Source: a bacterium (lineage in GTDB: Bacteria > Patescibacteriota > Saccharimonadia > Saccharimonadales > SZUA-47). From it: a stretch of DNA of 52,530 nucleotides. How positions within the stretch are numbered: the first letter of the stretch is position 1; each line of letters opens with the position of its first letter. The position numbers and the translations under genes were made by a program. Below the pieces are notes generated by a model that worked only from the letters and a program-made list of their open reading frames with translations, was not told the origin of the DNA and searched no databases. The stretch spans positions 1-52,530 of the forward strand of contig JAUHXF010000006.1 in NCBI GenBank assembly GCA_030427125.1, in the 5' to 3' direction. This document shows positions 1 to 52,530 of the stretch, in pieces.

Positions 1-114
1 TTTTGCATTTTTTAATCTGTTATTTTTTGATTTTTAGACTATACATGTAAAATACCATTCTTTTGCGCTTATGTCTATACTTTTCTCTGTTATGTTGTTA
101 CTTCTTTAGAACAC

Positions 115-143
115 TTTACAGAAATGGCTTTTTACGGTATACT
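115..143 (+). promoter_or_regulatory. Sigma-70 promoter of rpsT
   Basis: TTTACA (115-120), a 17-nt spacer and TATACT (138-143) form a near-consensus promoter. The predicted start near 150 gives a leader of about 50 nt before rpsT, long enough to hold regulation by S20 itself, although no specific fold was recognised. Bases 1-114 hold no gene that I can support. Confidence 0.7.
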
Positions 144-200
144 CGTAGGTCACGTCAATACAAACTTTATAAACAGTTTCTTAAGGAGAATATCCAACCA

Positions 201-596
201 ATGCCAATCATCAAGTCAGCAAAAAAGCGTGTACGCGTCGCGAAACGTCAATCAACAGAAAATGCACGCACGAAAAAGAGCCTACGGAGCGCGATTAAGT
301 CTTTCCAGTCAGCAATTACGAACAAGAAGAACATAGATGGCGCACATGACGAAGCGCAAAGCGCACTTGATACTGCAGTGAAAAAAGGCGTAATTTCAAA
401 GAATAAAGCAGCGCGCAAGAAGAGTCAGCTCAATGCAGCAGCAAAAGAAGCTAACGGCGGAAAGCGCAAAGCAACACCGAAAGCTACAAAGAAGGCTCCT
501 GCGAAAACTGCAGCAACAAAACCAGCAGCTAAAAAGGCTCCCGCTAAGAAGCCTGCAGCTAAAAAACCAGCGGCAAAGAAAACTACGAAGAAATAG
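201..596 (+). CDS. rpsT: 30S ribosomal protein S20 with Lys/Ala-rich tail
   Basis: S20 binds 16S rRNA during assembly of the small ribosomal subunit. The start MPIIKSAKKRVRVAKRQ is typical of the family, and the all-helical S20 core covers about residues 1-88. I place the start at the ATG at 201, which has an AAGGAGA site at 184-190; the frame is open further upstream, but that part does not resemble S20. The 131-aa product is about 45 residues longer than usual S20. The extra part is a histone-H1-like run of KKAPAK and KPAAKK repeats and is probably disordered. The last 14 bp overlap the 3' end of the convergent holA. Confidence 0.95.
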   Translation: MPIIKSAKKRVRVAKRQSTENARTKKSLRSAIKSFQSAITNKKNIDGAHDEAQSALDTAVKKGVISKNKAARKKSQLNAAAKEANGGKRKATPKATKKAPAKTAATKPAAKKAPAKKPAAKKPAAKKTTKK

Positions 597-1503
597 TCTC
601 CAGCAAATAGAATTCTAAAGCAGCATCCGCATCAAGGGTGCTGCTTTTTAGTTTGTAGTCGAGGTTGCTTAATTCACGAATTAATTTCTTCAAATACTGT
701 TTATTTATCCGGCGAGCAAGCTGTAATGATTTTTTTGCAGTGAATGGCGCCAATCCTGCCTCCTTTAATGTGGCTTCGGTCTGAGGGTCCGCATACACAG
801 CCAGCCCTACGTTGTGCAGCTGCCACGTTAGCATTGCAATAACGTAGGTCGGATCAACTTTTGCTGAACGCTGCTCTCGATATAGCGCAATTGCTTTCTT
901 TTTATTACCTGAAAAAGCTGCATCTAATAGTTCGAAGATAGTGCTCTGCACCGATGGATCTGTAAGCAGCTCTATACTTTCTTTTGAAATTGAGGTGTTA
1001 TACAGCATGAGCTTTTGAATTTCTTGGTGTAAAAGCAATTGATTGTTTCCGACCCTGTCGACTAATAACGCTGCATCTTTGGAGGTAATCGAACCACCAC
1101 TATTTGTTACCTGCTCCTTAATCCAAGTTGGGACGTCCTGCGCTGAAATCTCTGCAAAATCTTTTAGCTTGGTTTCTCTCTTTAGGAGCTTAAATAGCGC
1201 AGTTCGCTTATCGAGCTTTTGATCAACGATATAGATTTCATTACTGTCCAATGTTCTATCCAGCAACTCTTCGATTCTCTCAGCTAACGAAGTATTCACA
1301 CTCAAGTTAGAAATAATGACGAGTTTTTTATCACTCAAAAAAGGTGTGCCCTGCACAGACTGTAGTACGGCATCAACTTCTGCATCTAGGGCATCAAACC
1401 GTTCTATCGCAATATCACCATGCGCTTTCAAAAATTCTGATACGACAGTATCCAGTGCATTCTTCAGTGCAAACGTGTTCTTCCCAGTTAACGTATATAC
1501 CAT
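583..1503 (-). CDS. holA: DNA polymerase III subunit delta
   Basis: HolA is the delta subunit of the clamp loader; it opens the beta clamp during replication. The 306-aa protein follows the family pattern: an N-terminal AAA+-like region (from MVYTLTGKN), the FLSDKKLVII segment near residues 55-65, and a C-terminal helical collar ending in DADAALEFYLLE. The Walker motifs are degenerate, as in other delta subunits. A TA-rich -10-like element lies just before the ATG with no clear Shine-Dalgarno site, which suggests a leaderless message. The 3' end overlaps rpsT convergently and contains the rpsT terminator. Confidence 0.88.
   Translation of the reverse strand: MVYTLTGKNTFALKNALDTVVSEFLKAHGDIAIERFDALDAEVDAVLQSVQGTPFLSDKKLVIISNLSVNTSLAERIEELLDRTLDSNEIYIVDQKLDKRTALFKLLKRETKLKDFAEISAQDVPTWIKEQVTNSGGSITSKDAALLVDRVGNNQLLLHQEIQKLMLYNTSISKESIELLTDPSVQSTIFELLDAAFSGNKKKAIALYREQRSAKVDPTYVIAMLTWQLHNVGLAVYADPQTEATLKEAGLAPFTAKKSLQLARRINKQYLKKLIRELSNLDYKLKSSTLDADAALEFYLLETISS
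617..649 (+). terminator. Rho-independent terminator of rpsT
   Basis: An AAAGCAGCA stem pairs with TGCTGCTTT and is followed by a T run (645-649). It lies inside the 3' coding part of the convergent holA, so those codons carry two functions. Confidence 0.8.
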
Positions 1504-1565
1504 GTGTATTACATACTAGCAGGCTGCGTAACTTCTTAAAAACTGAACACGGTTTTTGTTCATGC

Positions 1566-2432
1566 TTATGGTTTTTGACAGGCTGGACACGTGTGAGTAC
1601 CTCTTCCTGCGACTTTTGACTTTTCAATAACAGCACCACAACGTAGACAGTGCAATCCTTCGCGCCTAAAGACGCGGGCGAAGTCAATATAGCTTCCCTT
1701 TTTGCCTTCTGCATTTACATAGTTTCTGTCGGTGCTGCCGCCTTTTTCTATTGAAAGCTTCAAGACGTATATGAGTTCTCTGTGCAATTCACTAAGCTCT
1801 TTGTTGGTCAACGTTCCAACAATTCTCGCAGGATGAATTTTAGCGCCCCATAGACTCTCATCAGCATATATATTACCCACACCAGCAAGCACCGTCTGGT
1901 CCAGCAAGGCAGCCTTGATTGATGTCCCATTTCTTCTCCTGATACGGTCTGTAAAGACAGCGACACTGAAAGCATTATCAAGTGGTTCAGGGCCAACTTT
2001 TTTCATGAATGGCTCGTCTGCAACTGCTTGTGTTGGCAGCAGCTTCATCCAACCAAATTTTCGTTGATCATTGAAGTACAGCGTACTACCATCATCAAAC
2101 GCGATAGTTACGCGCGTTGATTTATCCGGCAATGAACTCACTAGACTATCGTTGGGGTGTCCCGCACCAAATCGCTGTTCTCCAACAAAAACAAGCTGAC
2201 CTGTCATCTTTAGGTGCACCATTAATGTGCAGGACGTATCAAGATCAATAAGCAGTACTTTTGCGCGTCTCCGTACACGCTGCACTGAAGCATTAACCAT
2301 AAAGGTATCGACGTCATTTTTAGAGTTTGGAAATGATTTGTCCCAATCATATGTGACGTCTTTGATCTTCTTCTTTGGAATTAAAGATTCTAGTCCTATG
2401 CGAACTGTCTCAACTTCTGGCAACTCCGGCAT
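1566..2432 (-). CDS. mutM: Formamidopyrimidine-DNA glycosylase (Fpg/MutM)
   Basis: This base-excision glycosylase/AP lyase removes 8-oxoguanine and ring-opened purines. The start MPELPEVETVR carries the catalytic Pro2 and Glu3. The H2TH region has the expected LLDQTVLAGVGNIYADE signature near residues 178-194. The C-terminal zinc finger is complete: CLRC, a 16-residue loop, then CPAC, ending QKP. At 288 aa it is a normal size. TACAAT ends 6 nt before the ATG with no Shine-Dalgarno site, so the transcript is probably leaderless. A weak inverted repeat lies in the short gap to holA. Confidence 0.96.
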   Translation of the reverse strand: MPELPEVETVRIGLESLIPKKKIKDVTYDWDKSFPNSKNDVDTFMVNASVQRVRRRAKVLLIDLDTSCTLMVHLKMTGQLVFVGEQRFGAGHPNDSLVSSLPDKSTRVTIAFDDGSTLYFNDQRKFGWMKLLPTQAVADEPFMKKVGPEPLDNAFSVAVFTDRIRRRNGTSIKAALLDQTVLAGVGNIYADESLWGAKIHPARIVGTLTNKELSELHRELIYVLKLSIEKGGSTDRNYVNAEGKKGSYIDFARVFRREGLHCLRCGAVIEKSKVAGRGTHTCPACQKP

Positions 2433-2446
2433 ATCTACATTGTAGT

Positions 2447-3334
2447 CTAGCCAACTGGATTACCAAGAACTTCGGTGTCATGACTGATCATCATTCTTTC
2501 TCGGTTGGGCATAGTTTCAATTGCTGTTGCTATCACAGACCGACAAAGCCTATCGTCATATGATAGTGCTGAGTGTCCCGCTGATCCTTGGCAGAATAGC
2601 GTATAACTATTGAAGCCCAGCTCCTCGGAAATCTTCTTCATTTCATCTGGATCAAAAAAACAATCATCCTTTGAGGCTACAAGATGAAATTGCAATCCTT
2701 GGTCTTCACCTTGCAGAGCTCTAACCCGGTCATGAACGTACCCACCAATACTAAGTTTTGCAGATTCTGCTATCGTGACACCAAATCGACTCCTGGTTGT
2801 ATGTACACTGTCGAGCAATACCCTACCAAAGTCTCTTGGATTTCGTGCTGTCTGGACAGCAAACTCTGCTCCCGCTTTCCAAAGTCTCGCGGGGCGTATC
2901 GGTGCCATCATTGCAGGTGCGACAGCTGTGATTGACTCAAATCTACCCGGCATGTGTTTTGCAGCCAACAAGACTCCTGCCCAACCTCGAGACAATCCCA
3001 CTCCATGAAGCGGAACACCCTCTTCAATCAATCCATTGACAGCATATTGGTAGTCCATTGAATTAGAGCGAATAGACCGTCTAATGTCATTATGTCTATG
3101 TCCGACAGTGAGCACACCCACCCCAAGTGACAGTGCGGTTTCAGTAAACTTTCGTAGAGATTCAAGATCTGCAGTAAGACCTGTTTTAGCGGCCACCCAA
3201 TCATCAACTACCGGCTGAAAAGGAGTACAACGCCAATAGGGTATCGTTAGTCCACGGTTTTCATCTAGAATACGACCAGATTCAATACGCCCAAACTGAG
3301 TGTCCCATTCCTTGATAACTTCAGGCTGAACCAT
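2447..3334 (-). CDS. Alpha/beta-hydrolase-like protein
   Basis: This 295-aa protein has the layout of an alpha/beta hydrolase. A nucleophile-elbow sequence GVGLSRGWAG lies near residues 112-121 and fits GxSxG, and an acid/His region near DDCFFDPDEM and GSAGHSALS would complete a triad. The substrate is unknown; similar folds act on esters, peptides or acyl groups. TACAAT lies 9 nt before the ATG. It is divergent from the small gene at 3387, with both promoters in the 52-bp gap. Confidence 0.6.
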   Translation of the reverse strand: MVQPEVIKEWDTQFGRIESGRILDENRGLTIPYWRCTPFQPVVDDWVAAKTGLTADLESLRKFTETALSLGVGVLTVGHRHNDIRRSIRSNSMDYQYAVNGLIEEGVPLHGVGLSRGWAGVLLAAKHMPGRFESITAVAPAMMAPIRPARLWKAGAEFAVQTARNPRDFGRVLLDSVHTTRSRFGVTIAESAKLSIGGYVHDRVRALQGEDQGLQFHLVASKDDCFFDPDEMKKISEELGFNSYTLFCQGSAGHSALSYDDRLCRSVIATAIETMPNRERMMISHDTEVLGNPVG

Positions 3335-3386
3335 CTTGCCTTTATTGTACTCTCATTATTCACTTGCGAAAATGTATACTAGAGAT

Positions 3387-3626
3387 ATGGACTCTTTAGG
3401 TGACGTTGTACAGAGAAAAAATATTCAGGAACCGCCGCAGGTTGCTGCATTAAAGAAATACGTACAAGACAACCATAATGCCACTATTACGGTGAAGATA
3501 GCACCAAAGTACTACCTCATAACCGCACCTGGTGCGTCTTTAGCAGGCACGCTACGACTAGAGACTGCTCAGATAGTTGAAGAGTGCTCTCTTGATAAAA
3601 GATTAGTGATCCACGTCGGGCACTAA
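3387..3626 (+). CDS. Small DUF721/DciA-like protein
   Basis: A 79-aa protein if translation begins at ATG 3387 (ATG 3372 is also in frame). The part ATITVKIAPKYYLITAP through LVIHVGH resembles the short beta-alpha-beta core of DUF721/DciA, whose members interact with the replicative helicase, but the match is by eye and the protein is only a fragment of the usual length. I chose 3387 because TATACT (3374-3379), with an upstream TG, ends 7 nt before it, which would make the message leaderless. Its 3' end overlaps the convergent HAD gene by 24 bp. Confidence 0.5.
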   Translation: MDSLGDVVQRKNIQEPPQVAALKKYVQDNHNATITVKIAPKYYLITAPGASLAGTLRLETAQIVEECSLDKRLVIHVGH

Positions 3627-4187
3627 TTCACGTATGGCTTTCTCATAATCGTGAAAGCCACTATACAGTGCGGCTTTCATCCCGACAGCTTCTGCTCCAC
3701 GTACATTCCGCGGTATATCGTCAAAGAACAGACACTCGTCAGCCTCTAGGTTAAGCCTCTCTACCGCTAATTCATACACTTGTGGGTCTGGCTTCACGAA
3801 GCCAGTATCACCACTCAAAACAAACACATCAAACAGCTCACTGTCAGCGCCAAGCTCACCTCGAACCATACCAGTTCCAACATTAGAAATAATGCCTATT
3901 TTCATCCCGCTTGCTCTTAAATCTCGTATTCTAGCAAGCAGCACAGTGTCAACACCGCCAAACGCATCTCGATCCTTCTCAAGTTGTTCAATCGACACAC
4001 CAAACAATTCAGCAGCCTCTAGCCAAAAACCATTTTGATCAATAATATTCATGTCCGCCTTGCGTACCAATTCATGTAATTTCTGCTGTATAGAATCGTC
4101 GCGTTCTTGCAGATACTTATTAGCCAGCCCCCAGAAGGTATCCGGATACAACACCCCGAAGAAATCAAATAGAACTGCCTTGATCAT
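3603..4187 (-). CDS. HAD-superfamily hydrolase, subfamily IA
   Basis: A 194-aa haloacid-dehalogenase fold protein. Motif I is FDFFGVLYPD, with the nucleophile Asp8 but Phe where the second Asp of DxD normally sits. Motif II is IGIISNVGT, the motif III Lys is in GFVKPDPQVYE, and motif IV is CLFFDDIPRN. This DFxG type of motif I is seen in YihX-like and epoxide-hydrolase-like HADs. Substrate unknown. A related HAD lies at 6075-6641. TACAAT ends 6 nt before ATG 4187, so it is probably leaderless. Confidence 0.82.
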   Translation of the reverse strand: MIKAVLFDFFGVLYPDTFWGLANKYLQERDDSIQQKLHELVRKADMNIIDQNGFWLEAAELFGVSIEQLEKDRDAFGGVDTVLLARIRDLRASGMKIGIISNVGTGMVRGELGADSELFDVFVLSGDTGFVKPDPQVYELAVERLNLEADECLFFDDIPRNVRGAEAVGMKAALYSGFHDYEKAIRELVPDVDH

Positions 4188-4212
4188 ATCTTTATTGTAC
4201 TAGGTTCTGAGA

Positions 4213-4815
4213 TTATCGCTGGTATAGACCGGTGTCTTCAAGTATTTCTTCAATGCCAGGAACTTGTTCATTAAAAAGTCGACGGATTGTAGACATGTTA
4301 GACTTAGCGATTGTTCCCGATTGCGAATTGCATGATACAGACCAGCGTACTAGTTGGTCATCTAGAGCAACAATATAGCGACGACCAGTCGAACATTGTC
4401 CTTCAAATAAAAGGTCGTCTTCTTCATTGGTTCCACTGATTCTGCTCGTTACTTCCGCCACATCAAGAGCGCTCAAAAAGACGCTGTACGCTTGCTCATT
4501 ATTCTTATAGCTCTTTTGATCTAGTTCCTTCTGCCCATAGTCTGAATACAACGTAATCACAACGACGTTAGGATTTACTTCGACTGTATAACTTCGGTGT
4601 TCTTTCGAAGCGACAACTGGACCACTGACAGTGAATCGAGCAACATTCGTCTCCCGAACTATTGCTGATTGCTCTTCCGCCTGCTCTACGTTCTCTGGTG
4701 TATCACTTGCAAAAATACTTCGAGCAATAGAAGATAAACCCCAGCCAATAAGGATGAGGAAGATAAGCACAAAGAATGCAATGATAACCCAACGAAGTCT
4801 TGCAATCATCTCCAT
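4213..4815 (-). CDS. Membrane-anchored protein, function unknown
   Basis: A 200-aa protein with one N-terminal transmembrane helix (about residues 8-31, rich in I, F, L and V) preceded by Arg residues, so the C-terminal domain of about 165 residues should be outside the membrane. It contains two Cys (in GQCSTGRR and VSCNSQS) that could form a disulfide. No family was recognised. TATAAT ends 9 nt before the ATG. Confidence 0.6.
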   Translation of the reverse strand: MEMIARLRWVIIAFFVLIFLILIGWGLSSIARSIFASDTPENVEQAEEQSAIVRETNVARFTVSGPVVASKEHRSYTVEVNPNVVVITLYSDYGQKELDQKSYKNNEQAYSVFLSALDVAEVTSRISGTNEEDDLLFEGQCSTGRRYIVALDDQLVRWSVSCNSQSGTIAKSNMSTIRRLFNEQVPGIEEILEDTGLYQR

Positions 4816-4855
4816 AATGCTAGGATTATATCATATTTTATACTTTAGCGCAATA

Positions 4856-5254
4856 CTATGATAGGAGTTTTTCCATAATGTGTACGTTCTCTGATTCTCT
4901 ATCACTCGCAGCAATGTCATCAAGCGATTTTATCCATAGATACTCAGTGTGTTCATCACTTAAAACTATCTCTGCTGGCAGCTCTACAGTTGCCTTAAAA
5001 TACAACAGCACAAGACTAATATCATCATCTATGTCTTTCATCACCCGCTGTGTGCCGACCAAGTCAGCAGTAGCGAGCAGCGTACTGCCGGGTAATTCTT
5101 CGCGTAATTCTCGCCTCAACGTGGCTTCAAAATCCTCGTCACCATCCATACGACCACCAGGCAAATCTAGCCATCCTGATGTATGACGTAGCATGAGATA
5201 GCCTTTTGCTTCATCATGGATAACAGCTTTAATACCGACGTAGAACTTCTTCAC
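4856..5254 (-). CDS. Nudix hydrolase
   Basis: A 132-aa Nudix protein; the Nudix box runs from PGGRMDGDEDFE to RRELREELPG (about residues 31-55) and supplies the metal-binding glutamates. Substrates of such short Nudix proteins are nucleoside diphosphate derivatives, but which one cannot be read here. It uses GTG as start, 4 bases after the stop of the aldo/keto reductase gene, so it is probably translationally coupled to it. Confidence 0.85.
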   Translation of the reverse strand: MKKFYVGIKAVIHDEAKGYLMLRHTSGWLDLPGGRMDGDEDFEATLRRELREELPGSTLLATADLVGTQRVMKDIDDDISLVLLYFKATVELPAEIVLSDEHTEYLWIKSLDDIAASDRESENVHIMEKLLS

Positions 5255-5257
5255 AGC

Positions 5258-6070
5258 CTACTCCACATCACTTGGATCCCAGCACGTCCTCAGTCCCTCT
5301 TCTAGCTCTGCTATTTTAGCCATATCGTCCTTATCCAGCTTGAAATCAAACACATCAATATTCTGTTGAATTCTATCGGCATGTGTAGACTTCGGTAACG
5401 GCACTGTGCCGATTTCTATACACCAACGAATCATTATTTGCGCAGGAGACTTCCCATGCTTTTCAGCAATCTCTTTCAGCACAAGATTATCCAGTCCTTT
5501 ACCGTGAGCTATAGGTGAATATGCTTCCACGACGATGTCGTTTTTCTGACAGTATTCGACTAGTTCAGGTTGCTGCAGGAATACATGCAATTCAACTTGG
5601 TTTACCATTGGCTTAACCTTGCAGGCCGCAAGCAATTCCTCTAAGTGTCGAATAGTGTAGTTACTGACGCCGATTGCTTTCGCTTTGCCCTCCTCATAGG
5701 CCTCTTCCATCAATTCCCATGCACGTGCTCGCGTTTCTGTCACCGGAAAATGCAGCAACAACAACTCTACATAATCTGTACCGAGATTCTTGAGAGACTT
5801 TTCTAGACTAGGTTGAAATTTACCATCTGGCTGGTTCGAGTTATATATCTTGGTCGTAATAAACACGTCTTCACGATTAACACCCGCTTTCTTGAGGCCC
5901 GTTTTAAGAAATCGTTCGTTTTTATATATTTGCGCACTGTCAAAATGCGTATACCCGGCATCAATCGCAGCCTTAACGCTTTTATGGACACTTGTGGGGA
6001 TAAGGTTCTTCCAGAGGCCCAGCGCGATTACTGGCATCTTCACCCCGTTATGCAACGTTACATCTTTCAT
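5258..6070 (-). CDS. Aldo/keto reductase
   Basis: A 270-aa NADPH-dependent aldo/keto reductase. The catalytic tetrad is visible: Asp in HFDSAQIYKNE, Tyr in the same segment, Lys in FITTKIYN and His in LLLHFPV. The cofactor end carries PLPKSTHADRIQQN, the usual 2'-phosphate-binding signature. It resembles the 2,5-diketo-gluconate reductase/YvgN group, which reduces small aldehydes such as methylglyoxal. It lies between a HAD gene and a Nudix gene on the same strand with gaps of only 4 bases. Confidence 0.92.
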   Translation of the reverse strand: MKDVTLHNGVKMPVIALGLWKNLIPTSVHKSVKAAIDAGYTHFDSAQIYKNERFLKTGLKKAGVNREDVFITTKIYNSNQPDGKFQPSLEKSLKNLGTDYVELLLLHFPVTETRARAWELMEEAYEEGKAKAIGVSNYTIRHLEELLAACKVKPMVNQVELHVFLQQPELVEYCQKNDIVVEAYSPIAHGKGLDNLVLKEIAEKHGKSPAQIMIRWCIEIGTVPLPKSTHADRIQQNIDVFDFKLDKDDMAKIAELEEGLRTCWDPSDVE

Positions 6071-6074
6071 ACAC

Positions 6075-6641
6075 TTAGTCTAGCAGTTTCTGCAGTTGAT
6101 TCTTGAAGCTTTTGGCATCCGTGAACAAAATACCCTTCATGCCAACTGCAATTGCACCGTCTACATAGGACTGTCTATCGTCGGTAAAAACACACTCATC
6201 GAGCCGCACGCTCAACCGGTCTGCTGCTACTTCGAATGCGCGTGCTTCAGGTTTTGCAAACCCGATTTTGGCAGACTCCACCACATCGTCAAAGTGTTCA
6301 TGCAGCACATCTGTGTCCATGTAAGCTTCCAGACCGTTCGGACCGATATTCGACAACATACTGACTTTATAGGTCTTTCGGAGCTCATCGATATATTCGA
6401 AAAGTTCTTCATTAAAATGCCCTGTCCCAATCGATGCTTTCTTCCACTCATCAACATCAATGTCGAGGTGTGCTGCGATCTTTTCATCCATCTGAAGTTC
6501 CCTGCCTGCACTCGTCTCGTAGATGAGAGCCTCGATCATCTCTTTGTCTTTCTCAAGATCTCCGCCAAAAGAAGCATAAACGTCCGGAAACCGGTCATGA
6601 TACACAACCCCAAAACAATCAAATATTATCGCTTTAATCAT
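6075..6641 (-). CDS. HAD-superfamily hydrolase
   Basis: A 188-aa HAD protein related to the one at 3603-4187. Motif I is IIFDCFGVVYHD, again lacking the second Asp of DxD; motif II is VSMLSNIGPN, the motif III Lys is in IGFAKPEARAFE, and motif IV is ECVFTDDRQSY. The start overlaps the 3' end of the gene upstream by 8 bases and has an AGGGAGA site, so it is translated from the polA operon message. Confidence 0.82.
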   Translation of the reverse strand: MIKAIIFDCFGVVYHDRFPDVYASFGGDLEKDKEMIEALIYETSAGRELQMDEKIAAHLDIDVDEWKKASIGTGHFNEELFEYIDELRKTYKVSMLSNIGPNGLEAYMDTDVLHEHFDDVVESAKIGFAKPEARAFEVAADRLSVRLDECVFTDDRQSYVDGAIAVGMKGILFTDAKSFKNQLQKLLD

Positions 6642-7212
6642 TTAGTCTCCCTATCAAATTCTTAACTGCACTATTATGAATGAATTTAATTTTGATGCTT
6701 TGTTTACATACCTTCCCTACATATTTTTCATACAAGCTCTTTAGATAGTCCAAGTCGGCTCTAATTTCAGGATAATTCGGAAGCTTCATTTTTTCTGGAG
6801 CTGTTATATCGCCGCTGTCTTGATGTGTTATTCCCTTATCTATGAAAGTATTGTACTTTGAGTAAATTAATTTAATCTTTTCCAACTCAATATCATTGTC
6901 GGATTTTTTATAATACATATTCATAATTTTTATCAGTGATCTAAAGTTAACTTCACTATTTCCATCAATTAATTTTCTGATTGAAACCATTAAGCTATTT
7001 GTTGCCATAAAAAATACAAGTGTTACTGCTGATGCATTATGTCTAGATTCTTTTACAGTATCTATCTCCTCAAGAACTTGCAGAAACTCATAGGCCGAGC
7101 TTAGGTTGTAACTAGCTTTGTATAGATTTTCCCTTAGCGGTGCTTTATTGATTGGCTTAATGTCATGAAAGAATTGAAATTTATTTTTATAATAATCTTC
7201 TCCTTCAGACAC
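6634..7212 (-). CDS. All-helical hypothetical protein (HEPN-like?)
   Basis: A 192-aa soluble protein, predicted almost wholly helical, rich in Lys, Ile and Asn. It starts with GTG directly after the polA stop and ends inside the start of a HAD gene, so it is co-transcribed with both. The pattern of helices and a SRHN segment recall AbiU2/HEPN-type proteins, but no certain RxxxxH motif is present. The DNA is visibly more AT-rich than polA, which could mean later acquisition. Function not recognised. Confidence 0.55.
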   Translation of the reverse strand: MSEGEDYYKNKFQFFHDIKPINKAPLRENLYKASYNLSSAYEFLQVLEEIDTVKESRHNASAVTLVFFMATNSLMVSIRKLIDGNSEVNFRSLIKIMNMYYKKSDNDIELEKIKLIYSKYNTFIDKGITHQDSGDITAPEKMKLPNYPEIRADLDYLKSLYEKYVGKVCKQSIKIKFIHNSAVKNLIGRLND

Positions 7213-9834
7213 TTACAGCTCACCCCAGTTCTGACCTACTGATACATCAACTTTTAGGTTTACGCCGAGGTCAGGTTTGATGTTCTCCATTACCTCAATC
7301 ATCATCTTGCTGACATCATTAGCCTGCTCTTCTCTGCACTCCACCATGATGCTGTCGTGCACTTGCATGATTTGGAAAGCACCTTCTGGCAACTTTTCTT
7401 GGACAGCGCTCATCGCCATTTTGGTGAGATCTGCGGCTGAACCCTGTATCGGCATATTAATCGCCGCGCGATAGGCGCCTTCGCGAACCATGAAATTACT
7501 CGACTGCACGTCTGGTGTTGGCCGTCGACGACCCATGATGGTCTCAACGTAGCCTTTATTCTTCGCGTCATCTTTGAATTGATCAATTATGCCCTTCAAC
7601 TTTGGTCTTACTTCAAAGTACTTATCGATAAAGTCCTTTGCCTCTTTGTAGCTAATGCCCGAACCCTCACTCAACCCATGCACTCCTTGGCCATACAGAA
7701 TACCGAAGTTCACGGCCTTGGCTGCATAACGCATCTCTTTCGTAACCTCGTCTGCCGACACACCTTGGATTAATGCTGCGGTCTCAGTATGGATATCCCG
7801 ATTTTCATTAAACGCGTTTATCATTAGCTCATCACCCGACATTGCCGCCGCGATACGCAGCTCGAATTGGCTGTAATCAGCACTGATAATCACATTGCCC
7901 TTGTCGGCGATGAAGCCTTTACGAATCTCACGTCCCAATTCAGTACGAACTGGTATGTTTTGCAAATTAGGGTCAATGCTAGACAAGCGACCCGTTGCTG
8001 CAACGGTTAAATTGAGCGTCCCGTGCACGCGGTCATGCTCATCAACCATCTTTGGCAAAGGATCGACGTACGTACTCTTTAGCTTTGTATATTCACGGTA
8101 CTTTTCAATCTCATCGATAATCGGATGTTGCCCTCTCAGCTTTTCAAGCACCTTCACTGCGGTTGAATAATGGCCAGATTTACCCCGTTTGGTCACATTT
8201 GTTGGCAAAGCAAGCGTATCGAATAGAATCTCACTAAGCTGTGATGGACTAGAGATATTAAACTCTGTATCCGCATAGCCATAAATTGTCTGCTCAACAT
8301 CACTTATTCTGTCTCCGAGGTCCACAGACAACTTTTTAAAGAACGACACATCCAGCTTCATGCCAGCACGTTCAATTTGTGCCAACACCGGAATAACCGG
8401 CCAGTCGACTGTCTCCGCCATCTGTATCAGACTGGTGACTTCACTCATTTGCTCACCCTGCATGGTGCTGAGTGCGCGAATCACCGCAACAATCTCTGCT
8501 GCCTTACTAACAAACTCATCATCATCTAAATCTTCCAGTTCTGTATCATAACCAAGGTCGTTGGCTGCTTGCTCGCTAAGCGTCTGGTCACGCCTGAGAC
8601 TATCTATGATAAATGCTCCGAGCAATGTATCGTGTGACACCCGTGGCAGTTCCAATCCTAGTTCAAGTAATATCTTGAAGCTATTCTTGAGATCATGCCC
8701 AATGACTGCATCCGGCGGCTTTAGGCCGGACACATCATGTATTCGCTTCAGATTAATGACGTAACATGTATTTTCATCACTGACGAGTAGACAAGTAGGT
8801 TCTGCGCCGTGCTTTCCACTCGACCGACCATGCAGCACAACATCTCCCGTAACGGTAACTTTACCGAGCTCCTTCTCATCATCAACATGCACAATCTTTG
8901 GCAGATGCAACTCATGTGCACTGCTGGCCGGGGCGATGTGGTCTACGTCTTCTGCCTGCATCCCCTCAGGCAAATTTCGCAGCAAACTCTTGAATTCAAG
9001 TCGCTTGAGGATGGCAGCTAGAGCCGCAGTATCTAGCTTCTTCACGTCCATGTGTTCAAGGTCGAGCTCAACTGGCGCGTCATCGTACAACTGAGCAACT
9101 TCACGACTCATGTAAGCTGAATCTCTACCAGCTTCTAGCTTTTTACGGAGAGTTTCCTTAATGTCATCTAAGTGTTCATAGACACCGTCAAGCGTGTCGT
9201 ATTGCTGGAGCAGCTGGCTCGCACCCTTCTCGCCGATACCTGGCACACCAGGAATATTGTCTGAGCTATCGCCCTTCAATGCCTTTGAGTCTAAAAATTG
9301 ATCAACCCGAATACCATACTTTTCTGAGAAAGACGTTGGATCAAATTTATCAATATTCGTGAGACCTTTTTTAAGCGCGTACATGTGCGTGTGCTCGGAA
9401 ATCGACTGCAATGCGTCCATATCGCTAGTTATCAGCATGGTCTCCAGACCTGAAGCATCCCCCTTCCGTGCAAGCGTGTGCATGATGTCATCTGCCTCAT
9501 AGTCATCGAATTCATACAAAGGCCAGTTGAATGCCTCCAGAACTTCGTGCAGTATCGGAATCTGCGCATAGAAATCTGGAGGCGCAGGTTTTCTCCCAGC
9601 TTTATATTCTGGGTGTACCTTTAGACGCTTCCGGATATTCGTTTTCGGTTTGTCCCACGCTACGCAAACATAGTCAGGCTTAAGACGTTTTATAAGTTCT
9701 AGTGAAAGTGCGCAGAATCCGTATACACCACCAGTCGGCGTGCCGTCTTTCGTGCTGAGGTTGGGCATAGCGTAGTAACCACGATAGAAAACAGACTTTC
9801 CATCAATAATTGCTAGTTTTTTACGCTCCGCCAT
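7213..9834 (-). CDS. polA: DNA polymerase I
   Basis: An 873-aa family A polymerase for Okazaki-fragment processing and repair synthesis. The N-terminal 5' nuclease domain (about residues 1-290) has FDDYEADDIM and the H3TH segment GVPGIGEKGA. The middle domain keeps the 3'-5' exonuclease fold but lacks its acidic residues: LHGRSSG stands where DTET is expected, and GHDLKNSFKIL lacks the next Asp, so proofreading is probably absent. The polymerase domain carries ISADYSQFELR, the O-helix RYAAKAVNFGILYG and the C motif QVHDSIMVE. TATACT ends 7 nt before the ATG with no Shine-Dalgarno site. Confidence 0.97.
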   Translation of the reverse strand: MAERKKLAIIDGKSVFYRGYYAMPNLSTKDGTPTGGVYGFCALSLELIKRLKPDYVCVAWDKPKTNIRKRLKVHPEYKAGRKPAPPDFYAQIPILHEVLEAFNWPLYEFDDYEADDIMHTLARKGDASGLETMLITSDMDALQSISEHTHMYALKKGLTNIDKFDPTSFSEKYGIRVDQFLDSKALKGDSSDNIPGVPGIGEKGASQLLQQYDTLDGVYEHLDDIKETLRKKLEAGRDSAYMSREVAQLYDDAPVELDLEHMDVKKLDTAALAAILKRLEFKSLLRNLPEGMQAEDVDHIAPASSAHELHLPKIVHVDDEKELGKVTVTGDVVLHGRSSGKHGAEPTCLLVSDENTCYVINLKRIHDVSGLKPPDAVIGHDLKNSFKILLELGLELPRVSHDTLLGAFIIDSLRRDQTLSEQAANDLGYDTELEDLDDDEFVSKAAEIVAVIRALSTMQGEQMSEVTSLIQMAETVDWPVIPVLAQIERAGMKLDVSFFKKLSVDLGDRISDVEQTIYGYADTEFNISSPSQLSEILFDTLALPTNVTKRGKSGHYSTAVKVLEKLRGQHPIIDEIEKYREYTKLKSTYVDPLPKMVDEHDRVHGTLNLTVAATGRLSSIDPNLQNIPVRTELGREIRKGFIADKGNVIISADYSQFELRIAAAMSGDELMINAFNENRDIHTETAALIQGVSADEVTKEMRYAAKAVNFGILYGQGVHGLSEGSGISYKEAKDFIDKYFEVRPKLKGIIDQFKDDAKNKGYVETIMGRRRPTPDVQSSNFMVREGAYRAAINMPIQGSAADLTKMAMSAVQEKLPEGAFQIMQVHDSIMVECREEQANDVSKMMIEVMENIKPDLGVNLKVDVSVGQNWGEL

Positions 9835-9894
9835 TATTTATAGTATAGCTAGATACATGGTTAGTTCATACTGCTTAAGCTAACTTGGCGTTGT

Positions 9895-11061
9895 CTAAGT
9901 TATGAATTCGTCTGCTGTATGTTTGCCTTCAGCTGATTTCGTGAGCACATGAAGCGCAGCTTTCAGCATTCTGTGCATTTCTTCTCCATGTTCTACTTGC
10001 CACTTATTTCGTTTTTCCTGTGCAGCTTTAGCTTTAGACACGTCGGGATTATACATATCTTTACTGAGTCTCGCGTCTGTCATTATAAGCCTTTTCAACA
10101 CACCGTAAAGAGCAGGATAATTATCCTCAAACATTCTAAAATATTCTGACACATCTTCACTATCTTTAGCTATTGAAAGAACCGGTGAACCTTTTTCTCT
10201 ACGGGCTATTTTGCGAACTTCAACTAGACCCTTTTCATACCAATCTTCAAATTTACCGCGTAAATTATTAGCGTTACGCTCTTTTACATAGTCAGAGTCA
10301 GATTCTATTTCAAGCATTTCATTTTCTGCCAAAACCTGGGGCTTGTGACTGTACATATCTTTATCTGCTCGCTTCAGTACAGTCTCCTCTGTATCATCTT
10401 GTTCTATAAACGCATAGCCTATGGTCACACCAGCATCTATCTCATCAGGAATATCTGCACCCTTTAGTGATTGCTCGACTTTCGATTTTTTATTCTGAAT
10501 TAATCTCTTTAAAGGACTGTCGTAATCTAATGTTCCATCCTCTAGAACATCTGGCTCAACATCTTGAATAATTTCTACAAACTCATCACCCCCTATCCTC
10601 GCGGCAAAATCTGTAGCTCGCCTGGTAGCAGCTAGCCCCTCTGTTGTTGTTACTAAATATCTATCCCCAATTGAATGGTCTTGGTCTAAGTCGTTCGCGC
10701 CCTTTAAATTGTTTACATCGATAATCGTTATAGCAGTTTTTGTGCGCTTACCTTGCTCAATATTACCCTTAGCACGCTGTACGATCCGTGGTAAATTTTC
10801 ATCGAATATTCTACGTGTAGGTAGCCCTGTCAAACTATCAACACCGAGAGTCTCTATTCTCTCTCTCATCGCTATAGCGTCCTGTGTTGCTTTTGCACCT
10901 GTTACTGCATTTTGCCTTGAAGGGAGATTTTTTTCGGGCAATAAATGTCTAACGGCAGGGCTACCAAGCGGGATGTATGTAACCGGCGCAGTGACTTGAA
11001 GCTCTGAGTCGTGTTGAATTTCAAAGGGGACGCTTGAGTGATTTATGATTTGTTCTGACAT
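9895..11061 (-). CDS. Soluble GGDEF-domain protein (diguanylate cyclase)
   Basis: A 388-aa protein with no transmembrane helix. The GGDEF domain spans about residues 70-240: the metal-binding Asp115 is in TIIDVNN, the active loop RIGGDEF is at 155-161, and RATD at 148-151 sits exactly five residues before GGDEF, matching the product-inhibition I-site RxxD. It should therefore make cyclic di-GMP and bind it. The N-terminal 65 and C-terminal 140 residues match no domain I know. No EAL, HD-GYP or PilZ protein is visible in the window. It is divergent from the TrmB-like gene. Confidence 0.88.
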   Translation of the reverse strand: MSEQIINHSSVPFEIQHDSELQVTAPVTYIPLGSPAVRHLLPEKNLPSRQNAVTGAKATQDAIAMRERIETLGVDSLTGLPTRRIFDENLPRIVQRAKGNIEQGKRTKTAITIIDVNNLKGANDLDQDHSIGDRYLVTTTEGLAATRRATDFAARIGGDEFVEIIQDVEPDVLEDGTLDYDSPLKRLIQNKKSKVEQSLKGADIPDEIDAGVTIGYAFIEQDDTEETVLKRADKDMYSHKPQVLAENEMLEIESDSDYVKERNANNLRGKFEDWYEKGLVEVRKIARREKGSPVLSIAKDSEDVSEYFRMFEDNYPALYGVLKRLIMTDARLSKDMYNPDVSKAKAAQEKRNKWQVEHGEEMHRMLKAALHVLTKSAEGKHTADEFIT

Positions 11062-11085
11062 GTTTATTTTTTGATTTACCTATAT

Positions 11086-11114
11086 AATTTAGCATAATTT
11101 CACATTTTTGTCAA
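11086..11114 (-). promoter_or_regulatory. Sigma-70 promoter of the GGDEF gene
   Basis: TTGACA (11109-11114), a 17-nt spacer and TAAATT (11086-11091) on the minus strand. Transcription would start about 18-25 nt before the ATG, so this gene has a short leader. Confidence 0.65.
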
Positions 11115-11209
11115 TATATATGTGGGGGTGTATTCTTTCATTTTGTCATTATTTGTTTGACATATTATTTTTTACTCTTTTTTCTTTAAAACTATATGTC
11201 ACAAATTCT

Positions 11210-11238
11210 TTGACAATTTAGTAATCAAATGATACTAT
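11210..11238 (+). promoter_or_regulatory. Sigma-70 promoter of the TrmB-like gene, leaderless
   Basis: TTGACA (11210-11215), a 17-nt spacer and TACTAT (11233-11238). The ATG begins 6 nt after the -10 box, where transcription itself should start. This is the clearest leaderless promoter in the window because both boxes are strong. Confidence 0.75.
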
Positions 11239-11244
11239 ATAGCT

Positions 11245-11997
11245 ATGGATGAGCAGCTGCTAGAACAGGTTGGGCTGAACGACTCTCAGTCACAAGTGTA
11301 TATTCACCTTATAGAGCATGCTCCTATAACACCCCCTGTCCTTGCCAAGAATTTAGACATGAAGCGAACGAACGCGTATGCGCTACTTGATCAGCTCGTT
11401 GATAGCGGACTTGCCATCAAAAAAGATGTGAATAAGAAACTGACCTTTTGGCCGACAAATCCAGTGCACCTACAGAACCTTGCACGCGCTAAACGTGAAG
11501 AGGCCGAAGAAAACGAAAAACATATCGAGGCAATGATGCCCTCACTGCAAACATTTTTCTTCAAACACTCTGGCCAGCCAGGTATTAGATTCTACCAAGG
11601 TATTGATGGCATAAAGGAAATCTATAAAGACACCCTTAGAACAAAGGATGATGTTTATGTAATTCGTTCACAGTATGACCAAGATTTAATGAGCACTGAA
11701 TTCTACCTCGACTACAAACAGAAGCGTGCAGACCTTGGCATAACTACCTACATGATAAATCCAGAAAATGATCCTGAATATTGGAATCAAGAAACAGATA
11801 AACAATATTGCTTGCAACGCTCCACGATTGATGCAGATATGTACACCGCTAATGCTGAAATTAGTGCGTATGGCAACAAAGTCGCCATTATCTCTTTCGG
11901 CAAAGAAGCAGTTGGCATGATTTTAGAGAGTAAACAAGCTGCAGATGGATATAGACAGTTATTCAAACTAGCCCAGAGGGCAGGAAAACAAGCGTAA
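11245..11997 (+). CDS. TrmB-family transcriptional regulator
   Basis: A 250-aa regulator. An N-terminal winged helix (about residues 5-75, including LNDSQSQVYIHLIEH and the recognition part MKRTNAYALLDQLVDSGL) matches TrmB. It is followed by a short coiled coil (residues 80-100) and a C-terminal domain of the PLD-like/TrmB effector type. TrmB proteins usually bind a small ligand and a palindromic operator. A perfect 8-1-8 palindrome lies just downstream at 12007-12023, before the ATPase gene, so the likely target is its own operon partner. Confidence 0.8.
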   Translation: MDEQLLEQVGLNDSQSQVYIHLIEHAPITPPVLAKNLDMKRTNAYALLDQLVDSGLAIKKDVNKKLTFWPTNPVHLQNLARAKREEAEENEKHIEAMMPSLQTFFFKHSGQPGIRFYQGIDGIKEIYKDTLRTKDDVYVIRSQYDQDLMSTEFYLDYKQKRADLGITTYMINPENDPEYWNQETDKQYCLQRSTIDADMYTANAEISAYGNKVAIISFGKEAVGMILESKQAADGYRQLFKLAQRAGKQA

Positions 11998-12006
11998 GAT
12001 GCTTAT

Positions 12007-12031
12007 GTTGAAAGTCTTTCAACTGTATACT
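12007..12031 (+). promoter_or_regulatory. Palindromic operator and extended -10 promoter before the ATPase gene
   Basis: GTTGAAAG-T-CTTTCAAC (12007-12023) is a perfect palindrome with one central base. It ends 2 nt before an extended -10, TG TATACT (12024-12031). It covers the spacer and -35 position, so a bound dimer would block the polymerase. There is no T run, which argues against a terminator. The adjacent TrmB-like protein is the obvious candidate to bind it. Confidence 0.6.
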
Positions 12032-12048
12032 GTGCGTAAGGAATCATT

Positions 12049-14265
12049 ATGAAATACGCCTTTGAGTTATACATTAACAAGGATCAGGTTACTCAAAAGG
12101 ATTTTTCTGAACTCTACACCACTGCAACAGGCTATATAGGCATGCTCGCTAAGATACGATTTCACCTCAAGCTGAGTGATAATAACTTGCGTTATTTTAT
12201 TGAGGCAGACAAAGATTTATCAACGCTTTCTGGAAGTATCCCATTCGGTGTCTTGAAGCCAGTTTCGGTTGATGAAGTTACACTTCCACAGCATTCATCT
12301 CGTGAGAACTTTGTGAATTTTGTAAAGGGCGGCTCGCTCATAGACCTACACGAGAAGATTTCCGTAAAGCGTGGTAAGCATCTCGAGCATGTAGTGTGTG
12401 ATGCAGTCAGGCTAACCTCAACGAAAGCAAAGATAGACATGAGTCTTTATTTCCGTGATGGCGGTAATCAGTGGTCAAAATCGTCTAAAATTGGCGTTTC
12501 GTTCCCTGCCCATCTCTTCGCAATGGACTTCAAAAAGGCTAACAACTTCATGAAAAAAGAGGTTCCAAAATACCTCAATATTGAAAAGGCTCTCACCTGG
12601 CTTGCACCAGAAGATACGAATGCGGTACTACAGGTAGATACCTTTCCCTATACATCGCGGCCCTACTATCTCAATCTGACTAATTATGAATTTGATAAAC
12701 ACTCAATGATTGTTGGTGCGAGTGGTAGCGGTAAATCAAAGTTCATAGAGCTTCTTATAGATCGTATCCATAATTTACCAAACGCGGATGACTACCGAAT
12801 AGCCCTCATCGATCCTCACGCGAATCTGGCTGGTGAACTGCAGCAGATGATACCGGACCAGGAAATTGAAGTCGTAGACTTTGGTAATGACAGCGCAGAA
12901 CTATTTGCAGGTGCGGAAGCAGACATCACAGCTGCCACAGAGCTCACAACGGGACTTTTTAAATCGCTGATGGGTGACAATTTCAACGCACGTGTTGAGC
13001 GAGTGTTGCGGTTTAGCCTATTCGTACTCTTCACCGCCAAGAATATGTCGATGGGCAGCTTGAAACGATTTTTGATTGAGACAGAATACCGCACAAAAGT
13101 GCTCGATCACGTTGATGGGCATGTGCCTCACAACATTATTCAGTTCTTTAACACCGACTACAATGAAATTCGCACTGCCCACTACAACGAAGGGTTATTA
13201 CCTATCGTCTCACTTGTAGACGAAATGGAGCTCCAACCTACGTTCCTCGCTGAAGGTGGGCTATCGCTACAAAACAGCATAAATAATAAATTCTTAACCG
13301 TATTCTCGCTCAATAAAGTCAGCATGGGCGAAAAGGTTGTGAAGACCGTTGCAGGCTTATTAATTCAGCAAATATTTCTCCTCGCTCAATCTAAATCTTT
13401 CAACCAAAAAGTGCTTCTATTTATTGATGAAGTATCGGTCGTACAGACTCCGGTGCTAGCTTCAATTCTATCTGAAGCTCGTAAATACAACCTATTCGTA
13501 TTCTTGACTCAGCAATATTTCACGCAAGTGGAGAAAGGCTTACAAGATTCAATATTCGCCAACGTCATTAATTATTATGCATTTCGTGTATCTGAGGAAG
13601 ATGCGTATCAGCTAGTTGGGAATCTTCCAATGGAGCTGCCAAAAGATCTCGCGGTAGACTCAAAGGAGGAAGGCCTCAAGCAAGACGAGCTAAAAACACG
13701 CTTCTTAACAGAACTCAGCCCGCGTCAATGTGTCGTGCGAGTCTCTGCGGGAGGTCAACTTCTTCCAAGCATTAAAGCGAGAACGATGGACATGGTCTTC
13801 GGACTGCCTTCTGACGCCGGAGGAATTGAACTTCCCTCGTTCAAACCAGACTACACCCACAGGAAAAAATCGACTGCTAAGAAAAATTCAGCAACCCTCA
13901 AACCGTTTAATGAATCTGCTCCTGTTAGTATGGATGAGTTTTTGGAGCGCGCGGAGCAAGCGATTGATTCACATCAAAAAAATCCATCGTATTCCAATAC
14001 ACCAAAAGAGAACGAAATCGTAGAATCATATTCCGATAAAAACGCGTCAGAACTCCTAAAAGAACAGCACCCTGAGGCTTTCAAGCCACTAACAAACTCG
14101 ACTGAGGGTGTTAAAGAAGCTGTGGAGGCTAATCATGGCTCTGGAGCTGTAGTAGCGCCAACTGTACTGCGTTTTGCATTAGATGGTACACCCGTTGTTA
14201 ATAGGGGTATGCCTGACTTGAATCAATTGATGAAGCATGAATCAACAAAAACCAATGTAGAATAG
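12049..14265 (+). CDS. HerA/TraD-type P-loop ATPase (T4SS-like)
   Basis: A 738-aa protein. An N-terminal domain of about 210 residues of unknown fold precedes the ATPase. Walker A is GASGSGKS at residues 223-230, Walker B is LLFIDEVS near 457-464, and LFVFLTQQYF follows as in DNA-pumping ATPases of the TraD/VirD4/HerA/VirB4 group. The last 120 residues are polar and probably disordered. Such enzymes move DNA or protein through a pore, but no transmembrane helix is obvious, so a soluble DNA translocase is also possible. AAGGA at 12038-12042 sets the start. The next gene begins 9 bases after the stop. Confidence 0.75.
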   Translation: MKYAFELYINKDQVTQKDFSELYTTATGYIGMLAKIRFHLKLSDNNLRYFIEADKDLSTLSGSIPFGVLKPVSVDEVTLPQHSSRENFVNFVKGGSLIDLHEKISVKRGKHLEHVVCDAVRLTSTKAKIDMSLYFRDGGNQWSKSSKIGVSFPAHLFAMDFKKANNFMKKEVPKYLNIEKALTWLAPEDTNAVLQVDTFPYTSRPYYLNLTNYEFDKHSMIVGASGSGKSKFIELLIDRIHNLPNADDYRIALIDPHANLAGELQQMIPDQEIEVVDFGNDSAELFAGAEADITAATELTTGLFKSLMGDNFNARVERVLRFSLFVLFTAKNMSMGSLKRFLIETEYRTKVLDHVDGHVPHNIIQFFNTDYNEIRTAHYNEGLLPIVSLVDEMELQPTFLAEGGLSLQNSINNKFLTVFSLNKVSMGEKVVKTVAGLLIQQIFLLAQSKSFNQKVLLFIDEVSVVQTPVLASILSEARKYNLFVFLTQQYFTQVEKGLQDSIFANVINYYAFRVSEEDAYQLVGNLPMELPKDLAVDSKEEGLKQDELKTRFLTELSPRQCVVRVSAGGQLLPSIKARTMDMVFGLPSDAGGIELPSFKPDYTHRKKSTAKKNSATLKPFNESAPVSMDEFLERAEQAIDSHQKNPSYSNTPKENEIVESYSDKNASELLKEQHPEAFKPLTNSTEGVKEAVEANHGSGAVVAPTVLRFALDGTPVVNRGMPDLNQLMKHESTKTNVE

Positions 14266-14274
14266 GAATAGATT

Positions 14275-14967
14275 ATGGACGACGCTCAAGCAAAACAAAT
14301 AGCAGACACAATTATCGGGCAAATATTTGGCCTGCAAAACCCGTATACACTTGATGAGTTCAAAGCCAAGTTCGCTTTTGATATCAGAATGACGAGTGAG
14401 GTAAACGACTCTATAACCGGTAAGCAAACATGGGTCCAAAATTCATCTGGAAATAAGTTCGTTGATTTCGACGACCTTGTGCAAAAAGGTGCTGACTGGA
14501 TGCGGCCTAAACAAGAAATAAGCTCTGTGGAAGACATCATGCGTCATTGGCAAGAAATTAATTACACCGCTGCGCAACGAACAATTAATTCAATCAATGT
14601 TGCAAAAAGTGATGCTATTTACGGCTCTCAAAACATCTACCAATCAATTGATATTCATGATTCAAAGAACATCCTATTTAGCGAATCAAGCCTCATTTCG
14701 GAATATTCTGCAGCCATACAGCGATCTAATACGTGCCTGTATTCACTGCGCGTTGATGACAGCAACAAAGTAAGTAAGAGCTTCCAGGTTTCTTGGTCTG
14801 GCAATATTACGAATTGTTTATTTATAAAAGATTCCAAGAATCTTTCTGATTGTATGTTCTGCTCGCAAATACAAGACAAACGATTTTGTATCGCAAATAT
14901 GCAATTTACCGAGGAAGAATACCGCAAGTGGGAAAAACTTGTGAAGGAGTGGATTCTCTCTAATTAG
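14275..14967 (+). CDS. CPR-type repeat protein with Cys signature
   Basis: A 230-aa protein. After about 100 helical residues come short degenerate repeats with periodic Ser, Ile and Asn, for example IYQSIDIHDSKNILFSESS, like a small beta-solenoid. They end in SDCMFCSQIQDKRFCIANMQF and then a helix EEEYRKWEKLVKEW. From memory, a Cys-rich sequence of this kind (CxxC, then K-YCI-N) before a final helix recurs in proteins of CPR genomes, with no known function. It is co-transcribed with the ATPase (9-base gap, AGGA site), so it may be its partner. Its 3' end overlaps the convergent gene by 8 bases. Confidence 0.6.
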   Translation: MDDAQAKQIADTIIGQIFGLQNPYTLDEFKAKFAFDIRMTSEVNDSITGKQTWVQNSSGNKFVDFDDLVQKGADWMRPKQEISSVEDIMRHWQEINYTAAQRTINSINVAKSDAIYGSQNIYQSIDIHDSKNILFSESSLISEYSAAIQRSNTCLYSLRVDDSNKVSKSFQVSWSGNITNCLFIKDSKNLSDCMFCSQIQDKRFCIANMQFTEEEYRKWEKLVKEWILSN

Positions 14968-15817
14968 CAGCGTTTTGACGTGCTATGACCCAATTTGCTG
15001 CACCGCGAAGTGAACGTGTTATTTCGGTTAAGTAGATCTTGTTGGTGCGAGCTTTTTGCTTTTCAGGGTCTGGTAGGTCAGCATATACACGTGCCTCTGC
15101 GCCCCTACCCAATTCAGTTATTGCTCTACCAGCATCCATAGCAGTAAAAGGAACGTAGTGGTCGGTCGTGATAACACTTAGTTTTCTAAGAGCAGGATGC
15201 TCTTCGAGAAATTTTTGAATCATTGCTGCATTAAATTTTGCATTTGCTGGAAATAAGCGAAGTCGCTCATCGCTACCAGATTCCGCTTGAAGTGTAGTAA
15301 GCACTAATTGTGCAAGCTCTGACTCTGTCGGATGATCCTCTGGCGTCAAACCCAAAGCTCGCAGCTGCTCGGCTTCGGTGTCATTATGTTTACGCGGTGA
15401 ACCCGAAACGTATATCGGCACATCTACATCCGAGCCCATAGCAAACTGTGTCCTATCTCGAATCGCAGACATAACACCACCTGTGACGAGCACTGCGTCT
15501 GCCTGACTATGCATGTCATCAAATCTATAATTACCATCCATTACACCAACTAACCTTGCGTGCCATGCTAGGATTGGGTCGATTTGTGAATTTTCACCAT
15601 CTCTTGCAGCAAGTTCTTGGCGCGACAAGCTATTCACTCTTGGCAAACCAGATTCATCTAGAAACCGTGGATCAATAGCGCGTACCTGCTCTAGGTATTG
15701 ATTTGGTTCGCGTTGAATATCTGCATCCACACCAAGTTTATAGACATACGGTCCAAGCGCCGCCGCATAATCAACTGGATCTGCATGTAAATTTCGTAGA
15801 ATCTCAATACTGCTCAT
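14960..15817 (-). CDS. DUF218/YdcF-like protein
   Basis: A 285-aa soluble protein. The segment ADAVLVTGGVMSAIRDR, then PIYVSGSP, EAEQLRALGLTPED and SVITTDHYVPFTA follows the order of motifs in the DUF218 (ElyC/SanA/YdcF) fold, but each motif deviates. Members are linked to envelope polysaccharide metabolism or bind nucleotides; no function can be assigned here. TATAAT ends 8 nt before the ATG, so the message is nearly or fully leaderless. Confidence 0.5.
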   Translation of the reverse strand: MSSIEILRNLHADPVDYAAALGPYVYKLGVDADIQREPNQYLEQVRAIDPRFLDESGLPRVNSLSRQELAARDGENSQIDPILAWHARLVGVMDGNYRFDDMHSQADAVLVTGGVMSAIRDRTQFAMGSDVDVPIYVSGSPRKHNDTEAEQLRALGLTPEDHPTESELAQLVLTTLQAESGSDERLRLFPANAKFNAAMIQKFLEEHPALRKLSVITTDHYVPFTAMDAGRAITELGRGAEARVYADLPDPEKQKARTNKIYLTEITRSLRGAANWVIARQNAAN

Positions 15818-15856
15818 TGAGATATATTATAAACTTTTTATCAATTCTTGTCTATA

Positions 15857-16930
15857 CTACTTGTTGCGCTGCTCAATTAGGTCAATCAAACTCTTTAAAA
15901 AGGCTCTATCTTCTTCCGATCCAGGAATATTCTCAACTATCTTTTTAGCATTTTCTGCTGCTGCACGAGCCTCTTCTTGTGCATACTCAAGCGCGCCTGA
16001 CGATTTAATTATCTCTTTGCATCGTTCGAATGCTTCGTCGGTTAATTCTGAGTTTTTAAGGCACTTCTCTAAAAATGCAGCGTCTTCAGCTAGCGCATTC
16101 TCTATAGCCTTTAGGGTGAGGATTGTCCGCTTACCTTCTATAATGTCATCTTTCGCATGCTTGCCCGTCTCTTCATCGTCGCCAAAAACACCGAGTATAT
16201 CATCTGTAATCTGATAAACTCTACCGGCATCCATAGAAAACGTTTCGAGTGTTTCAAGCGCCCGCTCATCTGCCCCAGCTAATATTGCACCAAGCTGCAT
16301 TGGGTTTGCAAAAGTATAAAAAGCCGTCTTCCATAGCAACACATTGTTTACATCTTCTTCACTCACTACATCCACTACTTCATTAAAGATATCGAGCGTT
16401 TGTCCGTGTGCTGTGCCGATAAAATGCTTGTTCACGTTTTTGATAGCGGCAACTTTCAGCTCGTCGCTCACACCCAAATTCGCGATGACATCGAGGGCAC
16501 TATGAACACCGAACAAAAACGCATTCATCGCAATAGATTCACCAAAATGCTGTGCGTCTCTTTTCAGCGAATGGTCAATATGGTACTTTTTTAAATCGAT
16601 ATGCACTGTCGGCCCACCACGCCGTGATTCGGAGCGGTCCTGAATGTCATCAACCGCCAATATATATGCATGCAACATCTCTATGGCGCGTGCTATCTCC
16701 AGTGCGGCCTGATTGTCGCTCCCTCCAAACATAAAGTACGTATGCATTGCTAGCACACCACGAATCCGCTTCCCGCCACGTGTAAGAAAGCGTTGATATG
16801 CTTTCACTGCCTCGCTTGGATACATACCAAACTCTTTTTGTGTTCGCTCGACAAACTGTTCAGCGAACGACTCTATATCTGTATCAATTAGTTGTTTGTA
16901 TTCACCAAGCTTTTGTTCAAAACTGGTCAT
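15857..16930 (-). CDS. Polyprenyl diphosphate synthase
   Basis: A 357-aa trans-isoprenyl synthase (FPP/GGPP synthase family). The first Asp-rich motif is AVDDIQDRSESRRGG (DDxxD); the second is ITDDILGVFGDDEETGK. Chain elongation of isopentenyl diphosphate needs both. Product length cannot be read with certainty. The start overlaps the kinase-like gene by 4 bases, and the three genes 17984-15857 form one operon. Its product could feed undecaprenol, or the CarS-like lipid step at 34622-35179. Confidence 0.88.
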   Translation of the reverse strand: MTSFEQKLGEYKQLIDTDIESFAEQFVERTQKEFGMYPSEAVKAYQRFLTRGGKRIRGVLAMHTYFMFGGSDNQAALEIARAIEMLHAYILAVDDIQDRSESRRGGPTVHIDLKKYHIDHSLKRDAQHFGESIAMNAFLFGVHSALDVIANLGVSDELKVAAIKNVNKHFIGTAHGQTLDIFNEVVDVVSEEDVNNVLLWKTAFYTFANPMQLGAILAGADERALETLETFSMDAGRVYQITDDILGVFGDDEETGKHAKDDIIEGKRTILTLKAIENALAEDAAFLEKCLKNSELTDEAFERCKEIIKSSGALEYAQEEARAAAENAKKIVENIPGSEEDRAFLKSLIDLIEQRNK

Positions 16931-17493
16931 TGAATAATGCTCGTTTCGACTACTTGTTCAAGCGCTTCAACAGAATCAAAATTATTCATGAAGGTTTTAT
17001 CGGCACGTGCCTTTACGTCAGCCATACTGAGAGTGGCCTCATCGCCGGAATGTTGCATCTCTGCTTCTTGTTGTTTCACAAACTCTTCTAGCGTTGTGGG
17101 ATCGTCAGCTCGCTTTCGTGATTGGATACGCTCATATCGAACTCCAACATCTGCATCAACCCACAGTAGTTCACCGCCATACGTGTGAAGACTGCCTATT
17201 TCGCCCGGATTACGAATACTTGAGACTACTAAACCGTTATATTTTGCGTCCCCGCCTTGAGATTTATACTGCTCAACTGCTCGATCTACTAACACGCCTA
17301 ACCCGTGTTCACGCCGCCACTCAGCACTAATTGTGCGTAAGTTTTCCCTGTCGGTAGTAAGTCCGCGTGCAAGCGCCTCATTACGAAGCATGTCAGTCAT
17401 TGAGATGAATAAAAACCCGTGCTTCTCAGCCAGTATCTCAGCAACAGTATCCTTTCCTGCTCCATTCGTACCCGATAGACCGATTAACTTCAT
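16927..17493 (-). CDS. P-loop kinase, dephospho-CoA/NMP kinase-like
   Basis: A 188-aa P-loop kinase: Walker A GTNGAGKDT at residues 8-16, SSIRNPGEIG near 90-99, and a lid-like RIQSRKRADDP near residue 120. It resembles the AAA_18/dephospho-CoA kinase/adenylate-kinase group; the substrate is not clear, although nucleoside monophosphates are the usual one. It overlaps the Nudix gene and the prenyl synthase gene by 4 bases each. Confidence 0.72.
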   Translation of the reverse strand: MKLIGLSGTNGAGKDTVAEILAEKHGFLFISMTDMLRNEALARGLTTDRENLRTISAEWRREHGLGVLVDRAVEQYKSQGGDAKYNGLVVSSIRNPGEIGSLHTYGGELLWVDADVGVRYERIQSRKRADDPTTLEEFVKQQEAEMQHSGDEATLSMADVKARADKTFMNNFDSVEALEQVVETSIIQ

Positions 17494-17984
17494 TGTACTT
17501 TTTCCTTTTTAAGAATAGTAAAGCCTTTTCTTACAAATGAATACTCTATATCGTCAGCACCTTTTTGTTGCGAATAAACAGTGTCTAGTTCATTTTCTGA
17601 AACCCAAATATATTCAGAGTGATCTGCTGGGTCAAGCTTGATATTCTCTATAGGATCTGTAAATTGTGCAAAGTATATAAGCTCAACCGAGTGTGAGCCT
17701 TTCACATCATTTGTATACGTAAAAGCACCAAATACTTCGCCTATTTCGACGTTCATCCCGAACTCTTCTTGAATTTCCCTCGATAGGCCTTCTTCAAGAT
17801 CTTCGCCAAAGTCAATGTGGCCACCTGGTAGTTCATAGACGTCTGGTAAGAACTTTTTCGATGCGGCACGTTTAGGTAAAAATACCTTCATGACCCCATC
17901 AACTTCTGCATGAATGAACGCAACTGCAGTTATAACCTGCTGTCCGTGTGCCGGTGTTTCGCTATCATGTTGATTGTTTCCCAT
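17490..17984 (-). CDS. Nudix hydrolase
   Basis: A 164-aa Nudix protein with the box GHIDFGEDLEE to SREIQEEFGM (about residues 54-76). It is the first gene of the operon with the kinase and prenyl synthase genes. A TACAAT element lies about 20 nt before the ATG, so this message has a short leader. Substrate unknown. Confidence 0.85.
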   Translation of the reverse strand: MGNNQHDSETPAHGQQVITAVAFIHAEVDGVMKVFLPKRAASKKFLPDVYELPGGHIDFGEDLEEGLSREIQEEFGMNVEIGEVFGAFTYTNDVKGSHSVELIYFAQFTDPIENIKLDPADHSEYIWVSENELDTVYSQQKGADDIEYSFVRKGFTILKKEKVQ

Positions 17985-18024
17985 AAATATCCGTGATTCC
18001 TATTGTAGCCCAGGGGTGAGTAGC

Positions 18025-18053
18025 CAGCAAAACTGATTCACTCAGTTTTGCTG
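18025..18053 (-). repeat. Perfect hairpin downstream of rpoD (second)
   Basis: CAGCAAAACTGA and TCAGTTTTGCTG flank a 5-nt loop: a 12-bp perfect stem with no T run on either strand. It sits next to another perfect hairpin, between rpoD and the Nudix gene. Confidence 0.7.
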
Positions 18054-18057
18054 CGCG

Positions 18058-18082
18058 TTGAGAGGGGATGCTCCCCTCTCAA
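18058..18082 (-). terminator. Perfect hairpin directly after rpoD
   Basis: TTGAGAGGGGA and TCCCCTCTCAA flank a 3-nt loop, giving an 11-bp perfect stem one base after the rpoD stop. It probably ends or protects the rpoD transcript, but the usual U tract is missing. Confidence 0.55.
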
Positions 18083-18083
18083 A

Positions 18084-19292
18084 CTACTTTAGGTAGTCCA
18101 TTAACTTCTTAGAATCTTTGTGCTTTTTCAGCTTTGCGAGCGCCTTGGCCTCAATCTGACGAATTCGCTCACGCGTAACAGAGAATTCCTGCCCGACTTC
18201 TTCAAGCGTGTGATTCTTACCATCTTCAAGTCCGAAACGTAATCGCAAAATTTTCTGCTCGCGTTCTGAAAGGCTGCCAAGCAAATCCTTCACCTGCTCT
18301 TTTAAGAGCTGGCCGGTTGCAGATTCTTCGGGTGTAACAGTATCCTCGTCTTCAATAAAGTCACCAAGCACAGAGTCTTCCTCGTCGTCACGCACAGATG
18401 CATCAAGCGAACTAATATCCTGCTTAATCTTCATGATGTGCTCAACCTTCTCGACGTCCATCTCCATTTCTTTGGCGATTTCTTCGTTGGTTGGCTCGCG
18501 GTTCATTTCTTGTGTCAGTCGCCGCTGTGTTCGAAGCAACTTGTTGATAGTCTCAACCATGTGTACTGGGATACGAATCGTTCGAGCTTGGTCTGCAATC
18601 GCACGAGTGATTGCCTGACGGATCCACCATGTTGCATAGGTTGAGAATTTGAAACCTTTGTCAGGATCAAATTTTTCGACAGCACGAAGCAATCCTGTAT
18701 TTCCTTCTTGAATAAGATCTAGTAGATCTAATCCTCTCCCGACATAACGCTTCGCGATAGACACGACCAAACGCATGTTCGCTTCAGCCATTTTATCTTT
18801 CGCACGCTTATCGCCAGCGACCACTTTTTGCGCAAGCGCCAATTCTTCCTCGGCCGTCAGAAGTGGAATCTTACCAATTTCTCGCAAGTACAATCGAACT
18901 GAATCATCAGCTACGTCATCGAGATACTTTGTGTCTTGCTCGGCTTTCTTATCCGCTTCTTCATCATCTTCATCGGCCCATTCATCCGAAAAAAGCTCCG
19001 GATTAGGCTCAGTTGCACCTGTTACATCAACGCCTTCATCTGCAAGATCGTTATATAGCTTATCGAGCAATTCCAAGTTCTCAGGCTTTTCAGGAATCTT
19101 TTTTACAATATCTTTCTGATCAATGGTGCCGTCTTTTGTTGCTTGCTCGAATAGTTCTTTCGATACTGCGTGCAATTTATGTAGCGTTAAATCATCAGAT
19201 TTCTTTGCACTTTTCTTGGTTGGCTTTTTTGCCTTAGCCGTCTTTGGACTACCAGCTGTCTTCGTTGTCTTTTCTTTCTTTTCCTTTGCCAA
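18084..19292 (-). CDS. rpoD: Primary sigma factor RpoD (sigma-70)
   Basis: A 402-aa house-keeping sigma factor. Region 1.1 is replaced by about 30 Lys/Ala/Thr-rich residues. Region 1.2 is [21 protein letters not shown], and region 2 holds [24 protein letters not shown] and [15 protein letters not shown] (-10 recognition). Region 3 follows. Region 4.2 is [24 protein letters not shown] (-35 recognition). The start is TTG with AAAGGAG 7 nt upstream. dnaG lies 39 bp upstream on the same strand, the common dnaG-rpoD pairing. Confidence 0.97.
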
Positions 19293-19331
19293 TCTATACT
19301 CCTTTATTCACGCCCAACGCGAAGCTCATCG

Positions 19332-21047
19332 TTAGGCAAATTGTTTGATCAAATCATCTAGCTGCTTGACCGCTTGTAATAATGTCTTTTGTGTTGAGTC
19401 ATCGGCTGCATCAATCTCTTGTGCAAGCGCTTGTTTTTTCATGTTCGCATATGTACGTACCAGTCGTGAGAGAAGCTTTTGTGATTGATACACCAGCTCG
19501 TCATCATTCGTATCTTGGTAGTATTCCTCAAATAGAAGTGTCAACATTTTACCATACTCACCCCTAGTCGGCGAGATACCCGGATTTTCCTGGATGTAGG
19601 CAGCCGTCTCCTTTGCCTCTTCTGAAAACACGTCAAGCGGTAATTTCGCGAGCGTGCTGCCGATTTCCTTATGTTTCGCGCTAATAGCAAGTAGGTGTTG
19701 TTCGCGCACACGTTGCTCTTGATCTTCACGAGATTCTTCAGGTGCTTTCACCCGTTTTAATCGTTTCTTAACTGTTGGTTGCTGCTGTAATTTATCTTTA
19801 ATTGTTTCAATACTACTACCGGTTCGTTCGGCTACAAGTTGTGCGTAATGTTCTTGTTCAACGGGGTCTTTAAGTTGACGGATGATATTGAAAACTTTGG
19901 TTGTGAATTGTCGTTTTCCTTGGGCTGTTTTCAGATCTACCGCCTGTGCTACACGGTCCATGAGCCAGTCCACCATGTACTGCGTTTGTGTAATTGTCTT
20001 CTGCCAAGCCTTTACATTCTCCCGAATCAACTCATCAGGATCCATGCCCTCGGGCAAGCTGATAATACTCATCTCAACACCGAGCTCTTGAGCTAGTGGT
20101 ATGGTTCGTTCAGCAGCATCCTGCCCTGCACGATCATCATCAAATGCGACACGCACATCTCCTGTAAAACGCTGTAGTGATTTTAAATGATGCATGGTGA
20201 GTGCTGTACCGGCAGACGCAACGACATTCTGCACTCCTGCCTGGTGCGAGGCTACTACGTCCAGGTTGCCTTCAACGACGACGACGAATCCCTGTTTACG
20301 TATTGCATCTTTTGCTTGAGACAGCCCAAATACCTGACGACCTTTGTCATACAGCTGCGTTGCAGGTGTGTTGATGTACTTTGGCGAGTCAGCGTCTTTC
20401 TTTAGCTGTCTTGCCGTAAAGCCGACTGGTCGTCCCTGTGGGTCGAGCAACGGGATCATGATACGCCCACGGAACATATCGTAAACGCGACCATTCCGAT
20501 CACCTGATAACCCAACTTTTTTTAACTCTTGCAGCTCAAAGCCTTTTTGCATTAAATGCTGCGTCAGCGCATCACCCTTCTCCGGTGAAAAACCAAAGCG
20601 AAAATCTAAAATCGTCTGCTTTTCGTACTGTCTGGCTTCACGGAGGTACTTTAAGGCTGCAGTGTGTTTCAAAAGTTCTTTTTGATAAAACATAACTGCT
20701 TCTTCGACAGCTTTGAATAATCGCTCTTTTGATTTAGCGGCACCGCTACTACGCTGCACTTGGTATTCAGCAAGGTCGACACCTGACTTTCGTGCGAGCA
20801 ATTCTAATGCTCCTTTGAAATCCAAGCCTTCAACTTCCTGAATAAAGGTGAACATATCGCCTCCCTTACCGCTTGAGAAGTCATGCCAAATTTGTTTTTC
20901 TGGGCTCACCATGAAGCTTGGCGATTTTTCCGATGTGAATGGGCTAAGGCCTTTAAAGTTTCTACCAGAACGCTTCAACTCAACATATTCTGAAATTACA
21001 TCTTCAATCTCAAGACGATCTTTGATATCAGCTACAGCGTCACTCAT
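19332..21047 (-). CDS. dnaG: DNA primase DnaG lacking zinc ligands
   Basis: A 571-aa primase that makes RNA primers at the fork. The N-terminal CHC2 domain is recognisable, but its four zinc ligands are changed: SPFTSE at residues 35-40 replaces CPFHNE, and HDFSSG at 55-60 replaces HCFGCG. The TOPRIM domain is intact, with VVEGNLDVVASHQAG near residue 250 and AFDDDRAGQDAA after it. The C-terminal helicase-binding part is divergent. CATAAT ends 7 nt before the ATG. Confidence 0.95.
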   Translation of the reverse strand: MSDAVADIKDRLEIEDVISEYVELKRSGRNFKGLSPFTSEKSPSFMVSPEKQIWHDFSSGKGGDMFTFIQEVEGLDFKGALELLARKSGVDLAEYQVQRSSGAAKSKERLFKAVEEAVMFYQKELLKHTAALKYLREARQYEKQTILDFRFGFSPEKGDALTQHLMQKGFELQELKKVGLSGDRNGRVYDMFRGRIMIPLLDPQGRPVGFTARQLKKDADSPKYINTPATQLYDKGRQVFGLSQAKDAIRKQGFVVVVEGNLDVVASHQAGVQNVVASAGTALTMHHLKSLQRFTGDVRVAFDDDRAGQDAAERTIPLAQELGVEMSIISLPEGMDPDELIRENVKAWQKTITQTQYMVDWLMDRVAQAVDLKTAQGKRQFTTKVFNIIRQLKDPVEQEHYAQLVAERTGSSIETIKDKLQQQPTVKKRLKRVKAPEESREDQEQRVREQHLLAISAKHKEIGSTLAKLPLDVFSEEAKETAAYIQENPGISPTRGEYGKMLTLLFEEYYQDTNDDELVYQSQKLLSRLVRTYANMKKQALAQEIDAADDSTQKTLLQAVKQLDDLIKQFA

Positions 21048-21104
21048 TACCCCTATTATGGCGCATTATTCAAGGAGTAGCTAGTATAAGCATTTTGGTT
21101 TATT

Positions 21105-21698
21105 ATGGACGGTATGCAGCCAAACCAGCCTGATTACGAATTCATCATGAACCCACAGCAACAATCTAGCGGTCCTAATTTCGCTGGACCACAGAAACTA
21201 TTAATGATTGTGGGTTTATTCGCGGTAGTCATAGTTGTAGTTATCGTTTTATTTTCAGTTCTCTTTTCAGGTGGCGCAAGCAACCGCAATGCACTCGTAG
21301 AAGCTCGTGCCGATCAAATAGAGATGGCACGCGTCATCGAACTAGGTATTGATGATGTCGTTGATGTGAACCTCAAGCGTCAATTCCAAACGTTACTTAC
21401 TTCGAGTACCAGCGACGCTCAAGAAATTGCAGCTTTGCTTGCCACACGTGAAGTAAAAGTAGAGCCATTCGAGTTAAAGGCATCGTTCAATGCTAGTGTT
21501 GAGGATTCTCTCGATGAAGCAAAACAGAAGAATGATTTTGACCCAGCGTATGAAGATGCAGTTGCTGCAGCAGCTGGTCAGTATCTGCAATCATTACAAA
21601 GAGCCTCATCCAGTGCTGCGTCTACTCGTGAATCAAATTTACTCACGGTTGCAATCAATAATGTCCAAACTGTAGCTCAACAGCCTACAGCAAACTAA
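21105..21698 (+). CDS. Membrane-anchored protein, function unknown
   Basis: A 197-aa protein: a polar N-terminus of 30 residues rich in Gln, Pro and Asn, one transmembrane helix (about residues 32-56), then a mostly helical domain rich in Ala, Ser and acidic residues, presumably outside the cell. No family was recognised. A TAGTATAAG element lies upstream but no Shine-Dalgarno site is seen. It overlaps the convergent YjbR gene by 4 bases. Confidence 0.6.
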   Translation: MDGMQPNQPDYEFIMNPQQQSSGPNFAGPQKLLMIVGLFAVVIVVVIVLFSVLFSGGASNRNALVEARADQIEMARVIELGIDDVVDVNLKRQFQTLLTSSTSDAQEIAALLATREVKVEPFELKASFNASVEDSLDEAKQKNDFDPAYEDAVAAAAGQYLQSLQRASSSAASTRESNLLTVAINNVQTVAQQPTAN

Positions 21699-22054
21699 TT
21701 AAACGCTGGAAGCGTTGTCTGCGTACCAGTTACTAATTGATAGGAGTGCAGAATAAGATCTCTCACTTCACCATCAGTTAATTGCCCGGATAGGATTATC
21801 GTATTCCAGTGCTTCTTATTCAAGTGATATCCTTCCATGACCGATTCATAGCGTTCACGAAGAATCTTCGACAATTGTGGATCACATTTCAAGCTAAGAT
21901 TTACAGGGCTTTTCTTTTCTGGCATAAGCGCAAACATCTTTTCCTCACTACCAACAGGTACCTTGTATACTGATACATCTTCACCAAACGGAAAGGTAAG
22001 CTTGGCATTAGGCAAGCTGAGTATAAATTCTTCTACCGATTTATGACTGTCCAT
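21695..22054 (-). CDS. MmcQ/YjbR family protein
   Basis: A 119-aa protein with the YjbR double-wing pattern: TFPFGEDVSVYKV, MFALMPEKKSPVNLSLKCDP, then GYHLNKKHWNTI near residue 77. Members are small DNA-binding-like proteins of unknown role. The start overlaps orn by 14 bases, so the two genes are co-transcribed. Confidence 0.82.
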   Translation of the reverse strand: MDSHKSVEEFILSLPNAKLTFPFGEDVSVYKVPVGSEEKMFALMPEKKSPVNLSLKCDPQLSKILRERYESVMEGYHLNKKHWNTIILSGQLTDGEVRDLILHSYQLVTGTQTTLPAFN

Positions 22055-22601
22055 GCTCTTTGAACCAGTTTAGATAATACTGCAGCTCGGCAATCGAAGC
22101 ATTAATGTCATCAAATGCCCTATGTACCTCTGGCTTCTCAAACTCTACACCGTACATTGATTGCATCACGAGCTTCCACGAAGACACATCGAGCATACGA
22201 TAGTGTAGTCGCAACTCTAGCTCAGGCATCCATTGTTTTATAAACGCGCGGTCACTGTGTATTGAATTCCCTGCTAATACGGCCGGCTCATCGCCAAAGT
22301 GTTTATCAACAAAAGCAACCAGCTCTTCTTCAACTTGCGCCAGTGTCTTAGATCCCGCTAGATTTTTGAGGAAGTCATCGCGATTATCTGGGAAATCGCG
22401 CCACCATGGATTTTGGTTCATTCGTTCTAACACTAGTTGACGTGGATGCTGTATTGTCGATTCATAGCTGGCAAGCGTCTCAAGCCCAGCATCAGAAACC
22501 TCTGCAGCAACTTCCAAAATAACGTCTTTTTCTGGCACTAAACCAGTCATCTCTAGGTCGACCCACAAAAATTTTGTTGGAAGTGTATTATTTTTACTCA
22601 T
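22041..22601 (-). CDS. orn: Oligoribonuclease
   Basis: A DEDDh 3'-5' exoribonuclease that degrades 2-5-nt RNAs and pGpG. Motif ExoI is LWVDLEMTGL, ExoII is NSIHSDRAFIKQWMPEL, and ExoIII is HRAFDDINASI with the catalytic His. I use ATG 22601 (186 aa) because the family starts close to it and a TACACT box ends 8 nt upstream; 22643 is an alternative in-frame start. Given the GGDEF protein at 9895-11061, this enzyme could finish cyclic di-GMP breakdown. Confidence 0.92.
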   Translation of the reverse strand: MSKNNTLPTKFLWVDLEMTGLVPEKDVILEVAAEVSDAGLETLASYESTIQHPRQLVLERMNQNPWWRDFPDNRDDFLKNLAGSKTLAQVEEELVAFVDKHFGDEPAVLAGNSIHSDRAFIKQWMPELELRLHYRMLDVSSWKLVMQSMYGVEFEKPEVHRAFDDINASIAELQYYLNWFKEHGQS

Positions 22602-22649
22602 TGAATACCAGTGTAATCGCTTAGCTGAACCTGAGCAAGGCAAAGAATT

Positions 22650-22811
22650 TTATTCAGTAGTGTTGATACGATTGTTCACCTCAGGCTCGTTATCACTCGT
22701 TACCGCAATTGTCACAAGAATAGCTGCTGCAATAACAGCGGCAATAACAATAATGCCTACCGCTTGTCTAAATCGTCTATTTTGCCACTGTTGTTTGGTG
22801 TACTTAATCAT
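22650..22811 (-). CDS. Small single-pass membrane protein
   Basis: A 53-aa protein with a positively charged N-terminus (IKYTKQQWQNRRFRQ), one transmembrane helix rich in Ile, Ala and Val, and an acidic/Asn tail. The start at 22811 is favoured because GAGGAA lies 7-8 nt upstream and it begins right after the stop of the preceding gene; an in-frame ATG at 22832 would overlap that gene. Function unknown. Confidence 0.55.
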   Translation of the reverse strand: MIKYTKQQWQNRRFRQAVGIIVIAAVIAAAILVTIAVTSDNEPEVNNRINTTE

Positions 22812-22813
22812 CG

Positions 22814-23188
22814 TTATTTCCTCTGAAACCATTCATTAATTTCGTTATATGCGTCATTAGTTGATTGTATGATGACACGCTTATATTTTTCTTTGTTCGT
22901 CGTAATAACTAGGACATCCCGCAACAGAGGCTTTATCATACCCTTCGGTTTGCGCGCTAATACGAAATCCCAATCATCATCGCCCCAATAACTGCCTGCC
23001 ATAACCCACTGCGGTAAATAACTTCCTGGCATACGCATATGCCACTTTGGCCAATCCTGGAATGACTCATGCCAACGCACTGATTCAATATCTGACTTGT
23101 CTATAGAAACTTTTGCCCGTAGCGCAATTACTTGCTCCGAGCCTTCCATGACAAACGTTAACGTACTATTCGTAAGTGTGTAATACAT
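22814..23188 (-). CDS. Bacterial PH-domain-like protein
   Basis: A 124-aa protein. The order of strands (IDKSDIESVRW, then a loop with MRMPGSYLPQWVMAGSYW, then DVLVITTNKEKYKRVIIQSTN and a final helix YNEINEWFQ) resembles bacterial PH-like domains. It has no signal peptide. It is first in a two-gene unit with the small membrane protein downstream, so it may act near the membrane. A CATACT box lies 6 nt before the ATG. Confidence 0.5.
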   Translation of the reverse strand: MYYTLTNSTLTFVMEGSEQVIALRAKVSIDKSDIESVRWHESFQDWPKWHMRMPGSYLPQWVMAGSYWGDDDWDFVLARKPKGMIKPLLRDVLVITTNKEKYKRVIIQSTNDAYNEINEWFQRK

Positions 23189-23244
23189 ACTTACAGTATG
23201 AACCTAGCGCTGCAAGAAATCTATACAATCTGCTGTAAACGTTA

Positions 23245-23622
23245 TTAGTGTTTTTTAAATTCCAACGATACTGAATTTACACAAAATCTCATGCCTGTCG
23301 GCTGATCATTCGCATCATTAAACACATGACCCAGGTGACCACCACACGCACCACACGACACTTCAATTCGCTGCATACCATGTGAAGAGTCTTCAGAGAG
23401 CTTCACTACTTTTGTGTTCTTCACATCGTAAAAACTAGGCCACCCAGATCCTGAATCAAATTTTGTCTCAGCACCAAACAACACCTCTCCACAATTTGCG
23501 CAGAGATAATCACCATCTTCATCATTATGAAGCAAGTCACCACTAAATGGTGCCTCTGTTGCACGGTGCAACAGAACTTCTTTTTGTTGATCACTAAGAT
23601 TAGGGTTGAGTTGTTTCGTCAT
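23245..23622 (-). CDS. msrB: Peptide-methionine (R)-S-oxide reductase
   Basis: MsrB repairs oxidised methionine in proteins. The 125-aa sequence has the zinc-binding pairs CANC and CGAC, SGWPSFY, GGHLGHVFND, and the catalytic Cys in MRFCVNSVSLEF. I place the start at ATG 23622 (MTKQLN): TATACT with an upstream TG ends 7 nt before it, while the longer frame to 23652 would run through this promoter. Confidence 0.94.
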   Translation of the reverse strand: MTKQLNPNLSDQQKEVLLHRATEAPFSGDLLHNDEDGDYLCANCGEVLFGAETKFDSGSGWPSFYDVKNTKVVKLSEDSSHGMQRIEVSCGACGGHLGHVFNDANDQPTGMRFCVNSVSLEFKKH

Positions 23623-23683
23623 TATCCCCAGTATACAAAACAAACCCTCCAATGATGAATCGGTGTATGTATATCAGGCTGCT

Positions 23684-23998
23684 TTATTTGGCTTTTTTAT
23701 CGAGCTTATCGAGCTTTGCTTTCTTTACCAAGAAATACACCACGAACGCAGTTGCAACAAAGGTTATACCGGCCTGTATTATCATACCCCAAGCAAATAC
23801 TTGTGGTTCTCCATCAATAGTAACTGTAGATTCGATACCGTTTAAGTCAGTCCCCATCAATAGAACACCGACGATTGGATTGATAAACCCCATAACAATT
23901 GCATTCACAAATGCAGCCGCTTGAATACCGATTGCGATACCTACTGCTATTCCAACAACACCTTGCTCGCGCACAAAATTCATAAAATCTTTTAACAT
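23684..23998 (-). CDS. mscL: Large-conductance mechanosensitive channel MscL
   Basis: A 104-aa pentameric channel subunit that opens on osmotic downshock. The N-terminal amphipathic helix MLKDFMNFVREQ and pore helix TM1, with the glycine-rich GVVGIAVGIAIG, precede a short periplasmic loop of 25 residues. TM2 (GMIIQAGITFVATAFVVYFLV) and a Lys-rich tail (KKAKLDKLDKKAK) follow. AAGGGAG lies 9 nt before the ATG. Confidence 0.96.
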   Translation of the reverse strand: MLKDFMNFVREQGVVGIAVGIAIGIQAAAFVNAIVMGFINPIVGVLLMGTDLNGIESTVTIDGEPQVFAWGMIIQAGITFVATAFVVYFLVKKAKLDKLDKKAK

Positions 23999-24048
23999 AC
24001 GTAATACTCCCTTATTTTTCCATAGAATACTACACTTTTAAGCAAGAA

Positions 24049-25251
24049 TCACATAAGATTTTTAATAGCATTCATAAATGCTGCTGTCTTGTAGTGCACC
24101 TTTTCTTTACGGGCAGTCACAAGCATATCGCGTGTAGCCGAAATAATCGCGTCTTCGAGCTTTCTATGAACAACTTCTTCGCTCCACGACTCATTTTCCA
24201 TATTCTGTTGCCACTCTAAATAGCTCACGATCACACCGCCAGCATTTGCAATAATATCTGGCACTATCTCTATATTGCGTTTTTGCAGCATATCTGCCGC
24301 TTCAGCGGTAACAGGCCCGTTCGCAAGCTCCAAGATAAAGGATGCTTGTACAGCATCCTGATTATCCTCAGTTATTGCATTACCAAGTGCCGCCAATACC
24401 AATACGTCACATTGCACACTTAGAATAGTGTCACTTGAGCGAACCTGAGCTCGGTCGTCCTCGTAATGCGCAAAGCGACCCTTACCCTCTTTATAGGCAA
24501 GGAATGTTTGTATATCGAGACCATCTTTGTCGAAAATCGTGGCCGACGAGTCACTCACCGCTACAACTCTCCAGTTTGGTCTCTGCTGTTGCAGTGTTCG
24601 TACGAAATACTCACCAACATTACCAAGACCCTGCACAGCAAAAGTCAGCGCTTGGTCGGCACGACCAAGCTGCTTTAGCAACTCCTCGATGACGAGAAAG
24701 CCACCACGACCTGTAGCTGCAATACGGCCTTCGCTGCCACCATTTTTAAGCGACTTCCCTGTGAAACTTGCCCTACTCGTATCACCTGTAATCCGACTAT
24801 ACTCATCAACCATCCAGTCGATAATACGACCATTTGTATTCACGTCAGGTGCTGGCACATCTTGCTTCGGGCCGATATGTTCATGGAGACCTTGTACATA
24901 TTTACGAGACAGCTCTTCAAGCTCTGTATCATTAAGCTCTTTCGGGTTCACAATGACACCACCCTTGCCGCCGCCAAGTGGGATATTCACTGCAGCTGTC
25001 TTGAAACTCATAAGTGTTGCGAGAGCCTTCACTTCATCAAAATCGACATCTGGATGAAAGCGAATACCACCTTTATATGGCCCACGCTTACTACTATGTT
25101 GCATACGAAAAGCCTGTACCTTTTTGCCAGATGTAAGCTCAATCGTGAATTCATGTTCATTCTCTACGCGCAACAGTTCATCAAGTTCACTATCGGACAA
25201 TTTAAGCTTCTTTGCAGCTTTTTTTATTTCTTGGTGCGCAGTTTTTAACAC
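24049..25251 (-). CDS. gdhA: Glutamate dehydrogenase (Glu/Leu/Phe/Val family)
   Basis: A 400-aa oxidoreductase that interconverts glutamate and 2-oxoglutarate plus ammonia. The active-site segment is IPLGGGKGGVIVNP near residues 92-105 with the catalytic Lys. Substrate-binding RGPYKGGIRFHP precedes it, and the Rossmann fold carries VQGLGNVGEYF. The start is GTG. In an organism with few biosynthetic routes this links amino-acid and central carbon metabolism. Specificity for glutamate rather than a branched-chain amino acid is inferred. Confidence 0.9.
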   Translation of the reverse strand: MLKTAHQEIKKAAKKLKLSDSELDELLRVENEHEFTIELTSGKKVQAFRMQHSSKRGPYKGGIRFHPDVDFDEVKALATLMSFKTAAVNIPLGGGKGGVIVNPKELNDTELEELSRKYVQGLHEHIGPKQDVPAPDVNTNGRIIDWMVDEYSRITGDTSRASFTGKSLKNGGSEGRIAATGRGGFLVIEELLKQLGRADQALTFAVQGLGNVGEYFVRTLQQQRPNWRVVAVSDSSATIFDKDGLDIQTFLAYKEGKGRFAHYEDDRAQVRSSDTILSVQCDVLVLAALGNAITEDNQDAVQASFILELANGPVTAEAADMLQKRNIEIVPDIIANAGGVIVSYLEWQQNMENESWSEEVVHRKLEDAIISATRDMLVTARKEKVHYKTAAFMNAIKNLM

Positions 25252-25315
25252 GTGTAACCTCGTTTTACTGTCTACACACTACGCCTTCGCTACTCGACAA
25301 TGCAACTGTATATAT

Positions 25316-26815
25316 TTAAGAAACCGTTTTCTCATTCAAGAAGTCATCAGCCCGATATCCAATAATCCGTCGTCGTTCTTCGGGCATTTTTTCCAGCTGG
25401 CTCACCATCATCTTCATGCGTGGATTTTTCTTGAATCTGTCCGCATGCTTTTCGATAAAACGCCAATATAATCCATCCCAGATATTACACCATTCACCTT
25501 TTTCATAGTGGCTCATTTTTAAGATGTAATTACTGCTTGATACGTACGGTTTTGTCACCATGGATCCGCCGTCTGCATACTGGCTCATGCCATATACATT
25601 TGGCACCATGACCCAATCCCAGGCGTCGATGTACATTTCCATAAACCACCGGTAGACATCGTCTGGGTGGAATTCACAGAGGAACATGATGTTACCAACG
25701 ACCATGAGTCGCTCGATATGATGCGCATAACTTCGTGCTTTTGTCTTGTTGATGACGTCATCGACGGGAGGGATGCCAGTAGTGCCGTTATACCAGTCGG
25801 CAGTTAATCTCCGCTGGTGATTGAAGACATTACCTGCTCTCATCGACACATGTTGTTTGAGATACATGCCTCGAATGTACTCGCGCCAGCCGAGAACCTG
25901 CCTAATAAAACCTTCGAGCGATGCGATTGGTACCGCTTTATGTTCGTGTCGTTCAAGTGCAGCTTGCACCACTTCTTGTGGGCTCAGCAATCCGACATTT
26001 AGTAGCGGCGACAATCCGCTGTGATACACCCATGGTGCCGAGCCATCAATTGCATCTTCGTACGGACCAAAATTATCAAGCCTGTGCTCTAAAAATTCCT
26101 CGAGCCACTCATGTGCTTCTTGGCGATTAGTTGGCCATGGGAAGTCTTCAACACTGCCTGGATTATCAGGAAAATGTTTGTTAACGTACTGTATTGCTTC
26201 CTTTACGTAGTCATTCGAACCATACACCTGAAAACTTGGTAACTTATGGTTCTTCGGTAGCCTTTTTCTATTTTCGCTATCAAAGCTCAGCTTGCCGCCG
26301 ACTGGTTTATACGTGTCTGGATTGATAAGGATGTTAAATCGTTCACGTTGCCATTGATAGAATGTCGTAAAGAATGACTTAGATTTGTTTGCAAAGAACC
26401 CTTCTACCTCAGATCGCTTTAAGAAGAAGTTCGGTGATTCTAGTACGTGCAACGCTGGTTGTTGTTCAAGTCCTGCAATAGCACCACGAAGCCGTCTATC
26501 AAGCACGTCATCGGTAAGGTCAAAGTACAGCACCTCCTCATAGTGCTCGAGTTTGTTGACGATATCACCCGTCTCATTCATATGATGAAATTCGACATAG
26601 TCGACGTCAAACCCCGCAGGCCACAGCACTTCCTCGATGTAGCGCCGCATGGTAGCACGCATGAAAACCAATTTTTGTCGGTGAACATACATAGGATATT
26701 GCTGATCTCGACCAAACAGCAAGGGCTCTTCGACAAGTATTATCTGATCGACGTCTCGAGGTAATTCATCAACTGAGTAGAGTTGGTTTGGGTATAGTAA
26801 AAGTACGTTTTTCAA
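25316..26815 (-). CDS. Photolyase/cryptochrome-related protein lacking Fe-S cysteines
   Basis: A 499-aa protein of the DPRP/FeS-BCP group (PhrB-like): N-terminal MKNVLLLYPNQL, VLGWREYIRG, HHIERLMVVGNIMFLCEF, then DWVMVPNVYGMSQYADGG. Known PhrB proteins bind FAD and one 4Fe-4S cluster through four Cys. Here the whole protein has only two Cys (in FLCEF and EWCNIW), and the expected CxxC after the MSHY segment is EKGEWC, so the cluster should be missing. The flavin-binding region looks kept. The start is TTG. It probably repairs UV photoproducts or senses light. Confidence 0.85.
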   Translation of the reverse strand: MKNVLLLYPNQLYSVDELPRDVDQIILVEEPLLFGRDQQYPMYVHRQKLVFMRATMRRYIEEVLWPAGFDVDYVEFHHMNETGDIVNKLEHYEEVLYFDLTDDVLDRRLRGAIAGLEQQPALHVLESPNFFLKRSEVEGFFANKSKSFFTTFYQWQRERFNILINPDTYKPVGGKLSFDSENRKRLPKNHKLPSFQVYGSNDYVKEAIQYVNKHFPDNPGSVEDFPWPTNRQEAHEWLEEFLEHRLDNFGPYEDAIDGSAPWVYHSGLSPLLNVGLLSPQEVVQAALERHEHKAVPIASLEGFIRQVLGWREYIRGMYLKQHVSMRAGNVFNHQRRLTADWYNGTTGIPPVDDVINKTKARSYAHHIERLMVVGNIMFLCEFHPDDVYRWFMEMYIDAWDWVMVPNVYGMSQYADGGSMVTKPYVSSSNYILKMSHYEKGEWCNIWDGLYWRFIEKHADRFKKNPRMKMMVSQLEKMPEERRRIIGYRADDFLNEKTVS

Positions 26816-26884
26816 TGTTTATCCCACAATTAATCTAAGCTCTATTGTGCCCGATGACAGAGATAAGCACAAGCTTTGTTACAT

Positions 26885-27169
26885 TCAAGACTTCTTACGA
26901 TTGAGTAAAAATACTGTAGCAATAATTATCTCAATCAATAGAATCGAGAATAAAAATGTTAAAACTGATCGAAGATAAATCTGAGTATTTATACTCAAAC
27001 CCTGAGAAGCATCCAACAAGTCAATCTGTTCTCTTCCACTATTATCAATTATTTGCGCCGATAAGTTACCAAAGAATACTGATAAAAAGTTAGCAGATAC
27101 CAGACCAACAACAACCGCAGTTAGAATACTGTAGCCGTCTTTTCTTTTAAGTGCTTTAACAATTCCCAT
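26885..27169 (-). CDS. Small two-helix membrane protein
   Basis: A 94-aa protein with two transmembrane helices (about residues 14-35 and 66-88) joined by a polar loop of about 30 residues. A strong AAAGGAGG site lies just before the ATG. It starts 13 bp after the argS stop and is the last gene of the arg operon. A role linked to arginine or citrulline is possible by context only; the protein is too small to be a transporter by itself. Confidence 0.6.
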   Translation of the reverse strand: MGIVKALKRKDGYSILTAVVVGLVSANFLSVFFGNLSAQIIDNSGREQIDLLDASQGLSINTQIYLRSVLTFLFSILLIEIIIATVFLLNRKKS

Positions 27170-27182
27170 ATATCCTCCTTTA

Positions 27183-28844
27183 TTACATTTGTTCGGGTGC
27201 GTGAATGCCGAGCAATGCGAGTCCGTCTTTTAGTGTGTTGGCATAACTATCGACGAGGTATAGACGTACTGCTTCTCGCTCATCACCAATAACCTTACTG
27301 TTTTCGTAAAAGCGGTTAAAGGTCTGAGCCAACTCATACAGATAGGTGCAGATGTGATGTGGTGCAAGCTCAGTGGTCGCAACATCAATGGTCTCTGCAA
27401 ATTGACCAAGCTTTCGTACAAGTGCGTGCTCGCCGTCAGAAATATCCTGTGGCTGCTGATGTTCTGTATCGCTTTTACGCAAAATGCTTCGTGCTCTGGC
27501 ATGTGCATACTGTAGATACGGACCACTGTTTCCCTCAGTAGCGATAGACTCTTTCGGATCATAGATGATATCTCCACCAACCCGATTCTTAATCAGCGCG
27601 TACTTCACTGCTGCCAGCATGACTTCTTCGTTGTCGGCCTGCCCCGACTCTTTGCCTGCCTCGCGCGCTGCCTGCAAAATATCAAAGGCGGAGAGAATGT
27701 TGCCTTTGCGTGAGCTCATCTTTACACCCCCCGCAAGTTTCACAACGCCATGCGTCAGATGCTTTGTAGTCTGTGCAGCTTCAGGCTCAAACTGTTCGAT
27801 CGCCTTCATGACGACTTCCATATACTGTTTTTGTTCGGTCGCCGTGATGATAATTGACTGGTCGGCGCGATAGTCATTCCACTTTGTCAAGCTTAGTCCG
27901 ACGTCTTTGGCCTCATAAGTCGGGAGGCCTTCGTTATTGATGAACACACGGGTGTGCAGCCCAAAGTCTTCGCCCTTGAATACAATTGCTCCATCGCTCT
28001 CACTGAATACTTGAGGTGTATGGGTCTTTACAGCTTCTAATCCTGGCTGAGACACTTCACTCTCTGGGATGAAACGATCAAAGGCATGAACCTGCAAATC
28101 CTCGTATAACTTTTTAAAAAAGTCATAACTTTTATCACGTAGATACCAATATATTTGTGCAAAGGCAGAGTCGTGGTCATTGTCAGTATGCAGTTGATAC
28201 ACACGTTTGTTCACTGCCTTTATGTCAGCCTGTATAGCCTCATCATCGTCATAGGCGTTATTGCCCTCAACATATCGTTGCCCCATCCACTCACCAAGCG
28301 AATCAACTGGTAGACTCTTCACTTTTTCGACATCTTCGCCACCAAGTTCTTGCAGAACCGCCCACATAGTCTTGCCAACATGCATACCGACGTCGCCACC
28401 AAAGTTCAAACGAATCGTCTCCGCCCCCGCCGACTCAACCAGCCGTGCCATGACATCACCAACTAATGTTGTGTAGAGGTGGCCGGCATGGAGAGGCTTG
28501 AACGGGTTTGGATCTGAATATTCTACGAGGTATTTTTTTCCTAAAAGATTATTACTCGGCTTACTAGATAACCCGGACAATAGAGCGTCATCGGTCAACG
28601 TCATATTTATGAACCCTGGTCCTGCAACAGAAACAGACTTAACCTCATCTAGAGATTGCAAATTTTTTGCAATTTGATCCGCTATCTCTCGAGGGTTCTT
28701 TTGCAGTTTCCCTGCCAACTGCATAGCGACATTAGTTGCAAAATCACCAAACTGTTCTTCTGGCCGCTCTAGCTCTACAGTAATATCAGCATCGAATAGT
28801 TCTTTACAGACTCCCTGCACCGCCTCTTGAATACTTTGCTTCAT
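27183..28844 (-). CDS. argS: Arginyl-tRNA synthetase
   Basis: A 553-aa class I enzyme that charges tRNA-Arg. The N-terminal Add-1 domain is followed by the HIGH-type motif FKPLHAGHLYTT, the core segment LTHGVVKLAGGVKMSSRKGN with the MSSRKG signature, and the anticodon-binding DALR domain to the end. I favour ATG 28844 over ATG 28865, which overlaps argG, because TATAAT ends 9 nt before 28844 and family members start near it. It lies in the arg operon behind the attenuator, so it is likely co-controlled by arginine. Confidence 0.93.
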   Translation of the reverse strand: MKQSIQEAVQGVCKELFDADITVELERPEEQFGDFATNVAMQLAGKLQKNPREIADQIAKNLQSLDEVKSVSVAGPGFINMTLTDDALLSGLSSKPSNNLLGKKYLVEYSDPNPFKPLHAGHLYTTLVGDVMARLVESAGAETIRLNFGGDVGMHVGKTMWAVLQELGGEDVEKVKSLPVDSLGEWMGQRYVEGNNAYDDDEAIQADIKAVNKRVYQLHTDNDHDSAFAQIYWYLRDKSYDFFKKLYEDLQVHAFDRFIPESEVSQPGLEAVKTHTPQVFSESDGAIVFKGEDFGLHTRVFINNEGLPTYEAKDVGLSLTKWNDYRADQSIIITATEQKQYMEVVMKAIEQFEPEAAQTTKHLTHGVVKLAGGVKMSSRKGNILSAFDILQAAREAGKESGQADNEEVMLAAVKYALIKNRVGGDIIYDPKESIATEGNSGPYLQYAHARARSILRKSDTEHQQPQDISDGEHALVRKLGQFAETIDVATTELAPHHICTYLYELAQTFNRFYENSKVIGDEREAVRLYLVDSYANTLKDGLALLGIHAPEQM

Positions 28845-28854
28845 TACTGGTGCA

Positions 28855-30105
28855 TTATACGCCATTTTTCTTGGCGTATGCTGTCCTTTGAGCTAACGAA
28901 TAGAATTCTATGTATCCAGGGGCTGCATTTTGATTAAAGGTTATATCTTTATTAAAGCTAGCCTGTCGTATATCTAGAAGTGAGTTTTCTGACTTCAATG
29001 AAACTACATCCACATTACCTTTATGTAGTCTAACCGTGACATCACCGGACACTTTGTTGCTTTGCGCATCAATATAGGCGTTGAGATTCTGCATTAGCGG
29101 TTCATACCATTGTGCACCATAGACTAGTTCAGACCATTTTTGATCAATGATAGTTTTCATGTAGTTTTCTTCTTTTGTACTCACAAGCATTTCTAGTTTT
29201 TTATGTGCAGCAATTAAAATCGCTGCTGCTGGGTTCTCGTAAACTCCTCTGACCTTCATTCCAATAAGTCTGTCCTCTATTAGTTGTATGACACCAACTC
29301 CGTGCTTGGCTCCAACTTTATTTAGCTTTTTGATTATGTCTACTGTGTCCAGCTTCTCGCCGTCGAGCTTTATCGGTATGCCTTTTTCAAATGAGATTGT
29401 GACTTTCTCCGAGTCTTCTGGGCTGCTCTCAATCGTATTGCACCACTGTAGAATATCCTTCAGAGCAGGAACCTCAGCTGGGTTCTCAATAGCTCCACCC
29501 TCAGCAGTGTTGCCCCACAAATTTTCGTCGTAGCTATATGGACTAACAACTGTCTGCTTGACTGGAATACCGTGAAGCTCCGCGTACTCAAGCTCTTCAT
29601 TTCTACCCATAGACCATTCTCTTACTGGAGCAATTATTTTAATTTTTGAGTCCAGTACCGGAATGTACGTTTCAAATCGTACTTGATCATTGCCTTTTCC
29701 AGTTGCACCGTGAGCAATGACGTTGATGCTGTATTCCTGTGCAACTTTAACTGCAATCTCACTGATAACAACCCTTCCAAGAGGTGTACTAAGCGCATAT
29801 CCTCCTTGGTAGTCAGCGTTCGCTTTTATTGCCTTCGTCAGTACTTTCGATGCAAACTCGTGAGTTGCATCGTACACAATCGCCTCTTTAGCACCAAGCT
29901 TTAGTGCCTTTTGCTTTATCTCCTGTAAATTATCCGACCTTTGGCCAATATCTAGTGTTAACGTTACGACTTCACAATCATATTTTTCTTGAATCCACTT
30001 CAACATAACACTTGTGTCCAGTCCGCCAGAGTACAGCAGCAGACATATATCAAATTCACCCTTCTTTGCTTCGTGAGTAGCTGTTTTTACGTATGACTTG
30101 CTCAT
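28855..30105 (-). CDS. argG: Argininosuccinate synthase
   Basis: A 416-aa enzyme joining citrulline and aspartate with ATP to make argininosuccinate. The ATP-binding P-loop LLYSGGLDTSVML is at about residues 23-35, and HGATGKGNDQVRFE and NLWGNTAEGGAIENP are present as in the family. It overlaps argH by 4 bases (ATGA), which implies translational coupling. The second citrulline-to-arginine enzyme is encoded just upstream. No earlier arginine-pathway gene is in this window. Confidence 0.96.
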   Translation of the reverse strand: MSKSYVKTATHEAKKGEFDICLLLYSGGLDTSVMLKWIQEKYDCEVVTLTLDIGQRSDNLQEIKQKALKLGAKEAIVYDATHEFASKVLTKAIKANADYQGGYALSTPLGRVVISEIAVKVAQEYSINVIAHGATGKGNDQVRFETYIPVLDSKIKIIAPVREWSMGRNEELEYAELHGIPVKQTVVSPYSYDENLWGNTAEGGAIENPAEVPALKDILQWCNTIESSPEDSEKVTISFEKGIPIKLDGEKLDTVDIIKKLNKVGAKHGVGVIQLIEDRLIGMKVRGVYENPAAAILIAAHKKLEMLVSTKEENYMKTIIDQKWSELVYGAQWYEPLMQNLNAYIDAQSNKVSGDVTVRLHKGNVDVVSLKSENSLLDIRQASFNKDITFNQNAAPGYIEFYSLAQRTAYAKKNGV

Positions 30106-31298
30106 TTTTGACCCTCCAAACCTTGCTTTACTTCAATGTACGCATCTCTAAAGCTCATACCGCTTAGCACCTTGTCGTTGACCTGGTGCGTAACAAATAA
30201 ATCATCTGTCATTGCGCCTTTAATTTTTTTAGAATCAACTTTAAGATTTTTTACAAGCAACTCCCAAGTTGTAAGCGTATCTTTGACAAGTTCTATTGCT
30301 TCAATAAATGGTTGTTTTGTTAGCTGCAAGTCTCTTTGGTATCCAGTTGTTCTCTTTGAGATAAGGCCATGAATTTGTTCAATCTTAGACCAATACACAG
30401 CTTCGTTTGCTCTCATAATCTCGCACACATCTAGATTGTTCTTCTGTGGCATGATTGACGAGCCTGTCGTGAATGTTTTTGGTAAGCTGAAAAACCCTGT
30501 TTCTTGCATAGAAAACAACAGAACATCATTCGCCCAATGACTCGCGAACATCATGATTGGATGTAGCTGCTGCAGTACGTATAGCTCGTAAAATCCTCTG
30601 GTCGATGCTGCATACACTGGATTTTGTTGCATGGATTTAAAGTTCAATAGGTACGACGTTAAAGCGATGTCCGGCTGAATGGATTGGTGTGCAAAACCAT
30701 ATCCTGCTCCAGAGCCTAATGGATTTGAGTCAATCATTTTCCCAAGCTCGTGTTGTATTGGGCTGATTTCTTTTAATCCTTCTTTAAACTGCCCGATCCA
30801 ATCTACGAACATCATTGGCATTGCCTTTTGATGATGTGTATAGCCAGGTAATTGTAGGTTTTTATGTTTGTTTTGTTTGTTGTTGATAGTTTTTATTAAA
30901 CTATTTTTCTGCTCCATCACAATATGTAGCTGCTCTTTCATGAAAAGCCTCAGCATTACCAGCGATTGGTCATTCCTACTTCTGAGAAAATGCATCTTTT
31001 TACCAAGTTCTGGATTTTTTTCTGTGACAAATAACTCGATATAGCTATGGCCATCTTCAATCTTAGGATTAATAGCAAAGGATTCATTTTCTACTTGTTT
31101 TTGCAAAAGTTGTAAGTGATTTTTTAACTCGTTTGACTCTTCTTTTGTGAGCACTTCAATCGCATATAGCATGTGAACATGTGCGATAGTTGCTGTGATA
31201 TCGTGGCCAATTAGTTTTGCATCGACAAGATAGTCTTTACCAACGGTATATTTGTGAATTTGTGGTGACACACTGTAGTCGCCCCATATTTTTTTCAT
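30102..31298 (-). CDS. argH: Argininosuccinate lyase
   Basis: A 398-aa enzyme splitting argininosuccinate to arginine and fumarate. The signature GSSIMPQKNN lies near residue 273; HFLRSRNDQ and LPGYTHHQKAMP carry the substrate-binding residues. It is about 60 residues shorter than typical ArgH (near 460 aa), mostly at the C-terminus. GGAG lies 8 nt before the ATG and directly follows the attenuator T run, so translation depends on readthrough of that terminator. First gene of the arg operon. Confidence 0.94.
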   Translation of the reverse strand: MKKIWGDYSVSPQIHKYTVGKDYLVDAKLIGHDITATIAHVHMLYAIEVLTKEESNELKNHLQLLQKQVENESFAINPKIEDGHSYIELFVTEKNPELGKKMHFLRSRNDQSLVMLRLFMKEQLHIVMEQKNSLIKTINNKQNKHKNLQLPGYTHHQKAMPMMFVDWIGQFKEGLKEISPIQHELGKMIDSNPLGSGAGYGFAHQSIQPDIALTSYLLNFKSMQQNPVYAASTRGFYELYVLQQLHPIMMFASHWANDVLLFSMQETGFFSLPKTFTTGSSIMPQKNNLDVCEIMRANEAVYWSKIEQIHGLISKRTTGYQRDLQLTKQPFIEAIELVKDTLTTWELLVKNLKVDSKKIKGAMTDDLFVTHQVNDKVLSGMSFRDAYIEVKQGLEGQK

Positions 31299-31313
31299 AG
31301 TTGTTCTCCAAAT

Positions 31314-31339
31314 AAAAACGCCCCCTCGTGTGGGGAGCG
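31314..31339 (-). terminator. Attenuator terminator upstream of argH
   Basis: On the minus strand, CGCTCCC (31339-31333) pairs with GGGGGCG (31325-31319) around a short loop and is followed by TTTTT (31318-31314), then ATTT and the argH ribosome site. It lies between the leader peptide stop and argH, where a constitutive terminator would silence the operon. Confidence 0.88.
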
Positions 31340-31388
31340 ATGTGAAGGCGTCTATTAGAATTATTTAATCAATACGAGCACCGCTCCC
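31333..31388 (-). promoter_or_regulatory. Antiterminator pairing of the arg attenuator
   Basis: GGGAGCGGTG inside the leader ORF (31388-31379, codons 17-20) can pair with CATCGCTCCC (31342-31333) over 10 bp with a single G-U. The second partner contains the whole left arm of the terminator, so the two structures exclude each other. Within the leader, GAGC and GCTC (31385-31382, 31378-31375), or CCGC and GCGG, could form a small protector hairpin. Confidence 0.82.
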
Positions 31389-31436
31389 GTGAATACGTGA
31401 GCTGCGGCGGCCAGTAATATTGATTAATGCAATCAT
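31365..31436 (-). CDS. argL: Arginine leader peptide (attenuation)
   Basis: A 23-residue ORF beginning MIALINITGRRSSRI and ending ARID. Arg is at positions 10, 11, 14 and 21: four of 23 residues, with two adjacent CGC codons. A ribosome held at codons 10-11 would leave codons 17-20, the antiterminator arm, exposed; a ribosome reaching the stop would cover part of that arm and let the terminator fold. A TAATAT box (31442-31447) ends 5 nt before the ATG, so the leader peptide would be translated from the 5' end of the RNA. The symbol is descriptive. Confidence 0.82.
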   Translation of the reverse strand: MIALINITGRRSSRIHGSGARID

Positions 31437-31441
31437 AAGCT

Positions 31442-31472
31442 ATATTAAAACACTAAATTACTATTCATTCAA
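31442..31472 (-). promoter_or_regulatory. Promoter of the arg operon
   Basis: TTGAAT (31467-31472) and TAATAT (31442-31447) on the minus strand; the spacer is 17-19 nt depending on which -10 register is used. The -35 lies in the 3' end of the upstream hydrolase gene. No ArgR-type palindrome was seen, which fits control by attenuation alone. Confidence 0.55.
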
Positions 31473-32210
31473 GTATTTATTAAAGAACGACACAGTCACA
31501 GCGTTAACCTTCTTAAGCATTGCCTGGTCTTCTTTATAAAAATGATCTGTCTCAAACACCTCAAGTTGTTTTGGCTCGTTCGCAGTAAGAAAAATCTCCT
31601 CAACTGCAGACTGAGGCACAAGCGAGTCAATTGTGCCAGCTATAAATAGTTGCGGAATTCGTAGGTTCTTTACTGTCTCTGCAGTGTTGTATTGCAATCT
31701 ATCCTCAAAAAAATCTGCTGGAAGCCAGACATCACCAAAGATTTGAGTTTTCATCATATAGCCACCGTCTTCTCGCCAAGAATTTGTTTGTGGTGCTTTC
31801 CCCGTTGATGGCTGACAACCACACAGTGCATGGAAAAGTTCCGGCCAACGCGCAACAACCTGGACTGCAACCATGCCGCCCATACTGTGACCCCATATGC
31901 CGACTTTATTAGTATCAAGATCTAGGTTCGTAACACACCATTCGTATACAGTTTTCACAGATTCAATATAGGTAGTTGCTCGATAATCATCTGCCCAGGT
32001 CCCAGCTGACTCGCCAGAGCCAGGAGCATCAAAACGAACGACTATATAGCCTTCATCAACAAGTAGTTCGGCAAGCGAATCAAGATGCTCTTCTTCTTTC
32101 CACCCAGTATTTCCGTGTAGCAATATGACAAGTGGATTTGGTCCTTCTGTATCAGGTTGCTCAATAATAGTCGCCAGCTTTAAATCATTGTGTAATACAC
32201 TTGTCACCAT
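31461..32210 (-). CDS. Alpha/beta hydrolase (serine esterase/peptidase type)
   Basis: A 249-aa hydrolase. The oxyanion region is LLHGNTGWKEEEH, the nucleophile elbow is GIWGHSMGGMVA (Ser near residue 105), the acid Asp is in FIAGTIDSLVP, and the His is in ETDHFY. It resembles the YjfP/BAAT group of small esterases. TAAAAT ends 6 nt before the ATG, so the message is probably leaderless. It ends just before the arg operon promoter. Confidence 0.88.
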   Translation of the reverse strand: MVTSVLHNDLKLATIIEQPDTEGPNPLVILLHGNTGWKEEEHLDSLAELLVDEGYIVVRFDAPGSGESAGTWADDYRATTYIESVKTVYEWCVTNLDLDTNKVGIWGHSMGGMVAVQVVARWPELFHALCGCQPSTGKAPQTNSWREDGGYMMKTQIFGDVWLPADFFEDRLQYNTAETVKNLRIPQLFIAGTIDSLVPQSAVEEIFLTANEPKQLEVFETDHFYKEDQAMLKKVNAVTVSFFNKYLNE

Positions 32211-32219
32211 ACCAGTATT

Positions 32220-33221
32220 TTACATGACAGTGTCTATTGCTGAGGTAGCTTCCTTTCGCCGCACAGCTTCCACCATTTTCTGCATATATTCTTCAGAGAT
32301 GCCTGGAGCGAAATGCAGCTTCTGAACAAACGAATCTGTTTCGCCCGCAGTAGCGCCAAGTGCAGTCACTACTTCCTGAAGTTTTTGTTTTTTACCTCCA
32401 AGCCCATGACGTGTATTCGTCACAAACATAAAATCCACGTCGTTTAAATCAACAAGAGAGTCAACGATTGCCAGTGGGCTGTACGCGTGATCATACCGAC
32501 TCGCTACTATTGAAATTCTCGGTGCATTTTCAGAAGTTGCTATTTCATGTAGCATGCCAGCCTGAAAAGAATAGTACGATGCATCTCTATTACCACTTCT
32601 AGCTGAATTTCGTGATCTTGCTCTTTTTTCTTTTATCGATGCTTTTAATTCAAATCGCTCGATGTCTTCGGTTCCTTTTCGTTTCGTGATTACTTCTTTA
32701 AGGTTTCCATTTTTCCATTCTTCACGTGCATACTTAGCTATTGATGGATGTTTAACAATACTTGATGGATCCAGCAACACAACATCGTTAAACAAATCTG
32801 GTCGTTGACTCATAGCGAGTAAACCCGTAGATACATCGACAGACTGAAATATAGCGTCAACAGGACTACCCCCGGCAGCTTCTATTTCGGCTATTAATTT
32901 CTCTGCTCTTCGCTGATGGAGTGTTGAATAGCGTGCTTCAGCAGGCTCATCAAGTCGCCTCATAACTTCTTTACCTGGCACCTCTTCATGCTCACCGTTT
33001 TGATGAACAATTATTGCAGAGTCACCACTAACGAGATGGCCTTCATCTGGGATGGTAATCACATCTCCCACTACTCCCGTAGTATGCAATATAGCTGAGC
33101 CTACCTCGCTATTCCTGTGCTGCTCATAACCAATACCTCCGAGAAAGACCAACGACCTTTCGGTTTGCTCTATAGGTTTTGCCCCTTGAGTCAGAGCAGG
33201 AAATTCTTCTTTGGTATACAT
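32220..33221 (-). CDS. Hypothetical protein, degenerate alpha/beta-hydrolase fold?
   Basis: A 333-aa soluble protein with hydrolase-like order: GGIGYEQHRN, AIFQSVDVSTGLLA where an elbow would be, VVASRYDHAYSPLA and TNTRHGLGG. The elbow does not fit GxSxG, so catalysis by a serine is doubtful. It ends 9 bp before the start of the hydrolase gene. It has a TATAAT box about 20 nt before its ATG. Function unknown. Confidence 0.45.
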   Translation of the reverse strand: MYTKEEFPALTQGAKPIEQTERSLVFLGGIGYEQHRNSEVGSAILHTTGVVGDVITIPDEGHLVSGDSAIIVHQNGEHEEVPGKEVMRRLDEPAEARYSTLHQRRAEKLIAEIEAAGGSPVDAIFQSVDVSTGLLAMSQRPDLFNDVVLLDPSSIVKHPSIAKYAREEWKNGNLKEVITKRKGTEDIERFELKASIKEKRARSRNSARSGNRDASYYSFQAGMLHEIATSENAPRISIVASRYDHAYSPLAIVDSLVDLNDVDFMFVTNTRHGLGGKKQKLQEVVTALGATAGETDSFVQKLHFAPGISEEYMQKMVEAVRRKEATSAIDTVM

Positions 33222-33319
33222 TTTTTGTGTTTTGAATTTTACATTATATATATTAACATACTTATGCTTTTTTGTCTAGCCTGTCATCTGTTATGCGTTT
33301 GCTGTAAAATCATTATGAG

Positions 33320-33997
33320 ATGGAAGATCCAACCAAAGTACTAACTAATCATGTGCGCGTGTTGATGACAAGTGTCGCCAAAGGCCTAAATAAGCTGTTT
33401 CGCGGCAAACTGAAACCCTCACATATTACGACACTTTCGCTCGTCGGGCATATCCCGGCAGCATGGGCTCTCTGGACATGCAGGCCATTACTTGCAGCAG
33501 GGCTTATTGCGTTTTTTGGGCTTCTTGATGCGCTCGACGGTGCACTGGCACGAGAGCAAGGAACAGCGTCAAAACTTGGCATGTTCTATGACGCTGTGAC
33601 TGATAGATTAAAAGAAATCATTATTTACAGCGGTCTCGCCGTCTACACCGCAAAACACGTGAACAACGTAGATCCATGGCTTGTCGTCGCAGTGGCTGGC
33701 ACATCAATCCTTGTCAGCTATGTAAAGGCAAAAGGAGAGATGGCCGTCAGCGCTAACAGTCATGACAAACAAGCACTCAATCGTGCATTCTCTAATGGCT
33801 TATCACGCTATGAGGTTCGCATGGTCGTGCTCATAGCTGGACTTATATTCACCGATTTCCTCGGACCAATCTTGCGACTTATGGTGGCTCTCAACCTCTT
33901 TACGGCAGCAGGCAGATTCCTAGAAATTGCGCGTATATTGAACGTAGAGGACCAAAAAGAACGCACAAAAACCACAAAGAAGCATGCTCAAGATTGA
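33320..33997 (+). CDS. CDP-alcohol phosphatidyltransferase family protein
   Basis: A 225-aa integral membrane enzyme of phospholipid head-group transfer. The catalytic motif is LDALDGALAREQG followed by GMFYDAVTD, giving DGxxAR-x8-GxxxDxxxD at about residues 73-97. Several hydrophobic helices follow. The acceptor could be inositol phosphate or glycerol phosphate; the sequence does not decide it. TAAAAT ends 9 nt before ATG 33320. It overlaps the PHP gene by 14 bases, and the stop is TGA. Confidence 0.85.
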   Translation: MEDPTKVLTNHVRVLMTSVAKGLNKLFRGKLKPSHITTLSLVGHIPAAWALWTCRPLLAAGLIAFFGLLDALDGALAREQGTASKLGMFYDAVTDRLKEIIIYSGLAVYTAKHVNNVDPWLVVAVAGTSILVSYVKAKGEMAVSANSHDKQALNRAFSNGLSRYEVRMVVLIAGLIFTDFLGPILRLMVALNLFTAAGRFLEIARILNVEDQKERTKTTKKHAQD

Positions 33998-34625
33998 CCT
34001 GCATACACACAGTGAAGCGTCGCCTGACGGCAGCATCACACTAGACCAATACGAAGCTACTTTGAGAAGTAAAAAACTCGATATGATTGCCATAACCGAT
34101 CATGATTCGATTTCATTCGCACAATATGCACATGAAAAACTAGGAGACAAAATAATCATTGGCGAGGAGATATCGACTGCTGATGGTGAGATTATTGGCC
34201 TGTACCTGCAAAAGAAAGTGCCAGCAGGACTAAGCGCCACAGAAACAGTTCAGGTAATACTGGATCAAGGTGGCTTAGTGCATATACCGCATCCCTTTGA
34301 AACCGTACGCAAAGGCATCACTCTTAGTACGTTGAATAAAATTGCAGACTATGTAAATTCAATCGAAGCGCCCAACGGCCGCTCACTGCAGCCAAAAGAC
34401 GATCAAACCATTGCCTGGGCGCGTGAACATAACGTAGCTATCGTGGCCGCAAGTGATGCACACCGCGCAGCAGCACTTGGCAAAACCTACAGTGTTATCG
34501 AACAGAAACCTACGGTAAAAACACTACCGCAATTGCTGAAAGATGCTAGTATGAGCTATAAGCGGCCGAGTATTAGAGACCTGTTAGCGCCAAAGGCAAA
34601 TCGCTTAAGAAAGAAACTAAAATGA
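33984..34625 (+). CDS. PHP-domain phosphoesterase
   Basis: A 213-aa metal-dependent phosphoesterase. Motif I is DLHTHSEASPDG (His7, His9), motif II is AITDHDS, and motif IV is AASDAHR near residue 157, giving a trinuclear metal site as in YciV-like 5'-3' nucleases and histidinol phosphatase relatives. It overlaps the genes on both sides, in one operon with two membrane lipid enzymes, so a phosphorylated lipid head-group precursor is a possible substrate. Confidence 0.85.
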   Translation: MLKIDLHTHSEASPDGSITLDQYEATLRSKKLDMIAITDHDSISFAQYAHEKLGDKIIIGEEISTADGEIIGLYLQKKVPAGLSATETVQVILDQGGLVHIPHPFETVRKGITLSTLNKIADYVNSIEAPNGRSLQPKDDQTIAWAREHNVAIVAASDAHRAAALGKTYSVIEQKPTVKTLPQLLKDASMSYKRPSIRDLLAPKANRLRKKLK

Positions 34626-35179
34626 TTGAATCACTTTTCTTCGCACTTTGGTTTTTCTGGCCTGCAGGCAGTGCGAATAGTGCACCAATTCTGGCGAATA
34701 ACATACCATACTTACGCAAGCACAACACCCCGCTCGACTTCGGTAAATCATTCCGCGGGAAGCGTATTTTTGGGACACATAAGACCTGGCGAGGTCTTGG
34801 CGCAGGGGTCGCTAACGGTGCCATCATCGGATTTGTGCAATGGCTCTTGGCGTCAAACATTGCATGGTTTGCTGACCTTACCGACAAGATAGACTATACT
34901 AATCCAAACGTTATAATTTTTGGTGCAGTTCTCGGCTTTGGTGCACTTGCCGGTGACGCGATAAAAAGCTTCTTCAAGCGTCAAATTGGTGTGCCATCGG
35001 GTGAGAGTTGGTTCCCGTTTGATCAGACTGATTTCATAATCGGCGGCTTACTAATAAGCATCCCTTTTGCCAACTTAAATGTCTCAACATATATAACTAT
35101 ATTTATCGTGTATGCACTTCTGCACCCTGTTGCAAATATCGTCGGCTGGCTACTGCATTTAAAGCCACGCCCATTTTAA
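34622..35179 (+). CDS. CDP-archaeol synthase-like (CarS) protein
   Basis: A 185-aa membrane protein with about five hydrophobic helices. LDFGKSFRGKRIFGTHKTWRG near residues 38-58 and AGDAIKSFFKRQIGVPSGES near residues 114-133 are the signature parts of the CarS/CdsA-related family (DUF46), which transfers CTP to isoprenoid glycerol phosphates in archaea. Its presence in a bacterium implies CTP activation of some polyprenyl or diacyl lipid phosphate. ATG overlaps the PHP stop by 4 bases. It ends 4 bp from the convergent flavodoxin-fold gene. Confidence 0.85.
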   Translation: MIESLFFALWFFWPAGSANSAPILANNIPYLRKHNTPLDFGKSFRGKRIFGTHKTWRGLGAGVANGAIIGFVQWLLASNIAWFADLTDKIDYTNPNVIIFGAVLGFGALAGDAIKSFFKRQIGVPSGESWFPFDQTDFIIGGLLISIPFANLNVSTYITIFIVYALLHPVANIVGWLLHLKPRPF

Positions 35180-35183
35180 GATT

Positions 35184-35855
35184 TTAATGCTTGTATAAGA
35201 ATACAGGTCGATCAACCACATCCTGTAAATAGAGCTGAAGATTGTCTAAATATTGTTGTCTATCGTTGTCTGATGCAATCGTCATGCCAGTCGCAATATA
35301 TGGCTTAATCACGTCTAACCCGGCGTGTGCGAGTGTACTGTGTAGCAGTGGAAAAAGATGTTGTTCAACAGTAGCACGGTGGATACCTGCAGCTGTGTAG
35401 TGTTCAGCATTGTCTCCCGTACTTGTTATGACAAGCGCTCTTTTTCCTTTTAATAATCCTGTTTCATAGCGATGATCGCCGTCCCAGACAACACCGAGCG
35501 CAAACACTTTATCAAACCAGCCTTTCATGATGGCCGGCACACTTCCCCACCAGAGCGGAAACTCAAAAATTATTGCATCTGCTTTGCGAATCTTAGCTAT
35601 TTCGGCCTTAATGTCCTCCGCGAATCCAGACGCTTCGTTCTGCGCAACTCGCTTTTGCTCAAGCATATAGTTCGTATGCGATCCGCCTGAGGTTTTGAAA
35701 TCCCACTTTTCTGCAACCGCATGAAAGCCCGAAGCGTACAAATCTGATATTTCACAGCTATCACCACGTCGCTCAAAAAAACCGAGGGCACGGTTATGCA
35801 TTGCTGCTCCAAACGACTCCGGGTCTTGATGCGCATAAATAAAAAGCACGTTCAT
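35184..35855 (-). CDS. NAD(P)H dehydrogenase (quinone), flavodoxin fold
   Basis: A 223-aa protein of the NQO1/KefF/MdaB family. FIYAHQDPESFGAAMHNRAL at residues 5-24 binds the flavin phosphate, and FEFPLWWGSVPAIMKGWFDK near residues 99-118 is the family hallmark. It reduces quinones or nitro/azo compounds by two electrons. CATAAT ends 6 nt before the ATG. Confidence 0.9.
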   Translation of the reverse strand: MNVLFIYAHQDPESFGAAMHNRALGFFERRGDSCEISDLYASGFHAVAEKWDFKTSGGSHTNYMLEQKRVAQNEASGFAEDIKAEIAKIRKADAIIFEFPLWWGSVPAIMKGWFDKVFALGVVWDGDHRYETGLLKGKRALVITSTGDNAEHYTAAGIHRATVEQHLFPLLHSTLAHAGLDVIKPYIATGMTIASDNDRQQYLDNLQLYLQDVVDRPVFLYKH

Positions 35856-35937
35856 GACTATATTATGCCACGAACATGCTTATTCCTTTATTCATAATTT
35901 ACTTCTTAAACGCTCAGATTTTGAGTTATTTGTGTTA

Positions 35938-36000
35938 TTTCTGCGAGAAGCGCAAACGATACGTATTCAAATACGTTGAAGTGCGCATCGTAAGCAGAAA
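35938..36000. other. Nested inverted-repeat element between genes
   Basis: TTTCTGC (35938-35944) pairs with GCAGAAA (35994-36000), ACGAT (35956-35960) with ATCGT (35987-35991), and ACGTATT (35961-35967) with AATACGT (35970-35976). The result is a 63-nt interrupted hairpin in the 224-bp gap between two minus-strand genes. It could be a small RNA or a structured downstream region. No gene is supported in the gap. Confidence 0.4.
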
Positions 36001-36014
36001 GAATGCAAAGAACC

Positions 36015-36068
36015 AAAAAAGCCCTTTGCTTGTGTTAGCAACTTCGTTGCTATGCAGAGCTAAGGGCT
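36015..36068 (-). terminator. Rho-independent terminator of the NTF2-like gene
   Basis: Minus strand: AGCCCTT (36068-36062) pairs with AAGGGCT (36026-36020), enclosing a second hairpin TAGCAAC/GTTGCTA, and is followed by TTTTTT. Confidence 0.82.
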
Positions 36069-36079
36069 GATCTGTGCGT

Positions 36080-36520
36080 TTAGGCGTTCATTGGCTTGAA
36101 TGAATCTTTCTTCACTCGAAGCTTCAAACTATCGATCTTCCAACGTCCCGCTACTTTACGGAATTCGAAGTCGTACACACCATCCATACGGCGTACGTAA
36201 CGCTGGCCGTCTTTCATCGTGTAATAGCTAGCCGCGATTTCTGTTTCGGCGCGTACTTCTTTCTTCCCTGTTCTCTCGATATCCATAGCACCGAGCTTGT
36301 GTCGAGCACTGTAATATAGGTCTCGAATCATCCGTCGCCATCCATAAAGTACATTTGCGGCCGCTTTCTTACCGGCTTCTTCTTTGTTGAACATACTCTC
36401 ATCGATATATGGTGTTTCTGTAAAAAGTTGTTCAAGTTTATCCCATTGTCCTTGGTCACGATATTCCATCGCTTGTTCAATCAGTTCTCGGATGTGGGCA
36501 TTTACTGCTGCTGAATACAT
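36080..36520 (-). CDS. SnoaL/NTF2-like protein
   Basis: A 146-aa protein with the NTF2 cone pattern: N-terminal helices (IRELIEQAMEYRDQGQWDKLEQLF), a middle helix WRRMIRDLYY, and a C-terminal sheet ending YDFEFRKVAGRWKIDSLKLR. Members bind small hydrophobic ligands or act as polyketide-type cyclases or isomerases; no active site is certain here. It is monocistronic: AAGGAGGGA before the ATG, an operator-like palindrome in the leader and its own terminator. It is therefore probably a regulated single gene. Confidence 0.78.
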   Translation of the reverse strand: MYSAAVNAHIRELIEQAMEYRDQGQWDKLEQLFTETPYIDESMFNKEEAGKKAAANVLYGWRRMIRDLYYSARHKLGAMDIERTGKKEVRAETEIAASYYTMKDGQRYVRRMDGVYDFEFRKVAGRWKIDSLKLRVKKDSFKPMNA

Positions 36521-36551
36521 TTTATTCCCTCCTTGCCTACAGGCTTCTATG

Positions 36552-36594
36552 TTTAAGTGATTACTTAAATATTTCTGTAGTGGTATTTATAGTA
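36552..36594 (-). promoter_or_regulatory. Promoter and palindromic operator of the NTF2-like gene
   Basis: TACTAT/TATAAA (36586-36594) forms the -10. Downstream of it, in the leader, lies a perfect inverted repeat TTTAAGT-GATT-ACTTAAA (36552-36569), of the size bound by ArsR or MarR-type dimers. A bound protein would block elongation. Confidence 0.55.
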
Positions 36595-36673
36595 CACCTT
36601 TGCATATAAATTGGCAATAGCAATGTTAGAGTGCCAATATACACGGGCTTTACATCTGTTATACTTGCCGTAT

Positions 36674-37126
36674 ATGATGATTAAAATTATTTCTGTTGGC
36701 AATAAATCAACCGACGCCATGACCTCCCTCATCGCTGAGTATGAGAAACGATTACCTTCTTCTGTGAGGATAGAATGGCAGTTCCTCAAACACGGCGTTT
36801 CGGCTGATGTGAGCACTAGTAAACAACAAGAGTCTGAGAACATCCTGAGAGTACTCTTGCCGAACTCATTGGTTATTCTGTTAGACGAAACTGGCAAGCA
36901 GCTCGACAATACTGGGCTGTCTCATCTCCTCTTTAAATCAAACCGAGATATCACTATCATCGTAGGTGGTGCGCACGGTGTAACTGACGAGGTGAAGCAG
37001 AAAGCAGACCGAATTATATCCTTATCTTCTCTTGTTCTGCCTCACCAGATAGTGCGACTGGTATTGATTGAGCAAATTTACCGCTCGTATGCGATACACA
37101 CGAACCACCCGTACCATCACTTGTAA
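36674..37126 (+). CDS. rlmH: 23S rRNA pseudouridine-1915 N3-methyltransferase RlmH
   Basis: A 150-aa SPOUT methyltransferase acting on helix 69 of 23S rRNA in assembled ribosomes. LLDETGKQLDN, FKSNRDITIIVGGAHGVTDE and the C-terminal LPHQIVRLVLIEQIYRSYAI are diagnostic and include the knotted SAM site. Start at ATG 36674 (MMIKIISVGNK): TATACT ends 8 nt upstream, and the longer frame from 36611 has no family match. Confidence 0.95.
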   Translation: MMIKIISVGNKSTDAMTSLIAEYEKRLPSSVRIEWQFLKHGVSADVSTSKQQESENILRVLLPNSLVILLDETGKQLDNTGLSHLLFKSNRDITIIVGGAHGVTDEVKQKADRIISLSSLVLPHQIVRLVLIEQIYRSYAIHTNHPYHHL

Positions 37127-37135
37127 TTTAGTATT

Positions 37136-37903
37136 TTACTTTTTTAGGTAACGCCCAACGGTGAGCATTGCTTGTCCTGTTGGTTGAGTGTTCCGACCCT
37201 CGAGCATCACATCTGACGCCAGAGCATCCCGCGCTAAACCTTCTGCACTGCGTATAACATTAAGCAGATCGAACATCTGTGGCGATAATGCTATAGCGGC
37301 TGCAGCTTCTCCCGTTGAAGTTTTGCGCCAATCTTTATCAACAGCACCTTCACCGTATCCGCTTCTACTGTCTTCTCGAACATAATAAGAGGGCATACGA
37401 GTTCCTGCATGTGTTTCCATTGAGAGCAATAGACCTTTTTTAGCTCCATCTTCTAGTATTCCTCTTAGCTTTTGGTATCCGTCTGTTTCAGCGACAGGAG
37501 CAGCTTTGAAAAGCGCTTTATCAGATGCAAGTAGCAACTGACTTCTATCTCCAGCGGTTATACCAATATATCGAGCTGGGTCTAAATCCGGTCGAGTATC
37601 AAAATCGGTACGCCAGCTAAACATCGTGCCGGGTTCTAGCAATCTCTGGTTTAACTCCACCATGCGAGCCCTATCTTGTATTGGCCTCCCAAGATAGCCT
37701 GCTATTGCGACGTGTGCTGAATCTGCTACTAACCGACGTGCGTTCAGCGCATGAGCTTCGTGGTCATTAACCCCGGGAATGCCTGACAAAGCATCTGCGA
37801 TATTCACTACTGCTTCATGAAGGTTGAGGCCATCTGTGAGTTCTGGGCTATTAGGCCAAAAGAAGCCCGTCTCTAATAGTGAGTGAGGTGTATTACCTGC
37901 CAT
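37136..37903 (-). CDS. Hypothetical protein
   Basis: A 255-aa soluble protein without recognised domains. It begins MAGNTPHSLLETGFFWPN and contains an Asp/Arg-rich central part (WRTDFDTRPDLDPARYIGI) and a helical C-terminus. No signal peptide and no Cys. TATAAT ends 6 nt before the ATG, giving a leaderless message. It is one of several 250-330-aa orphan genes in this window that look lineage-specific. Confidence 0.45.
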   Translation of the reverse strand: MAGNTPHSLLETGFFWPNSPELTDGLNLHEAVVNIADALSGIPGVNDHEAHALNARRLVADSAHVAIAGYLGRPIQDRARMVELNQRLLEPGTMFSWRTDFDTRPDLDPARYIGITAGDRSQLLLASDKALFKAAPVAETDGYQKLRGILEDGAKKGLLLSMETHAGTRMPSYYVREDSRSGYGEGAVDKDWRKTSTGEAAAAIALSPQMFDLLNVIRSAEGLARDALASDVMLEGRNTQPTGQAMLTVGRYLKK

Positions 37904-37965
37904 AATAGTATTATAAATTATATATTACTATTTGTCAAGTTTTGAGTTTCTTTAGCTTCTCTTTG

Positions 37966-38607
37966 TCACTGAATTGCTTCGAGTATATATTTATACAACT
38001 CTTCTGTTGTGTCAGCAATACGATCGGGCGGATTCTTCTCTAGACCGATACGACCTGCTAACCCCCACGTAACACCAAACACTTTGACGCCTGCCTTTTT
38101 CGACGAATACACATCTCGTGGTTCGTCACCGACATAAATTACGCGCTCCTTCTTGAGCTTGTGGCGTTTCATGATGCGCTTGAGCGCCTTTTCTTTACCG
38201 AATAGTGTCTTTTCCGACACGACAAAATCAAACTCTGGAAATCCTTTTTTATCGAAAAACTCTACAACTAACGCTGCATTATTCGATGTAAGCACACCGA
38301 TAGAGACACCCATTTCTCGAAGCTGTTTCAGCATCTGAATCATTCCCTCGTGCGGCGAGACTTCATCCATGTGTAGCTTCATCTCTCTCGTAATGTGTAT
38401 AGCGAGCTTCGGCAGCATAGTAAGTCGTATCTTCTTCGCCTTCATGGCTTTTTTGTAACCAAGCTCACGCAATTCATCAACTTCACTCATGCTCACCGGC
38501 AGCGTGCCAAACTCTTGTGCACTCTCGTTATAGAGGCGCAGCATTAGATCTAGTGAATCAGCAAGCGTGCCATCAAAATCAAATATTACTGTATACTTAT
38601 CTCTCAT
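37966..38607 (-). CDS. HAD hydrolase, phosphoglycolate phosphatase-like
   Basis: A 213-aa HAD with a complete set of motifs: VIFDFDGTLADS (I), VGVLTSNNAA-like VSIGVLTSNN (II), a Lys near FGKEKALKRI (III) and VIYVGDEPRDV (IV). A helical cap domain lies between I and II. The fold resembles Gph/PpaX; which sugar or phosphate it hydrolyses is not known. The start has no strong Shine-Dalgarno site; TACTATAAA lies about 12 nt upstream. Confidence 0.85.
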   Translation of the reverse strand: MRDKYTVIFDFDGTLADSLDLMLRLYNESAQEFGTLPVSMSEVDELRELGYKKAMKAKKIRLTMLPKLAIHITREMKLHMDEVSPHEGMIQMLKQLREMGVSIGVLTSNNAALVVEFFDKKGFPEFDFVVSEKTLFGKEKALKRIMKRHKLKKERVIYVGDEPRDVYSSKKAGVKVFGVTWGLAGRIGLEKNPPDRIADTTEELYKYILEAIQ

Positions 38608-38629
38608 CCGTGTTCAATTTTATAGTACT

Positions 38630-39340
38630 CTAACCCATGCTCATATAGTATTGTCTGGTTTTGTTATCAAGTTTCTCTAGAGCATATCTAAGCATTGTGC
38701 GTGGCATCTCGTGGGCATGCTCGTCTAAAAAGCTTCTCAGAATTTCTTCATCAATATTTTTTCCTATTTCCCGAAGACACCAACCGACTGCCTTATGCAT
38801 TAAGTCTTCCGTGTCATACAGTAAAATTTCTGCCAGTTCTAGCGCCTCTGCTGCTGACTGCAGCCTCGCGATATTATATAGCGTGCTAATCATGGCAATA
38901 CGTCGATCCCAAAGTAATTCAGATTGAGCGAGCTCTAAAAGAACCTTCATCTGTTCCGCTCTTCCAGCGAGATACGGACCTACGATTTTGTGCGCAGAGC
39001 TATCGACCAAGTCCCAGTTGTTTATATATGTTGTATGCCGCAAGTAAGCATCGTAGATTCGTTCTCGATCCGTTTCGTCACCCTGCTCGAACTGCAACGT
39101 CAGAATAAATAGTGCTGTCAAACGCTCTTCGTGCCACTCACTACAAAGCAGTTCAAGAGCTTGATCAAATGGTAGTTTCCTATATTTTCTCGCAGCTTTG
39201 CGCTGCAGCGGGACTGGAACGCCGAGAAACTTATCTCCTTCTCCGTACTCACCAGGACCCGTTTTAAAAAACCGGTACGCATGGGTCGCTCGAGCCGGGT
39301 CGACAGATTCTCGCAACTCTTTTTGAAGCGCTTGTATCAT
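38630..39340 (-). CDS. AlkD-like DNA alkylation repair protein
   Basis: A 236-aa HEAT-repeat protein of the AlkD family, which removes alkylated bases such as N3- and N7-alkylpurines. The characteristic FLGVPVPLQRKAARKY is near residues 38-53, YINNWDLVDSSAHKIVG carries the active Trp and Asp, and HKAVGWCLREIGK lies near residue 187. Its ATG overlaps the stop of the DUF1801 gene by 4 bases. Confidence 0.9.
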   Translation of the reverse strand: MIQALQKELRESVDPARATHAYRFFKTGPGEYGEGDKFLGVPVPLQRKAARKYRKLPFDQALELLCSEWHEERLTALFILTLQFEQGDETDRERIYDAYLRHTTYINNWDLVDSSAHKIVGPYLAGRAEQMKVLLELAQSELLWDRRIAMISTLYNIARLQSAAEALELAEILLYDTEDLMHKAVGWCLREIGKNIDEEILRSFLDEHAHEMPRTMLRYALEKLDNKTRQYYMSMG

Positions 39341-39783
39341 TTCTTTGCGCCCACAAGACCGGGCGTTTTTTCTGCTTCCTTCAGAACGACACGTACCATA
39401 TCTAGATTCAAGTCATCAAGCCTCTTAAAACGAATACAACTTTTTCCAATGTTTGGTTTTACGCCTTCTTTATAAAGTTCATTCTCATACTTCTCAGCGA
39501 TATATTGTGATTCATCATTCTTGTCAATGGCGCAGACATACAGACTCATGTAATTTTTCTGGCTCGCAAGTGCGATTACTGGCCATTTTCCTTCATTGCC
39601 TTTGTAGTCTGTATACGGAAACTCGCCATAGCCGAGCATATTATAGGCAAACCAACGCTTCAACCCTGGCACTTCTTTTTTAATAAGTGCATCGAGTGTT
39701 TCAATGACATCACGCCGCTCTTCATTAAGCATGGCAATATATTCTTCTTCATTTTTAGCGCCAACTGGCTTAAACATATTCAT
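39337..39783 (-). CDS. DUF1801-domain protein
   Basis: A 148-aa protein of the YdhG/DUF1801 fold: YIAMLNEERRDVIETLDALI, a middle MLGYGEFPY, KNYMSLYVCAID, then GKSCIRFKRLDDL and a final helix. Related proteins are frataxin-like but of unknown role. It is co-transcribed with the AlkD-like gene. The gene begins near a GAAGAGG site. Confidence 0.85.
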   Translation of the reverse strand: MNMFKPVGAKNEEEYIAMLNEERRDVIETLDALIKKEVPGLKRWFAYNMLGYGEFPYTDYKGNEGKWPVIALASQKNYMSLYVCAIDKNDESQYIAEKYENELYKEGVKPNIGKSCIRFKRLDDLNLDMVRVVLKEAEKTPGLVGAKK

Positions 39784-39804
39784 CTGAAAATTACACCTCT
39801 CTTC

Positions 39805-40728
39805 CTAAGCAGCCGGTGGAGCTTTACGGGTAGATTTCTTACTGACTTCATTTGCTTGAATCATTGCATCTCGCATTTGCGCTGAAATATCATTCATCCC
39901 GCTCGGACTATGCGGAATCATGATCGTGTTGGAATTACTCGAGAGTCCTACATCCTTTAGCGTGTCGAAATACTGTGTCATGAGGACGAGATTCATGACG
40001 TCATGCGCACTGGTGCCTTCAATACTTTCCTTGAACTGACTAACTGATTCTTCGAGACCACGCACAATTGCTGTTCGCTGATCAGCGATACCCTTTCCTT
40101 GCAGCGCTTTACTCTCAGCTTCCGCCTCGGCAGCCTTCACGACACGAATTTTCTCTGCCTCAGCTTCTTCAACCGCTGCTACGCGCTGTCGCTGCGCGGC
40201 GTTGATCTGGTTCATGCTCGCTTTCACATTCGCATCTGGATCGATATCAGTCACAAGCGTCTTCACAATGCCGTAACCAAAATCATCCATAATTTGCTCG
40301 AGTTCAATCTTCACCGCTTGTGCAATATCGTCTTTTGTCTCAAAAACATCATCTAGTTTGATACCTGGCACCCGCGCACGCACAACATCATACACATAAC
40401 TGGTAATCTGCGCTTCTGGGTTTTGGAGCTTATAGAAAGCATCAACAATCTTCTCAGGAATGACGTAGTACTGAACGCTGACGATGACAAAGACGAAAAC
40501 GTTGTCCTTTGTCTTTGTCTCAACGCGTACATCAAGCTGCCGTACACGCAAACTCAACCGGCCTGCGACTCTATCGATAAGTGGTATACGCCAGTTTAGC
40601 CCAGCCGATGCCACACGCTTAAACTTACCGAACCGTTCGACTAGTGCTGCAGTCTGTTGCCTGACAGTAAAAAGACCAAATAATAAAAATACAAATACTG
40701 CGATTATTAAAAAAGTGACTGCTCCCAT
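39805..40728 (-). CDS. SPFH/stomatin-like membrane protein
   Basis: A 307-aa band-7 protein: one N-terminal membrane helix (residues 2-21), then the SPFH domain from VRQQTAALVERFGKFKRV to about residue 190, a long Ala/Glu coiled coil (EEAEAEKIRVVKAAEAEAESKA), and a tail rich in Ser, Lys and Ala. It resembles QmcA/stomatin proteins that scaffold membrane microdomains and often sit with an NfeD partner, which is not present here. GAGGGAG precedes the ATG. Confidence 0.9.
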   Translation of the reverse strand: MGAVTFLIIAVFVFLLFGLFTVRQQTAALVERFGKFKRVASAGLNWRIPLIDRVAGRLSLRVRQLDVRVETKTKDNVFVFVIVSVQYYVIPEKIVDAFYKLQNPEAQITSYVYDVVRARVPGIKLDDVFETKDDIAQAVKIELEQIMDDFGYGIVKTLVTDIDPDANVKASMNQINAAQRQRVAAVEEAEAEKIRVVKAAEAEAESKALQGKGIADQRTAIVRGLEESVSQFKESIEGTSAHDVMNLVLMTQYFDTLKDVGLSSNSNTIMIPHSPSGMNDISAQMRDAMIQANEVSKKSTRKAPPAA

Positions 40729-40809
40729 AGAAACTCCCTCGTTATACTTCTACTATACACCTCTGTATATCATGACTCAAAAGGTGTTCACCTGAAGAGT
40801 TATCTCTGG

Positions 40810-40815
40810 TATAAT
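40810..40815 (+). promoter_or_regulatory. -10 box of tRNA-Ser(UGA)
   Basis: A perfect TATAAT ending 11 nt before the mature tRNA 5' end. No convincing -35 was chosen. Confidence 0.7.
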
Positions 40816-40826
40816 CCATCTCTACT

Positions 40827-40918
<92 letters not shown>

Positions 40919-40921
40919 ATG

Positions 40922-40950
40922 TAGAGTCGACTTTTAGTCGATTCTTTTCA
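40922..40950 (+). terminator. Possible terminator between the tRNA genes
   Basis: GAGTCGA and TCGATTC form a 7-bp stem with one G-U around a TTTTA-containing loop, followed by TTTTCATTT. A weak but plausible end of the first tRNA transcript. Confidence 0.5.
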
Positions 40951-40957
40951 TTTCAGA

Positions 40958-40963
40958 TACAAT
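40958..40963 (+). promoter_or_regulatory. -10 box of tRNA-Ser(GGA)
   Basis: TACAAT ends 10 nt before the second tRNA, so the two tRNA genes are probably separate transcripts. Confidence 0.6.
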
Positions 40964-40973
40964 TGTATTTCAA

Positions 40974-41063
40974 GGAGAGGTGTCCGAGTGGTTTAAGGAG
41001 CACGCTTGGAAAGCGTGTATGCGGGCAACCGTATCGAGGGTTCGAATCCCTTCCTCTCCGCCA
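40974..41063 (+). tRNA. tRNA-Ser (anticodon GGA)
   Basis: A 90-nt class II tRNA with the same acceptor stem as the first copy (GGAGAGG/CCTCTCC), the anticodon loop CTTGGAAAG with GGA, a long variable arm, and encoded CCA. It reads UCC and UCU. Confidence 0.96.
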
Positions 41064-41134
41064 GTGAAAATTTTCTCTACACTTATGCTTTGAAACACTG
41101 TGCGACCGATGTAAAATACACATAAAGAAACCTC

Positions 41135-42025
41135 ATGGCAGAACAAAGACCAATTATCAGTATTGAAGACGTATCCAAAGTATATGGCTTTGGTGATGCA
41201 ACGACAGTTGCACTAGATGAGGTGTCACTTGATATTAACAAGGGCGAATTCATCGCTGTCATGGGTCCAAGCGGTTCAGGTAAAACGACGCTCATGAATA
41301 TTATCGGTATGCTTGATCGCCCGTCACACGGGATATATAAACTAAACGGCCGTGACGTCTCCCGGCAGAAACGCAATAAACAAGCAAAGACAAGGCGTGA
41401 CAATATCGGTTATATATTCCAGTCGTTCAATCTTCTTCCTCGTCTCACAGCGCTTGAGAATGTAGCACTACCGCTTGCCTACAAACGCGTTCCTCAGACA
41501 CGTCGCCTCAAAGCAGCCGCGAGAGCTCTCGACCAAGTAGGGTTATCTGACAAAGAGTACAATCTCCCAACACAATTATCGGGCGGACAATTACAGCGTG
41601 TCGCGATAGCAAGAGCGCTTGTCAACGGGCCAAGCATTATCATTGCCGATGAGCCAACTGGTAATCTAGACTCAACGAGCGCGCGAGTTGTTATGGAACT
41701 CCTCAGTGAAATCCATAAACTCGGTAACACCGTGCTCATGGTGACTCATAACCCTTCCCTTACTCGATACGCAGACAGAATCCTCTATATGCTTGATGGC
41801 AGTATCGTCTATGATGAAGCGAGCGCAGTTGGTGAGATGCCCACTCGTGTCCAACGAGCGGTGCAAGCACTTCGGACATCAGATGATGATGAAAAGCTTG
41901 CAAGTGTATCCGCGATGATGGAAACGATGCCTGAACCAAAGTCATCTGATGACGAGGATAAAGGCAAGAAAAAGAAGCGACGAAAATCTGCTCGAAAAAA
42001 ACGCGGAAAGAAGGCGAAGAAATAA
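41135..42025 (+). CDS. ABC transporter ATP-binding protein, MacB/LolD type
   Basis: A 296-aa ATPase. Walker [10 protein letters not shown], the Q-loop in [11 protein letters not shown], signature LSGGQLQR, Walker [14 protein letters not shown] and switch His in MVTHNP are all present. A normal LolD/MacB ATPase is about 230 aa; the extra 60 residues end in a strongly basic tail ([19 protein letters not shown]). TAAAAT lies about 16 nt upstream. The permease ATG follows the stop directly. Confidence 0.93.
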
Positions 42026-43246
42026 ATGTGGAATGAATACCGCAAGATGGCCTTTACATCAATTCGTGGAGCAAAGTTCCGCTCTGCACTCACTATGTTT
42101 GGCATCATCATTGGTGTGAGCTCAGTCGTCACAATTGTTAGCCTCGGTGAAGGAGTAAAGCAACAAGTCACCACACAAGCTGGTGAAATTTCTGACTCAC
42201 TGGTTGTTATACGACCAGGCAAAGAACAAGAAGCAAGCGCATTCTCGCTCGACGTCCTGCGAACATACGTCGACAATAACACCGGTTCGCTCAGTGAAAA
42301 AGACTGGCAAGACACCTTAGAAGTCGACAATGTTTCGTCATCAGTTCCCGTTGGCATAGTAAGCGGCATTGCCACGTTTGAAGATGCAGAATATAACGGC
42401 AACATTATTGCCAGCACTGCACGACTGCCCCGATTGCTGAACCAAAATATAGAATTTGGTGAGTACTTTACAGACTCAGGCAGTACGAAAAAGAAAGTCG
42501 CCGTCATTGGGCGCGACGTTGCCGAACAATTATTTGGCGAGAATGTTCCGATTGGCAAGTCACTACAAATCCGAGGTGAGAAATTTATCGTTCAGGGTGT
42601 GTTCGAGCAACAAGATTCCGGCACATTCGCAGCGATCAACATCAACAACTCGATCATGATTCCATATGAATCTGCTAAGGATATCGGTGGGAATATTCAA
42701 CTTCTCCAAATTTATGTTGAGGCGGAAGACGCCACACAAGTTGATGCAGTGTCTGATGATGTGCGCGAAACGCTCATTAAAAACCACGCCGGCCAAGAAG
42801 ATTTTACAATTCTTGAGCGTGAAGAGGCGCTTGAAGCTACCAATGCTGTCTTCTATCAGCTAACCGTCTTTACCGCAGGAGTTGCCTTTATATCATTCAT
42901 TGTTGGTGGTATTGGCATTATGAATATCATGTTTGCAACGGTCAGCGAACGCACGAGAGAAATCGGCATCAGAAAAGCAATTGGTGCAACCAACTCGCAG
43001 ATCCTTGGTCAATTTGTCATGGAGTCAGCACTACTGAGTATCTTAGGTGGTTTCTTTGGCGTCTTACTCGCCTTTGTTGCCAACGCTATTATCCGTGTCA
43101 CTACTGATTTACAGCCTGTTACTACCTGGCAAGTGGTTGCAATTGCAGCCGGACTATCTGTTGTCACTGGCATAGTATCTGGAATATTGCCAGCAGCAAA
43201 AGCTGCAGCAAAAGACCCAATTGCTTCCCTCCGCACTGACGCGTAG
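42026..43246 (+). CDS. ABC transporter permease, MacB type
   Basis: A 406-aa permease with the MacB topology: one N-terminal helix (about residues 20-45), an extracytoplasmic domain of about 230 residues, and three C-terminal helices carrying the FtsX-like fold with ERTREIGIRKAIGAT before the second last helix. It works with the adjacent ATPase to extrude or extract lipids, peptides or lipoproteins by mechanotransmission. In an organism without an outer membrane the periplasmic adaptor is not expected, and none is seen. Confidence 0.93.
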   Translation: MWNEYRKMAFTSIRGAKFRSALTMFGIIIGVSSVVTIVSLGEGVKQQVTTQAGEISDSLVVIRPGKEQEASAFSLDVLRTYVDNNTGSLSEKDWQDTLEVDNVSSSVPVGIVSGIATFEDAEYNGNIIASTARLPRLLNQNIEFGEYFTDSGSTKKKVAVIGRDVAEQLFGENVPIGKSLQIRGEKFIVQGVFEQQDSGTFAAININNSIMIPYESAKDIGGNIQLLQIYVEAEDATQVDAVSDDVRETLIKNHAGQEDFTILEREEALEATNAVFYQLTVFTAGVAFISFIVGGIGIMNIMFATVSERTREIGIRKAIGATNSQILGQFVMESALLSILGGFFGVLLAFVANAIIRVTTDLQPVTTWQVVAIAAGLSVVTGIVSGILPAAKAAAKDPIASLRTDA

Positions 43247-43263
43247 GCTATACTTTTTCTTAT

Positions 43264-43869
43264 ATGAGACTCACCCATCGTCGTTTTAATAACGTACTAT
43301 CGTTTATCGTTATTGCGCTCGGACTTTACATTGCAATTGCGCCGTTTTGGCCTTCTATAGTCTTTATTTTTCAAGATAAATCACCAGAGACACGTGCACC
43401 GTACGTAGGTCAGCTAGCGGACTCTGAAGGCAGTACGACAAACAAAGACATCCCGACAGACAACAGAATTGTCATACCATCAATTCAAATAGATGAGCCT
43501 ATCGTAGAAAGTAACTCTATCACTGCTATACATGACGGTGGGACGTGGCGACGACCAAATACCGCTATACCAACCGACGAAAACAATACCGTCATCGTTG
43601 GCCATAGGTGGTTTGGCAATGATATCTCAACGTTCTACCACCTTGATAAGGTAAATATCGGCGACAAATTAGCTGTCTACTGGGAGGGTGAGGAAATAGT
43701 CTATGAGGTTACTGAATCAAAAGTTGTTGATGCCACGGCAACTGAGATAGAAGCTGCCACCGCTGAAAAGCAACTTACTATTTATACATGCGACCCTATC
43801 TGGACTGCGAAGAATCGACTCGTTCTCGTTGCAAAACCTATCGAGAATATGGAGGCTGCAACACTATGA
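43264..43869 (+). CDS. Sortase
   Basis: A 201-aa sortase: one N-terminal membrane helix (about residues 12-35) then the sortase barrel. The catalytic His is in VIVGHRWFG, the Cys is in LTIYTCDPIW, and the Arg is in KNRLVLVAKP. It covalently anchors LPXTG-type proteins to the cell envelope. The protein at 46368-46931 carries an LPNTG sorting signal. TATACT ends 9 nt before ATG 43264. The stop overlaps the next gene by 4 bases. Confidence 0.92.
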   Translation: MRLTHRRFNNVLSFIVIALGLYIAIAPFWPSIVFIFQDKSPETRAPYVGQLADSEGSTTNKDIPTDNRIVIPSIQIDEPIVESNSITAIHDGGTWRRPNTAIPTDENNTVIVGHRWFGNDISTFYHLDKVNIGDKLAVYWEGEEIVYEVTESKVVDATATEIEAATAEKQLTIYTCDPIWTAKNRLVLVAKPIENMEAATL

Positions 43870-44009
43870 AATTTCTGAAAAAACTCTGGAATTGGCAAAT
43901 AACAGAAAAGCAACGAACGATTATTTTGTTACTTCTACTTATCTTCGCAATTGGCTTCATCCTCTGGACACGCGGCCAATACAACTCAAATTTCGTTGAT
44001 TCATTTTGA
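43866..44009 (+). CDS. Small single-pass membrane protein
   Basis: A 47-aa protein starting MKFLKKLWNWQ, with one hydrophobic helix (LLLLLIFAIGFILW) and a short polar tail. It overlaps the sortase stop as ATGA, so it is coupled to it. It could be an accessory of the sortase, but nothing beyond context supports this. Confidence 0.6.
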   Translation: MKFLKKLWNWQITEKQRTIILLLLLIFAIGFILWTRGQYNSNFVDSF

Positions 44010-44045
44010 TATAAAACTGTTCATTTTCGGTATATAATCCACAGC

Positions 44046-44447
44046 ATGACAAAAAAATTCATCATGCTGTGTGTTGTTGTTTCGTTACTTTTCGGAATTG
44101 GATATACCTATTGGTCTTCGTTGTTCATTACTCACACGTATTATTCAGATTATTTTCCATACGAGACCTGCAATACTGAAGTTAATTTAGAGAACAATAG
44201 TCTGCAATCACCTGAAGCATGCATTCCTTATGTAGTAGAAGAATCAAATGGCTTCCCTTTTCAGTTCATAAAAACAACCTACGAAATTGAGCAAAACGAA
44301 GGTGAGCCTCTTACTTTCTATCCAACTGAAATGACCTACACACACCTCATCATTGCTAATGTTCTCCTTGCTTCCACAGCATTCTTCATTACGCTAATAG
44401 CAATAAATAAAGTACACGCACTATATACCAAGCAACAAGCTGCCTAG
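44046..44447 (+). CDS. Two-helix membrane protein, function unknown
   Basis: A 133-aa protein with a hydrophobic N-terminus (residues 5-24) and a second helix near residues 101-120, separated by an external loop of about 75 residues with two Cys (in ETCNTE and EACIPY) that may form a disulfide. TATAAT ends 7 nt before ATG 44046, so it is probably leaderless. It ends beside the convergent isomerase gene. Confidence 0.6.
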   Translation: MTKKFIMLCVVVSLLFGIGYTYWSSLFITHTYYSDYFPYETCNTEVNLENNSLQSPEACIPYVVEESNGFPFQFIKTTYEIEQNEGEPLTFYPTEMTYTHLIIANVLLASTAFFITLIAINKVHALYTKQQAA

Positions 44448-44448
44448 A

Positions 44449-45480
44449 CTACTCATCTAGGGCTCTTTTCATCTTTTCGATGAGATCAACCGGTGTAGGA
44501 TTAAGCCCATTTAACAGTGCTGTGTACATACTGACAAAATCTCCGAATGCAACACAGTACAGGAGGTGCTCAAGAACGGTGTCGCCTTTTGCCTCTATGA
44601 CGTGCGGTGCTGGTCGCTGACCAGACAGTAGTCTTTCAGTTACCTCGAATCGCTTCTGCACACGCGGATGCTCGAAGCTAGAACGAAGATCAATAATGCT
44701 ATACGGCTTATCAACCGGATGCGACGTCCAGCCGAGGAACTCGTTGTGTGAAAACTCAGGTATTTCATCGGTCCACGCAACGTTTTTTGCATTTTCGTTA
44801 AAGCTAATTTTCCACTTATACGCCGCAGGCGACATCATCGGTCCGCCATAGATTACTGGTGACGTACCTGCAACCTCTAGTGCTAGCTGCTTGGCAGGAT
44901 TTTTATCCGTCGGGACGTCCGGTAGCCAATTCGCTATCTCCTTTTTCAAAAATTGCGATGCCTCGTGCAGCGTCTTCTCTGCACCGGTCTCTTTTACTAA
45001 ACCAGCACGCTCCAAGATAGTAACGAGTGATTTTAAGCCGTTCAGAGCAGCAAATCTTGGCTGCGAAGACTTCGGCAGCAAGGTCAGTGGATAGCCCTTC
45101 TCCTTGGCAATTTCAACCAATTTACCACCGCCAGCAGATATCACAATATATGCTCCTGCCTTCTCCCCCGCCTCTAGAGCTGAGATCGTTTCTTCAGTAT
45201 TGCCGGAGTAGCTGGAGATAATCATCAGTGTTTTATTGGACACATAATCCGGTGCATCATAACGGCGCCAGATTTTAAACGGCACCGTATACCCAGGCCA
45301 TGTTTCGGATAGCTGCGCCCACAGCGCCGAGCCTCCCATGCCAGCAAATACAATATTGTCTACCTCATAATCTAATGCCGGTAAATCATACTCAGTTTCC
45401 AACATTTTCCACTGAGCTGCTGCAATACCAAGTGCATCCTGCGAATCTTTTTGATGAATATATTTTAAGTCATCTAGCAT
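44449..45480 (-). CDS. Bifunctional phosphoglucose/phosphomannose isomerase
   Basis: A 343-aa SIS-domain isomerase of glucose-6-phosphate and mannose-6-phosphate. IVFAGMGGSALWA begins the first SIS domain and MIISSYSGNTEETISALE carries the sugar-phosphate site; FSHNEFLGW is the C-terminal signature. I use ATG 45480 (MLDDLKYIHQKD); ATG 45504 also fits. GAGGGAAGAG lies upstream. It feeds glycolysis and nucleotide-sugar synthesis. Confidence 0.88.
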   Translation of the reverse strand: MLDDLKYIHQKDSQDALGIAAAQWKMLETEYDLPALDYEVDNIVFAGMGGSALWAQLSETWPGYTVPFKIWRRYDAPDYVSNKTLMIISSYSGNTEETISALEAGEKAGAYIVISAGGGKLVEIAKEKGYPLTLLPKSSQPRFAALNGLKSLVTILERAGLVKETGAEKTLHEASQFLKKEIANWLPDVPTDKNPAKQLALEVAGTSPVIYGGPMMSPAAYKWKISFNENAKNVAWTDEIPEFSHNEFLGWTSHPVDKPYSIIDLRSSFEHPRVQKRFEVTERLLSGQRPAPHVIEAKGDTVLEHLLYCVAFGDFVSMYTALLNGLNPTPVDLIEKMKRALDE

Positions 45481-45504
45481 GTTTGTCTCTTCCCTCTTAT
45501 GCAC

Positions 45505-45711
45505 TAGAGTTTACGTGTTTTAAGGCTTCAGCAAAAGTGAATTTTTGGCTGGTTAGAATGTTTGTTCTTTCTTTAAAAGGCGTAAATGTACACATTGAAA
45601 AGAAAAACAAAAGCTATAGTTGTCAAAAAACACTTTATTGAGGTTTTAAAGCACGAAAATTCTAGTTATACTATAGCGTAAATAGGAATAACTTAGAACC
45701 AGGGGTGGGAA
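45505..45711. other. Intergenic gap with promoters only
   Basis: About 200 AT-rich bases between two divergent genes. TATACT near 45668 serves the plus-strand gene. A 28-codon ATG frame at 45558 lacks a ribosome site and is not called. Nothing else is visible. Confidence 0.5.
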
Positions 45712-46356
45712 ATGTTTGGACAACCAGATGATCAGCAACTAACGGGCAGCGCACAACAAGCGCAAAATCCTTCGATGCTCGATAATGTATCAACACAAGA
45801 TTTACAAGGGCAATCACCAGTGCAACCAACTCAAACCGCGCAGCCTGTAAGCGACCCACAAGCACAGAACTTTGCTCAACAACACCCCCTGACAACCGAT
45901 GATCCGTTTGTATCTCAAACACCTTCGCCTACACCACCAGCTGATCCAACTCCTGCTCCTGTCGCGGACCCAATGGTTTCTGCACAACCTGCTCCAGCAC
46001 CAGACGCTCCAGCAAGCCAGCCTGCTCCAGCACCTGTTTACCAGACAGAAGAGCCTGCTACTCCTACTACAAATACATCCGACACACCAGAACCGCCTGC
46101 AGTAGACCACGACAAGCTAGCCGGCATGAAGCAAGAGGCAATGAGCCATCTTGAACCACTCGTTGACCACATAGACGGATCTCCAGAAGAAACATTTAAG
46201 ACTACCATGATGATGATTCAGGCAAACGATAATCACATGTTACTCGATAAAGCTCTCGAGGCAGCAAAAGGCATATCAGATGATAAAGCTCGAGCCGAAG
46301 CACTTTTGGACATCATCAACGAGATTAACTACTTCTCGCAGGCGCAGAACTCGTAA
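45712..46356 (+). CDS. Pro/Gln-rich protein with helical C-terminal domain
   Basis: A 214-aa protein. Residues 1-135 are low-complexity, rich in Gln, Pro, Ala and Thr, with repeats such as PAPAPDAP and QPAPAP. The last 80 residues form a compact helical domain (DHDKLAGMKQEAMSHLEPL to AEALLDIINEINYF). No signal peptide or membrane helix. GGGG-type ribosome site before the ATG. Function unknown. Confidence 0.55.
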   Translation: MFGQPDDQQLTGSAQQAQNPSMLDNVSTQDLQGQSPVQPTQTAQPVSDPQAQNFAQQHPLTTDDPFVSQTPSPTPPADPTPAPVADPMVSAQPAPAPDAPASQPAPAPVYQTEEPATPTTNTSDTPEPPAVDHDKLAGMKQEAMSHLEPLVDHIDGSPEETFKTTMMMIQANDNHMLLDKALEAAKGISDDKARAEALLDIINEINYFSQAQNS

Positions 46357-46367
46357 GTATTAGCCCT

Positions 46368-46931
46368 CTAGCGAACTTGAAATCGGCGTGATACAGCATA
46401 ACCGATAACTACTGTTGTAAGCAGAATTAGTGCGACCGTTTCGCCTGCACCGGTATTTGGGAGGTCATCTGATGTACTCAGCGAACTATCAGTAGCTGAA
46501 TCACCAGCCACATCACGAGTTGTACTTGCAGCTTCGTCTGATACCACGCCACCTTCTTCGGTTTCAGAATTTGAATCACTACCTACGTCACCATCGCCAG
46601 GGTTATCCGTATCTTCAGCTTGGTTTAATACGCCCGCAACAACATCTTCACTACTTCTTGGATCGCTTGAGCCATCTGTAATAACAGTCACAGTACCATC
46701 ACCCTCGGTTGAGCCTGTTGTTACCTCAGATTCTGATGAATTGTCTGTAACTGCACGATATACCCAACGTGCCGCAAAGAATAGTCCAGCTACCACGATA
46801 ACTGTCACAATCAAACTCATTAGAGCCATTAGCCACGCACGACCTCGTCCTTGGCTTTTACCTTGTGTTGCATAGTAGCTTTCAAGCTCAGCGATCGTTT
46901 GATTCTCTCGTCGGCGAAAAGGATTTTTCAT
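46368..46931 (-). CDS. LPXTG-type sortase-anchored protein
   Basis: A 187-aa protein with MKNPFRRRENQTIAELESYY at the start, a membrane helix (about residues 35-57), an Asp/Ser/Glu/Gly-rich central region without Cys, and a C-terminal sorting signal LPNTG followed by a hydrophobic stretch and RRFQVR. The last part is a textbook LPXTG signal; the first helix may be a signal anchor. Start at ATG 46931 (an ATG at 46961 is also possible). The sortase is encoded 2.5 kb away. Confidence 0.8.
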   Translation of the reverse strand: MKNPFRRRENQTIAELESYYATQGKSQGRGRAWLMALMSLIVTVIVVAGLFFAARWVYRAVTDNSSESEVTTGSTEGDGTVTVITDGSSDPRSSEDVVAGVLNQAEDTDNPGDGDVGSDSNSETEEGGVVSDEAASTTRDVAGDSATDSSLSTSDDLPNTGAGETVALILLTTVVIGYAVSRRFQVR

Positions 46932-47024
46932 CGTAAATACATCTCCATTTACAAGGCCCACTCACCTCTGTTTATATAGATATTGTACTATAATAATATC
47001 AAAAAATCAACTATAACGGTGTGC

Positions 47025-47927
47025 TTATGAAGAAACGTAGTGATGTGACACCGTTTCACGCGACGTGTGTCCTTGCAGGTTCTTGTCACCGTGCTCTATG
47101 ACTGCATGCCAGACTGGACGCTCAGATAATCCAGCTCCTTGAGGGAAGAATACTATATCTCCCTGGTGTAATGATGCGTAATCTAGTGTTTGATGGAGTG
47201 TTGGGAGTTCGACACTGCCACTCGCTAAGCCATTCATTCGTTTTGCCTTTGAAACAACTCCCTTAACAGCTGGGTGCTCTTGAATCGCTTTTTGCCTTCT
47301 TACGTATCCTTCCTGATTCTGTTGCATTGCTGTATTTGAGGCAAAGCCCGAAATAAATAAGATGGATCCTTTTTGTACTTCGATAGCACTCATGTCGTAA
47401 CGAAAACCCTTCTCTCCTGGGCCATCACGAAGAAAATTATCAAGATGCACCTTTGAGTCACCACTAAATTGCCCAGTTCGAGGGAAGCTCATTAAGGAAT
47501 GTTTTTGGATTCTACTGTCTGAAATTAGTGGCTGCTCTAGCAGATCAATTGGTTCTTGCCCTTCTTCTAACTGCTCTGTGGTGGCACCAGCTCTAACAAC
47601 GAGTCCAGTGTTTTTGCCGGCAAGAAGCCTATCAAAACCAAGCTTGAGATCGTCCATACACAGCTCAGTTCCCTCGCCAATTTCGGCAAGACCGTGGCCA
47701 AAGCGTCTATCAGCATTGCGCTCCAGGAGCCTCTGCAAATCCTCCCTTGGTCGATCAACCATTTCACGCAACGACCTGAGAGCTTGGGTACGTTCAGAAA
47801 AATCTTCTATCTCACCAACAAATCCGGCGATATCAGCTTGGTGTTCTGGTGCTAACTCGCCATCGCGAACAAACTCCTGTGCGTAACCTATGATGAATGA
47901 TGTATTTGTTTCTGGTTTAGTTGTCAT
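47025..47927 (-). CDS. Hypothetical protein
   Basis: A 300-aa soluble protein with no signal peptide and a single Cys. It begins MTTKPETNTSFIIGYAQEF. The final segment LHQGDIVFFPQGAG followed by VWHAVIEHGD resembles the last strands of an NlpC/P60-like peptidase (GDxVFF then His), but the nucleophilic Cys cannot be located with confidence. Function unknown. Confidence 0.42.
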   Translation of the reverse strand: MTTKPETNTSFIIGYAQEFVRDGELAPEHQADIAGFVGEIEDFSERTQALRSLREMVDRPREDLQRLLERNADRRFGHGLAEIGEGTELCMDDLKLGFDRLLAGKNTGLVVRAGATTEQLEEGQEPIDLLEQPLISDSRIQKHSLMSFPRTGQFSGDSKVHLDNFLRDGPGEKGFRYDMSAIEVQKGSILFISGFASNTAMQQNQEGYVRRQKAIQEHPAVKGVVSKAKRMNGLASGSVELPTLHQTLDYASLHQGDIVFFPQGAGLSERPVWHAVIEHGDKNLQGHTSRETVSHHYVSS

Positions 47928-47959
47928 GTGTCTCTTGTGATTTTTTGCTGCTGTGGCGA

Positions 47960-48292
47960 TTAACTCTGAGGCGGCTCAGTATATTCTGCTATCCTTCTCG
48001 CTACGTCGTCAATAACATCTTGCATAGCACCAACAGCCCCAAGCCTAGCAGCTCGCTGTATCTGTTGTTCTGGAGATTCATCAATAGCAGCTGTCATATC
48101 CAGATCTGCTAGTGCTGCATCTGCTTCTTGCTGCACACCAGCAATCCACGCAGTGATTTTTTCTGTTGGTATGCTACCTGAATCATCAACATCACCAACG
48201 TCACGCTGAGGACGATATGCATACTCCACATCTCCTACATCCAGCTTTAGTTGCTCAGGGGTTTTGCCGCTTGAATTACTCATTAGATTCAT
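47960..48292 (-). CDS. Small acidic hypothetical protein
   Basis: A 110-aa soluble protein, rich in Asp, Ala and Gln: an N-terminal polar region (KLDVGDVEYAYRPQRDVGDVDDS) and a helical part (WIAGVQQEADAALADLDMTAAI). No family recognised. It lies 32 bp upstream of the gene at 47025-47927 on the same strand and is probably co-transcribed with it. Confidence 0.42.
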   Translation of the reverse strand: MNLMSNSSGKTPEQLKLDVGDVEYAYRPQRDVGDVDDSGSIPTEKITAWIAGVQQEADAALADLDMTAAIDESPEQQIQRAARLGAVGAMQDVIDDVARRIAEYTEPPQS

Positions 48293-48320
48293 TGGTATTA
48301 TACATCTAGAATTAACTGAT

Positions 48321-48345
48321 GGTGGTCAGACTTGATCTGACTACC
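48321..48345 (-). terminator. Hairpin at the end of the 31-codon gene
   Basis: GGT-A-GTCAGA and TCTGAC-C-ACC around a 5-nt loop, starting at the stop codon of the small gene. No T run follows, as with the hairpins after rpoD. Confidence 0.5.
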
Positions 48346-48436
48346 CTACTCGAACTTCAATCTTCACTGGTTCTACGTCTTCGTATTGGAGGTCGAAGTG
48401 TTTTACAACTTCTGCTTGGTTTGGTTCATTTTTCAT
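48341..48436 (-). CDS. Small 31-aa protein under a consensus promoter
   Basis: A 31-residue acidic ORF beginning MKNEPNQAEVVKHFDLQYED and ending KIEVRVG before TAG. It is preceded by a perfect TTGACA-17-TATAAT promoter (48461-48489), with a leader of about 18 nt and a weak AAGG. The gene is bounded upstream by the terminator of the DUF5663-like gene. No other gene explains this promoter. It is likely a highly expressed small protein; homology unknown. Confidence 0.6.
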   Translation of the reverse strand: MKNEPNQAEVVKHFDLQYEDVEPVKIEVRVG

Positions 48437-48460
48437 ATTTATTTTTACCTTAACATTGAC

Positions 48461-48489
48461 ATTATAGCAAAATGCTTGTGTTTTGTCAA
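48461..48489 (-). promoter_or_regulatory. Perfect consensus sigma-70 promoter
   Basis: Minus strand TTGACA (48484-48489), exactly 17 nt, TATAAT (48461-48466): the only full consensus I found in this window. It drives the 31-codon ORF. Confidence 0.85.
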
Positions 48490-48501
48490 TCTCTTCCAAA
48501 G

Positions 48502-48527
48502 AAAAACACCCCGTATAACAGGGGTGT
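48502..48527 (-). terminator. Rho-independent terminator of the DUF5663-like gene
   Basis: Minus strand ACACCCC (48527-48521) and GGGGTGT (48512-48506) around an 8-nt loop, followed by TTTTT. Confidence 0.88.
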
Positions 48528-48547
48528 CTACCTCAAGAGCTACTCTA

Positions 48548-48859
48548 TTAGCTCTTTTTCAAGCTATCTAACGTCTTTTGAGTGTCTGCTTTGTACTCTT
48601 GAAGTGTCTCTTCATAGATACTGTCGATGAGCTTGTCCAGCTCTCCGCCTAATGCCTCTTCGAATACAATCTTTTCAGCTTCTTCATCGCTTGCACTTTT
48701 CAGTGTTTCCAGTTGCTCGTCTGACAATGATTCAACTGCTGTCATGCGTAGCTTCATCATTACTACTTGGCTGAACGCTTGGCTTACAGCTTCCTTAACG
48801 TCATTCTCAGCGCTTTCAAGACCGAGATCTTTGAGTAGTTTTTCTTTAGATAGTTCCAT
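48548..48859 (-). CDS. DUF5663-like acidic helical protein
   Basis: A 103-aa helical, acidic protein. MELSKEKLLKDLGLESA, then VVMMKLRMTAVESLSDEQLETL and a long C-terminal helix, resemble the short DUF5663 proteins, a family I associate from memory with CPR genomes. No function is known. TTTTC-like purine-rich sequence before the ATG gives AGGAAAA as a weak ribosome site. It sits downstream of the large surface-type gene. Confidence 0.6.
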   Translation of the reverse strand: MELSKEKLLKDLGLESAENDVKEAVSQAFSQVVMMKLRMTAVESLSDEQLETLKSASDEEAEKIVFEEALGGELDKLIDSIYEETLQEYKADTQKTLDSLKKS

Positions 48860-48906
48860 TTTTGTTTTCCTGTTTTTATTATTCGTTATATTCGTACTAT
48901 ATCACT

Positions 48907-51069
48907 TTAGCTTGTTGCTTGTGCTTCGGCCAACTCTTGCATTCGCTGTAGCATAAATTCAGCTACACCAGGATTCCATGCATTTTGACCTGCAGAGCTA
49001 ATTCGTAAATCACCGTTCTGTACATATTCACTACCAGTAAGTAAATCATCTCCGAATTTAGCACGTGCTTCATTGAACACCTGAGTTGAGATTGAATCAT
49101 TTCTACTCATACCATTTGCTTCAGCGAAGTCGTTAATCTCTTGTATAAATCCATTACCGGACTCAACATTAAATTCATTACCGACAATTGCTTGTGTTTC
49201 TGCTTGTTCACCTGCTACTTCATCCAAATTATCCCCACGACCATCGACTATTTCTGCAATTTCATCTTCTGGAGAAGCTTCTATCTCGTCTGCTGCTGGC
49301 TCTACTTCAGGAGCACTTCCTGCATCAGGGTCGACATCCACATCAACATCTATACCACGTGCCTCAGGGGTCCACGGTTCTTCACCCGTTGCAATACCGC
49401 TCTGTGATGTTTCGTTATTGAACGGATTAAGGTCTAGGCCGTCTCCATCAAAAGGATTTATATCAATATCCTTGATTTTATCCCATGCGTCACCTGCGAC
49501 GTCGCCAACCACTTCAGCACCATCAGCAACCGTATCGCCGACTCCCTGTGCGAGGTTTCCAATTTGCTTAACGCCATCTTTGACTACATCCATTTTGCCG
49601 AACTCGTTAAGTCCAAGACCTAGTGCATCAACAGCAGCAAATCCGGCGCCACCAAGGGCTGCTGAACCAATTGTTCGACGTCGGTTCTTCTTAACATATT
49701 CTTTTGTCTTCTCGTGTGAAGCCCCTGCTATATCTACAGCACCAAGGGCTTCAAGAGAGTCAGCTTCACTGACTGCACGCAGAACCGCGTCTCTGTCAGT
49801 TTGGTTATGAATACCAGCTTGTGTTCCAGCTTCTGCGTTATGTCGTAAACGACCCATCGCCTGTCCACGACCGAATCGTGCAGCAAGTAATGCTGGAGCA
49901 GCGAATGAAGCTGATAGACCGAGTCCTGCGGCTGCAAAGCTAGCTCCGACAGCAGCACCTGCACCGATGCCAGCCATTAATGCGATTTTCTTTAGTCTAC
50001 CGAATCTTGGTTTCTTTCCTTCTTCGTCAACCTCTGACCACTTGGTCCACAGGTTGTTGAACTTCTTCATGAATGCGTTGCTGTTCGCAAGGCTCTCTTG
50101 TTGTTGCTGCATACCATCGTATACAGCTACTGTTTCAGTTGCGGTTGTAAGGCTCGCGAACGCTAGAATATCTTCTTCAGAGGCTCCATCTCTTTCAAAC
50201 ATTTCCCCAGCGAGCTCGTTCGCAAAAGTTTTTGCTTTGTTATACTCAGCCAATGCATCTTCTATAGCTTTTTCACGATTCGCTTTTCTGAAGCCGAAGC
50301 TTAGACGTCGTCTCTTTGAAGACAGTTCAATATACTTGTCACGCGCGACAGCAACGCGTTCGTTTGCCGCATCCATTTCAAGCTGTAGCGTGCTTGGTTT
50401 TTCTGGGCCGTAAGGTTCATCACCAACACCACCTTCAGCATTAAGATCATTACCTTCACCCTCTGGCTCATCCCCTTCTGGTGCTTCAGGAGTAGTCACT
50501 GTTGGAGATGTTCCGTCTTTTCGGAAAGCGTCGTATTCAGCTGTGTTACGCAGGCCCTCTTCTTTAATCATTTTTAGGCGTTTTGCTTCTTTCTTCTTGT
50601 AAAGATCCTTGGCCTTTTTCTTTGCGATTAGTGGGTTCTCGCCATCAGCAATATACTTGCCTGCAAGTTTACCTATCTCTTCTGTATCTTTTTCACGAAG
50701 ATCCATGATGAGCTTAGCCTGTGTTAGCTCATAACCATCTTCTAGGAGACTGTTTACATCTTCTTCGTACTTCTGAGCGACAGCTTCTCGTTCAGCTTCA
50801 GTCTTGCCGTAACGTCGGTTTGATCGAATCTCTTCAAGCTTTCCAGGTTCTGGCTTATCTGGAGATGCGACTACTTCACCTGATGCATCTGTATATGTAC
50901 GAGCTCCTGAGCCATAAATTTCCATCTGAGCAGTATCATTCATTGCAGAGGTTTCTGCATTATTCATGAGTTGCTCAAGCTGTGTTGCTTTTTCGTTAGC
51001 TGCAAGTGCCGTAGCGGTTGCATCTTCCATGCCTGCAAGGCGTGATTCTGGGGTTACGTGTCGTTCCAT
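48907..51069 (-). CDS. Large acidic multidomain protein, CPR-type
   Basis: A 720-aa protein. Residues 1-190 are helical with basic KKKAKDLYKKK modules; 190-225 are Pro/Glu-rich and duplicated in the neighbouring gene. Residues 225-340 form a helical coiled-coil region. Two Gly/Ala-rich hydrophobic segments lie near 362-395 (IALMAGIGAGAAVGASFAAAG) and 470-487, and a Gly/Asp/Glu-rich region near 500-630 contains VDVDVDPDAG. The C-terminus is an amphipathic domain ending ELAEAQATS. The two hydrophobic segments could insert in a membrane. Function unknown. A strong promoter at 51132-51160 suggests high expression. Confidence 0.6.
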   Translation of the reverse strand: MERHVTPESRLAGMEDATATALAANEKATQLEQLMNNAETSAMNDTAQMEIYGSGARTYTDASGEVVASPDKPEPGKLEEIRSNRRYGKTEAEREAVAQKYEEDVNSLLEDGYELTQAKLIMDLREKDTEEIGKLAGKYIADGENPLIAKKKAKDLYKKKEAKRLKMIKEEGLRNTAEYDAFRKDGTSPTVTTPEAPEGDEPEGEGNDLNAEGGVGDEPYGPEKPSTLQLEMDAANERVAVARDKYIELSSKRRRLSFGFRKANREKAIEDALAEYNKAKTFANELAGEMFERDGASEEDILAFASLTTATETVAVYDGMQQQQESLANSNAFMKKFNNLWTKWSEVDEEGKKPRFGRLKKIALMAGIGAGAAVGASFAAAGLGLSASFAAPALLAARFGRGQAMGRLRHNAEAGTQAGIHNQTDRDAVLRAVSEADSLEALGAVDIAGASHEKTKEYVKKNRRRTIGSAALGGAGFAAVDALGLGLNEFGKMDVVKDGVKQIGNLAQGVGDTVADGAEVVGDVAGDAWDKIKDIDINPFDGDGLDLNPFNNETSQSGIATGEEPWTPEARGIDVDVDVDPDAGSAPEVEPAADEIEASPEDEIAEIVDGRGDNLDEVAGEQAETQAIVGNEFNVESGNGFIQEINDFAEANGMSRNDSISTQVFNEARAKFGDDLLTGSEYVQNGDLRISSAGQNAWNPGVAEFMLQRMQELAEAQATS
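50454..50580. repeat. 127-bp exact repeat, copy A
   Basis: Identical to 52404-52530. It codes in both genes for the segment from RLKMIKEEGLRNTAEYDAF to PEGDEPEGE, after which the two proteins diverge. Confidence 0.95.
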
Positions 51070-51131
51070 GAGTGTATAAGTTTCCTTTACTTAGCTGATC
51101 TAGTTTTTGTATTTTTGTTTGTAATGTTATT

Positions 51132-51160
51132 ATATTAGCAAATTATTGCTTTTTTGTCAA
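51132..51160 (-). promoter_or_regulatory. Strong sigma-70 promoter of the 720-aa protein gene
   Basis: Minus strand TTGACA (51155-51160), a 17-nt spacer and TAATAT (51132-51137). The leader is about 55 nt and has AAAGGA before the ATG. It separates the two paralogous genes. Confidence 0.75.
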
Positions 51161-51174
51161 GGTGGTTGTGGTTA

Positions 51175-52530
51175 TTATTGTTTCCAGCTTGCCTTTAGTC
51201 TTTCCCACTCTCGACGTGGAGTTCTCACGACAGACCCTGGACGAGACTGTTTATTACGAGTAGTTGCTTTTTTAGATTTTTCTTCAGAATCGTCATCGTC
51301 AAAGACTATTTCGACTCCTTCGGAATTGATATATTTCGCATGTAGCTCATACTCATCCGAAATTTCCATTAACTCATCTTCACTTATCTGACGTCCGACG
51401 TTGCCGTCTGCATCTGGTGTGTAAAAGCGAATTTTACCGTCATCGCCTACTTTACCTAAGACTTCAAGTGGTGTTTTCTTGCCTCTTGTGTCTACGTCAA
51501 AGAATGAGTCCATCAACGCACCGATGCCTGGCGTTCCCCAATCATCCAGCGAGTCTCCAACCGGTACATCCGTTTCTATAGGTTTTGCTGTAACCGCAGC
51601 GAGCTGACGCTCCTCGGCGAGTCGATTAACTTCTTGTTTCTGTTCTTTTCGCCATTTTCTCGCTTGCTTACCATCAAAATTTCCAAAGCGCACATAGTTT
51701 CTTCCAAGCTTACGAAGCACCTTATTTAGTCGCTTTTTATCTGCGCGATTATACGCCCCATTGCTTTTGAAGCCTTCTAGTTCTTCTTCTAACTCAGCTC
51801 TATCTCGCAAAGGATCCCATGAACGCTTTTCAGCTTTCGGCTCTACTGCAGAGTCAGCAGGAGCTTCTTCATTCTTTCTATGAGATCGCGAACCGGCTGG
51901 GTGCTCTTCACGATATTCGTTGATAATCTTATCAAAGAGCTCCTTTCGTTCTTTACGAGCCTGCTTTCTAGTCATCGTACCGTCTTTAACAAGGCCTCGG
52001 TACAGTTTCTTCATTATTATGCTCGCTCGTGCAAGATCATCAGGCGTCTCTGCGCCTTCTTCTAGTAATGCCTCGATTTCACCCTTCATCATTACTGCAT
52101 CTTCTGGATACGTGTATTCAACAGACTTAAGGTTTTCTTCGTTGATCCTGTCCTCTGGGTTTTCAACTGGCTCTTTTAATTCAGCAGGTGTCGGTACTAC
52201 TTCAATGCCATGTGTACCACTTTTCTTTGCTTCTCTTTTTACCTTTCGAGTCTCTTTACGATCTTTATACTTCTTCGTAACTCTTCCAAGGCCCCGTATA
52301 GCAGTCTCCTCTGGAGTTTTTTCTTCATCGTGGATTTTCTCAGCTTCAGAGGAGTCATCTTCTCGCTTTTCAGGTCCTGGTGTAGGCTCTGGACTTTCTG
52401 GCGCTTCACCCTCTGGCTCATCCCCTTCTGGTGCTTCAGGAGTAGTCACTGTTGGAGATGTTCCGTCTTTTCGGAAAGCGTCGTATTCAGCTGTGTTACG
52501 CAGGCCCTCTTCTTTAATCATTTTTAGGCG
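51175..52530 (-). CDS. Paralogous large acidic protein, 5' end cut by window
   Basis: At least 451 codons; the frame is open through the last base, so the start is outside. The first visible part (RLKMIKEEGLRNTAEYDAF) equals an internal part of the 720-aa protein, after which the sequences differ. The rest is charged and helical, with two related modules: LARASIIMKKLYRGLVKDG followed by KQARKERKE, and RLNKVLRKLGRNYVRFG followed by KQARKWRKE. They also resemble the N-terminal KLAGKYIADG module of the 720-aa protein. The C-terminus is basic with an RPGSVVRTPRREW tail. No membrane helix in the visible part. Confidence 0.6.
   Translation of the reverse strand, partial: RLKMIKEEGLRNTAEYDAFRKDGTSPTVTTPEAPEGDEPEGEAPESPEPTPGPEKREDDSSEAEKIHDEEKTPEETAIRGLGRVTKKYKDRKETRKVKREAKKSGTHGIEVVPTPAELKEPVENPEDRINEENLKSVEYTYPEDAVMMKGEIEALLEEGAETPDDLARASIIMKKLYRGLVKDGTMTRKQARKERKELFDKIINEYREEHPAGSRSHRKNEEAPADSAVEPKAEKRSWDPLRDRAELEEELEGFKSNGAYNRADKKRLNKVLRKLGRNYVRFGNFDGKQARKWRKEQKQEVNRLAEERQLAAVTAKPIETDVPVGDSLDDWGTPGIGALMDSFFDVDTRGKKTPLEVLGKVGDDGKIRFYTPDADGNVGRQISEDELMEISDEYELHAKYINSEGVEIVFDDDDSEEKSKKATTRNKQSRPGSVVRTPRREWERLKASWKQ
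52404..52530. repeat. 127-bp exact repeat, copy B, at the window end
   Basis: Identical to 50454-50580 and ending at the last base of the window. Confidence 0.95.

Follow-up and report, generated by a model that had tools for sequence, protein, structure and literature searches.

Leader-peptide attenuation is a textbook mechanism, and the question raised by the locus described here is whether a short open reading frame (ORF) in front of the arginine genes argH, argG, and argS of a probable saccharibacterium operates such a switch. We analyzed a 52,530-nucleotide stretch of genomic DNA (the window) and conclude that the locus very likely controls transcription by ribosome-mediated attenuation in response to the level of charged tRNA-Arg. 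Found at this site are an ORF rich in Arg codons that is conserved as a leader and in its choice of codons, an intrinsic terminator, an antiterminator that excludes the terminator and covaries, a spacing compatible with a translating ribosome (geometry assessed in silico), and cognate genes downstream. The locus is best read as a member of a known attenuator class for which the arginine specificity and the clade are new. Its features are as follows.

31467..31472, minus strand: possible -35 element TTGAAT, weak, with a 19-nt spacer to TAATAT
31442..31447, minus strand: possible -10 element TAATAT, 5 nt 5' of the leader ATG, with similar placement in most of 30 leaders
31365..31436, minus strand: leader ORF MIALINITGRRSSRIHGSGARID and stop codon, read directly; kept in relatives, with Arg codons varying synonymously
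31417..31427, minus strand: outer arm of hairpin 1:2, TTAATCAATAT, which pairs with 31375-31365
31404..31409, minus strand: putative regulatory Arg-Arg codons 10-11 (CGC CGC), with 18 nt from the second Arg codon to strand 2
31395..31403, minus strand: inner strand 1, AGCTCACGT, which pairs with ACGGGAGC
31379..31388, minus strand: strand 2, the left arm of the antiterminator, GGGAGCGGTG, codons 17-20
31333..31342, minus strand: strand 3, CATCGCTCCC, whose partner is strand 2 or, partly, strand 4
31319..31339, minus strand: terminator hairpin 3:4, from a hairpin call and covariation
31311..31318, minus strand: U-tract, read directly and from the terminator call
30102..31298, minus strand: argH, by Pfam/NCBIfam match, preceded by GGAG at 31309-31306
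28855..30105, minus strand: argG, by Pfam/NCBIfam match
27183..28865, minus strand: argS, by Pfam/NCBIfam match

The initial annotation, which had proposed an attenuator from the letters of this locus, proved accurate on each of its structural elements. On the minus strand, the leader runs from an ATG at 31436 to a TAA at 31367-31365 and has 23 codons, with Arg at positions 10, 11, 14, and 21. Strands 2 and 3 (31388-31379 and 31342-31333) are complementary over 10 bp with one G-U pair. The hairpin at 31339-31319 and its U-tract form a terminator directly before argH (CGCTCCC-CACACGA-GGGGGCG-TTTTTATTT), and its 7 pairs compare with a mean of 0.3 in shuffled sequences. Taken alone, the energy of folding is not significant for this region (z of -1.3), as can be expected for an RNA with alternative folds. 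Pfam and NCBIfam matches confirm the order argH-argG-argS behind the leader; the ends of these genes overlap and all lie on the minus strand. The assignment of argH is the best NCBIfam match for its gene, although its score is below the cut-off (238.8 versus 279.5 bits).

As far as sequence can indicate, translation of the leader, stalling, termination, and the response to arginine would be linked in the following way. Transcription would start at the leader AUG or right next to it, with a ribosome trailing RNA polymerase through the 23 codons. With ample Arg-tRNA, the ribosome would pass codon 14 and reach the stop codon, where it would cover strand 2; strand 3 would then pair with strand 4 to form the terminator, and argH-argG-argS would be off. 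With scarce Arg-tRNA, the ribosome would wait at Arg codons 10-11 (or 14), leaving strand 2 free to pair with nascent strand 3. No terminator would form, and the three genes would be transcribed, with the predicted outcome that citrulline is converted to arginine and more arginyl-tRNA synthetase is made.

If the leader has such a role, it should recur in relatives. The initial annotation had suggested a search there for short Arg-rich ORFs and for compensatory changes in the pairing, and both were found, which supports its attenuator reading. The closest argH relatives carry homologous leaders at the equivalent position, both in front of argH-argG-argS operons (G005, MKKQFTFLSRRSSRISGSDARI; G010, MFNINYKFNSVRRTRIFESGACNI) and in front of operons where argG is ahead of argH (G007, MNSLSILQNRRSYRITGSCS; G055, MVHNYISQSSRRTRI; G040, MSKFTDNFEARRSSRIHGSWAFSC). 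In a further genome of the same genus (G001), argH lies at a contig end and the upstream sequence is missing. A covariance model built from six leaders and run on 393 genomes of the order gave matches in 32 genomes. After inspection, an Arg-Arg leader, an antiterminator strand, and a U-tailed terminator were found together at 25 loci in 23 genomes from approximately 10 families. One other match (L056) was judged to be due to chance. When 937 kb of the present genome was scanned for the full architecture, three matches were obtained, the strongest of which is this locus, and none was obtained in the reversed sequence.

The order sample includes 23 genomes that carry argG, seven of which have an Arg-Arg leader. 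In family f35, five argG genomes carry a diverged leader with RRR or RRRR (for example, MTTTHNVIRRRRSLAEG and MSYHQFADFRRRLRH) that is likewise accompanied by a terminator, and eight genomes with a longer type of argG, plus G285 and G002, lack such a leader. Outside the order, among more distant Patescibacteria, looser RRR leaders precede argH (L012 and L013) and argF (L088). The last of these was retained from a phylum-wide covariance model search together with a Phe leader (L080); most of the weak matches from that search were plain terminators after genes and were discarded.

Covariation provides evidence for both of the alternative helices. Because about half of the sequences have strand 3 out of register by 1 to 3 nt in alignments from MAFFT and the first covariance model, the register was fixed by anchoring strand 2 and then locating strand 3 in each sequence. 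Over distinct pairs, cognate strands 2 and 3 form a mean of 9.3 of 10 base pairs compared with 8.06 for permuted partners, a value that none of 20,000 permutations reached, where the choice of strand 3 for fit somewhat favors the cognate pairs and the permutations ignore kinship. Changes on both sides are present at seven of the 10 antiterminator pairs, such as pair 7 (G-C or U-A) and pair 10 (G-C, C-G, or U-A). The terminator helix 3:4 also covaries (6.63 of 7 pairs versus 4.49 when permuted; 0 of 20,000, kinship again ignored). At pair 2, G-C is replaced by A-U in G010 and strand 4 follows. A base in strand 3 that changes along with its partners in both strands 2 and 4 is the prediction made by an attenuator. 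Three leaders (L035, L043, and L045) fit an ungapped 10-bp antiterminator poorly.

The placement of the codons relative to these helices agrees with a ribosome-operated switch. Among the 25 leaders, the first and second codons of the RR pair are CGC in 17 and 14 cases, CGT in 6 and 6, and CGA in 2 and 5, such that Arg is kept. The first base of the second Arg codon lies 18 nt ahead of strand 2 in most of the leaders, and 14 to 21 nt ahead of it in all but one, so strand 2 starts just past a ribosome waiting at this codon. We then folded RNAs extending up to strand 3 with the ribosome footprint masked. Averaged over the 25 leaders, 8.2 of the 10 antiterminator pairs form with no ribosome, 9.2 to 9.4 form with a ribosome at the Arg codons, and 0.5 form with a ribosome at the stop codon, where it masks strand 2 in all 25. 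The difference between stalled and stop positions is present in every leader, and in 24 or 25 of them over five footprint sizes.

For the leader in the window, the corresponding values are 4.1 pairs when free, 9.7 when stalled, and 0.8 at the stop codon, with the switch falling between A-site codons 13 and 15. Arg codons 10, 11, and 14 fall within the permissive zone, and Arg 21 falls outside it. The long 1:2 hairpin would partly protect this leader from antitermination without translation, whereas the antiterminator of most relatives would also arise in untranslated RNA. A 1:2 hairpin that would give termination without translation is predicted for G010 and G055 and not for most relatives. 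At equilibrium, the terminator is favored in the full-length RNA even when codons 10-11 are occupied by a ribosome. Therefore, the choice must be kinetic and fall while the RNA is still being synthesized, which is also the case for known attenuators.

With the possible -10 element only 5 nt from the ATG, the predicted transcript start is at or next to the AUG. Using simple scoring, the best -10-like hexamer of 30 leaders lies a median of 7 nt 5' of the ATG, and none of the 30 has a Shine-Dalgarno-like sequence within 18 nt 5' of the ATG. A consensus promoter scan called no promoter in the window, and the candidate of this leader is weak by consensus. The -10 position and the absent Shine-Dalgarno sequence point to a leader mRNA that is probably leaderless, or close to it. 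A precedent is the trpL attenuator of Sinorhizobium meliloti, where the leader mRNA also starts at the ATG and attenuation is the sole control, although that system responds to tryptophan and belongs to the Alphaproteobacteria (PMC7298713).

The Arg RNA models also drew in Ile, Cys, Pro, Phe, and Trp leaders, which are of similar design with other codons. The Ile, Cys, Pro, and Phe leaders have runs of these codons and a terminator. Those for Ile (L051 and L057) precede threonine-ammonia-lyase-like (ilvA-like) genes, that for Cys (L046) a cysteine-synthase-like gene, that for Pro (L055) a proB-like gene, and that for Phe (L080) a gene for a prephenate dehydrogenase/dehydratase protein. That codons and pathways agree for four amino acids strongly supports the mechanism. 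When these sister leaders were folded with masking (L071, L067, and L048 excluded), the antiterminator was again blocked by a ribosome at the stop codon in the solved leaders. Specificities for Tyr (L052) and His (L047) are less certain. On balance, we favor the view that leaderless attenuators of one design, with exchangeable codons (Arg, Ile, Cys, Pro, Phe, Trp, and perhaps Tyr and His), serve as a general control of the few retained amino-acid genes in Saccharibacteria and other Patescibacteria, replacing ArgR and, largely, T-boxes.

Several other explanations for the locus need to be weighed against an arginine-sensing attenuator. The leader might sense a general slowdown of translation or an antibiotic, as an Arg-Leu-Arg motif has been noted in resistance leaders on which antibiotics stall ribosomes (PMC8632094) and leaders here have R-S-x-R or R-T-R. 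We judge this very improbable, since the genes downstream are arginine genes rather than resistance genes, relatives with the RNA design intact carry Ile, Cys, Pro, or Phe codons instead, ahead of matching genes, and the RRRR family (f35) keeps the peptide around RR poorly. Equally slight is the chance that a protein or small molecule binds the RNA and switches the terminator in the manner of a riboswitch, with the ORF being incidental. Strand 2 is indeed conserved as RNA within the ORF. However, an Rfam search of the leader region gave no match, the in-frame Arg codons vary synonymously, the stop codon of all 25 leaders sits where a ribosome on it would hide strand 2, and the sister leaders switch codons.

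Still less probable, to the point of being negligible, are two further possibilities. A gene at 31461-32210 is transcribed in the same direction and its end adjoins the leader, so the hairpin could be a constitutive terminator of the upstream transcript accompanied by a chance ORF; this conflicts with conservation of the arrangement in differing neighborhoods, with covariation in two exclusive helices, and with the lack of any such architecture in the reversed genome. The genes could instead be under the control of ArgR, which binds DNA, or of a T-box, which binds tRNA, as arginine genes of other bacteria usually are (arginine T-boxes are stated in PMC1262725), but neither was found here. The ArgR C-terminal domain is absent from all 61 relatives searched, compared with detection in 8 of 14 control genomes, and the T-box model (RF00230) has no match in this genome or in the region. 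Strain TM7x, a cultured saccharibacterium, reportedly has neither argR nor argG (PMC12815258). Weak T-box-like matches (26 to 40 bits, below the cut-off) occur in 10 of the 61 relatives (for example, L165, L166, and L167).

Leader-peptide attenuation has been described in Proteobacteria, Actinobacteria, and Firmicutes (PMC2965389). In a literature search of openly accessible journal papers, we found no report of attenuation in Saccharibacteria or other Patescibacteria, nor any attenuator of the trp type in front of arginine genes. The initial annotation had likewise remarked that no amino-acid attenuator of this type is known to have been described in a CPR bacterium. The trp, his, leu, and phe attenuators of Escherichia coli, Actinobacteria (PMC1262725), and Firmicutes (his; PMC2965389) share with this locus a leader peptide containing codons for the amino acid under control, strands 1 to 4, an intrinsic terminator, and cognate biosynthetic or aminoacyl-tRNA synthetase genes. 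The present leader differs from them in its Arg codons, its probably leaderless mRNA, its phylum, and the absence of a strong 1:2 protector in most relatives.

Two known leaders also sense arginine. The orf34 leader of Salmonella speF is a short ORF with consecutive Arg codons (12 and 13), where pausing of the ribosome serves to detect low arginine (PMC6386406). However, it controls ornithine decarboxylase through Rho-dependent termination and RNase G, has a Shine-Dalgarno sequence, and no intrinsic terminator was found for it, whereas here an intrinsic terminator is present and argH lies downstream. The Arg codons of the Staphylococcus aureus rbfL leader likewise sense arginine shortage (PMC13009471, 2026), but control is translational: a ribosome that pauses there occludes the rbf binding site, and low arginine represses rather than induces.

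Genomes in this group of bacteria are approximately 1 Mb in size; predicted attenuators, including those with Arg specificity, are seen throughout. Neither ornithine carbamoyltransferase (OTCase) nor arginine deiminase (ADI) was found in this genome, which is about 90% complete. A 16S primer sequence for TM7 has no exact match in it either; the 16S gene may be missing from the genome or deviate from the primer at one position. With argG and argH present and OTCase, ADI, and ArgR not found, the switch would report the supply of arginine from the host or surroundings, and citrulline salvage would be switched on just when it is needed.

The leaders also offer a clue for annotation, as genes of unassigned function that follow an Arg, Trp, or Tyr leader probably act in the pathway of that amino acid. 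The genes behind the 25 Arg leaders include argH, argG, argS, and argB-like, AstE-like, GNAT, and racemase-like genes, and some are of no known family. At four loci (L032, L033, L043, and L053), argS lies behind an acetyltransferase-like or unassigned gene. An argB-like kinase gene is followed by argS at L042 and is itself preceded at L036 by an ORF that was not family-scanned, while at L030 an acetyltransferase-like gene is followed by an AstE/AspA-like gene. Six Arg leaders (L027, L030, L035, L036, L038, and L039) precede genes for proteins of about 165 to 200 aa, mostly GNAT acetyltransferase-like, some of which precede argB-like or AstE-like genes. These GNAT-like proteins may take part in an acetyl cycle within a pared-down pathway for arginine.

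At five loci, an Arg leader is located directly or one gene ahead of an Asp/Glu/hydantoin-racemase-like gene, assigned by scan for L029 and by resemblance for L031, L034, L044, and L054. Judging from this arrangement, the racemase family is probably tied to arginine metabolism. Besides its Arg leader, the present genome has one credible leader among the three scan matches, a Tyr-Tyr leader on contig C18. This leader (L116 of G000, minus strand, ATG at about 10177; MKVTKTQFWYYEKTLSWRYC) has a terminator and is followed by a 198-aa Asp/Glu-racemase-like gene. The Trp leaders L048 to L050 (GAWRSSYYSWEYI, GAWWNSRYAWECS, and a similar one) precede genes for a protein of about 275 aa without a Pfam match and a luciferase-like protein. 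L047 keeps the Arg-type RNA core (GGCS before the stop codon and a 10-bp antiterminator) with HHNNH in place of RR, and a gene for a 465-aa protein without a Pfam match follows. Finally, in another family of the phylum, a short ORF and terminator (L077) lie directly 5' of a RelA/SpoT gene.

Follow-up and report, generated by a model that had tools for sequence, protein, structure and literature searches.

A conserved 31-codon gene behind a consensus promoter in a Saccharimonadia bacterium

Unannotated bacterial small proteins of fewer than 50 amino acid residues (for example, those of the catalogue of PMC11364881, as far as its main text goes) are short, conserved within a genus or a family, and without domain annotation; that main text mentions neither Patescibacteria nor Saccharibacteria. 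A 31-codon gene of a Saccharimonadia bacterium shares these properties and differs from the class, as outlined there, in its conserved promoter architecture and its likely conserved genomic place. The gene lies in what is called here the window, that is, the whole stretch of DNA analysed (52,530 nucleotides; contig JAUHXF010000006.1 of GCA_030427125.1). The small genomes, their gene content, and the shape of the order likewise suggest Patescibacteria and, probably, Saccharimonadia. Among the matches listed in literature searches on small proteins and conserved unknown genes in Saccharibacteria, Patescibacteria, Saccharimonadia, and candidate phyla, there was no title on these proteins. The likeness to the described domain PF19631 Trypco2 (trypsin-co-occurring domain 2) is weak: the orthologue from a genus relative (G001) scored 14.1 bits, below the cut-off of 24.2 bits, the domain has 78 positions, and the window protein itself gave no hit.

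Since the genomes of these bacteria are small, little room is expected for spare genes, and yet a perfect promoter is kept for a protein of 31 residues that has no entry in three family libraries (Pfam, PHROGs, and NCBIfam). The first-pass annotation had described the protein as uncatalogued, which agrees with these library searches; a small ORF of this sequence may exist, without a name, in some deposited data set. Several hits were dismissed, namely a PHROG hit (E 0.071) and a Pfam hit (E 0.058) of the G001 orthologue and an NCBIfam MovA hit of a G006 protein (16.5 of 33 bits). Two hits of a PDB profile search (E 0.25 and 0.87) were taken as chance. In summary, this is a genuine, selected small-protein gene that has no family in the searched libraries, and its place is likely conserved.

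The 31-codon gene and its promoter

The features of the locus, all on the minus strand, are as follows.
48484..48489 (-): -35 hexamer TTGACA, 6/6 consensus, common to all six small genes compared
48461..48469 (-): extended -10 element TGC-TATAAT (hexamer 48466-48461), 6/6 plus TG
48437..48460 (-): 5′ leader of 24 nt, with GTTAA six bases 3′ of the -10 element (sequence reading)
48341..48436 (-): small gene of 31 codons, MKNEPNQAEVVKHFDLQYEDVEPVKIEVRVG plus TAG (by translation; its orthologue shows silent changes)
48321..48345 (-): hairpin over the stop codon, local z -3.1, without a U tract
48504..48529 (-): intrinsic terminator of the upstream 103-aa gene, U-tailed
47960..48292 (-): downstream ORF of 110 aa, without detectable homology to the gene at the same place in G001
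48548..48859 (-): upstream ORF of 103 aa, likewise without detectable homology to its positional counterpart in G001

The TTGACA-17-TATAAT site at 48489-48461 (-), with its TG-extended -10 element, matches the consensus at 12 of 12 positions (scan of 40000-52530). Exact TTGACA-17-TATAAT occurs twice in the whole window, at 48489-48461 and 37938-37910, against 0.01 expected in shuffles, and the TG extension is found only at the former. It had been claimed that the small gene has the best promoter in the window; the full score stands, but it is shared with the site at 37938-37910 (-). The latter site lies 6 nt 5′ of a 255-aa ORF. Is such a promoter a mark of the small gene? With a spacing of 16-18 nt, eight perfect sites were found in the same genome (G000) and none in the reversed control. 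Perfect promoters were present in all 41 genomes of the relatives search, in some of which the reversed control also matched (none in G000). Therefore, TTGACA-17-TATAAT, a consensus of the housekeeping type, is the ordinary strong promoter of this lineage, a general type that does not mark the small gene. A DNA search with the promoter region mostly returned promoter-like sites 5′ of unrelated larger genes and was set aside.

Transcription of the small gene likely starts at about 48454 (-). A weak AAGG lies 11 nt 5′ of the ATG and is absent from the genus relative, and the leader stretch GTCAATGTTAA is identical between the window and that relative. GTTAA was seen 6-7 nt 3′ of the -10 element in many of the promoters read (e.g., at 48454 in the window), and it is possible that GTTAA is a preferred transcript start in these genomes. 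At 43 of 77 perfect-promoter sites in loci of the family genomes (L013-L113), the first ORF starts 12 nt or less from the -10 element, an indication that messages without a leader are common in these bacteria; in the window, the site at 37938-37910 is an example. With its 24-nt leader, the small gene of the window is not of the leaderless kind. Another perfect promoter of this genome, G000:C6:94647-94675(+) in L014, precedes a 51-aa Lys-rich ORF that ends in CAFC and has a Shine-Dalgarno-like GAAAGGA before it.

The ORF that had been proposed, 31 codons at 48436-48341 (-) including the stop, was found by translation, and its product contains the stretch MKNEPNQAEVVK. The genome used for the coding comparison was G001, the only other genus member compared (contig JAUHWW010000001.1). 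The G001 orthologue has 33 aa, is 74% identical in the alignment, and is preceded by a perfect TTGACA-17-TATAAT of its own. The alignment covers 31 codons: 12 identical ones, 11 with silent differences (12 if the stop is counted), and eight that change the residue, so that 23 of 31 residues are kept; the NG86 estimates are dN 0.17 and dS 3.0. When the same 25 substitutions were placed at random, 23 of 31 residues were kept in none of 20,000 trials. For this one genome pair, purifying selection on the frame is evident, and the codon comparison showed that 48436-48341 (-) is a real small-protein gene. The conserved residues and synonymous bias that had been suggested as a check were thus found, and the original suspicion of a consensus promoter serving a small protein was borne out by the perfect site and by the conservation of the coding ORF in G001.

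Small genes on the 5′ side of tsaD

Sequence searches did not lead beyond the genus. With profile A1, the two genus members were the only sequences below E 0.03 in 392 genomes of the order, and the other nine genomes of the family (11 including the genus pair) yielded one fragment that looks like chance (E 0.115). Among the genome contigs, a codon pattern for EDVEPVKIE matched the genus relative and one WOR-3 contig; the latter, whose stretch reads EDVEPVKIENM and then a stop, was set aside as chance. No match of this codon pattern was found in viral contigs, nor was any match found in phages or plasmids.

The route beyond the genus was to collect perfect promoters in genomes of the family and to read the ORFs behind them. 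At five of 77 distinct sites (sites in the loci retrieved up to that point, a subset of those in the family genomes), the first ORF has 25-45 aa and starts within 50 nt. All five ORFs carry F-x-L-x-[FY]-E-[DE]-[LV]: the window gene, its G001 orthologue, a 27-aa ORF of G008, a 40-aa ORF of G006, and another G001 gene. The last encodes a separate protein located between tgt and nrdR (see below), and the other four are counted as tsaD-side genes. The motif was read off the same sequences that it links, and this is a discovery, not a test. The motif segment of the window protein is FDLQYE, in agreement with [FY]-x-L-x-[YF]-E.

The tRNA-modification gene tsaD was identified by TIGR03723 in G000, G001, and G008. 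In G001, G006, and G008, tsaD has the small gene at its 5′ side, in divergent orientation, and was used as an anchor to fetch this side in further genomes. A motif-free scan of 33 tsaD loci gave short ORFs behind strong promoters in eight genomes; the motif is missing in seven of them, and a short ORF behind a promoter-like site is thus not rare at tsaD loci. The eighth is G005, whose ORF (38 aa, 108 nt from tsaD) contains YSLQYEALIVEP. A motif scan of 34 of 36 tsaD loci (294,291 bases, both strands; G000 and G021 were left out, and the known G001 gene is not in the scan) gave four ORFs divergent from tsaD, in G002, G005, G006, and G008. All four are from this family and lie behind promoters; the G002 ORF, which a previous motif scan had added, has 42 aa and contains VEVVDFRLVYEELP. 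On the other strand relative to tsaD, a motif ORF was found once, in G043.

In summary, tsaD-side small ORFs are present in G001, G002, G005, G006, and G008, i.e., in five of seven family genomes with a readable tsaD 5′ side, and absent from the other two, G003 and G010. As for the remainder of the 11 family genomes, G004 and G000 break at a contig end, and G007 and G009 gave no tsaD. The tsaD contig of G000 ends 138 nt upstream of tsaD and has no overlap with the window ends. The distance from the tsaD start to the small-gene start is about 84 nt in G008, 108 in G005, 925 in G002, 1772 in G001, and 2576 in G006. Together with the window gene, six promoters can be compared: each has TTGACA, a 17-nt spacer ending in TTTGC directly 5′ of the -10 box, and a -10 box of 4-6/6, with a total of 10-12 of 12. 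In all six genomes, the promoter lies 24-60 nt 5′ of an ORF of 27-42 aa. The six-row alignment is unsettled, and the FxLxY segment of G002 and G006 would fall within the second strand of the modelled hairpin, not the first.

Position, promoter, and motif support the view that the window gene is the local representative of a protein family (27-42 aa) that diverges quickly and whose genes, within this bacterial family, are divergent from tsaD. Outside the genus, the link rests on these three features, the sequences there being beyond the reach of the profile search. The drift of the sequence, with promoter architecture and place maintained, suggests a protein of the short-motif kind. Small genes that homology search missed were reached by starting from consensus promoters. 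The tsaD 5′ side in G001, G002, G005, G006, and G008 bears differing lineage-specific genes, several of them behind strong promoters. It is possible that this side is a hot spot for fast-evolving genes, homology having been compared for G000 and G001 only.

An order-wide protein with a similar motif

The same strategy also exposed a second small protein, which is distributed across the order and can be tested in cultured carriers. A promoter-plus-motif pattern run against 392 genomes of the order hit G000, G001, and G006 only, with no control hits. A looser pattern gave 10 hits in eight of the 392 genomes and four hits in the reversed control; the hit in G185 was dropped, there being no small ORF with the motif. 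Six of the 10 hits, in five genomes, are a separate small protein, SFxLFYEEL...RIRRxR, with a TTG or GTG start. The members read have 33-41 aa and a strong TTGAC-type promoter. Two members had no match in Pfam and NCBIfam, the profile had no match in PDB, and to my knowledge the protein has no existing name. The genes in the genomes inspected are as follows.
G000:C24:6716-6823 (-) (L155:1517-1627): SFxLFYEEL gene of the same genome as the window (profile match)
G001:C11, G006:C40, and G008:C1: SFxLFYEEL genes elsewhere

A profile of this protein, at E 0.01 or less, matched 162 of 392 order genomes (112 of 316 good-quality genomes; 103 of 156 genera), some of the matched stretches crossing a stop in the tail. 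With the exception of four genomes, there is a single place per genome. By hand count, matches are found in 157 of 187 genomes outside the family f34 and in five of 205 inside it, four of these five being marginal (E 0.002-0.008). In a sample of the phylum, seven of 192 genomes matched, and all seven are of the same order. In the four genomes inspected (G000, G001, G006, and G008), the gene is flanked by tgt and an nrdR-like gene; in G008, the interval also contains a 212-aa ORF on the opposite strand. Tgt was identified by TIGR00430 in G000 and G006, NrdR there by TIGR00244 below the cut-off, and both by eye in G001 and G008. Alignment A4 holds 27 sequences; of the 30 loci of the profile search, it leaves out L132, L134, L142, L143, and L146, where the ORF rule found none, and L152, which repeats L158.

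Is the window protein a diverged paralogue of this order-wide protein? This reading is plausible, although I consider it somewhat less probable than its opposite. The two resemble each other in length (33-41 and 27-42 aa), in the strong TTGAC-type promoter, in a GTTAA leader in several cases, and in F-x-L-x-[FY]-E-[DE]-[LV], which is present in five of the six tsaD-side proteins. When the tsaD-side proteins were scored with the SFxLFYEEL profile, the real score of the window protein was reached by none of 3000 shuffles, and likewise that of G002; the support is weaker for G006 (13), G008 (14), G005 (73), and G001 (122). A comparison by hhalign gave P 0.0021 when four rows were used and P 0.025 when two were used, but the corresponding probabilities are just 13.6 and 1.9 percent, and the motif itself had served to choose some of the rows. 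A link is likewise missing from the profile search at E 0.01, the only match in G000 being C24:6716-6823. The order-wide protein differs in its TTG or GTG start, its LFYEEL core, its distribution, and its place; the window ORF lacks the Arg-rich RIRRxR tail, and its neighbours are not tgt or the nrdR-like gene. The models also differ, a beta-hairpin for the window protein against a low-confidence helix (12-18) for the other, and both genes occur in all six genomes.

A wider version of this idea, which I put forward as a conjecture rather less likely to be right than wrong, is that one undescribed family of 27-42 aa has two branches, represented by the window protein and the SFxLFYEEL protein. 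Its members would be constitutive and abundant, and would dock a short segment of aromatic and acidic character on a conserved partner within the core machinery of these bacteria with small genomes. If so, the SFxLFYEEL branch would be present in most genomes of the order outside f34, and the other branch would be specific to this bacterial family, beside tsaD.

Transcription unit, alternative readings, and possible mode of action

The genes flanking the small gene in G000 and G001 are not homologous to each other and the small gene is, and thus it appears to be kept for itself; as judged from this comparison, it is a conserved island within a block of lineage-specific genes. Directly 3′ of the small gene, there is a promoter-like site for the next gene in G001 (TTTTCA-17-TATAAT, 10/12) and in G002, G005, and G008 (TTGACA-17-TATTAT, by-eye reading). 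Since the neighbours are non-homologous and the next gene has its own promoter in four genomes, the small gene is most likely a short transcription unit of its own that would encode a stand-alone small protein. In the window, read-through into the 110-aa ORF is possible. Taken jointly, the statements that the gene is real, that the G001 gene is its orthologue, and that the product is a stand-alone small protein are in my judgement probably correct.

With a promoter before it, a longer same-strand ORF after it, and a hairpin at its stop codon, the short ORF could instead encode a leader peptide whose translation controls the downstream gene by attenuation, as in amino-acid or drug-responsive leaders. 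This is very unlikely: the downstream genes of the two genus members share no homology, hydrophobic and acidic positions are mixed among the conserved residues, with no codon run, and the next gene has the promoters described above.

An RNA gene of about 130 nt with an incidental ORF, which the first-pass annotation had named beside the small protein, would also suit a strong promoter and a short unit. The hairpin claimed at the stop codon (48345-48321) does exist and is stable, with the local z of -3.1 given above, but it is not kept in the G001 orthologue; it has no U tract and is absent from the terminator-scan list, and no U-tailed terminator was found in the window 3′ of the small gene. 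The upstream U-tailed terminator at 48529-48504, also claimed earlier, is real (9 pairs, z -3.5), and no terminator-like site was found around the G001 orthologue. The RNA gene is unlikely because the stop hairpin and the upstream terminator are not conserved. When 160 nt of the window RNA were folded, z was -0.77, not clearly better than shuffles, and Rfam gave no family match at gathering score at the locus. The G001 orthologue RNA does fold better than shuffles (z -2.5; 2/200), which counts against rejection, but its hairpins differ from those of the window in sequence and place. It had been proposed that a fold kept without the frame would indicate a non-coding RNA; in this comparison of two sequences, the frame is kept, with residues maintained through silent changes, and the stop hairpin is lost. 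On the silent-change pattern and the differing folds, the protein half of the earlier alternative was retained, and the RNA half is highly improbable. An accessory small partner of a toxin-antitoxin, phage, or RiPP system, to which the surrounding block of lineage-specific genes might point, is the least probable reading, as the two genus members have no neighbour in common, phage and plasmid records gave no match and viral contigs no codon-pattern match, Pfam, PHROG, and NCBIfam gave no hit, and a constant location close to tsaD speaks for vertical inheritance.

For the stand-alone small protein, AlphaFold2 was run with the two sequences. The best model is a beta-hairpin with strands at residues 10-16 and 24-30, a block-mean pLDDT of 94 over residues 11-30, and a pTM of 0.37; of the five models, two average above 80 pLDDT and three about 65, and the secondary structure was read from the best one only. 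The protein has a net charge of -3 and, by eye, no membrane segment. Judging from promoter strength, transcription of the gene would be strong and constitutive and would give a short message of its own, and the protein would be abundant. The strand-like segment around FxLxYED[VL], one arm of the modelled hairpin, may then dock on a partner protein by adding a strand to the partner's sheet. Because of the strong promoter, the small size, the conserved strand-like core, and the drifting ends, I tentatively suggest that the protein could be an abundant small binder or modulator, not an enzyme, that acts through such strand docking; I regard this as doubtful.

Near the contig end, the neighbouring ORFs at 48907-51069 and 51175-52521 (-) both contain the identical stretch MIKEEGLRNTAEYDAFRKDGTSPTVTTPEAPEGDEPEGE, which points to a recent duplication or an assembly repeat.
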